From the NCBI GenBank assembly GCA_029251005.1, contig JAQXEE010000135.1:1-33950 (forward strand): DNA of 33,950 nucleotides, read 5' to 3'. The notes below the pieces were generated by a model. That model worked only from the letters and a program-made list of their open reading frames with translations. It was not told the origin of the DNA and did no database searches. Position 1 is the first letter of the stretch. The number at the start of each line of letters is the position of its first letter. Both the position numbers and the translations under genes were made by a program. The DNA is from Flavobacteriales bacterium (lineage in GTDB: Bacteria > Bacteroidota > Bacteroidia > Flavobacteriales_C > GCA-002722245). Positions 1 to 33,950 of the stretch are shown one piece after another.

Positions 1-1209
1 ATATGCATCCATTCCATGTTCAGCAGAATCTAGACCATCTAATTCCTCTGTTTTTGAAACTCTAATTCCGAGTGTCTTTTTTAGCGTAAATAGAATTATG
101 AAACTAGATATTAAGCAAAAAGCACTTATAACAGCAACTCCTGATACTTGAATAAGAAACTGATCAAATCCTGCTTTTTTTCCAAATATACCAACTGCTA
201 AAGTTCCCCAAACTCCGCATACTAAATGAACAGGAATTGCTCCAACAGGATCATCTAATCTTAATTTATCTAATGCGGCAATTGCAAATACAATAAGAAT
301 ACCAGCAATAGCTCCAATTATGATTGCAGAACCTGGAGACATTATATCAGCTCCAGCTGTTATTCCAACTAAACCTCCTAATATTCCGTTTAAAAACATG
401 GTTAAATCTAAATTCTTGTACCACATGAAAGAGCAAGACATTGCAGCCATACCTCCAGCAGCTGCAGCTAAGCTAGTTGTCACAAGTGTAAGTGAAGTCA
501 AGCTCGGATCCGCAGATAAAACAGAACCACCATTGAAGCCAAACCAACCTAGCCAGAGAATTAAAACCCCAGCAGTTGCAAATGGAATATTATGTCCAAA
601 AATAACTAATGACTTACCATTTTTTCCAAACTTACCAATTCGAGCTCCTAGTAACCAAACAGCAATTAATGCTGCCCATCCACCAACTGAGTGAACTAAT
701 GATGAACCTGCAAAATCATAGAAACCAAGCTTCTCTAAGAAGCCACCACCCCATTTCCATGAGCCTACGATTGGATATATTAAGCCAACATAAATTACCA
801 CAAAAACCATAAATGAGCCAAGCTTTACTCTTTCAGCAACAGCTCCAGATACGATTGTTGCAGCAGTTGCCGCAAACATACCTTGAAAAAGGAAATCAGT
901 CCACCATGTATATCCTGCGGTCGCGTATTCTGATGTCATTCCATTTGCAGGAGCGTCTATACCGAACCCTGCAAATTTTAATATTCCCATATCTCCATCT
1001 TCGAAACCTGGATACATTAAATTAAACCCACCGATATAGTAAAGTAAAAGTCCTGAACATATTATAAAAATGTTTTTAAATAGTATATTAATGGTGTTCT
1101 TTTGCCTAGTAAGACCAATTTCTAATAAAGAAAACCCAAGATGCATGAAGAATACCAATCCGGTACAAATCATCATCCACATATTATTTATTGTTAAAAG
1201 ATTATCCAC
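1..1209 (-). CDS. amt: Ammonium transporter Amt (partial, 3' end beyond the left edge)
   Basis: This is an Amt/Mep/Rh-family ammonium channel in the inner membrane. The reading frame on the minus strand is open from 1209 to base 1, about 403 codons with no stop. It opens VDNLLTINNMWMMICTGLVF, followed by repeated hydrophobic helices. Family-typical stretches are visible, such as GAVAERVKLGSF, GWFGFNGGS, DDPVGAIPVHLVCGVWGTL, and a tail reading EELDGLDSAEHGMDAY. That tail resembles the usual C-terminal regulatory end, so probably only a few residues are missing. I chose the GTG at 1209 because homologues start just before a LLTINN-like stretch. ATG at 1182 is the alternative. An in-frame TAA lies directly upstream, at the end of glnK. 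The gene follows glnK by 24 bp, the usual pairing in which GlnK plugs the Amt trimer. Confidence 0.93.
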   Translation of the reverse strand, partial: MDNLLTINNMWMMICTGLVFFMHLGFSLLEIGLTRQKNTINILFKNIFIICSGLLLYYIGGFNLMYPGFEDGDMGILKFAGFGIDAPANGMTSEYATAGYTWWTDFLFQGMFAATAATIVSGAVAERVKLGSFMVFVVIYVGLIYPIVGSWKWGGGFLEKLGFYDFAGSSLVHSVGGWAALIAVWLLGARIGKFGKNGKSLVIFGHNIPFATAGVLILWLGWFGFNGGSVLSADPSLTSLTLVTTSLAAAAGGMAAMSCSFMWYKNLDLTMFLNGILGGLVGITAGADIMSPGSAIIIGAIAGILIVFAIAALDKLRLDDPVGAIPVHLVCGVWGTLAVGIFGKKAGFDQFLIQVSGVAVISAFCLISSFIILFTLKKTLGIRVSKTEELDGLDSAEHGMDAY

Positions 1210-1233
1210 GTTGTATTGTTTTAATTTTTGTCT

Positions 1234-1569
1234 TTAGAGTGCTGAGTTACCTCTCTCATTTGTTCGTATTCTATACGCCTCATTTACCTCCGAAACAAAT
1301 ATTTTACCGTCACCAACTTTGCCAGTACTCGCAGAATCCATAATCGCTTTTATTGTTCTTTCTAAAAATTCATCAGAAACAACAATTGATATTTTACGTC
1401 TTTGAATGTCAGTACTACTATATTCGACTCCTCGATATACATGACCTATTTTTTCGTTTCCAACCCCAGTAACATCCCAATAAGTGAAAAAGGTAACTTC
1501 TACGGCCAATAATGCTTCTTTTACATCATCAAAGGCTGATTTTCTGATAATTGCTTCGACTTTTTTCAT
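1234..1569 (-). CDS. glnK: Nitrogen regulatory protein P-II (GlnK/GlnB type)
   Basis: This is a small trimeric cytoplasmic signal protein that senses 2-oxoglutarate and ATP/ADP. At 111 residues it is the normal family length (about 112). It starts MKKVEAIIRKS. The T-loop region has YRG at 45-47 and a tyrosine at 50, at the place of the uridylylated Tyr51 of enterobacterial proteins. The B-loop reads TGKVGDGKIFV and the C-terminal loop has RIRTNERG. The protein is therefore complete, with the modifiable tyrosine present. The amt gene follows on the same strand 24 bp later, so the two are probably co-transcribed and this copy is more likely GlnK than GlnB. Whether it is uridylylated in this organism cannot be told from the window. 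I found no convincing sigma-54 site or TAnnTTTG box upstream. Confidence 0.95.
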   Translation of the reverse strand: MKKVEAIIRKSAFDDVKEALLAVEVTFFTYWDVTGVGNEKIGHVYRGVEYSSTDIQRRKISIVVSDEFLERTIKAIMDSASTGKVGDGKIFVSEVNEAYRIRTNERGNSAL

Positions 1570-2408
1570 ATCAAAATATTTTTTTAAAGATACTCCAGCA
1601 TTGCCTTTAAAAATATGTTGTTACGCATATTTTAACTTGTTAAAAGGTTTGTTTTTTTAGTAGTTTAAGTACTTGTTTTAAGGAATTGGATTTGCATCTA
1701 GACTGATGCAAATTGTGTTGCTAAAACTTTTTTCTGTTAAGTGGGTTACCCTACAAAAAGAAAAAAAACAAGATTACAGATCAGCGAATATTTCAGAAAA
1801 ATCGACAATCAAAGTTTAGTAAAGTGCAGGGAAACAAATGCATTTTTATTCATGGGTGAAGTTAGCATTTAACAAAATTAAGAATCTGTAGATTAATTAA
1901 AAGACGTATTTTAAGAAGAGATCCTGATATTTTCTGCAGAGGTCTAAGGAAAGTAATTCTTATTAAATATTTCTGTAGATAAGTGTCTTTAAAAACTTGC
2001 AGTACGCTAAATTGAGGGAATTAGTAGAGAAAATTTCTTCTAAAGTAATTGAAGATGCATCAGTAGATGTCGAATCTTATGATGAGGAAGGTTTGTTTGT
2101 GTAATTAGCAGTAATGGTAATAAATTGGTGAGGTGTTTTAAGATATTTTGAAGCAGTTTTATTTTATGAGATACATTATAAACACCGTCGCTGATAAATA
2201 TTTTGTTGGTTTTTACAAATGAAGGTCTACTGTTAATTATTGAGCCAAAATATCTAGCGCAATTACTTAGAGCCTAGGAATTCGAATGTCTAACTAAATA
2301 AATTTAAAATTATGAAGGGGGATTAAATTATAAACTACTTTGCAACTAAGATTTATTAGCGTTGATTAAATCTTATTTTGTTACATCAAAAGATTTTAAA
2401 CTTTGGGA
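1570..2408. other. Gene-poor stretch of about 840 bp
   Basis: No open reading frame with a credible start or family signature is present between glnK and murQ, which both read leftwards. A few short stop-bounded stretches without good starts occur, for example about 1989-2104 (ending SVDVESYDEEGLFV) and about 2210-2280 (ending PKYLAQLLRA). They lie in different frames. They could be remains of a decayed gene or chance in AT-rich DNA. No tRNA, clear terminator or repeat array was seen. The end nearest glnK should hold the glnK-amt promoter. Confidence 0.5.
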
Positions 2409-3209
2409 TTATAAATTTTCCACAGCTTTTCTCACGCTTCCGTATTTTAACAACAATTTATTAGCCGCATTATAATCCAACCCAGTTTCTTCCATAACCA
2501 TTATAGTTCCTCGATCAATCAATTTATCGTTACTCAATTGCATGTCAACCATTTTGTTTCCTTTAACATGTCCTAATTGAATCATAATAGCTGTGGAAAT
2601 CATATTAAGAATTAGTTTCTGAGCAGTACCTGCTTTCATTCTTGTACTACCTGTTACGAACTCAGGCCCAACTACGGCTGCTATTGGGAATTTTGCTGTT
2701 TTCGCGAGTAAGCTATTTTCGTTACAAGTGATACAACCGGTTGTTATTTTTCGTTGATTGCATTCTTCTAAAGCTGAAATTACGTAAGGAGTAGAACCAC
2801 TTGCTGCAATTCCAATAACAGTATCTTTTCCTGTGATTTTATATTTTTTTAAATCTATCCAACCTTGGGCAGTATCGTCTTCAGCATTTTCAACTGCTTT
2901 ACGAATAGCGATATCTCCACCAGCAATAATTCCGACTACTTTACCAAAGTCTACTCCAAAAGTTGGAGGGCATTCACTCGCATCAACAACACCCAACCGA
3001 CCACTTGTTCCAGCACCCATGTAAAATAACCGACCACCTTTTTTCATATTTGGAACAGCAGCGTTTATTAGCGATTCAATGCTTGGTAATATATCTTTAA
3101 TAGTTTCTGCTACTGATTTATCTTCACGGTTGATATTTTGAAGTAATTCCAATACCTTCATATTTTGGAGATTATCATACTTAGAATTCTGTTCGGTAGA
3201 CTTTTTCAT
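2409..3209 (-). CDS. murQ: N-acetylmuramic acid 6-phosphate etherase
   Basis: MurQ cleaves the lactyl ether of MurNAc-6-phosphate to give GlcNAc-6-phosphate and D-lactate. It is a cytoplasmic step in recycling peptidoglycan sugars. At 266 residues it is slightly shorter than the E. coli enzyme (about 298). The SIS-domain phosphosugar loop GAGTSGR is at 65-71. The signature DASECPPTFG follows, with Glu79, and a second acidic residue, Glu110, lies in AVENAEDD. Both sit four residues before E. coli Glu83 and Glu114, the catalytic pair. The later segment GSTRMKAGTAQKLILN is also typical. The start ATG is clear. The gene stands alone, divergent from the 189-residue protein. No kinase (AnmK/AmgK) or PTS importer is adjacent, so the source of its substrate is not shown here. 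Confidence 0.95.
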   Translation of the reverse strand: MKKSTEQNSKYDNLQNMKVLELLQNINREDKSVAETIKDILPSIESLINAAVPNMKKGGRLFYMGAGTSGRLGVVDASECPPTFGVDFGKVVGIIAGGDIAIRKAVENAEDDTAQGWIDLKKYKITGKDTVIGIAASGSTPYVISALEECNQRKITTGCITCNENSLLAKTAKFPIAAVVGPEFVTGSTRMKAGTAQKLILNMISTAIMIQLGHVKGNKMVDMQLSNDKLIDRGTIMVMEETGLDYNAANKLLLKYGSVRKAVENL

Positions 3210-3260
3210 AACTCTAAAATAAGGAGTGTTTTCATAGTATTTATTTAAGAATAAAATTTA

Positions 3261-3311
3261 ATTCAACACAATCAGTTGAATAATTAAGGACTTTTAAAAT
3301 TGAATAATTAA
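3261..3311. promoter_or_regulatory. Inverted plus direct repeats in the murQ divergent promoter region
   Basis: Between the two divergent starts (3209 and 3320) lies a 7-bp inverted repeat, ATTCAAC (3261-3267) and GTTGAAT (3275-3281), with a 7-bp spacer. Its right arm overlaps a 12-bp direct repeat, TTGAATAATTAA, at 3276-3287 and again at 3300-3311, 24 bp apart. This could be an operator for either gene. The DNA is AT-rich, so chance is a real alternative. Confidence 0.35.
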
Positions 3312-3319
3312 TTTTAAGA

Positions 3320-3889
3320 ATGCATAATCTTGAACCGCATTATAATTGGCGCCATTTTTACGCTGCTGAAAATGATTCAATATCTCCATTTTATGGGAGA
3401 GAATATAGCGAGTTTACATATTCCGACCGAGTTTATAATCATTTGATTCATCCACAATGGGATTATATTGAATCACCTACATTATTTTTAAAAATATTGT
3501 ATTGTAATTACGATCAAGCTTTTGCAGTTATTGAATTAATAGGAGAGTGGAACGATTGTTTAAACAACGATATAATGCTTTTTAAAAGAGAAGTTATAGA
3601 TGTGTTAATAGCAGAAGGAATCCAGAAGTTTGTACTTATTGGCGAAAATGTTTTGAATTTTCACTACTCTGACGATTGCTACTATGAAGAATGGTTCGAT
3701 GAAACTTATGACGGTTGGATCGCCGCTGTTAATTTTCAGGAACACGTTTTAAGTGAGATGTCAACAATAGGAATCGACCAGTATTTACTATGGGGTGGCG
3801 ATTTAAATGATTTGCCATGGAGAACATTTAAGCCACAAGATTTGATGTTGAAAATTGAATCTATTTTTAATAGAAGACTGGGGATTTAA
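3320..3889 (+). CDS. Conserved Bacteroidota protein of unknown function
   Basis: This 189-residue protein has no signal peptide or membrane helix. It is rich in aromatic and acidic residues, for example FYGREYSEFTYSDRVYNHLI near residue 24, HPQWDYIESPTLFLKILY, ELIGEWND, LIGENVLNFHYSDDCYYEEW, and a C-terminal LPWRTFKPQDLM. I recognise the overall pattern as a compact cytoplasmic protein that recurs in Bacteroidota genomes, but I know of no assigned function. Codon use and length look like a genuine gene. It stands alone, divergent from murQ (110 bp between starts) and 97 bp upstream of the next plus-strand gene. The function should be left open. Confidence 0.8.
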   Translation: MHNLEPHYNWRHFYAAENDSISPFYGREYSEFTYSDRVYNHLIHPQWDYIESPTLFLKILYCNYDQAFAVIELIGEWNDCLNNDIMLFKREVIDVLIAEGIQKFVLIGENVLNFHYSDDCYYEEWFDETYDGWIAAVNFQEHVLSEMSTIGIDQYLLWGGDLNDLPWRTFKPQDLMLKIESIFNRRLGI

Positions 3890-3929
3890 CCCGAAACCAT
3901 TCAATAACACTCGTTTACTCAATTTTAGC

Positions 3930-3960
3930 ATGAAAATCTAACTAAATTTTCATACTTTTA
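3930..3960 (+). promoter_or_regulatory. Hairpin followed by a -7-like box upstream of the 328-residue protein
   Basis: An 8-bp perfect inverted repeat, ATGAAAAT (3930-3937) and ATTTTCAT (3946-3953), is followed directly by TACTTTTA (3953-3960). The latter is one base off the Bacteroidota -7 consensus TAnnTTTG, and the ATG at 3987 lies 26 bp further on. The hairpin has no T-tract, so an operator reading is as likely as a terminator for the upstream gene. Confidence 0.35.
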
Positions 3961-3986
3961 CGGTTGCTCAAAAAAGAAATAATTAT

Positions 3987-4973
3987 ATGAGACTTAATCA
4001 ATTAGCAAAAAAAGTTGGACGTCCTTACACTCGTGTTGAAAAATACATAAAAAAAGATCTCGAAGTTGAGGGGATTGAAGGACCGAATTCTAAAGTCGCG
4101 GATGACATTGTCGAAAAAGTTATTTCCAAATTTGGACTTGCTCCAAAAGTTGTTGCAGAAAAGGAAAAACCAAAAATGGAAACTGTTGAGGCTAAACCGG
4201 CTGAAATTTCACCTGAAGAAAGAGGAATAGAGGAGGTTCGTATTTCAGGTTTGGATGCAACCCCAGCAGAATTGATTGTTCCAAATTTTGAAGGTTTAGG
4301 AGAAACAAAAATAGAGGAGGATGATTTGATGGAGGAAAAAGATCTAGTTGTAGATTCGAATACTGAAACAGTAGTTGAGCAGACTGAAGAGATCGTTGAG
4401 GTAGCCGAATCGAAAATTGTTGAAACAATAGAGACTAACGAAACAACATTACATGTTGATCAAGAAGGTGTGATTGTTGCACCTAAGGTTGAGTTAGAAG
4501 GATTTAAAGTTCGTGGTAAAATTGATTTGCCAGGAGAAGAAACTGAGAAAGAAGTTGAATCTGAAGAGCCTGAAGTAGTGATTGAACTAACTAAGGAAGA
4601 ACAAGCTGAGAAAGACGCAAAAGCAAAAGTTGAGAAAGTGGCTAAAGAAGCGGCTAAGGCCAAAGCAGAAGCTGAAAGAGAAAAAAGAGTTAAAGCTGAA
4701 TCTTTAAGAGCTGAAAAGTATAAAGCTGAAAAAGAAGCGAAGGCTCAATTTGAATTGAGAAAGAGGATTGAGGAGGAGAAAAAGTTGAAGAAGGAAGAGG
4801 GTAAAAAGCATTATTTAAATAAAGTACAAGACACCCCTATTCCAAAAACGAAAAAGAAAAAGATGAAAGCTCTTGAGTTAAACGAGGACGATGCTTTTGA
4901 GATAAAAGAAAAATATCAAATAAAAGAAAATATGACGACTTGGGAAAAAATCGTTAGATGGTTTAATACATAA
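3987..4973 (+). CDS. Highly charged low-complexity protein with IF-2-N-like N-terminus, function unknown
   Basis: The 328-residue product has three parts. Residues 1-50 (MRLNQLAKKVGRPYTRVEKY, then an acidic helix) resemble the small helical N-domain of translation initiation factor IF-2. Residues about 55-205 are acidic (Glu/Val/Pro-rich), and about 205-300 form a Lys/Glu/Ala-rich helix likely to be a long coiled coil. The end, MTTWEKIVRWFNT, is a short aromatic tail. There is no signal peptide or membrane span. It is not IF-2 itself, because no GTPase domain follows. The mix suggests a scaffold or nucleic-acid/ribosome-associated protein, but that is inference. It is followed by a terminator at 4993-5025, so the transcript probably ends there. 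Confidence 0.75.
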   Translation: MRLNQLAKKVGRPYTRVEKYIKKDLEVEGIEGPNSKVADDIVEKVISKFGLAPKVVAEKEKPKMETVEAKPAEISPEERGIEEVRISGLDATPAELIVPNFEGLGETKIEEDDLMEEKDLVVDSNTETVVEQTEEIVEVAESKIVETIETNETTLHVDQEGVIVAPKVELEGFKVRGKIDLPGEETEKEVESEEPEVVIELTKEEQAEKDAKAKVEKVAKEAAKAKAEAEREKRVKAESLRAEKYKAEKEAKAQFELRKRIEEEKKLKKEEGKKHYLNKVQDTPIPKTKKKKMKALELNEDDAFEIKEKYQIKENMTTWEKIVRWFNT

Positions 4974-4992
4974 TATTAAATTAAATAATATT

Positions 4993-5025
4993 AAAAAGGG
5001 TGGATCTAGTATCTGCCTTTTTTTT
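4993..5025 (+). terminator. Probable rho-independent terminator
   Basis: AAAAAGG (4993-4999) pairs with CCTTTTT (5016-5022), with extra GAT/ATC pairing inside, and the run of T continues to 5025. It lies 20 bp after the stop of the 328-residue protein and just before the M20 peptidase start. Confidence 0.6.
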
Positions 5026-5061
5026 GTGCTAATTTTAAGGCAAATACAAACATAATTGGTA

Positions 5062-6462
5062 ATGAGGGGTGTATTGATATTTTTTGGGGTGATAATTTCT
5101 ATTGTTTCCAACGCACAATTCTTCACAATAAATAATAACCAAGACCGATGTGAAATCCATGAAATACTTAGTCAGTATATTCAAAAGGAATCCATTTCAG
5201 GAAATGAAAAAGAGGCAGGAACTTGGTTAAAAGAATTGTGTGAACAAAATGGACTATTTGTAAAGCAGATGGGAAACGAAAACGGTAATTATAATTTTTC
5301 AGCATCCATTCGTCCGCTCTCAAGTAATTTACCTAATATTATTTTTTTAAACCATATTGATGTTGTTCCAGTTGGCGATTCATCACTTTGGAAATACCCA
5401 CCTTTTTCAGGGGAAATAGTTGATGGAGAAATTTGGGGAAGAGGTGCTTTTGATAATAAAGGAGCGGCCATTGTTCAACTAGCTTCTGTAATTCAAGCTG
5501 CAAGATCTTTTGAAAAATCAAACATTCCTTACAATGTTACCTTTTTAGCCGTTTCTTGTGAAGAATCTCAATGTGATGGAGGAATTAAATATGTTGTTGA
5601 TAATTATCTTGACTTATTAAACTCCGCTGTTGTAATAGGGGAAGGCCCTCCGGGATTAAAAGGAATTATAGAGGCTGATACAAGTTTAAGTTTGTTTGGG
5701 ATTTCTATCGCACATAAAAGAGCACTTTGGTTAGAGTTAGAATTGTTAATAGGCACCTCTGGTCACGGTTCAACTACCCCGCTATCATATTCTAATAAAG
5801 ACATGATTATTGCCCTGAATAATATTATTACAGAAGGACAGCCTACTGTGTTTACTAATGTGAATACGCAAATATTAAAAGATTTAGGGAAACTGGAAAG
5901 TGGAGTTAAGTCTGCAGCTTTAAAACATCCGCATATCTACAAAAGCATTTTGATTCCCAAGTTGAGAGAGCGACCTGAAGTGTATTCATTATTGTCTAAT
6001 ACAATAACATTAACTAGTATTTCGAGTAGTTCAAACATTGTTAATCTGATACCTGGGAAAACAACTGCTTTATTGGATTGTAGATTATTACCAGATACGG
6101 ATAGAAATGTATTTTTAGCCGATTTGAAAAAAAGGCTAAAAAATGATTTGATTTCTGTAAAGGTTTTAAATGAAATGCCTCCAATGTCTCCTTCAAGTGA
6201 CACGACTAAATTTTATAGGAGTTTAAATAGGGCTATTCTAGAGAATTATCCAAAGGCTGAGGTAATTCCTATGATGATGCCTAATTTTAATGATATTGGA
6301 ATTTTCAGATCTAAAGGCGTCATGTGTTATTCTTCATTTCCAATTCAGTTGGATTTAGACCATATGAAACACATTCATAATTATAATGAATCTATTCCTA
6401 TTGAACCTTTATTGAAAGGAAAGCAGACTTATGACGCTTTTATTAGGGATTTGTTGAATTGA
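5062..6462 (+). CDS. Exported M20-family metallopeptidase
   Basis: This is a zinc-dependent M20/ArgE-DapE-CPG2-like peptidase or amidohydrolase of about 466 residues. I chose the ATG at 5062. An in-frame TTG at 5056 would add two residues. The first 18 residues (MRGVLIFFGVIISIVSNA) form a signal peptide, so it acts in the periplasm or outside. Metal-site motifs appear in order: LNHIDVVPV (His98, Asp100), the bridging aspartate in GRGAFDNKG, the catalytic/ligand glutamates in CEESQ (Glu167-168), the GEGPPG segment, and a C-terminal histidine in HNYNESIPI. The dimerisation insert (GTSGHGSTTPLSYS) lies between. The exact substrate (dipeptide, N-acyl amino acid) cannot be told. It is a single gene, convergent with folC. 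Confidence 0.88.
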   Translation: MRGVLIFFGVIISIVSNAQFFTINNNQDRCEIHEILSQYIQKESISGNEKEAGTWLKELCEQNGLFVKQMGNENGNYNFSASIRPLSSNLPNIIFLNHIDVVPVGDSSLWKYPPFSGEIVDGEIWGRGAFDNKGAAIVQLASVIQAARSFEKSNIPYNVTFLAVSCEESQCDGGIKYVVDNYLDLLNSAVVIGEGPPGLKGIIEADTSLSLFGISIAHKRALWLELELLIGTSGHGSTTPLSYSNKDMIIALNNIITEGQPTVFTNVNTQILKDLGKLESGVKSAALKHPHIYKSILIPKLRERPEVYSLLSNTITLTSISSSSNIVNLIPGKTTALLDCRLLPDTDRNVFLADLKKRLKNDLISVKVLNEMPPMSPSSDTTKFYRSLNRAILENYPKAEVIPMMMPNFNDIGIFRSKGVMCYSSFPIQLDLDHMKHIHNYNESIPIEPLLKGKQTYDAFIRDLLN

Positions 6463-6591
6463 ATTATCTAAAAAAATTACTTCTTGTTTCTTTGTTGGCA
6501 TCCTATAGATTTTGTGTTTGTGACGTTTGACCAACCGGTTTTTATCATTGTTTAAGATCAAATAAATTTGGTTAACTCAACACTTGGTTTT

Positions 6592-7806
6592 TTAAATTAC
6601 TTCAGCCACAACAAAGGTACTTCCTCCAATAAATATTAAGTCATTTTCATTAGCGTTATCAATTGCAGCCTTTTTTGCTTCTTGAACTGAAGAATAGGCT
6701 AGGCCAATACAATCATTTTTTAAACCGGCTTCCATTAACTTTTTAACATTTAACGCTCTTACGATGTTTGGCGAACACCAGTAAAAAAAACCAACTTTTG
6801 GTAGTAAGTTTAAAATAGCTTCGATGTCTTTATCATCTACCATTCCCCAAACAATATGTAGTCTTTCAAATTGCAAATCTTCTATTTGGTTAGCTATTAT
6901 TCTAACACCATCTATGTTGTGGGCAGTATCACAAATTATTTTAGGCGATTGTTGTAATGTTTGCCATCTACCTTTTAAATCGGTATTCTTTACAGTGCTT
7001 ACAAAACCCGAAGCTATATTGTTTTCAGAAATATTCCAGCCTTGTTTTATAAGTTCCTTAATTGTAGCATAAACAGTTTTAGAATTTTCCTCTTGATAAT
7101 AGCCCGAAAGGTCTAGCTTATAATTACATTCAGTGTCTTCAGCCCAAATAATCTCGGCTTTATTCTGAAGCGCTATAAAATCAAAAACAGTAACTGTTTC
7201 CCCTTGCTTTCTTCCAATAACTACAGGAGTGTTTAGTTTAATAATTCCTGCTTTTTCTCCTGCTATATCGGGTAAATTATCACCAAGGAATTGCACATGG
7301 TCTAATCCTATATTTGTGATAACACTTACCTCTGGATTAATAATGTTTGAACAGTCCAATCTTCCACCAAGTCCAGTTTCGATAATAGCGATGTCTACTT
7401 TTTGTTCTGCAAAGTATTTGAAAGCCATTATTGTAGTATATTCAAAAAATGATGGTTCAATTGATTGTCCTACCGATTTGAATTCTTTTACAAAATCGAT
7501 AACATATTGTTGATCTATTTCAGCACCATTAATTTTAATACGTTCCCTAAAATCTTTTAAATGAGGTGAAGTAAATAGTCCAACTTTATATCCTGATTCT
7601 TGTAAAATGGAAGCAAGCATGTGAGAGCAAGAACCTTTTCCGTTTGTACCCGCTATATGTATGGATTTAAACTTTTGATGAGGTTTGTCTGCTAGTTTAC
7701 TTAATTGCAGTACTCTTTTTAAACCTGGCTTAAAGGCTGATCCTCCGTGTTTTTGATATGCCGGGAATCGCGTAAATAGGAAATCTATGGTTTCTTCGTA
7801 GTTCAA
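6592..7806 (-). CDS. folC: Bifunctional folylpolyglutamate / dihydrofolate synthase
   Basis: FolC is a Mur-ligase-family ATP enzyme that adds glutamate to dihydropteroate and/or folates in the cytoplasm. At 404 residues it has the normal length. The P-loop HIAGTNGKGSCSHM is at 50-63, followed by FTSPHLKDFRERI, the ETGLGGRLDCSN motif, and TNIGLDHVQFLG with the metal/ATP-contacting histidine. The C-terminal domain contains CDTAHNIDG. The start is TTG at 7806. The protein then begins MNYEETIDFLFTRFP, exactly where homologues start, and no upstream ATG exists in frame. The alpha/beta hydrolase gene lies 86 bp upstream on the same strand, so the two may share a transcript, but their functions are not obviously linked. 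Confidence 0.94.
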   Translation of the reverse strand: MNYEETIDFLFTRFPAYQKHGGSAFKPGLKRVLQLSKLADKPHQKFKSIHIAGTNGKGSCSHMLASILQESGYKVGLFTSPHLKDFRERIKINGAEIDQQYVIDFVKEFKSVGQSIEPSFFEYTTIMAFKYFAEQKVDIAIIETGLGGRLDCSNIINPEVSVITNIGLDHVQFLGDNLPDIAGEKAGIIKLNTPVVIGRKQGETVTVFDFIALQNKAEIIWAEDTECNYKLDLSGYYQEENSKTVYATIKELIKQGWNISENNIASGFVSTVKNTDLKGRWQTLQQSPKIICDTAHNIDGVRIIANQIEDLQFERLHIVWGMVDDKDIEAILNLLPKVGFFYWCSPNIVRALNVKKLMEAGLKNDCIGLAYSSVQEAKKAAIDNANENDLIFIGGSTFVVAEVI

Positions 7807-7892
7807 AGTTTACTTTTTTAAGTTAAAACGCTTACATTCTTTATTGGGTTCAACCTCCTCTGTAAAAGGGACAAATTTTGTGTCAGATAACT

Positions 7893-8702
7893 TTAAAAAA
7901 CATGCTCCGCAAGATATTTTAAAACATGTGGCTTAAATAGATCATGTCCAGCCTTAATCGCATGTAAATTAGAGTTTTTACTAACTAATTTATGAAAATC
8001 CTTCACAATTTTAGGAGAGACCACTGGATCTTTATGGCCGATAACCAATTCAAGTTGTATATTGTTTTTAATTATGATTTTTTTTAAATCATTTTGTTTA
8101 ACAGTAATGTTCTTATATAATTGCCAAACACGATAAACACGTAAGCGCATGCCTTTGGTTTTGAAGTTAATATCTAAAAACTTATTCATTGTAGAAGGGA
8201 ATAAGTTGAGCTTTTGTCCCGTGTTACTAATTCCATATACAAGACCAGGGTTTGAAATAGTTAATCCATAAATACCTTTTCCTGTTCGAGTACTGGTGAC
8301 CAGCCAATTCCAAAAGTTTATTTTTAAACCATCAGGAGCCAGTAAGAATGTTTTACTAATACAATCAGGGAATTGTTCAGTCATAAATAAGGCCAATCTT
8401 CCGCCCATCGAATAGCCTAAAACCTGAAAATGTTCAACTTTAATGTGTTTTAAAAACGCTTTAAATATTTCTTTTAGTTGAGGTTTAGTAAAGCTTTTCC
8501 AAATTTTACTATTGAAAGTAGTTTTACCATGATAAAAAAGATCGATGGCATATAGCGTGTACTTATCTCGTGTGAATTTTTCAAACATCAAATAATCTTC
8601 AGAGCTTTTCGTGAAGCCATGAAAAGCAATAATGACCTGAGATCCTGATCCTATTTTTCTGAAAAACAGGTTAATATCTTTATGTTGAAAAAAACTATTC
8701 AA
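7893..8702 (-). CDS. Alpha/beta hydrolase
   Basis: This 269-residue cytoplasmic hydrolase has the full triad pattern. The oxyanion segment HGF is at 28-30, the nucleophile elbow GYSMGG has Ser98, the acid is probably Asp225 in IGHKDPVV, and the base is His253 in AGHDLFKP. It therefore looks catalytically intact. The cap region (about 130-200) is Lys-rich and poorly conserved, so the substrate (ester, thioester or lactone) cannot be inferred. The start is TTG at 8702, because an in-frame TAA lies three codons upstream and the next ATG is past the first strand. It is divergent from carB with 97 bp between starts. Confidence 0.85.
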   Translation of the reverse strand: MNSFFQHKDINLFFRKIGSGSQVIIAFHGFTKSSEDYLMFEKFTRDKYTLYAIDLFYHGKTTFNSKIWKSFTKPQLKEIFKAFLKHIKVEHFQVLGYSMGGRLALFMTEQFPDCISKTFLLAPDGLKINFWNWLVTSTRTGKGIYGLTISNPGLVYGISNTGQKLNLFPSTMNKFLDINFKTKGMRLRVYRVWQLYKNITVKQNDLKKIIIKNNIQLELVIGHKDPVVSPKIVKDFHKLVSKNSNLHAIKAGHDLFKPHVLKYLAEHVF

Positions 8703-8716
8703 TTGTTAATTATTTA

Positions 8717-8750
8717 TTGCACAAATTTCGTTCAAAAAATTGTAATTTTG
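8717..8750 (+). promoter_or_regulatory. Probable carB promoter (Bacteroidota sigma-ABfr type)
   Basis: A perfect -7 box TAATTTTG (8743-8750) is preceded by TTG at 8717-8719 with a 23-bp spacer, at the long end of the known -33/-7 spacing for Bacteroidota. Transcription would begin about 40 bp before the carB ATG at 8800. Confidence 0.55.
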
Positions 8751-8799
8751 CGCCTAATTTGACCAATGGTTCTAAATTAACTGTTATTAAAAACAAAAG

Positions 8800-11619
8800 A
8801 TGCCAAAAGATACTTCAATTAAGTCCGTTCTTATTTTAGGTTCAGGACCAATCGTAATCGGACAAGCTTGTGAATTTGATTATGCTGGATCTCAATCCGC
8901 TAGATCACTCCGTGAAGAGGGGGTAGAGGTGACATTGATCAACTCTAATCCTGCAACAATAATGACGGATCCAGTAATGGCCGATCATATTTACCTAAAG
9001 CCTCTAACTGCTGCTTCAGTAAGAGAAATTCTCGAAGAAAGAAACATAGATGCTGTTTTACCTACTATGGGCGGGCAAACGGCGCTTAATTTATGTATAG
9101 AATGTGATAGAGATGGACTATGGGACGAGTTTAATGTAAAAACTATTGGTGTTGATTTAGAAGCTGTAGAGATTACAGAAAATCGTGATAAGTTCCGTGA
9201 GTTAATGGATAAAATAGGTATTGGACAGGCTCCCTCTAGATCTGTTAAATCTTATTTAGAAGGAAAAGAATTTGCACAGGAAATAGGCTTTCCGTTAGTA
9301 ATTCGTCCATCTTACACATTAGGTGGTACAGGAGCTGCGTTTGTTCACAATAAAGAAGAATTTGACTCTTTACTTAATAGAGGATTACATGCCTCACCAA
9401 TACATGAAGTATTAATTGATAAAGCTGTTCTAGGTTGGAAAGAATACGAATTAGAGTTGTTACGTGATAAAAATGATAACGTTGTTATTATTTGTTCGAT
9501 AGAAAACATGGATCCTATGGGAATCCATACTGGAGATTCTATTACAGTTGCTCCAGCAATGACTTTATCGGATACTTGTTACCAAAGAATGCGAGATCAA
9601 GCTATCTTGATGATGCGCTCAATTGGAAACTTTGCTGGTGGATGTAATGTTCAGTTTGCTGTTTCCAATGATGAAAAAGAAGATATTATTGCAATTGAGA
9701 TTAACCCAAGAGTATCTCGTTCATCTGCACTTGCATCTAAGGCAACTGGTTACCCAATTGCTAAAATTGCCACTAAATTGGCAATGGGATATACATTAGA
9801 TGAGTTATTTAATCAAATTACTCAATCTACATCGGCTTATTTCGAGCCTTCATTAGATTACGTAATTGTTAAAATTCCACGTTGGAACTTTAATAAATTT
9901 AAAGGGTCTGATAAAACATTAGGGCTTCAAATGAAGTCTGTAGGAGAGGTCATGGGAATTGGGCGTACTTTTCAAGAAGCATTGCAAAAAGCTTGTCAAT
10001 CTTTAGAAATAGGCCGAAATGGATTAGGTGCTGATGGAAAAGAGTTAAGGGATCAAGATGCTATTGTACACAGCTTAGGAAATGCATCATGGGATAGATT
10101 ATTCCATTTATACGATGCATTGAAATTAGGATTACCATTGAGTCAGGTTTATGAGATTACTAAAATCGACCCTTGGTTCTTAAAGCAAATTGAGGAAATG
10201 ATTGCTCTTGAAAGAGAGATTTCAAAATATCAAATACAAACTTTACCAAAAGACTTATTGCTAGAGGCTAAACAAAAAGGGTATGGAGACCGTCAGGTTG
10301 CTCATTTAGTTGGTTGTTGGGAAAGTCAAGTTTATGAAGTTAGAAAAGAATCAAATATAAATAGAGTTTATAAATTAGTTGATACTTGTGCAGCTGAGTT
10401 CCTAGCCGAAACTCCATATTACTATTCAACATTTGAAGAAGAGAACGAGAGTCCTTCGCAGTCTGAAAAGAAAAAGATTATCGTTTTAGGAGCTGGCCCA
10501 AACCGTATCGGACAAGGAATCGAGTTTGATTATTGTTGTGTACATGGTGTATTGGCGGGTAAAGAATGTGGTTATGAAACAATCATGATTAATTGTAATC
10601 CTGAAACTGTTTCAACTGATTTTGATACAGCTGATAAATTATATTTTGAGCCTGTATTCTGGGAACATATTTATGATATAATACAGCATGAAAAACCTGA
10701 AGGAGTAATCGTTCAGTTAGGAGGGCAAACTGCCTTAAAGCTTGCTGAGAAATTAGAGAAATATGGAATCCCAATTTTAGGAACTTCCTACAAGGCATTG
10801 GATTTAGCAGAAGACAGAGGAAGTTTCTCTTCTTTACTAAAAGAAAACAACGTTCCTTATCCTCCATTTGGAGTAGTCGAAAATGCTGATGAAGCAATAG
10901 AGTTATCGAAAAAATTAAACTTCCCATTACTTGTTCGTCCTTCTTATGTTTTAGGAGGTCAAGGAATGAAAATCGTAATCAACGAAGAAGAATTACAACA
11001 TCATGTTGTTGAGTTGATGAAAGATTTACCAGGAAATAAGATTCTTCTAGATCACTACCTAGATGGCGCTATTGAAGCAGAATCTGATGCTATTTGTGAT
11101 GGGAAAGATGTTCATGTTTTAGGAATTATGCAGCATATCGAACCAGCAGGAATTCACTCAGGCGATTCGTATGGTGTTCTTCCTCCTTATAATTTAGGTG
11201 ATTTAATCATTACTCAGATTGAGGAGATTACTAAGAAAATTGCAATAGCCTTAGAAACTAAAGGTTTAATAAATATTCAGTTTGCTATTAAGGATGATAA
11301 AGTTTTCGTTATCGAAGCGAATCCTCGTGCATCTCGTACAGTTCCATTTATTGCCAAAGCATACCGTGAGCCTTATGTTAACTATGCTACAAAGATTATG
11401 TTAGGAGTTAACAAAGTAAAAGATTTTAACTTCCAACCCCACAAGCAAGGTTATGCTATCAAGGAGCCGGTGTTTTCATTTGATAAATTTCCGAATGTAA
11501 ATAAAGAGTTAGGGCCTGAAATGAAATCAACTGGTGAAGCAATTTACTTCATTGATGATTTAAAAGACCCTTATTTCAAAAAGATTTATAGTGAAAGAAA
11601 TCTTTATTTAAGTCGTTGA
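8800..11619 (+). CDS. carB: Carbamoyl-phosphate synthase large subunit, without MGS domain
   Basis: CarB makes carbamoyl phosphate from bicarbonate, ammonia and two ATP for pyrimidine and arginine synthesis. The two homologous synthetase halves are both present. The first starts with GSGPIVIGQACEFDYAGSQS at about 14-33. The second starts with GAGPNRIGQGIEFDYCCVHG at about 564-583. Both ATP-grasp regions carry the expected GGQTALN/GGQTALK and EINPRVSRSSA/EANPRASRTV motifs. The protein stops at 939 residues (ending YSERNLYLSR), whereas E. coli CarB has about 1073. The missing part is the C-terminal MGS-like domain that binds UMP and ornithine. I recall the same ending in other Flavobacteriia, so this is lineage-typical rather than a truncation. 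The glutaminase subunit gene carA is not adjacent. Confidence 0.96.
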   Translation: MPKDTSIKSVLILGSGPIVIGQACEFDYAGSQSARSLREEGVEVTLINSNPATIMTDPVMADHIYLKPLTAASVREILEERNIDAVLPTMGGQTALNLCIECDRDGLWDEFNVKTIGVDLEAVEITENRDKFRELMDKIGIGQAPSRSVKSYLEGKEFAQEIGFPLVIRPSYTLGGTGAAFVHNKEEFDSLLNRGLHASPIHEVLIDKAVLGWKEYELELLRDKNDNVVIICSIENMDPMGIHTGDSITVAPAMTLSDTCYQRMRDQAILMMRSIGNFAGGCNVQFAVSNDEKEDIIAIEINPRVSRSSALASKATGYPIAKIATKLAMGYTLDELFNQITQSTSAYFEPSLDYVIVKIPRWNFNKFKGSDKTLGLQMKSVGEVMGIGRTFQEALQKACQSLEIGRNGLGADGKELRDQDAIVHSLGNASWDRLFHLYDALKLGLPLSQVYEITKIDPWFLKQIEEMIALEREISKYQIQTLPKDLLLEAKQKGYGDRQVAHLVGCWESQVYEVRKESNINRVYKLVDTCAAEFLAETPYYYSTFEEENESPSQSEKKKIIVLGAGPNRIGQGIEFDYCCVHGVLAGKECGYETIMINCNPETVSTDFDTADKLYFEPVFWEHIYDIIQHEKPEGVIVQLGGQTALKLAEKLEKYGIPILGTSYKALDLAEDRGSFSSLLKENNVPYPPFGVVENADEAIELSKKLNFPLLVRPSYVLGGQGMKIVINEEELQHHVVELMKDLPGNKILLDHYLDGAIEAESDAICDGKDVHVLGIMQHIEPAGIHSGDSYGVLPPYNLGDLIITQIEEITKKIAIALETKGLINIQFAIKDDKVFVIEANPRASRTVPFIAKAYREPYVNYATKIMLGVNKVKDFNFQPHKQGYAIKEPVFSFDKFPNVNKELGPEMKSTGEAIYFIDDLKDPYFKKIYSERNLYLSR

Positions 11620-11621
11620 TA

Positions 11622-11642
11622 AAACACTTTATAACAGTGTTT
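11622..11642 (+). other. Hairpin right after carB
   Basis: AAACACT (11622-11628) and AGTGTTT (11636-11642) form a 7-bp perfect stem with a 7-base loop, two bases after the carB stop. No T-run follows, so it is a weak terminator at best. An RNA-processing or stability element is as likely. Confidence 0.4.
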
Positions 11643-11682
11643 GGAGTTATATCTAATAGCTGTTTCGATTAAAATTACATTT

Positions 11683-11946
11683 ATGGTTACCGAGTTATAT
11701 GGTTACGGATTTTTAAGAACGATAATTGGAATCGCGGTAATATATTACCTGGGTAAATTTCTTTTCAAGTGGTGGTTAAAACGAAAGATAAATGCTGCTG
11801 TTCGTCAGCAGCAAAACACAGTTTCGGAAAATGATATTCCATTTCAAAAACAAGAAAAAGGAAGGGTCCATATTAAGAACGAAAAATCCAAAACATCGCA
11901 CAATTCTTCAGGTGGAGACTACATAGATTATGAAGATGTAGATTAA
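11683..11946 (+). CDS. Small DUF4834-like membrane protein
   Basis: This 87-residue protein starts at ATG 11683. A TTG at 11641 would add 14 residues but overlaps the post-carB hairpin. One N-terminal transmembrane helix (FLRTIIGIAVIYYLGKFLF, about 9-27) is followed by a basic stretch, WWLKRKI, and a polar linker. The acidic end, GGDYIDYEDVD, resembles the conserved tail of the DUF4834 family of Bacteroidota. Function unknown. The start lies 63 bp after carB and a strong terminator follows the gene. It may therefore be the last gene of the carB transcript. Confidence 0.7.
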   Translation: MVTELYGYGFLRTIIGIAVIYYLGKFLFKWWLKRKINAAVRQQQNTVSENDIPFQKQEKGRVHIKNEKSKTSHNSSGGDYIDYEDVD

Positions 11947-11964
11947 TTGTAAAGTATGATTATT

Positions 11965-12001
11965 AAAAAGCTTGAAGACTTGTTTCTCAAGCTTTTTTTT
12001 T
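11965..12001 (+). terminator. Strong rho-independent terminator
   Basis: AAAAAGCTTGA (11965-11975) and TCAAGCTTTTT (11987-11997) form a perfect 11-bp stem with an 11-base loop, and the T-run continues to 12001. It ends the carB-DUF4834 unit before YfhO. Confidence 0.9.
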
Positions 12002-12076
12002 GAAAAACTGAACGAGATCAAATCTAAATTATTGGATTGAAAAGTTTATTTTTAATGAAAATTAACAGAGATTTCT

Positions 12077-14728
12077 ATGGATTCTTGGAAAACTAAATTA
12101 ATACCTCATTTAATTGCACTAGCTGCTTTTTTCGCGGTGACATTAATTTTTTGCGGGCCTGCTTTTTCAGGGAAAAGTATAAAGGCACATGATACTAGCA
12201 TGCATAAAGGGTTGGTGAAAGAAATTGCTGATCATCGAGAAGCGTTTCAAGAAGAGCCATTGTGGACAAATTCTGTTTTTGGAGGCATGCCTGCATTTCA
12301 GATATCTGTTCTATATCCTAAAAACTTAATTAAAAGCTTGGATCGTTTGCCTTCGAACATTGGATTGCCTGCTTCGGCAGCTCAAATATTAAAATTTCTG
12401 ATAGGATTTTATATATTATTAATGGCTTTAAAAGTTCCTTTTAAGTTCGCTATTGGAGGAGCAATCGCTTTTGCATTATCATCTTATTTTTTAATAATTT
12501 TAGAAGCAGGGCATAATACAAAGGCAACTGCTATTGCTTATGTAGCTCCAAGTTTAGCTGGAATATTATTAACCTATCGAGGCAAGTATTTATTTGGAGG
12601 AGCTTTAACTGCTCTGTTTTTCGCTTTAAATCTTGTTGCTAACCATGTTCAGATTACATATTACATGGGAATGTCTTTGTTGATTTTTGGTGTCATTGAG
12701 GTTGGAAGAGCTATTCTTCAAAAAAACATTGCTTCTGTTGTTAAACCTACTTTCATTACACTTTCAGCGTTGTTGTTAGCGTTGTTAGTGAATAACACAA
12801 ACTTAAGATTAACAGCTGATTATGTTAAGGATACACAAAGAGGAAAGTCCGAATTAGCTATTAAAGCACGGCAGAAAAAAGAAAAAGCTGAATCAGCTGA
12901 AAGAAAAAGAAAAGAAGCAATTGAAGAAGCGAAGAAGCAAGCTGAGGACAACGACAATTTTGAGTTTAATGAAGCAAATTATTTAGCTCCAGATAAATCT
13001 TACGCTTCCAGATGGAGTTATGGGAAGTGGGAAACCTTTACACTTGTAGCTGCGAATTTTAATGGTGGGGGAGCTTCTGATGATTACAATTATCTAAAAG
13101 ATAAGTCTGAGATAATAAAAGAATTAAAATTCACTTTAAAAAGACAGGGTGCTTCTAAAAGAGAAGTAAAGAAAACTTCTAATGATCAATTTAAGCAAGT
13201 GAAGGGTGCTTTTTATTGGGGTGATCAGCCTGGAGTAAATGGCCCCGTTTATATTGGTGCTGGATTGTTTTTATTATTCTTACTTGGATTGTTTGCAGGG
13301 AAATCACATTTGAAATGGTGGTTATTAGGAACTGCAATATTAGGTGTGTTAATAGCTTGGGGTAAAAACTTTTTACCGTTTTTCAATTTTATGTTTGATT
13401 ACTTTCCAATGTACAATAAGTTTAGAGCCATAACTATGGCGCTTTATCTTACGGAATTAGCTGTGCCGTTATTAGGGTTCATTTTTGTGAAAGAATTGGT
13501 TAGAGGTGAATTAGATAAAGAGAAAACCTTAACGAAGTTAAAATATGTGGGTGGATCTTTTGTTGGATTATTAATTGTGTTTTATGTTTTTGGAACGTCA
13601 CTATTCAGTTTTGTTGGAACAATGGATACTCGATTACCTGAGTTTTTACAAGAAGCCTTAAGAGATGATCGAATAGCACTTTATAAAAGAGATTTACTAC
13701 AAGCTATCTGTGTTTCGATATTAACTGTAGCAGTAATCTTTGCTGTAATTAAAGAAAAGGCAAAATTGAATGTATTGGCTATTATTTTAGCCGTAGTTTC
13801 TTTTGTTGATTTATGGAGTGTTGATTCAAGGTATTTTAATGAGTCCATTTATGCTAGCGCTAAAAAGGTTAAAAAACCTTTCGTTAAAAGTAAAGCTACG
13901 AGTTACTTAGAACAAAATGATAAATCTAATTTTAGAGTTTACAATGCAAGTTTAGGTTTTTCAGGAACTATAAATGATGCATCAACAGCTTATTTTCATC
14001 AAGATATTGGGGGCTACGCATCTGTTAAGTTGATGATTTATCAAGATTTATTAGATTTCAATTTAGGGCAAGAAATGCAAGAAGTTGCTCAAGTAAATCA
14101 ACAATTAGCAAAATCAAGATTTCAAAATACAGCTGGATTTGATGGCTTCTTAGCAAATAAGAACATCATGAATATGTTAAACACAAAGTATATAATAATG
14201 CATTCTCAGTTACCTCCGTACAAGAATGAAAATGCATATGGAAATGCTTGGTGTGTAAAAAACAAAGTTTACAAGAATTCACCAGATAGTGTGATGTTTG
14301 GATTAAGTACTACTGATTTAAGTACAACTGCTATATTGTTTTCTGATTCAACAAAATTCGAACGAAAGAAAAGTATGTATGCTGGATTGGGATTTGTGAG
14401 TTTGAAAGATTTTAAATCAAATCACCTGACTTATCAGTTCAGCTCAACTGCTAATGAATTTGTAGTATTTTCAGAAGTTTTTTATAAAGGTTGGAATGCT
14501 TATATCGACGGAAAACTAGTTAATCATGAGAGAGTTAATTATGTTTTACGAGGATTAGAAGTTTCAGCGGGAGAGCATAAAATAGAATTTAAATTCGAAC
14601 CTGAAGTTTATACTCAAGGAGAAAACATTTCTTTAGCATCATCTAGCTTATTATTGATTCTTTTTGGATTTGCTTTATATAAGGAGTTCAAAAAAGAGAA
14701 ATCTATAGAATTAGAAGAGAAGGTTTAA
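12077..14728 (+). CDS. YfhO-family multi-pass membrane protein
   Basis: This is an 883-residue inner-membrane protein of the YfhO family, which has a GT-C-glycosyltransferase-like architecture. Helices begin at about 9-27 and 103-120, and several more follow, interrupted by a large loop. The loop has the family pattern RGKSEL (about 255-260), then DKSYASRWSYGKWETFTL at about 306-323. A second block of helices runs from about 395 to 590, an extracytoplasmic domain from about 595 to 845, and a last helix near 853-870. The segment at about 261-300 is an unusual Lys/Glu/Ala-rich insert predicted to form a charged helix. Relatives are linked to glycosylation of envelope polymers or lipids. The next gene, a GT4 glycosyltransferase, starts 5 bp after the stop, supporting a shared sugar-related role. 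Confidence 0.87.
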   Translation: MDSWKTKLIPHLIALAAFFAVTLIFCGPAFSGKSIKAHDTSMHKGLVKEIADHREAFQEEPLWTNSVFGGMPAFQISVLYPKNLIKSLDRLPSNIGLPASAAQILKFLIGFYILLMALKVPFKFAIGGAIAFALSSYFLIILEAGHNTKATAIAYVAPSLAGILLTYRGKYLFGGALTALFFALNLVANHVQITYYMGMSLLIFGVIEVGRAILQKNIASVVKPTFITLSALLLALLVNNTNLRLTADYVKDTQRGKSELAIKARQKKEKAESAERKRKEAIEEAKKQAEDNDNFEFNEANYLAPDKSYASRWSYGKWETFTLVAANFNGGGASDDYNYLKDKSEIIKELKFTLKRQGASKREVKKTSNDQFKQVKGAFYWGDQPGVNGPVYIGAGLFLLFLLGLFAGKSHLKWWLLGTAILGVLIAWGKNFLPFFNFMFDYFPMYNKFRAITMALYLTELAVPLLGFIFVKELVRGELDKEKTLTKLKYVGGSFVGLLIVFYVFGTSLFSFVGTMDTRLPEFLQEALRDDRIALYKRDLLQAICVSILTVAVIFAVIKEKAKLNVLAIILAVVSFVDLWSVDSRYFNESIYASAKKVKKPFVKSKATSYLEQNDKSNFRVYNASLGFSGTINDASTAYFHQDIGGYASVKLMIYQDLLDFNLGQEMQEVAQVNQQLAKSRFQNTAGFDGFLANKNIMNMLNTKYIIMHSQLPPYKNENAYGNAWCVKNKVYKNSPDSVMFGLSTTDLSTTAILFSDSTKFERKKSMYAGLGFVSLKDFKSNHLTYQFSSTANEFVVFSEVFYKGWNAYIDGKLVNHERVNYVLRGLEVSAGEHKIEFKFEPEVYTQGENISLASSSLLLILFGFALYKEFKKEKSIELEEKV

Positions 14729-14733
14729 GTTCA

Positions 14734-16014
14734 ATGGAAAAGGTTTTAGTTATTACTTACTATTGGCCTCCTTCCGGAGGAGCGGGAGTTCAACGGTGGT
14801 TGAAGTTTTGTAAATACCTTCCTGAGTTTGGTATTGAACCATTAGTATTAACTGTAAGGGAGGAAGATGCAGCTTATCCTGTAATCGATGATACTTTCAT
14901 AAAAGATATTTCAACTGATTTAAAAGTTTATAAAACTCCTGCAAAAAACTTTTATAAATTATATGGTACTTTTAAGAAAGGAAACAAAGTGCCTCAGGGT
15001 GGGGTTCCTTCAGGAAAAAAGTCGTTAAAATCAAAAATTTCACTTGCATTAAGAAATCACTTATTTGTTCCCGATCCTCGAATTGGGTGGAATAAAGAAG
15101 CGTTAAAAAAGGCCAGGGAAATAATTGAGCAGGAAGATATAACATCCATTGTTACAACAAGCCCACCTCATTCTTCGCAGTTGATTGGATTGGTTTTGAA
15201 AAAGGAGTTTCCAAAATTAAAATGGACTGCAGACCTAAGAGATCCATGGACTGATATTTACTATTATAAAGATTTAAAACATTCCAATTGGTCTGATCAA
15301 GCGAATATAAAGAAAGAACGAGCTGTTTTAGAAAACGCTGATGACTTGGTAGTTGTTAGTCCAAATATGAAGAAGCTTTTTACTTCAAAGGGAATTAATG
15401 CAGAAAAAATTAATATTGTTCCAAACGGTTATGACCAAGCTGATTTTAACGAATTAGTTAAGGTTCAGAATGAAGTATTTACGATTTCATATATCGGAAC
15501 GGCAAATGATGATTATGATATTTCGGCTTTCTTAGAATCCTTAAATGAGTTAAAATCAGAAGGATTTGAATTTCATTTTAATGTGATTGGTGTTTTCTCC
15601 GAAGAAGTTAAAGAGCGGATATCCAATATAGGGCTAGATTCTGTTGTTAATTATAAAGGATATCTTCCACATGATGAAGCAATTCAGTATTCTCAGAATG
15701 CTGATTTATTATTGTTAGTCATACCTAAAGTTGAAAATAACAAGCTGATTTATTCAGGTAAATTGTTTGAATATATTGCAACTGAAAATCCTATTCTTTG
15801 CATTGGTCCTGTAGATGGTGACGCAGCAGAATTAGTAGGTGAAAATGGATTTGGAGCAAGCATTGATTATTTAGATAAAGATGGCGTTAAATCGTTCATC
15901 GAAAAAGTATACAGAGGATTGTTTAGTGTAGCGGATTCTAATATTAAGTTGAACTATTCTAGGCGGGATTTAAGTGAGTCTATTGCTAAAGTTTTGAAAA
16001 TAAGAGGAGTGTGA
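14734..16014 (+). CDS. Glycosyltransferase, GT4-like
   Basis: A 426-residue GT-B fold glycosyltransferase, probably family 4. The N-terminus has the donor/acceptor-fold pattern ITYYWPPSGGAGVQRWLKF at about 7-25. The middle reads TTSPPHSSQLIGL and then DLRDPWTD. The C-terminal Rossmann half contains NIVPNGYD, the strand SYIGTAND, and the nucleotide-sugar-binding part with LIYSGKLFEYIATENPILCIG near 340-360, where the glutamate is typical of GT4 enzymes. It starts 5 bp after the YfhO-family gene, so the two are surely co-transcribed. The sugar and acceptor are unknown; capsule, O-antigen-like or glycolipid synthesis would all fit. Confidence 0.88.
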   Translation: MEKVLVITYYWPPSGGAGVQRWLKFCKYLPEFGIEPLVLTVREEDAAYPVIDDTFIKDISTDLKVYKTPAKNFYKLYGTFKKGNKVPQGGVPSGKKSLKSKISLALRNHLFVPDPRIGWNKEALKKAREIIEQEDITSIVTTSPPHSSQLIGLVLKKEFPKLKWTADLRDPWTDIYYYKDLKHSNWSDQANIKKERAVLENADDLVVVSPNMKKLFTSKGINAEKINIVPNGYDQADFNELVKVQNEVFTISYIGTANDDYDISAFLESLNELKSEGFEFHFNVIGVFSEEVKERISNIGLDSVVNYKGYLPHDEAIQYSQNADLLLLVIPKVENNKLIYSGKLFEYIATENPILCIGPVDGDAAELVGENGFGASIDYLDKDGVKSFIEKVYRGLFSVADSNIKLNYSRRDLSESIAKVLKIRGV

Positions 16015-16151
16015 CAAATAGAATTAGTGCAGGATTTGATAAAAAGAGGACCTTCAACTTTACGTAAAACTTTAAAAATTATAGTTAATTAACTAAAAGA
16101 TCTGCGCTCTAAAACAATTTAAGCTTTGTTTAGATATTGAGTGTATAAATT

Positions 16152-16532
16152 TTAATGGGGTATTGTTAAATTCTGTTTTTCCTCAATAAATTTTTTAAGT
16201 TCATTTTTTGAATCATCAAAATCAAAGATTGAATTTATCGACTTGAAATTTTCGGGGTCGGTTACGTTACCGTAAGCTTTTTTCGCTAAATATAACTTGT
16301 CTACTTCAAAGCTTAATACTTTAAGTAATTTCGATATTTGATTGGTTGTAAGGCATTTTGAAGAGAGTAGTACTTCAATATCAGCTTTTTTGGCTTCGTC
16401 GAAATCGTGTTTTTTTATTTTGTTATATGCTGTTGAGTAATCTGTCTTACTTATTGGATTTAGGCATCCTGTTTGTGCAAATAATTGACAAATAGAGACT
16501 GTTAAGATTGTAAATAAAAACTTTTTCATCAC
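16152..16532 (-). CDS. Small exported DUF4476-like protein
   Basis: This 126-residue protein has an N-terminal signal peptide (KKFLFTILTVSICQLFAQ). After it comes a helical domain reading FDEAKKADIEVLLSSKCLTT, then QISKLLKVLSFEVDKLYLAK and AYGNVTDPENFKSINSIFDF, ending DSKNELKKFIEE. This order (Cys in a KCLT-like turn, SFxxDKLxxAKxAY, F-F-DSKxEL) is that of DUF4476, common in Bacteroidota exported proteins. Function unknown. It lies 33 bp after another small exported protein and the NUDIX gene on the same strand. It is probably the last gene of that unit. Confidence 0.75.
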   Translation of the reverse strand: MMKKFLFTILTVSICQLFAQTGCLNPISKTDYSTAYNKIKKHDFDEAKKADIEVLLSSKCLTTNQISKLLKVLSFEVDKLYLAKKAYGNVTDPENFKSINSIFDFDDSKNELKKFIEEKQNLTIPH

Positions 16533-16565
16533 TTCTTTTTTATATTCATCAACGTTTAAGCTAAT

Positions 16566-16949
16566 CTATTTTTTAGGGAATTGTTTCTTAAAAACTAATG
16601 GTCCAGAATTCCCCGTATTGTCGCTGTAAGTACCTCTTAAAGTTTTTTTATCCTCAGACAACATTAAAACGTGCTTGCCAGAAGTTGTTTCCCAGCCGGG
16701 AATTTTTGTTGTTACTTGTACGTTATAATGTAATCTATTCCCCAAAACAATTCCCTCACCATGTTCAACAAATGGATTACCGTTAAACTCAGCATAATGT
16801 GTCATAAAAACAGAGTCATTTTGAACAGAGAAAATAGCAAAACAATTTCCAAATGAGGAGCTGCTTGAGTCAGCCCAAACACCATTAAAATCTTGACTAT
16901 AGGATAATGTTGTTAAGAACGTGAAAAATGAAACAATTGTTATTTTCAT
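16566..16949 (-). CDS. Small exported protein of unknown function
   Basis: The 127-residue product starts MKITIVSFFTFLTTLSYSQ, a signal peptide likely cut after YSQ or SYS. The mature part is about 110 residues, rich in beta-type segments (DFNGVWADSSSS, NSVFMTHYAEF-like, KTLRGTYSDNTGNSGPLVFKK). It begins with an FNGVW pattern and ends with a TLRGTYSDN strand, a layout seen in small lipocalin-like or META-like barrels. I cannot assign it to a named family. It sits 13 bp after the NUDIX gene and 33 bp before the DUF4476-like gene, all on the minus strand. Confidence 0.7.
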   Translation of the reverse strand: MKITIVSFFTFLTTLSYSQDFNGVWADSSSSSFGNCFAIFSVQNDSVFMTHYAEFNGNPFVEHGEGIVLGNRLHYNVQVTTKIPGWETTSGKHVLMLSEDKKTLRGTYSDNTGNSGPLVFKKQFPKK

Positions 16950-16962
16950 ACCTCTAAAATAA

Positions 16963-17523
16963 TTAGATTAATTGATTGTCAATTAAATATTTAACTTTTA
17001 AAATTCCCATGACACTTATCGAGTCAGTGATTTCACCTTTTAAAACCATTTGAAAAACCTCTTGAAAAGGAACTTTTTTTACAATTAATTCTTCTTCAGG
17101 ATCAGGGTGGTTCTCGAACTCTGTTAGTTCTTGGGCTAAAAATAATTCGCCATATTCATCGGAAACGGAGTTGGATAAATGGAAGGTTTGAATCATTCTC
17201 CATTTATTTGCTTTCAATCCTACTTCTTCCGAAAGTTCTCGTTTAGCTGTATTAATTGTTGCTTCTCCAATTGGTCCTCCTCCTTCAGGAATTTCCCAAC
17301 TGTATGCATTTAAGGGGAAGCGGTATTGACCTACAATCCATGTGTTGAGGTGTTTGTCAAGCGGTATTATTCCAATTGCTCTATTTTTGAATGCCACAGT
17401 ACCATAAACTCCTTCGTCCTTACTAGGGGTTAAGACAGTATGATGTTCCACTTTTATCCAAGGGTTTTCATAAACTTGTCGCGTAGAGGTTTTTGTCCAA
17501 GGATTTTTTACGGAGTCATTCAT
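16963..17523 (-). CDS. NUDIX hydrolase (ADP-ribose pyrophosphatase-like)
   Basis: This 186-residue cytoplasmic enzyme has a complete Nudix box: Gly81, five residues, Glu87, seven residues, then RELSEEVGL (95-103). That matches GX5EX7REUXEEXGU, and the metal-binding glutamates are intact. The preceding strand, VGQYRFPLNAYSWEIPEGG, is typical of ADP-ribose/nucleotide-sugar pyrophosphatases, which hydrolyse the diphosphate bond. It is the first gene of a three-gene minus-strand unit and starts at ATG 17523. A perfect 23-bp palindrome lies just upstream, shared with the divergent Smr gene. No winged-helix domain follows the Nudix domain, so it is not an NrtR-type regulator. Confidence 0.92.
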   Translation of the reverse strand: MNDSVKNPWTKTSTRQVYENPWIKVEHHTVLTPSKDEGVYGTVAFKNRAIGIIPLDKHLNTWIVGQYRFPLNAYSWEIPEGGGPIGEATINTAKRELSEEVGLKANKWRMIQTFHLSNSVSDEYGELFLAQELTEFENHPDPEEELIVKKVPFQEVFQMVLKGEITDSISVMGILKVKYLIDNQLI

Positions 17524-17535
17524 ACAAGATGTTTT

Positions 17536-17558
17536 TATTAACTTTAGTAAAGTTAATA
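17536..17558. promoter_or_regulatory. Perfect 23-bp palindrome between divergent genes
   Basis: Arms TATTAACTTTA (17536-17546) and TAAAGTTAATA (17548-17558) flank a single G at 17547. The element lies 13 bp upstream of the NUDIX start and 29 bp upstream of the DUF2027-Smr start, in a 64-bp divergent intergenic region. The position and symmetry suggest an operator for a dimeric regulator of both genes. No T-run follows on either strand, which argues against a terminator. Confidence 0.55.
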
Positions 17559-17587
17559 TTAGTACTCAGGAATTAAAATTATAATCG

Positions 17588-18634
17588 ATGGAATTACAAA
17601 TTGGTGATAGTGTGAGTTTTTTGAATGAAAAACTAGATGGAGTAGTTTCAAAAGTAATCGATAAAAAGTCAGTAGAGGTTACAACTACAGACGGTTTTTC
17701 AATTCCTGTATTAATTTATGAATTGGTGAAAACAGGTTCTGGAAACAATAGTTCATCAAAGTCTAATAATGTAACAACTCGAACGATTGATTCAAACGAG
17801 GTTACAATAGGATCGACCCATATTCCACAAAGAAGTTCGTTGGAGAAAAAAGAATATTTATGTTTTTCTAAAAATGATTCTAAATTAACGGATTTGTTTA
17901 TACTAAATAACACTGGGTATTCTCAATTTTTTGCAGTCCGAATTAATAAAGGCGGAGAATGGGTTTTAATCTACTCAGGGAAAGTGAATAAGCAGAGTTA
18001 TGTTTTTGTGAGTTCATACAATGACGGTGAACTCGATGGTTTTGGTAAGGTAAAAGTTGACACATTAAATATTGATTTTTCAGTAAAAGAACATCAGTTA
18101 CCAAAATCAGCAGAGATAAAAATAAAGCTAGTTAAGTTTTACAAGGATTCTTCATATTCAAGTGTTCCAATTATTGAGAAGAATGCTGTGCTAATAGATG
18201 CTTCAGGTGAAAGTGTTGAAGCTTTAGCGAATAACGAAGAGTTATTAAAAGAGGTTGAAAAAATAACACCAGAAGTAATCTCAAATCAACAAAAGTTAAA
18301 AGGATTAAAAATCATAGGTAAAGTAGATTTGAACCAAGGAAAAAGAGAACGTAATAGAGATGAAATTGACTTACATATTGAAAAATTAAACATCAATACA
18401 AAAGGGAAGTCTAACGGTGAAATTGTTCAAATTCAACTTAATGAAGCGAAAGATTTCTTAGATAAATCGATGTTAGCAGGTAAAAAAGAAATTGTATTGA
18501 TTCATGGTGTTGGAAATGGAAGATTAAAAACAGAAATCATCAAAATGTTAGGTGGGTATTACGGAATTAAATCCGAAAAGGCTGATGCACGTAAATTTGG
18601 TGATGGCGCAACTTTAGTTCATTTAAAAGGATAA
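17588..18634 (+). CDS. DUF2027 / Smr-domain protein
   Basis: A 348-residue protein with an N-terminal DUF2027-like part (MELQIGDSVSFLNEKLDGVV, a small beta fold at about 1-50 followed by a polar linker). A middle beta domain spans about 85-205, and the C-terminal Smr domain about 255-348. The Smr motifs are DLHIE (261-265) and HGVGNG (306-311), corresponding to the LDLHG and HGxGxG motifs of MutS2-type Smr nucleases. The first motif has Ile where glycine is usual. Smr domains nick DNA or cut RNA in other proteins; the role of the DUF2027 fusion is not known. The ATG is at 17588. Its stop is separated from the mltG start by one base, so the two genes are translationally close-coupled. Confidence 0.85.
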   Translation: MELQIGDSVSFLNEKLDGVVSKVIDKKSVEVTTTDGFSIPVLIYELVKTGSGNNSSSKSNNVTTRTIDSNEVTIGSTHIPQRSSLEKKEYLCFSKNDSKLTDLFILNNTGYSQFFAVRINKGGEWVLIYSGKVNKQSYVFVSSYNDGELDGFGKVKVDTLNIDFSVKEHQLPKSAEIKIKLVKFYKDSSYSSVPIIEKNAVLIDASGESVEALANNEELLKEVEKITPEVISNQQKLKGLKIIGKVDLNQGKRERNRDEIDLHIEKLNINTKGKSNGEIVQIQLNEAKDFLDKSMLAGKKEIVLIHGVGNGRLKTEIIKMLGGYYGIKSEKADARKFGDGATLVHLKG

Positions 18635-18635
18635 A

Positions 18636-19663
18636 ATGAAAAAGTTTTTGAAGTTTTTGAGTGCTATTGGGCTAGTCTTATCAATGGCCGTTGTTTATAT
18701 TTATTTCGAGGTTTTTGAAAAAGATATTGAAACAGGAGATGAAAAATCTGTTTTGTTTTTTATTAAATCATCTGATGGTGTTGAAGATGTAGTTTCAAAT
18801 TTAGACTCTTTGGGAATTGCTTCTAAAAGTGAATTTGGATGGTTAGCCGAATTAAGACATTTATCAGGAAATAATATATACCCAGGAAGGTACACATTGA
18901 AATCAACGATGACTTACAGTGATTTGGTGATTTATTTACGATCAGGTCAAATAGATGAAATAACGATTACCTTCAATAATGTTAGAACTTTAGAACTTTA
19001 GATCAGTTAGCGAAAAAAGTTTCAAGTCAAATAGAAGCTTCAGAAGCATCTATTCTAAACGAATTAAAAGAATCGGAAAAGTATGGCTATGATAAATCAA
19101 CTTTCTTAGCGGTATTTATTCCGAATACTTACAAAATGTACTGGAATACTTCTGGAGAGCAATTTGTAAAAAGGATGGTAGCTGAACACAAACGTTTTTG
19201 GAATGAATCACGTTTGGCAAAGGCTAAGAAAATGAATTTAACACCAGTTGAAGTAAGTACTTTAGCTTCTATTGTTCAGAGTGAACAAAACCTTCATAAA
19301 GATGAGTGGCCTATTATTGCTGGCCTTTATTTTAATAGATTACAGAAAGGAATAAAACTACAGTCTGACCCTACAGTTGTTTACGCTTGGGGTGATTTCA
19401 CATTAAAAAGAATTTATTACAAACATCTGAAAATAGATTCAAAATACAACACCTATAAGTATATAGGCCTGCCTCCAGGACCTATTCGAGTTCCAGCAAG
19501 TGGTGTATTAGATGCTGTTTTAGGATATCAAAAGCACAAGTATATATTTATGTGTGCTAATCCCGAGTTTTCAGGTAAACATGCCTTTGCGAGAACAAAT
19601 GCAGAGCATGAAAAAAACGCGCGAAAATATCGAGCGTTTTTAAAGAGAAATAATATTCATTAA
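18636..19663 (+). pseudogene. mltG: Endolytic transglycosylase MltG, broken by an 8-bp tandem duplication
   Basis: MltG cleaves nascent peptidoglycan strands at the inner membrane. The first part (18636-19001) gives an N-terminal membrane helix (about 6-24) and a LysM-like domain, but ends at a TAG at 18999. The second part continues in another frame from about 19002 and runs to 19663. It holds the lytic domain, including LASIVQSEQ, with the expected catalytic glutamate in SEQ, then FNRLQKGIKLQSDPTVVYAW and GLPPGPIRVPASG. The break is caused by GAACTTTA repeated exactly (18985-18992 and 18993-19000). Removing one copy restores NVRTLDQLAKKV and an uninterrupted 339-residue protein, the size of E. 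coli MltG (340). It may be a true mutation, a slippable switch or an assembly error. Confidence 0.9.
18982..19002 (+). repeat. 8-bp tandem duplication inside mltG
   Basis: The unit GAACTTTA occurs twice in tandem (18985-18992, 18993-19000), and the period-8 pattern runs from 18982 to 19002, about 2.6 units. The extra copy shifts the frame and creates the in-frame TAG at 18999-19001. Confidence 0.95.
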
Positions 19664-19720
19664 TCAACAATTTATAGACACTATTTAAGTTATTATTGAA
19701 TAATTACTATCTTTCATTCT

Positions 19721-20800
19721 ATGCGAATTTTAAGCGTACTAATAGGTTTAATGATCAGCTTCTCAAGTTATGCTCAAATTGGAGGTAAGTCCACTTATCA
19801 ATTTCTAAATCTCATTTCATCCGCTAAAGTAGCTTCGATGGGAGGATACGCTATTGCTATTCCTGACGCAGATTTAGAAATGGCGTACTTTAATCCAGCA
19901 TTAATAGATTCATCAATGCATCAAGAGTTGAGTTTAAATTACGTTAATTATTTCTCGGATATAAATTACGGATTTGCAGGTTACGGTCATACCCATAAGA
20001 AATACGGAACTTTCGTTGCTTCTGCTAAATACATACATTACGGTAATTTTATTCTAGCTGACGAAGCTAGTGTAATTACTGGAGAGTTTACAGTAAGTGA
20101 AACAGCATTAAACTTAGGTTGGGCCAATAAGTACAAATATGGTTTAAAGTACGGAGTAAACGTAAAGTTGGTTTATTCCAGCTTTTACGATTATCAATCC
20201 TTTGGTGGACTAATTGATTTTGGCGGTACATGGAGTCAACCAAAGTCCGGGTTATTTGCAGCCTTAGTTGTGAAAAATATTGGTAGTCAATTTACAACTT
20301 ATACACCTGGAAATTTTGAACCAATGCCATTTGAGATTCAGTTTGGAGTTTCTAAGAAACTTAAACACGCACCTTTTCGATTTAGCGGGAACCTCCACAA
20401 TTTAGAAGTTTTGGATTATTATTACGATAGTCCAAATGAATTAGAAACATCAAGTTTATTTGGAGCTGAAGTTCCTCAGGAGGAGGGCTCACATTTAGCG
20501 GAAAGTATCTTTAGACACTTTTCAGTAGCTGCCGAATTATTATTAACTGAAAACCTTAATGTAAGAATTGGGTATAATCATCAAAGACGAAGCGAAATGA
20601 AATTGCGAGAAGGTTCAAAATCAGGAGCTGTGGGTTTTAATTTTGGTATTGGAATTAAACTCAAAAAATATAACATAGATTACGGTAGAAGTGTTTATTC
20701 TTTAGCAGGAACGACTAACCATTTGTCTATTTCCACTAACTTTTCAGAGTTTGTTTCTAAAGAGAAAAAAGTGGAAGTGGCAGAGCCAATTAAACAATGA
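19721..20800 (+). CDS. porQ: Type IX secretion system protein PorQ
   Basis: This 359-residue outer-membrane beta-barrel protein has a signal peptide (MRILSVLIGLMISFSSYAQ). The mature part opens IGGKSTYQFLNLISSAKVAS, then MGGYAIAIPDADLEMAYFNP, which is the PorQ start pattern. Alternating beta-strands run to the end. PorQ belongs to the attachment side of T9SS, working with PorU, PorV and PorZ to anchor cargo on the cell surface. The next gene is cmk, overlapping by 4 bp (ATGA); porQ-cmk is a known gene order in Bacteroidota and strengthens the call. It implies that the organism has a T9SS and that secreted proteins with C-terminal sorting domains, perhaps the one at the right edge, exist. Confidence 0.9.
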   Translation: MRILSVLIGLMISFSSYAQIGGKSTYQFLNLISSAKVASMGGYAIAIPDADLEMAYFNPALIDSSMHQELSLNYVNYFSDINYGFAGYGHTHKKYGTFVASAKYIHYGNFILADEASVITGEFTVSETALNLGWANKYKYGLKYGVNVKLVYSSFYDYQSFGGLIDFGGTWSQPKSGLFAALVVKNIGSQFTTYTPGNFEPMPFEIQFGVSKKLKHAPFRFSGNLHNLEVLDYYYDSPNELETSSLFGAEVPQEEGSHLAESIFRHFSVAAELLLTENLNVRIGYNHQRRSEMKLREGSKSGAVGFNFGIGIKLKKYNIDYGRSVYSLAGTTNHLSISTNFSEFVSKEKKVEVAEPIKQ

Positions 20801-21495
20801 AAAAAATTACAATTGCAATAGATGGATTCTCATCATGTGGGAAAAGTACTTTAGCTAAACAGTTAGCTAGACGTCTATCCTATTCTTATGTCGACACTGG
20901 AGCTATGTTTAGAGCTGTTGCTTTGTATTGTTTGCGCAATGGTTTAATTAAAGAAGATGGTACTAAGGTTTATAAAATTAAAGAGTTTTTAGATGAGATA
21001 ACTGTTGGCTTTGTTTTTAATCCAAAAGTAGGATATGCTGAGGTTACTTTAAATGGTGAAAACGTCGAATCTGAAATTAGAAATTTAACAATAAGTAAAA
21101 TCGTCACAAAGATTTCGGGAATAAAAGAGGTTAGAGAAAAGTTGTTGGTGTTACAACAAGCTCTAGGGAAAGATAAAGCTGCTGTATTGGACGGTCGTGA
21201 TATTGGAACAGTGGTATTTCCTGATGCAGAATTGAAGATTTTTATGACTGCTGATACTATAGTTAGAGCTAAAAGAAGGTTGTCAGAATTGAAGAGTAAA
21301 GGTCATAAAGTGACTCTAGAGGAAGTAGAGGAGAATTTAAAACTTCGTGATTACAGTGACACTAATCGAGAGGAAAGCCCTCTAGTTCAAGCAAAAGATG
21401 CTATAGTTATTGATAACTCAAATTTGTCTAGAGAAGATCAATTATTTATGATTGATGCATTAGTTCAACAACGTATTTTAAAAGAAGATAATTAA
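20797..21495 (+). CDS. cmk: Cytidylate kinase
   Basis: Cmk phosphorylates CMP/dCMP to CDP/dCDP with ATP in the cytoplasm. At 232 residues it has the usual size (about 225-230). The P-loop GFSSCGKST is at 10-18, the nucleotide part YVDTGAMFRAVALYC follows, and DGRDIGTVVFPDAELKIFMT sits at about 132-151, all typical of Cmk. The lid region DYSDTNREESPL is near residues 188-199. The start ATG overlaps the porQ stop by 4 bp, so translation is coupled. It sits one base upstream of a small lipoprotein gene. Confidence 0.97.
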   Translation: MKKITIAIDGFSSCGKSTLAKQLARRLSYSYVDTGAMFRAVALYCLRNGLIKEDGTKVYKIKEFLDEITVGFVFNPKVGYAEVTLNGENVESEIRNLTISKIVTKISGIKEVREKLLVLQQALGKDKAAVLDGRDIGTVVFPDAELKIFMTADTIVRAKRRLSELKSKGHKVTLEEVEENLKLRDYSDTNREESPLVQAKDAIVIDNSNLSREDQLFMIDALVQQRILKEDN

Positions 21496-21496
21496 T

Positions 21497-21844
21497 ATGA
21501 AGCATTTATTGAATTTAAGTTTAGCCTTATCTGTTGTTTTAATTGCTGCTTGTACTAAAGATGAAGTTACAGAGGATCAGCCTAATAAAGACTGCTTAAC
21601 AGCATATACTTATGATGCCGATATTTCAATGATCATAAATGACAATTGTGTTTCTTGTCACTCGGGAGAACAGCCACCCAGGTTAACCAATTACTCTGAA
21701 GTTATTAATTCCATTGAGCATGTGAAGGCAGAAGCAATCACAGAAAAAACAATGCCTCAAATCGATAATTTACCAGCACCATTAAGTGATTCAGATATAG
21801 AGAAGTTAAATTGTTGGATCAATCAAAATACACCTGAAAATTGA
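21497..21844 (+). CDS. Small lipoprotein with a single CxxCH haem-binding motif
   Basis: A 115-residue protein with a lipobox, LIAAC (Cys19), so it is likely a membrane-anchored lipoprotein. The mature part has one haem c motif, CVSCH (51-55), in the form DNCVSCHSG, and a possible distal ligand in EKTMPQ (Met86). It ends SDSDIEKLNCWINQ, where the pattern of a final helix with LxxWI is common in small cytochrome c domains of Bacteroidota and Planctomycetota. It probably carries electrons outside the inner membrane, but its partners are unknown. It begins one base after cmk. A second c-type cytochrome gene lies about 6 kb downstream. Confidence 0.82.
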   Translation: MKHLLNLSLALSVVLIAACTKDEVTEDQPNKDCLTAYTYDADISMIINDNCVSCHSGEQPPRLTNYSEVINSIEHVKAEAITEKTMPQIDNLPAPLSDSDIEKLNCWINQNTPEN

Positions 21845-21896
21845 TTAATTTTTCACAGGGAACTTTTTAAGCAATCAATCGTAAAATGGGGCTAAC

Positions 21897-24800
21897 ATGC
21901 TAAAAACGGCAATTTCAGTAGGCGTTAATATGGTTAAACGTTTGATCGCAAAAATATTATTGTGTGTATCTATTTTAACAGGACATTTAGGTGCTCAAAC
22001 CTTGCCCAATGAGATAATCCCAGTTTCCAAGGAGGTAAAGCCCTCTATAGGTTTGGGTGTTGGTTTTTTGAATTTTTATGGTGATGTTAATAGTATAGGT
22101 AACCAAAACTCATTAATTAATCAATTTGCTTACGAAGTTCATGTTGCTCGGAAAATTAACGATTACTCTGATTTAGGATTTAGCTTTTTAACAGGTACGA
22201 TTTTAGGAAATGAAAAAAGTGCTGATCGAAATTTAAATTTCAAAACTCAAATATATTCTTTAGGGTTTTATGCAACCTATAATTTAGATTATTTTCTTAA
22301 TTTCTCAAAAGTATTAAATCCCTACGTTACTATTGGTTTTGAAAGCTTCGAGTATAATAATAAAGGAGATTTAGTAGATGCAAACGGAGCTCCCTATCAT
22401 TATTGGGATGATGGGACTATAAGAAGCTTAGATCAAAGTTCACCTTTGGCTTATCAGGCGTCATTAATGCAAAGAGATTACCGATATGAAACTGATTTAC
22501 GATCAGAAAATTTAGACGGTTTTGGTAAATATGCTCAGTTAGCAATTGGAATCCCAGTTGGTTTAGGCTTTAACTTTAATGTATCAGATCGTCTTTCTTT
22601 TAAATTTAATACAACATTCCATTATACTTTTACTGATTTAATTGATAACCTAAGTAAAGACGGTAATGGTAATCGAAAAGGGAATGAGATGAATGATTAT
22701 TTTACCTATAATTCGGTTTCTGTTCATTATGACTTACTTAGTTCTCCACCAAAAACAAATCCTGAAGCTTTTTATTTCCCAGATTACTTTATATTAGATA
22801 TGGCTGATCAAGATGGCGATGGCGTTGTTGATGGATTAGATATTTGTCCTTTTACACCAAAAGGTATTAAGGTTGACGATGAAGGTTGTCCACTTGATGA
22901 TGATAAAGATGGTGTCCCAAATTATTTAGACAGTGAATCCGCAACGGTAGATTCTTCATTCGTTAGTGCAAAAGGTAAAGCATTAACAGATGCTGATTAT
23001 TATAATCAATACCTGAGGTATATAGATTCTGCGCCAATTCCATTAGAGATTTTATATAAAATCGCAGGAGAACCAGAGAAGACGGCTCAGTACAGGATAT
23101 TATTAGGAGAGTTTTCGGGTAGATTACCAGAAGGTTTGGCAAGGAAGTTTTTAGAAGAAGGAGATGTTATTGGTACTTTAAATACGGATAACAACACCGC
23201 TTATTTAACCCAAAAATATTTGTCGCTAGATGATGCAAAACAAAGAAAGTCTGAACTACTAAGCAAAGGTTTCCCTCAAGCAACAATAGTCATATGGGAA
23301 AGTAGCGAGTATTTTACACTAAAAGAATGGGAAGAAAGGAGTAAAAAAGATCTTAAAGGTAGATTTAAAGAGCATTATCAAAATAAAGAACAGTTAGAAG
23401 GATTATATGCTGTTAAATTAGGAGAGACTGAAGCTGATGCGCAAACAGTTGATAAAACAAAATTTTTTGAATATGAAGATGTAGTTGTTTTGGATGGAGA
23501 TACGAATAAAAAGAATTATGTTATCGGCCCATTTATTGATAAGGTAGGGGCTAAGCAATTATTAGCTGACGTAGATCGTAAGAAATTCCCAAATGCTGAA
23601 ATCGTTAAAGTTAGAAATGGAAAGGCGATTGAAATTGGTATAGAGGTTTCTGATGTTGTTCCTAATTTATCACCCGAGGGGGCTAAATCTTGGAATGAAG
23701 ACCGGAAAAAACCAGTTCAAGAAAAAGAAAACATACTTGCAAATCTAAATGGGAATTTAGTGATTGACTTTGGAACAGCGAATGATCCAAAAACAAAAGC
23801 TGTGTTAAATAAAATAAAGTCAGAGAAAGTTGTTGTAGAGGTTAAAGATGAAAACGGTGATGTTAGAATCATTACAAAAAATTCGCAATCAGAAAGTTTT
23901 ATCCGAAAAGAAGTAGAGAGGTTAAATACCCAAAATATTCCAGCAAAAGTAGTTAGAGTTGAGGATGGTGTTTTAAAACCTGTAGATGACGAGGATTTAA
24001 GAGAGGCTGAAAATAAAAATATTGTATCTAACTCTTTAATTAAAGAACAGTACGAGAAAAAAGAAAACTTTTTAAGTAAACTAGAAGATGCGATTGTAAT
24101 AGATTTTGGAAAAGTAAGTAATCTAAAAACGTTAGCAATTAAAGAGAAGATAAAGGCAAAACAAGAAGTTGTTGAGGTCACAACTGCTGACGGTAATACT
24201 AAATTAATCACAAAAAATCCTCAAAGTGAAAGTCAGACTGAAAAAGTATTAATAGAATTAAAATCTGATAATATAGAGGCTACTGCGGCAGTTGTAAAAA
24301 ACGGTAATTTGATACCTGTTAATTTAGGAAAAGATTTAGTTGAACAAAAAAAGTCGCTTGATCAATTAGAAAATAATGTAGCTGTTAACTTTGACAAAAT
24401 CGAGACCCAAGCAGAAAAAGAGTCGTTTGAAAATTTCACATCAAGTGATGATTTCACTGAAGTAATTGATGGTGAAGGGAATAAGTGGTTAGTGTCTAAG
24501 AATAATGATGGTAATAAGCAAGCTGTTAATGAAGTAAATGAATTAGCTAGCGAAAATGTCAAGATCGGTAAAGTTTTAAATGGTAAAGTCATACCATCTA
24601 AAAGTCAACCGACTAAAAATAATTTATCTGATGGTATTTTATCAAAATTAGAGAACGCTTTTGTGATTGATTTTGGTAAAATAGATGATCCTAAAACTCA
24701 AGCAGCGAAGAAGAAAATCAAGTCTGTTCAGGATGTTGTTGAAGTGACAACTAAAACTGGTGAATCAAAGTTAATTTCCAAAAACCCTCAAAGTAATACT

Positions 24801-26822
24801 GAAGTTGAAAAAGTATTAGGCGAATTTAATGCTGAAAATATAAAAGCTAAAGTAGCTCTAGTCAAAAATGGTGTTTTAATACCTGTTAAGATAGGTAAAG
24901 AGCTTGCTCAGCAAAAAGAAGAATTGAAACAGTTGGATAATAACGTGGCTGTTGCTTACGGTGAATTAGAAACTACAGAGGAAAAAGCTTCTTATGAAAA
25001 GTTAAAACAATCAGGTTACTTTATGGAAGTTCTTGGTAAATATGGGGAAAAGTCGTTAGTTGCCAAAAATGAAAAAGGTAATGAGATTGCTCTTTCTGAA
25101 ATTGAAAAACTTCAGACTTTAAATTTAAGTGTAAAAGAAGCTAAGGTTATAGAAGGTGATGTTATACCAACAAAGACAAGTAAGCTTATAAAAAAACCTG
25201 AAGAATTAATTACAAAAACTGATATAGAAACAATAGCAGTTCCTAGCAAAGCTCAAGAAGAAGTTTTTGTAACCCCTGTTTTAGAGAAACATGAAGATAA
25301 ATTTCTTGTTAAGTTAGGGACGATTAATGAGAGTACGCCATTAATAGATGTTAATAAATTACTGAATGCTCCAAACACTTTTCAGGTTAAAAAAAGTGAT
25401 GGGACAATTGATGTTTTATCTGACAAAAGTAGCAAATTAGAAGAACCCTCTCATATTAATAAGGCTGCTTTTAAAAAGCAAGGGTTTGAAAATGCTAAAG
25501 TTGCATTTGTTCGCGAAGGTAAAGTTACTGTTTTGAAAAAGGAAAACTTAGATGGGAAGTTCTCTTTAAGTTTAGGTTCTTTTAAAACTGACGTTCCAAG
25601 TGAAGAAATTAATAAAATTGCCAGTATCCCTGATGTCGAGAGTATGGAGACTTTTAATCCAAACTTAACAACTTATGCTGTTGGTAATTTTAATTCTGCA
25701 AATGAAGCTCAGGAAAGAATGGAAGAGTTAATCGTAAAAGGATTTAAACCAGAGCTAATTAAATATGAAGATGGTAAAGTGAAAGTTATTGATGTGGTTT
25801 CGGTTTTCGATAAATTAACGCTTCAGCGCTTAAGTGTATTGAGTGATGAAACAAAACTAATCAAAACAGATGAGGTTGTTTTTAGGGTTCAACTAGGAGC
25901 GTATAGAGGTAAAATTAAAGAGAGCGTTTTTAAAGGTGTTCAAACACTTTCATTTCCAACTTCTGGTGGAATTACTAAATACGTAACAGGATCATTTGGC
26001 ACTTATCAGCAAGCATATATTCATAAGCTTACAATGAAAAGCATGGGGTTTGCTGGAGCCTTTGTAGTTGCCTACAAAGATGGTAAAAGAATAAAAGTAA
26101 CCGATTTGGTTAACCAAGAAAAATTTGAACAAGTTAAAAAGGTAGCTTCTCCAATAGAGCAGGAATATCGAAAAGTAGAAGAGGAAGTAATTCAAACTAA
26201 AGCAAACCTAAATTCCGAAACAAAAACTCCAAAGGTAAGTTACAGAGTTCAAGTTGGTGCTTATAAAGTTGGAGAAGAACCAACTGAATTATCACAATTC
26301 CCTAATATTGAAATGGAAATTTATGGACAGTATAAAAGATATTTGTCTGGTGATTTCCTTACATATTCTCAAGCGAATAATCATAAGTCAGAAGTTAAAA
26401 GTAGTGGGTTTGATGGCGCTTTTGTAGTAGCTTACAGTAATGGACAGAGAGTTTCGGCAGCTGGAGAAAATCCGAATGTGATTTCTCAAAATGATTTAAG
26501 CTCTGTTGCTTCATCTACAACAACTCCTTCTAAATACCAAAAAAGCAAGGTGTTGATTATGATCCAGGTTGGTTTATATAGAGGAGAACTTCCTGAAGAC
26601 TTAAAAGGTAAATTCCAAAGCTTACCAAATTTAACCAAACAAGTAACCACTCATGGTGTAATTAGATACATGACGGGTAATTTTAAAAACCTTTCTGAAG
26701 CTGCTGCTTTTAAAGAAGAATTAGTAAAGAAAGGTTTTGACGGTGCATTCTTAGTTGCCTATTATGATAACGAAAGGATTAAAGTTGAAGAAGCTGTTGA
26801 AATATTGAAGGAAGCTAGATAG
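21897..26822 (+). CDS. Giant outer-membrane protein: beta-barrel, TSP3 Ca-binding stretch and about 12 SPOR-like modules
   Basis: The 1641-residue product begins with a signal peptide. M12 (ATG at 21930, MVKRLIAKILLCVSILTG) may be the true start. Residues about 45-290 look like an 8-strand-type barrel. Residues 302-345 are acidic, thrombospondin type-3-like (DQDGDGVVDGLDICP, DDDKDGVPNYLD). The rest is a chain of roughly 75-90-residue modules at about 398-470, 501-580, 617-697, 728-808, 822-902, 917-998, 1012-1093, 1133-1214, 1220-1300, 1326-1402, 1446-1520 and 1552-1630. The last three are classic SPOR (YRVQVGAYK, GAFVVAYSNGQRV), which binds glycan strands lacking stem peptides. The middle five are divergent and duplicated. 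It seems to replace an OmpA-type anchor by a SPOR array, but no function is established. Its stop abuts the DUF1853 gene directly. Confidence 0.85.
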   Translation: MLKTAISVGVNMVKRLIAKILLCVSILTGHLGAQTLPNEIIPVSKEVKPSIGLGVGFLNFYGDVNSIGNQNSLINQFAYEVHVARKINDYSDLGFSFLTGTILGNEKSADRNLNFKTQIYSLGFYATYNLDYFLNFSKVLNPYVTIGFESFEYNNKGDLVDANGAPYHYWDDGTIRSLDQSSPLAYQASLMQRDYRYETDLRSENLDGFGKYAQLAIGIPVGLGFNFNVSDRLSFKFNTTFHYTFTDLIDNLSKDGNGNRKGNEMNDYFTYNSVSVHYDLLSSPPKTNPEAFYFPDYFILDMADQDGDGVVDGLDICPFTPKGIKVDDEGCPLDDDKDGVPNYLDSESATVDSSFVSAKGKALTDADYYNQYLRYIDSAPIPLEILYKIAGEPEKTAQYRILLGEFSGRLPEGLARKFLEEGDVIGTLNTDNNTAYLTQKYLSLDDAKQRKSELLSKGFPQATIVIWESSEYFTLKEWEERSKKDLKGRFKEHYQNKEQLEGLYAVKLGETEADAQTVDKTKFFEYEDVVVLDGDTNKKNYVIGPFIDKVGAKQLLADVDRKKFPNAEIVKVRNGKAIEIGIEVSDVVPNLSPEGAKSWNEDRKKPVQEKENILANLNGNLVIDFGTANDPKTKAVLNKIKSEKVVVEVKDENGDVRIITKNSQSESFIRKEVERLNTQNIPAKVVRVEDGVLKPVDDEDLREAENKNIVSNSLIKEQYEKKENFLSKLEDAIVIDFGKVSNLKTLAIKEKIKAKQEVVEVTTADGNTKLITKNPQSESQTEKVLIELKSDNIEATAAVVKNGNLIPVNLGKDLVEQKKSLDQLENNVAVNFDKIETQAEKESFENFTSSDDFTEVIDGEGNKWLVSKNNDGNKQAVNEVNELASENVKIGKVLNGKVIPSKSQPTKNNLSDGILSKLENAFVIDFGKIDDPKTQAAKKKIKSVQDVVEVTTKTGESKLISKNPQSNTEVEKVLGEFNAENIKAKVALVKNGVLIPVKIGKELAQQKEELKQLDNNVAVAYGELETTEEKASYEKLKQSGYFMEVLGKYGEKSLVAKNEKGNEIALSEIEKLQTLNLSVKEAKVIEGDVIPTKTSKLIKKPEELITKTDIETIAVPSKAQEEVFVTPVLEKHEDKFLVKLGTINESTPLIDVNKLLNAPNTFQVKKSDGTIDVLSDKSSKLEEPSHINKAAFKKQGFENAKVAFVREGKVTVLKKENLDGKFSLSLGSFKTDVPSEEINKIASIPDVESMETFNPNLTTYAVGNFNSANEAQERMEELIVKGFKPELIKYEDGKVKVIDVVSVFDKLTLQRLSVLSDETKLIKTDEVVFRVQLGAYRGKIKESVFKGVQTLSFPTSGGITKYVTGSFGTYQQAYIHKLTMKSMGFAGAFVVAYKDGKRIKVTDLVNQEKFEQVKKVASPIEQEYRKVEEEVIQTKANLNSETKTPKVSYRVQVGAYKVGEEPTELSQFPNIEMEIYGQYKRYLSGDFLTYSQANNHKSEVKSSGFDGAFVVAYSNGQRVSAAGENPNVISQNDLSSVASSTTTPSKYQKSKVLIMIQVGLYRGELPEDLKGKFQSLPNLTKQVTTHGVIRYMTGNFKNLSEAAAFKEELVKKGFDGAFLVAYYDNERIKVEEAVEILKEAR
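24078..25175 (+). repeat. Two tandem copies of a ~175-residue double SPOR-like unit
   Basis: Within the giant protein, residues 728-902 (24078-24602) and 917-1093 (24645-25175) match as a unit. Both start KLE(D/N)A(I/F)VIDFGK, share VVEVTT, then KLI(T/S)KNPQS, then VVKNG or LVKNG with LIPV. Both continue into a second, more diverged module containing NNVAV. A single copy of the first half precedes them at residues 617-697 (23745-23987). This is a recent internal duplication relative to the other modules. Confidence 0.7.
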
Positions 26823-27626
26823 TTACCACCACACTACCATTATTTTCTTGAAGTTTTGTTCTTTTGTTTTATGCCAAACAAGAGCTGAAAATTTAGATCT
26901 GAGCTTTTCTTGAATCGTTATTAGGGCTTTTTGTTTCGTTATCCAATTCTGATTGAAAATTGGATCTATATACCAATCTATCTTATCAGGAACGCACCAT
27001 TCTCCAATCCAATTTAAATTTTGAAAGCCCTCTAAGTTTACCCAAGTACCAACTACACATTTTTGGAAATTTTGAGGCAATTGCACAAGTTGATCATGCG
27101 GAATGAATAATTGAGCTTTTAAAAGTAATGAAGGTTTAATTTTATCTGTTTTGATGTTTAACTGTTTAAGCTTTTCAGTTACACTTTTATGTTTTAAAAT
27201 AGGTAATTGATGATTCTTTAGTCTTGACTTTTTAAGGTGTAGAAAGTCTTTTCGATTTGGGCCAATCCATTTACCTACAAAATCAGTATTTAAACTATTG
27301 TCAAAAAGGTAGAATTTATAAGATAATTCTATATGCTGAACACTTTCTGTATTGTTGCTTTTTATTATGTAATCAATTTCGCCTACAGTTAACTTACCTT
27401 CTTGGATTTGAAAGTTAGAAAGTATTAGTTTATAATCAATTGAATTTTTTAGAATTAGTTCAAACAAGAATTCAATTTTCTTACCCAATCTATAAATAGA
27501 CGGAGCTTCCACATCCGCAGGAATGATCGATGAAGTTAATTTGAAATCATTAACTCCTTCAATAATCCCTTTCAATTCAGGCGTATTATTAAAACTTGTA
27601 AGATGTTGTTTGATTGTAAACTCCAC
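26823..27626 (-). CDS. DUF1853-family protein
   Basis: A 267-residue cytoplasmic protein matching the layout of DUF1853: LGKKIEFLFELILKNS near 47-62, then VGEIDYIIK at about 81-89, QHIELSYKFYLFDN at about 97-110, and FVGKWIGPNRKDFLHLKK. The GEIDYII and ELSYKFYL parts recall a PD-(D/E)XK nuclease core (acidic residue, then E-x-K with Glu and Lys in HIELSYKFY), but nuclease activity is inference and the function is unknown. The start is GTG at 27626, which puts the FNNTPEL motif where homologues have it. The stop TAA touches the stop of the SPOR-array gene with no gap, and the 5' end is divergent from the cytochrome gene. Confidence 0.8.
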   Translation of the reverse strand: MEFTIKQHLTSFNNTPELKGIIEGVNDFKLTSSIIPADVEAPSIYRLGKKIEFLFELILKNSIDYKLILSNFQIQEGKLTVGEIDYIIKSNNTESVQHIELSYKFYLFDNSLNTDFVGKWIGPNRKDFLHLKKSRLKNHQLPILKHKSVTEKLKQLNIKTDKIKPSLLLKAQLFIPHDQLVQLPQNFQKCVVGTWVNLEGFQNLNWIGEWCVPDKIDWYIDPIFNQNWITKQKALITIQEKLRSKFSALVWHKTKEQNFKKIMVVWW

Positions 27627-27643
27627 GGGTTAAATTTAAACTT

Positions 27644-27651
27644 TACTTTTG
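27644..27651 (+). promoter_or_regulatory. -7 box placing the cytochrome start near the transcript start
   Basis: TACTTTTG is an exact TAnnTTTG match. It lies five bases before the GTG at 27657, so a transcript from here would be leaderless or nearly so. No well-spaced -33 TTG is present, so the assignment is tentative. Confidence 0.4.
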
Positions 27652-27656
27652 CACTT

Positions 27657-30116
27657 GTGAAAGTTAATTTAACAAAATATTTATTACTAGTAACTGGAGC
27701 TTTGTTTTTTATTGCAACAGGCTTTTTGGATAAAGACTCTGTAGAGCAAGTTCCAAAATTTACGCAGTCGAAACACGACTTGTCGGATAATAGCTGCGTT
27801 AGTTGTCACAAAGGCTTAGAAGCAATTCGAGATGTACACAGTGGCATGATGCAAGCTATTTTAGAAGTGGCTGATGAAGCAGGTATTAAAGGTAATGATT
27901 GTGTTGTATGTCATGGAGGAAATCCTAAATCATTTAGCGAAAAAGAATCTCATAAGGGAACAGTTGCTTATTTTAAAAATAATCCTGGACCAAAAAACTT
28001 TTACCCAGATCCTGGTTCACCTTGGATAAATAAAAATACTTGTGGTACTTGTCATGAAGAACAAGTAAAAACACAGTTTACGTCACTGATGTTCACAGAG
28101 GCTGGGAAAATTCAAGGCTCCCTTTGGGGGTTTGGGGGTTTAAATGGCTACAAACATGACGTTGGGAATTTTAATGTAACATCAAATAAATTACACGAAA
28201 CCTTAGGTACCGAAAAATACAGTGCCTATATGCAGGAAATAGAGGCGGAAGAAGGTCAAGTGTTTCCAAAAACAATGGTTGAGTTACCACCAGCACCAAC
28301 TGCAGACGAAGTTGAACTGAATCCTCAATTAGCAGTTTATACTTATTTAAGACAGGAGTGTCAACGTTGTCATACCGGTTCAAAAGGAAGAGAGAAAAGA
28401 GGAGATTACCGTGGAATGGGATGCTCTTCTTGCCACATTCCTTATTCTAATGAAGGATATTACGAAGGTGGGGATTCTTTACTTCAAGGGAAAAAAGGAA
28501 AACCGTTAGTTCATTCCATTCAATCAACACGTGAATGTAAAGTTGAAGTGCACGGAAAAAAATATTCTGGAATTCCAGTAGAAACGTGTACAACTTGTCA
28601 TGATAGAGGTAAAAGAATTGGTACTTCATATCAAGGTTTAATGGAAACCGCTTATGGATCTCCATTTATGGGAGATGGTGGTAAACAAGAAAAATTACAC
28701 ACTAAGAACTATTTACATTTACATGCCGATATTCATTTAGATAAAGGAATGTTATGTCAGGATTGCCATACTTCTTTAGATGTTCATAGTGATGGAAGAT
28801 TAGCCGGTACAACGCTAGCTCCAGTTGAGATAGAATGTCAAGATTGTCATGGAACTCCACAAAAATATCCATGGGAATTACCACTAGGTTATGGAGATGA
28901 AGTGGCCTCAGAAGTTCCTGCAACTGGAGAAGAAAGAGGTGTTGCAAAAGAAAAATTAGAGCACACGAAACAAGGAACAAATTATCATCCTCAAGATGGT
29001 TTTTTACTATCCGCAAGAGGTAATCCTATAGAGAATGCGGTAAGAAAAGGGAATGAAGTAATCTTACATACGGCAGGAGGTAAAGATCTTGAATTAAAAC
29101 CATTAAAAAAGATTTATGAAGATGGTGAGTTAAGTGAGGAAGGTGAGATTGCAATGGTTAATGTTAGTAAACATATTGATCAGTTGGAGTGTTATTCTTG
29201 TCACGCAGACTGGGCTCCGCAATGTTATGGTTGTCACATCAAGATTGATTATTCAACAGGTGAACAGCATCCCGATTGGCTAGCAATGTCGAAAGATCAT
29301 GATTCTTCTGGTTTAACAGCAGAAGCTAGAGGGGAGTATGAAAAACACCTTATTGATGGGAAGGTAACTGAGCAAAGAAGTTATTTAAGATGGGAGAATC
29401 CTCCATTAGTAATTAACGGAGAACATCGTGTTTCTCCTGCAATTCCTGGTTGCCAAACAACTGTTACCGTAATCGGTAAAAATGGAAACGCGCTATTGTC
29501 AAATCATATTTTCAAAATCCCGAATGTTGAAGGAGCAGATACATCAGGACAATTAGCAATTGACATTTCCCCTGTTCAGCCACACACTACTTCAAAAAAA
29601 TCAAGAGCTTGCGAAAGTTGTCATACCAATCCACAATCAATGGGGTATGGTATCGACGGAGGAACTACTTTTGCAAATCCAAGTCAAGCTTATGTTGTTG
29701 ATTTAACTTCTCCAGATGGGGCGATATTATCAGATAGCCATAAGGTTCAAATTAATGCTATTCCAAATTTGGAGGTAGACTGGAGTCGGTTTGTCGATGA
29801 AAACGGAGTTCAAAAACAAACGGTAGGACATCACTTTTCTGGTTCTAGGCCCTTGAATAATGAAGAGAGAGCTAATTTAGATCGAAGAGGAGTCTGTGCA
29901 AGTTGTCACCAATCTTTACCTGAAGAGAATTTAGCGGTGAGTTTATTGTACCATATGAAAGAGGTTTCTGGTAAGAAGTATGATAAAGATGAACACAATT
30001 CATTGATCTATAAAATTCTTAATGTATCGGCTTGGGTTCAGGCTCTTGCTATTTTGGGAGTGTTTATTTTTATGACTCTAATTATTCGAAAACTGCGTCA
30101 AAAGCTTAGTAAATAA
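27657..30116 (+). CDS. Dodecahaem (12 x CxxCH) c-type cytochrome with N- and C-terminal hydrophobic helices
   Basis: With the GTG at 27657 the protein has 819 residues; ATG at 27603 would add 18 but overlaps the DUF1853 start. A hydrophobic helix near residues 8-24 (KYLLLVTGALFFIATGF) exports or anchors it. The C-terminus has another helix at about 793-810, then a basic tail, so the haem part should face the periplasm. CxxCH motifs begin at about 47, 82, 129, 235, 256, 311, 367, 394, 512, 523, 652 and 747, all canonical. The many additional histidines would allow bis-His ligation. A CKVEVH sequence near 294 is not a haem site. Multi-haem cytochromes of this size carry electrons in respiratory chains, but I cannot assign the reaction. 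A multi-pass membrane protein gene starts 3 bp later, a probable partner. Confidence 0.85.
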   Translation: MKVNLTKYLLLVTGALFFIATGFLDKDSVEQVPKFTQSKHDLSDNSCVSCHKGLEAIRDVHSGMMQAILEVADEAGIKGNDCVVCHGGNPKSFSEKESHKGTVAYFKNNPGPKNFYPDPGSPWINKNTCGTCHEEQVKTQFTSLMFTEAGKIQGSLWGFGGLNGYKHDVGNFNVTSNKLHETLGTEKYSAYMQEIEAEEGQVFPKTMVELPPAPTADEVELNPQLAVYTYLRQECQRCHTGSKGREKRGDYRGMGCSSCHIPYSNEGYYEGGDSLLQGKKGKPLVHSIQSTRECKVEVHGKKYSGIPVETCTTCHDRGKRIGTSYQGLMETAYGSPFMGDGGKQEKLHTKNYLHLHADIHLDKGMLCQDCHTSLDVHSDGRLAGTTLAPVEIECQDCHGTPQKYPWELPLGYGDEVASEVPATGEERGVAKEKLEHTKQGTNYHPQDGFLLSARGNPIENAVRKGNEVILHTAGGKDLELKPLKKIYEDGELSEEGEIAMVNVSKHIDQLECYSCHADWAPQCYGCHIKIDYSTGEQHPDWLAMSKDHDSSGLTAEARGEYEKHLIDGKVTEQRSYLRWENPPLVINGEHRVSPAIPGCQTTVTVIGKNGNALLSNHIFKIPNVEGADTSGQLAIDISPVQPHTTSKKSRACESCHTNPQSMGYGIDGGTTFANPSQAYVVDLTSPDGAILSDSHKVQINAIPNLEVDWSRFVDENGVQKQTVGHHFSGSRPLNNEERANLDRRGVCASCHQSLPEENLAVSLLYHMKEVSGKKYDKDEHNSLIYKILNVSAWVQALAILGVFIFMTLIIRKLRQKLSK

Positions 30117-30119
30117 ATT

Positions 30120-30935
30120 ATGTCAAATACAATAGATGATAAAAATAAAGAAACCGAAATTACTGATTTCTCTTTTCCAATAAACAAGTTTATATCCAAG
30201 GGGTGGGAATTAGGACTGAAGATTTTAGGATGGTATGTTTTATATATGACTTTAGCTATGACTGCCAGTAGTTTATTAAAAAGTCTTCCGTATGTGGGAT
30301 CATTGATTAATACTTTAGTGATTGCTCCGGTTTTAGCTAGTGGTACTGTATTCTTTATCCATCATCGATACACCACAAACCGAAGTGATTTCGGATTGAT
30401 TTTTTTAGGGTTTAAAAAGAATTTATTGCAAATAATTCTATTAAATCTAATTTTAGTTATTGGATGCCTAATAATTTACTTGCCTTTAATTTTAGAGATT
30501 TATAATTCAGTTGATCTTTCCGATTTCACAAAAATAGCAAATGAGAAAAACCCCGAAGCTTTAATGCCCTTGGTAAAGGATTTGTTTAAAGATATCGGTA
30601 GTTGGGTAAGAACTGGTTTTTTCTGTTCTTTTGGAATATTATTCCTTATGACTTTTACGGTTTTCACTAGTTTTTTAGTTGTGTTAGAAAACTACACTGC
30701 CGTTAAAGCTATCTCAGTCAGCTTTAAAATTGTAAAAAAGAAATTTATTAAAATATTATGGTTTTTAATCCTATTAGGGTTGATTAACCTATTGGGGGTT
30801 TTGTGTTTGATAATTGGTTTGTTTATTACTGTTCCAATAAGTTTTGCTGCTGTTTACATAGCTTATATTAGTGTTTTTAAACCTAATTTGGAAATAGAAG
30901 ATGATGTTAAGGATAAAGATGTTTTAGATGCCTGA
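30120..30935 (+). CDS. Multi-pass membrane protein paired with the cytochrome gene
   Basis: This 271-residue inner-membrane protein has a polar N-terminus (about 30 residues) followed by hydrophobic helices at about 32-52, 62-81, 103-126, 166-189 and 209-254 (one or two). A soluble loop at about 127-165 (SVDLSDFTKIANEKNPEALM) lies between, and the tail is acidic (EIEDDVKDKD). The pattern resembles YciC/DUF975-like uncharacterised membrane proteins; the closest family is uncertain. It starts 3 bp after the cytochrome stop, so the pair is one transcript. It has no conspicuous paired histidines that would mark a haem b or quinol-oxidising subunit. A role in anchoring or quinone access for the cytochrome is only a guess. 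Confidence 0.75.
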   Translation: MSNTIDDKNKETEITDFSFPINKFISKGWELGLKILGWYVLYMTLAMTASSLLKSLPYVGSLINTLVIAPVLASGTVFFIHHRYTTNRSDFGLIFLGFKKNLLQIILLNLILVIGCLIIYLPLILEIYNSVDLSDFTKIANEKNPEALMPLVKDLFKDIGSWVRTGFFCSFGILFLMTFTVFTSFLVVLENYTAVKAISVSFKIVKKKFIKILWFLILLGLINLLGVLCLIIGLFITVPISFAAVYIAYISVFKPNLEIEDDVKDKDVLDA

Positions 30936-30986
30936 TTTTTTTAAATGTAAGTATTTAAAAGAATTAGGTTTAATGAATTTCATGAT

Positions 30987-30994
30987 TATATTTG
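30987..30994 (+). promoter_or_regulatory. -7 box of the DUF805 gene
   Basis: TATATTTG is an exact TAnnTTTG match, 28 bp before the ATG at 31023. A good -33 TTG is not evident. A small inverted repeat, TTGTT (30992-30996) and AACAA (31002-31006), overlaps its end. Confidence 0.45.
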
Positions 30995-31022
30995 TTGTCA
31001 TAACAACTTAAACGATAAAATA

Positions 31023-31379
31023 ATGAATTGGTATTTAGAGGTTTTAAAAAAATTCGCTGTTTTTAATGGTAGAGCAAGAAGAAAAGAATATTGGATGTTT
31101 ATACTATTCAATACAATCTTTTCCATAGTGTTTTCTTTTGTTGATACGCTATTAATTGGTAGTGAGATAACATCAAATCTTTATTCTTTAGTAGTATTGG
31201 TGCCAAGTATAGCTGTCGGTATTAGAAGAATGCATGATGTGGGTAAAAGTGGATGGTTTATTTTAATTCCAATTTATAACTTAATCTTAGCTATACGAGA
31301 AGGAGATAAAGGAGAGAATGAATATGGTCAAGATCCAAAGGTTGGAACAGTTCTAAATAATGATATTTTAGACGTGTGA
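31023..31379 (+). CDS. DUF805 family small membrane protein
   Basis: A 118-residue protein with the DUF805 pattern: an N-terminal MNWYLEVLKKFAVFNGRARR, then KEYWMFILFNTIFSIVFS beginning the first helix (about 24-43). A second helix is at about 55-67, and VGIRRMHDVGKSGWFILIPI (about 65-84) leads into a last helix, ending with a polar GENEYGQDP tail. Members are small integral membrane proteins of unknown function, often near stress or envelope genes. It has its own -7-like box and ends at a strong palindromic terminator. Confidence 0.9.
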   Translation: MNWYLEVLKKFAVFNGRARRKEYWMFILFNTIFSIVFSFVDTLLIGSEITSNLYSLVVLVPSIAVGIRRMHDVGKSGWFILIPIYNLILAIREGDKGENEYGQDPKVGTVLNNDILDV

Positions 31380-31397
31380 GTCTATTTTTTAAAGTTT

Positions 31398-31431
31398 AAA
31401 AAAGGGAGTCAATTAATTGACTCCCTTTTTT
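31398..31431. terminator. 34-bp perfect palindromic terminator (bidirectional)
   Basis: Six A, GGGAGTCAATT, then AATTGACTCCC and six T form a perfect inverted repeat with no spacer (31398-31414, 31415-31431). T-runs end it on both strands, so it can terminate both the DUF805 gene from the left and the small minus-strand gene from the right. Confidence 0.92.
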
Positions 31432-31447
31432 ATGAAATATTTTGAGA

Positions 31448-31633
31448 TTAACTTCCACACATTTCACAATCGTCTGCATTTCCATCATGTAGTTTTGCCG
31501 TTCCAAGCTCTTTTTCAAGCTCAAGAATTTCATCTTTTAAATCTAATTTTTTCATAAAATCAGCTCCGTCCAGCTCTGATTTTAAACTGTTGATTTTGTC
31601 AGTCAATAAATTTCTTCTTTCTAATGGATTCAT
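31448..31633 (-). CDS. Small conserved protein with a helical body and Cys tail
   Basis: A 61-residue protein opening MNPLERRNLLTDKINSLKSE, followed by a helical body (DFMKKLDLKDEILELEKEL, about 25-43) and a tail ending CEMCGS. I recognise a similar arrangement (MNPLERR start, SxDFMxKLDLxxEI, CxxCGS end) in small Bacteroidota proteins. The Cys pair at the end could bind a metal or be redox-active, but a single CxxC is not enough to say so. It shares the terminator at 31398-31431 with the DUF805 gene. A minus-strand -7-like box lies just upstream of its start. Confidence 0.75.
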   Translation of the reverse strand: MNPLERRNLLTDKINSLKSELDGADFMKKLDLKDEILELEKELGTAKLHDGNADDCEMCGS

Positions 31634-31653
31634 TTCGTCGGATTTTTGATCCT

Positions 31654-31661
31654 CAAAGTTA
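31654..31661 (-). promoter_or_regulatory. -7-like box of the small Cys-tailed gene
   Basis: On the minus strand TAACTTTG matches TAnnTTTG, about 20 bp before the ATG at 31633. No -33 TTG at proper spacing was found, so this is tentative. Confidence 0.35.
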
Positions 31662-31793
31662 AGGTAAAGACAAAGTGATATTTGAGGGATTCACAAAAAG
31701 TAATTCAACGATTTATCAACAAATTCATTTTTCACTAACACAAAATTAGATCGAATAACTTTTAAACTCCTTCAATATTGGATCTTAAATGGT

Positions 31794-31820
31794 TATTTTT
31801 GTGAGTTACAAAACTGTAAC
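31794..31820 (+). promoter_or_regulatory. -7 box plus inverted repeat upstream of the surface protein
   Basis: TATTTTTG (31794-31801) matches TAnnTTTG. A perfect inverted repeat, GTTACA (31805-31810) and TGTAAC (31815-31820) with a 4-bp spacer, follows at once, where an operator or 5'-end hairpin would act. The leader to the ATG at 31897 would be about 90 bases. Confidence 0.35.
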
Positions 31821-31896
31821 AAATCAAATATTGAGTTGTTATAGTATAAGAATATAGGGCATTAGAGGCCTTTTAAAAATATTATTTCAATTAGGG

Positions 31897-33950
31897 ATGA
31901 AAAAAAGTTTAATATTATTAACAGGTTTGATATTCTCCTTTGGATTCATTTATGCTCAGTGTGTTATAAAGGAGTCTATTCGAAATGGAGATTTCGATGA
32001 AGGATATAAAGCAGGAGATTTTAACTCCGACTTAATCTATGCTCAAAGTGATATCGATGCAAAGCTAGCTGCCAATGGTTGTTTTTACGCAACAGGAGGA
32101 CGTTATTATGTTAGTAATAATGATCAAATATTTGAATGTGAAGGGATTACACATCAAGGAACATCATTTACTCCAGATTTTAAAACTTATGGAATTGATG
32201 GGTCAAGCGATCAGCTTTTATTTGTTGACCCGTTAAATGGAAATCCTGAAGTATTTGGACAAACAGTAAATGTATTTCCAAACCAAACGTATCATTTTTC
32301 ATTTTGGTTCAACTCCATTAATCCACCCGTCCCATATTTTGGGTTGAAGATTGATGGACAAAATGTTCCTCTAACAGCTACAAATAATATTGCTTTTAAT
32401 GTAGAATTATCAAGGGTGAGATTAAATCCAGATGGTACTCAAATTACTGATATTAATGGAAATACGCTTCGAGACACTTCTATGGTAAACGTACAGTGGA
32501 TTCAATATAGTGGAACGTGGACTTCAGGGACAAGTACTACAGTACATGCTGAATTAAGACCTTATTTAAATGCTAACCTTACCGGAGGTGTCCCAACTTC
32601 GGGACTTGATTTTGCGTTGGATAAATTTTCTTTAATCAACTCGTGTCAAAATGTTTATGGAGCTAATGAATATGTAATTGATTTAGAAAAACCCGATACA
32701 ATAAACTTGTGTGAATTAGGGGGTGATGTTTTATTAGATCCACATGTTCCTCCAGGGCAACAAAATAATGCAACAATAACATGGTATGAAGGAGATGGAG
32801 ATAATCCAACGCAGATTGACGCTGGTGTATTTACTAAAACAATCAACTCGCCTGGTTATTACACCGTTTGTGTTGATGATCCAGATAACGCTTGTAATCA
32901 GGTGGATAATATTGTAGTTATTGAGGACGTTGAATTAGAAGTTTCAGACCTTGAATTATGTAGTCCGGCAATAATGGAATTAGATGCAGGTATGGACCCT
33001 AATGCTGGTGTTTCGATTAATTGGAGTGGTCCTTCAGGAAATACTGCAGGGCGGACTTATTTTGTTTCTACTGCTGGAGCTCATAATGTTTCATTTACTC
33101 CGCTTAAAGGAAATGCTGGTTGTGATGTGTCGAAGGCATTTAATGTGATTTCGTTATTACCCGAAACTGAGACAATCGAGTACTGTATCGGAGGTGGAGT
33201 TGATGTTGATTTGGAAGTTAGTGATGGTAAAAGTTATAAATGGGCGAAGGATGAAGCGATGACTGATGTTATTGGTACAGGAAGTTCAATTCAATACTCA
33301 ATTCCGAATGGATCTACAGACTTAATCGAAGTTTGGGTTCAAAACGCGGAAACAAATCCATTGGGAACTATGACTGGGCCAAATTTAAGTGCCAGTTCTA
33401 CAGCAAATCCTTCTTTAACAACAGATATTACTACGTATCAAAATATTCAAATAAAGTCCGCATTTATGGGAGCAGAAGCTTGGACTGGTGGTTGTGGCGG
33501 TGCTGGAGGGACAAGTGATGTTACAATTGAAGTGTTGGATGTTGTTAATGCAAGTGCTGTTATTGCGTCTACAGTTGTTCAGGTTCCATGTGGCGCAGTT
33601 GGAGAAACTCAAATAGGTTTAAACATCCCTGCAGGTAGATATAAACTAAGAACCTCTGGTGGAGGTAATATGATGTCTAAAATGGTTTGGTCTGGATCGG
33701 CAAATACTTTTTCAATGGGAGGGGTGATTGACATTACAGGTTATAGTGAGCATTATGGAGCTTTTGGAAAGATGAAAATTGAAGAATCTGACGCTTGTGA
33801 TCCTGTCCCATTTGTTTTAAAACCAATTGATTGTTGTTCAAAACCATCTGATGATGCCGTTATTGATTTGGCTTCATCAACATTAGAAGTTTGTGAAAAT
33901 TTAACAGGAGATGTTGTTTCTGTATCTGGTTTAACAGATGGTTTAGATTT
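31897..33950 (+). CDS. Secreted cell-surface protein, Ig/PKD-like repeats (partial, 3' end beyond the right edge)
   Basis: The frame is open from ATG 31897 to the end of the window, 684 codons without a stop. It opens with a signal peptide, MKKSLILLTGLIFSFGFIYA, so the product is exported. The next part (about 20-250) reads like a jelly-roll/lectin-type domain: NGDFDEGYKAGDF, ending in TSGLDFALDKFSLINSC. After that come repeated modules of about 90 residues with Cys-containing edges and patterns such as TINLCELGGDVLLDP, ATITWYEGD and NINSPGYYTVCVDDPDN-like strands, resembling PKD/Ig-type repeats of Bacteroidota adhesins. Given porQ in this window, a T9SS C-terminal sorting domain past the edge is likely but unseen. 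Confidence 0.85.
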   Translation, partial: MKKSLILLTGLIFSFGFIYAQCVIKESIRNGDFDEGYKAGDFNSDLIYAQSDIDAKLAANGCFYATGGRYYVSNNDQIFECEGITHQGTSFTPDFKTYGIDGSSDQLLFVDPLNGNPEVFGQTVNVFPNQTYHFSFWFNSINPPVPYFGLKIDGQNVPLTATNNIAFNVELSRVRLNPDGTQITDINGNTLRDTSMVNVQWIQYSGTWTSGTSTTVHAELRPYLNANLTGGVPTSGLDFALDKFSLINSCQNVYGANEYVIDLEKPDTINLCELGGDVLLDPHVPPGQQNNATITWYEGDGDNPTQIDAGVFTKTINSPGYYTVCVDDPDNACNQVDNIVVIEDVELEVSDLELCSPAIMELDAGMDPNAGVSINWSGPSGNTAGRTYFVSTAGAHNVSFTPLKGNAGCDVSKAFNVISLLPETETIEYCIGGGVDVDLEVSDGKSYKWAKDEAMTDVIGTGSSIQYSIPNGSTDLIEVWVQNAETNPLGTMTGPNLSASSTANPSLTTDITTYQNIQIKSAFMGAEAWTGGCGGAGGTSDVTIEVLDVVNASAVIASTVVQVPCGAVGETQIGLNIPAGRYKLRTSGGGNMMSKMVWSGSANTFSMGGVIDITGYSEHYGAFGKMKIEESDACDPVPFVLKPIDCCSKPSDDAVIDLASSTLEVCENLTGDVVSVSGLTDGLD

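Follow-up and report, generated by a model that had tools for sequence, protein, structure and literature searches.

The window examined here, the whole 33,950-nucleotide stretch of DNA from a Flavobacteriales bacterium, encodes a twelve-haem c-type cytochrome that, on balance, we take to be a self-contained, single-gene dodecahaem oxidoreductase, periplasmic, anchored in the inner membrane and belonging to a separate clade of the ExtM superfamily. One of its haems possibly has His/Cys ligation. The features of the locus are as follows, haem motifs 2 and 4 to 12 being assigned from a motif scan together with the alignment of 69 relatives.

26823..27626, minus strand: DUF1853 gene, divergent neighbour of the cytochrome gene; overlaps the longer mechanical open reading frame and lies outside any haem module
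27657..30116, plus strand: 12-haem c-type cytochrome, 819 aa, GTG start; ExtM-superfamily match NF040943, E=1.4e-64
27795..27809, plus strand: haem motif 1, CVSCH (C47), invariant in the 69 relatives
27900..27914, plus strand: haem motif 2, CVVCH (C82)
28041..28055, plus strand: haem motif 3, CGTCH (C129); of the 12 ExtM-like rows compared, 10 have CX4CH here
28359..28373, plus strand: haem motif 4, CQRCH (C235)
28422..28436, plus strand: haem motif 5, CSSCH (C256)
28587..28601, plus strand: haem motif 6, CTTCH (C311)
28755..28769, plus strand: haem motif 7, CQDCH (C367)
28785..28787, plus strand: His377, candidate axial-ligand switch; His in 69/69 of the clade, Met in 12/12 ExtM-like rows
28836..28850, plus strand: haem motif 8, CQDCH (C394)
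29190..29204, plus strand: haem motif 9, CYSCH (C512)
29223..29237, plus strand: haem motif 10, CYGCH (C523)
29451..29453, plus strand: Cys599 (PGCQ), candidate Cys haem ligand or catalytic thiol; Cys in 69/69, Met in 12/12 ExtM-like rows
29610..29624, plus strand: haem motif 11, CESCH (C652)
29895..29909, plus strand: haem motif 12, CASCH (C747)
29985..30110, plus strand: C-terminal helix, residues 777-818, which contains the membrane anchor (AlphaFold2; hydrophobic C-terminus in 63/69 relatives)
30120..30935, plus strand: multi-pass membrane protein, 271 aa, BPSS1780-like; adjoins the cytochrome in this genome only

The motif scan finds exactly twelve CxxCH motifs in the single frame ending at 30116, confirming the 819-residue, twelve-motif protein described in an earlier, sequence-only reading of this DNA. 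Such a concentration in one open reading frame is non-random, since the six frames of the remaining window hold only three further motifs, scattered at 6953, 9759 and 21647. The longest mechanical frame begins at ATG 27603, a start that we rejected in favour of GTG 27657: in the two relatives from the same genus the corresponding codons are GTG and TTG, and the upstream part of the longer frame runs into the divergent DUF1853 gene. From this likely start, the protein is laid out as an N-terminal hydrophobic helix, the twelve motifs, a C-terminal transmembrane helix and a tail rich in lysine and arginine. The hydrophobic helices proposed earlier for both ends are borne out by hydropathy, with a single helix predicted at either end of the cytochrome and several within the second open reading frame (30120-30935), and by a confident AlphaFold2 model (pLDDT 84.7, pTM 0.82), whose terminal helices (residues 2-22 and 777-818) agree with the hydropathy. 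Contamination of the contig was considered and rejected, as the synteny around the cytochrome gene is kept in two other genomes of the genus, G001 and G004.

The sequence-only reading had treated the cytochrome and the membrane protein as a pair that may form a separate extracytoplasmic electron-transfer module, perhaps linked to the mono-haem lipoprotein encoded at 21497-21844. The gene arrangement was read correctly: the two genes lie on the same strand with a gap of 3 bp, the cytochrome stop codon ending at 30116 and the next ATG standing at 30120. It was also right that the membrane protein is of no recognised family, as it matches none in Pfam and reaches only 63.7 of the 90 bits required for the BPSS1780 family of NCBIfam (NF041043). 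The narrow gap, and the presence of a multi-pass protein downstream in G004 as well, would suit a complex made of these two subunits. However, in G001, the nearest genome, the membrane gene is absent even though the cytochrome is 95% identical, and a DUF805 gene follows after 45 bp; in G004, where the cytochrome is ~80% identical, the downstream membrane protein shares only 26% identity with that of the window and lies 342 bp away. Among the open reading frames of 80 cytochrome loci, blastp at E 1e-3 gives no homologue of the window membrane protein, and its two best homologues elsewhere in the class do not adjoin cytochromes, being found in loci without any CxxCH frame. Unlinking in relatives was the very outcome that the sequence-only reading had named in advance as speaking against its pair, and, with the membrane gene missing beside the cytochrome in G001, only a distant counterpart in G004 and none in 78 further loci, that test refutes the idea of a two-gene module. 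A two-subunit complex is thus highly improbable, and the gene at 30120-30935 is, by these sequence comparisons, an incidental neighbour with no standing as a conserved partner, co-transcription with the cytochrome gene in this one species being possible. The lipoprotein does not hold up as a partner either, its sole homologue among the 80 loci being the syntenic one in G001. What survives of the proposed module is a distinct extracytoplasmic haem protein, without its pairing.

Relatives of the cytochrome were collected in a scan of GTDB genomes that gave at least 540 matches, the best 80 of which were analysed. These 80 are mostly full length, with 46-95% identity to the window protein across ~800 aa. 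Full-length relatives span at least 12 phyla, with hosts in the Aquificota, Campylobacterota, Planctomycetota, Bacteroidota, Myxococcota, Acidobacteriota, Deinococcota and others; as many of them are metagenome bins, single taxon assignments may be wrong. Persephonella (L060) and Rhodopirellula (L083) are among the genera with a homologue, Rhodopirellula and Rubripirellula offering cultured carriers. Maximum-likelihood analysis groups 69 rows, the window protein among them, in one clade (SH-aLRT 100), which a long branch separates from the ExtM-like rows, although the length between the two groups calls for caution. Within the clade, the window protein is placed with those of marine Flavobacteriales and then with Hydrogenothermaceae. 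The median identity is 53% inside the clade and 26% between the clade and the ExtM-like rows. Three of the five genomes of the genus have a member, no clade-level match occurs in the other 394 genomes of the phylum sample (the best other match reaching 87 bits), and 6 of 199 Planctomycetota show a match above 250 bits, so that, as judged from these searches, the clade is patchily distributed across phyla.

The gene also appears to stand alone, almost always without a constant neighbour. A downstream open reading frame is available at 67 loci; in 37 of them it is co-oriented with the cytochrome gene, 17 of these co-oriented frames being no more than 100 bp away, and no family recurs more than twice directly downstream among the 67. 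The families that do recur within five genes are mainly explained by synteny between closely related hosts or belong to cytochrome c maturation (CcsBA-like proteins, and CcmE-like proteins with a TPR lipoprotein), and no functional partner gene recurs across the 80 loci. Three candidate associations were discarded. A 7-haem protein adjoins the gene in two Aquificota contigs, but it is full length in only 3 of 44 genomes, all three reached through Aquificota loci; nitrous oxide reductase (NosZ, in 9 of 35 genomes searched) and the Sox system (SoxZ, in 5 of 35) co-occur too rarely for a functional link. A patchily distributed lone gene with high identity across phyla fits the repeated transfer of a self-sufficient unit, and we infer from the sequences that a gene working on its own may have been passed on repeatedly.

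Among characterised proteins, the nearest is ExtM (GSU2935), a 12-haem protein of 68.3 kDa from the extHIJKLMNOPQS selenite/tellurite cluster of Geobacter (PMC5877670). The window protein shares its twelve haems, matches positions 15-511 of the 599 positions of NF040943 (E=1.4e-64) and, in two alignments, has all twelve haem sites colinear with those of ExtM-like proteins, which places it in the ExtM superfamily in the wide sense. It is not an ExtM equivalog, as it scores 218.5 bits against a cut-off of 800, and other members in or near the clade score 214-261 bits. Its 819 aa, with additional insertions and a membrane helix at the C-terminus, also set it apart from the 68.3-kDa protein, and the components of the Ext cluster (the porin ExtI, ExtN, the Rieske protein ExtO and the cytochrome b ExtP) are missing from its neighbourhood, no family of this kind recurring in the 80 loci. 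The ExtM-like proteins of the window's own phylum (L035, L036, L038, L041 and L047) measure ~630-655 aa, or ~905-930 aa in the cytochrome b fusions, and their PsrABC/YeeE-YedE operons contain a molybdopterin oxidoreductase, a 4Fe-4S protein, NrfD and YeeE/YedE-type sulfur transporters, whereas the window protein has none of these beside it. Some of these fusions adjoin a Rieske gene, an arrangement that echoes the bc-complex-like cluster in which the ExtM relative is found in Geobacter (PMC2825233). ExtM-type dodecahaem cytochromes are thus already known, and the present clade is a separate, uncharacterised branch of their superfamily, which we regard as new: no earlier account of it was found in the literature searched on dodecahaem or 12-haem cytochromes, on ExtM or on the multihaem cytochromes of the host groups.

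The bc-complex-like setting in Geobacter and the cytochrome b fusions beside a Rieske gene would also agree with a non-catalytic role, in which the protein, as has been proposed for ExtM within a Rieske/cytochrome b cluster, serves as a periplasmic haem wire or capacitor joining a quinol-oxidising complex to several redox partners. Twelve closely spaced haems are suited to conduction, and pure electron transfer is compatible with most of the evidence presented here. Nevertheless, no Rieske or cytochrome b neighbour recurs in the window clade, and the pattern of conserved residues fits a wire less well. All twelve motifs are kept across the 69 clade sequences, truncated rows excepted, together with nine further conserved histidines (H348 in 97%, H780 in 99%, the others in 100%), fewer than the twelve distal ligands that the haems could take, which leaves room for haems with a different distal ligand or with none at all. 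Moreover, Cys599, present in 100% of the 69 sequences, is the sole invariant non-haem cysteine of the clade, and an invariant unpaired cysteine is unneeded in a wire. We therefore hold the purely conducting role to be a substantial but lesser possibility, and favour an oxidoreductase.

Two residues are completely exchanged between the clade (69 rows) and the ExtM-like proteins (12 rows), His377 and Cys599 both being replaced by Met in the latter, with Geobacter ExtM itself and GSU0592, the other 12-haem protein of Geobacter, standing outside this alignment. Both sites are well anchored, the first as VH or VM ahead of [S/G]DG and the second as PGC or PGM. The Planctomycetota sample adds six rows with 9-13 haems, mostly more distant ones; five of these likewise have cysteine at position 599, and one, a fragmentary relative (L148), has Thr. 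As His, Met and Cys all occur as axial ligands in c-type haems, 377 and 599 are likely ligand positions. Haem ligation by Cys599 is accordingly a prediction from the alignment; as the lone invariant cysteine of a putatively periplasmic protein, it cannot, on the same comparison, belong to a conserved intramolecular disulfide. The best-known His/Cys haems are those of TsdA and SoxA, proteins acting on thiosulfate (PMC4423706, PMC6879331, PMC9562282), and the group of sulfur cytochromes ligated in this way also includes SoxAX and DsrJ. The possible Cys ligand on a c-type haem of the window protein would make TsdA and SoxA functional analogues at most, since they are dihaem or small proteins and neither Pfam nor NCBIfam gives a match that would indicate homology. 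His/Cys ligation need not imply sulfur chemistry, as is reportedly illustrated by a non-canonical cytochrome c of Myxococcus xanthus.

The cytochrome reaches no curated cut-off for a respiratory-complex family in Pfam or NCBIfam, which agrees with the earlier reading, where no named respiratory complex with this pair was recognised. It had also been set apart from ActA, rightly so: ActA has five haems and accompanies ActB, while the window protein has twelve, and a complete Act operon lies elsewhere in the genome, on contig C109, where oxidase subunits follow it, as read from the translations. A PDB sequence search returns short ActA-like stretches only, with weak local similarity at window residues 291-404 (E ~1e-4) to the entries 6lod and 8k9e, which we take to be the ActA-type multihaem subunit of alternative complex III. 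The octahaem tetrathionate and nitrite reductases, likewise dismissed earlier, differ in haem number and produce no match in Pfam, NCBIfam or the PDB sequences. A Foldseek comparison of the AlphaFold2 model with the PDB gave no significant match (best E 1.2), a weak test for multihaem folds, which are poor in secondary structure; with no related solved structure obtained in this way, there is no homologous template from which to assign a catalytic site.

The location of the protein bears on a further alternative, an outer-membrane or extracellular cytochrome that transfers electrons for the reduction or oxidation of minerals. The Pfam matches of the cytochrome include domains II/IV of MtrC/MtrF (53 bits), and many of the relatives appear to come from metagenome bins of hydrothermal type, which would agree with such a role. 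MtrC/MtrF, however, are ten-haem lipoproteins beside an MtrB-type porin, whereas the window protein has twelve haems and no porin neighbour, and no porin-cytochrome conduit recurs near its relatives. The C-terminus is hydrophobic in 63 of 69 relatives, and in 58 of those 63 it carries a K/R tail, as is typical of an inner-membrane anchor. In addition, the matches listed for the window genome include no second large multihaem protein, and their only CxxCH clusters are those of the cytochrome gene and the Act operon, the other listed matches being scattered and the whole-genome count of CxxCH patterns being just slightly higher than that of the control (116 against 95). We thus regard an outer-membrane or extracellular location as improbable.

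The favoured oxidoreductase would operate as follows. The cytochrome would be exported, leaving its haem domain in the periplasm, and its C-terminal helix would hold it in the inner membrane, a position proposed because of the conserved helix and basic tail described above. Electrons would then move along the haems between the respiratory chain and a soluble substrate, the latter reacting at one specialised haem, and Cys599, at the Met site of ExtM-like proteins, would be the foremost candidate, either as the reactive site itself or as the distal ligand to this haem. Regarding the respiratory chain, no NapC/NirT quinol dehydrogenase was found in the five genomes of the genus, and the window genome yields no canonical molybdopterin oxidoreductase, Psr-type included, its sole match being a sub-cut-off one to an ActB-like protein. 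As the Act operon is present and these two enzymes were not found, the most likely electron partners in this genome would be alternative complex III or small cytochromes feeding an aa3 oxidase. As for the substrate, a sulfur or selenium oxyanion is our guess, because of Cys599 and of the ExtM and PsrABC/YeeE contexts of the distant relatives. The fullest version of this proposal, a horizontally mobile single-gene enzyme that acts on a sulfur or selenium oxyanion, with one haem switched from the His/Met ligation of ExtM-like relatives to His/Cys at Cys599, and that has spread over at least 12 phyla, aerobic marine Flavobacteriales among them, is speculative, and we would not expect all of it to hold.

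A haem protein of 800 residues that is conserved as a lone gene from the Aquificota to marine Flavobacteriales probably performs one redox reaction unaided. If an exchange of axial ligands did take place, the clade would show how such changes convert a multihaem protein of the conduit type into an enzyme. As the gene stands alone and its invariant cysteine occupies a probable ligand site, the function is directly testable.

Upstream of the 12-haem gene (window 27657-30116, + strand), a Bacteroidota-type TAnnTTTG box (TACTTTTG, window 27644-27657) ends 6 bp ahead of the GTG start, so that the cytochrome mRNA may be nearly leaderless. The box is conserved before the cytochrome gene in the same-genus genome G001 and carries one mismatch in G004, another member of the genus. 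In G004 the DUF1853 gene adjoining the cytochrome (C30:94065-94846, locus L034) is interrupted by stops, and in two further same-genus genomes, G002 and G003, neither the cytochrome nor DUF1853 was seen.

The C-terminal tail [VI]LD[AV], or a close variant of it, recurs in several small membrane proteins that are unrelated to one another (of BPSS1780-like and DUF805 type):
window 30120-30935, BPSS1780-like multi-pass membrane protein
window 31023-31379, protein with such a tail
loci L033, L034 and L052, further proteins with such a tail

Elsewhere in the window, a large PorG-like protein with internal repeats (21897-26822, +) has 1641 aa; its length is not constant even between near relatives, being 1835 aa in G001 and 1515 aa in G004. 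The YceG/MltG gene, a single intact ORF of 339 aa in G001 (L033:12826-13845), is divided here, by a frameshift or an assembly error, into two ORFs:
18636-19001 (+), 121 aa
19136-19663 (+), 175 aa

In some lineages the genes near the 12-haem gene include ones for cytochrome c maturation, of CcsBA-like and CcmE/CcmF-like type, and one for a TPR lipoprotein (loci L061, L112, L116, L117 and L120; L124-L133). In two Aquificota contigs it is followed downstream by a gene for a 7-haem protein of 816-825 aa, full-length copies of which were also found in two further genomes, both reached via Aquificota loci:
L058:11501-13978, 7-haem protein
L067:4579-7029, 7-haem protein

Among distant relatives, the one in L147 (genome G591) is found as two overlapping ORFs with six haem motifs in each, owing to a frameshift or an assembly error. 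ExtM-like proteins in five loci (L037, L043-L046) have 11 CxxCH motifs plus one CX4CH and are extended at the N-terminus by six helices resembling cytochrome b. Several of these loci also hold, next to the gene, a PsrABC/YeeE operon and a gene for a Rieske protein (checked with Pfam for L037, L044 and L046). The arrangement may represent the fusion of a dodecahaem protein with a complex that oxidises quinol.
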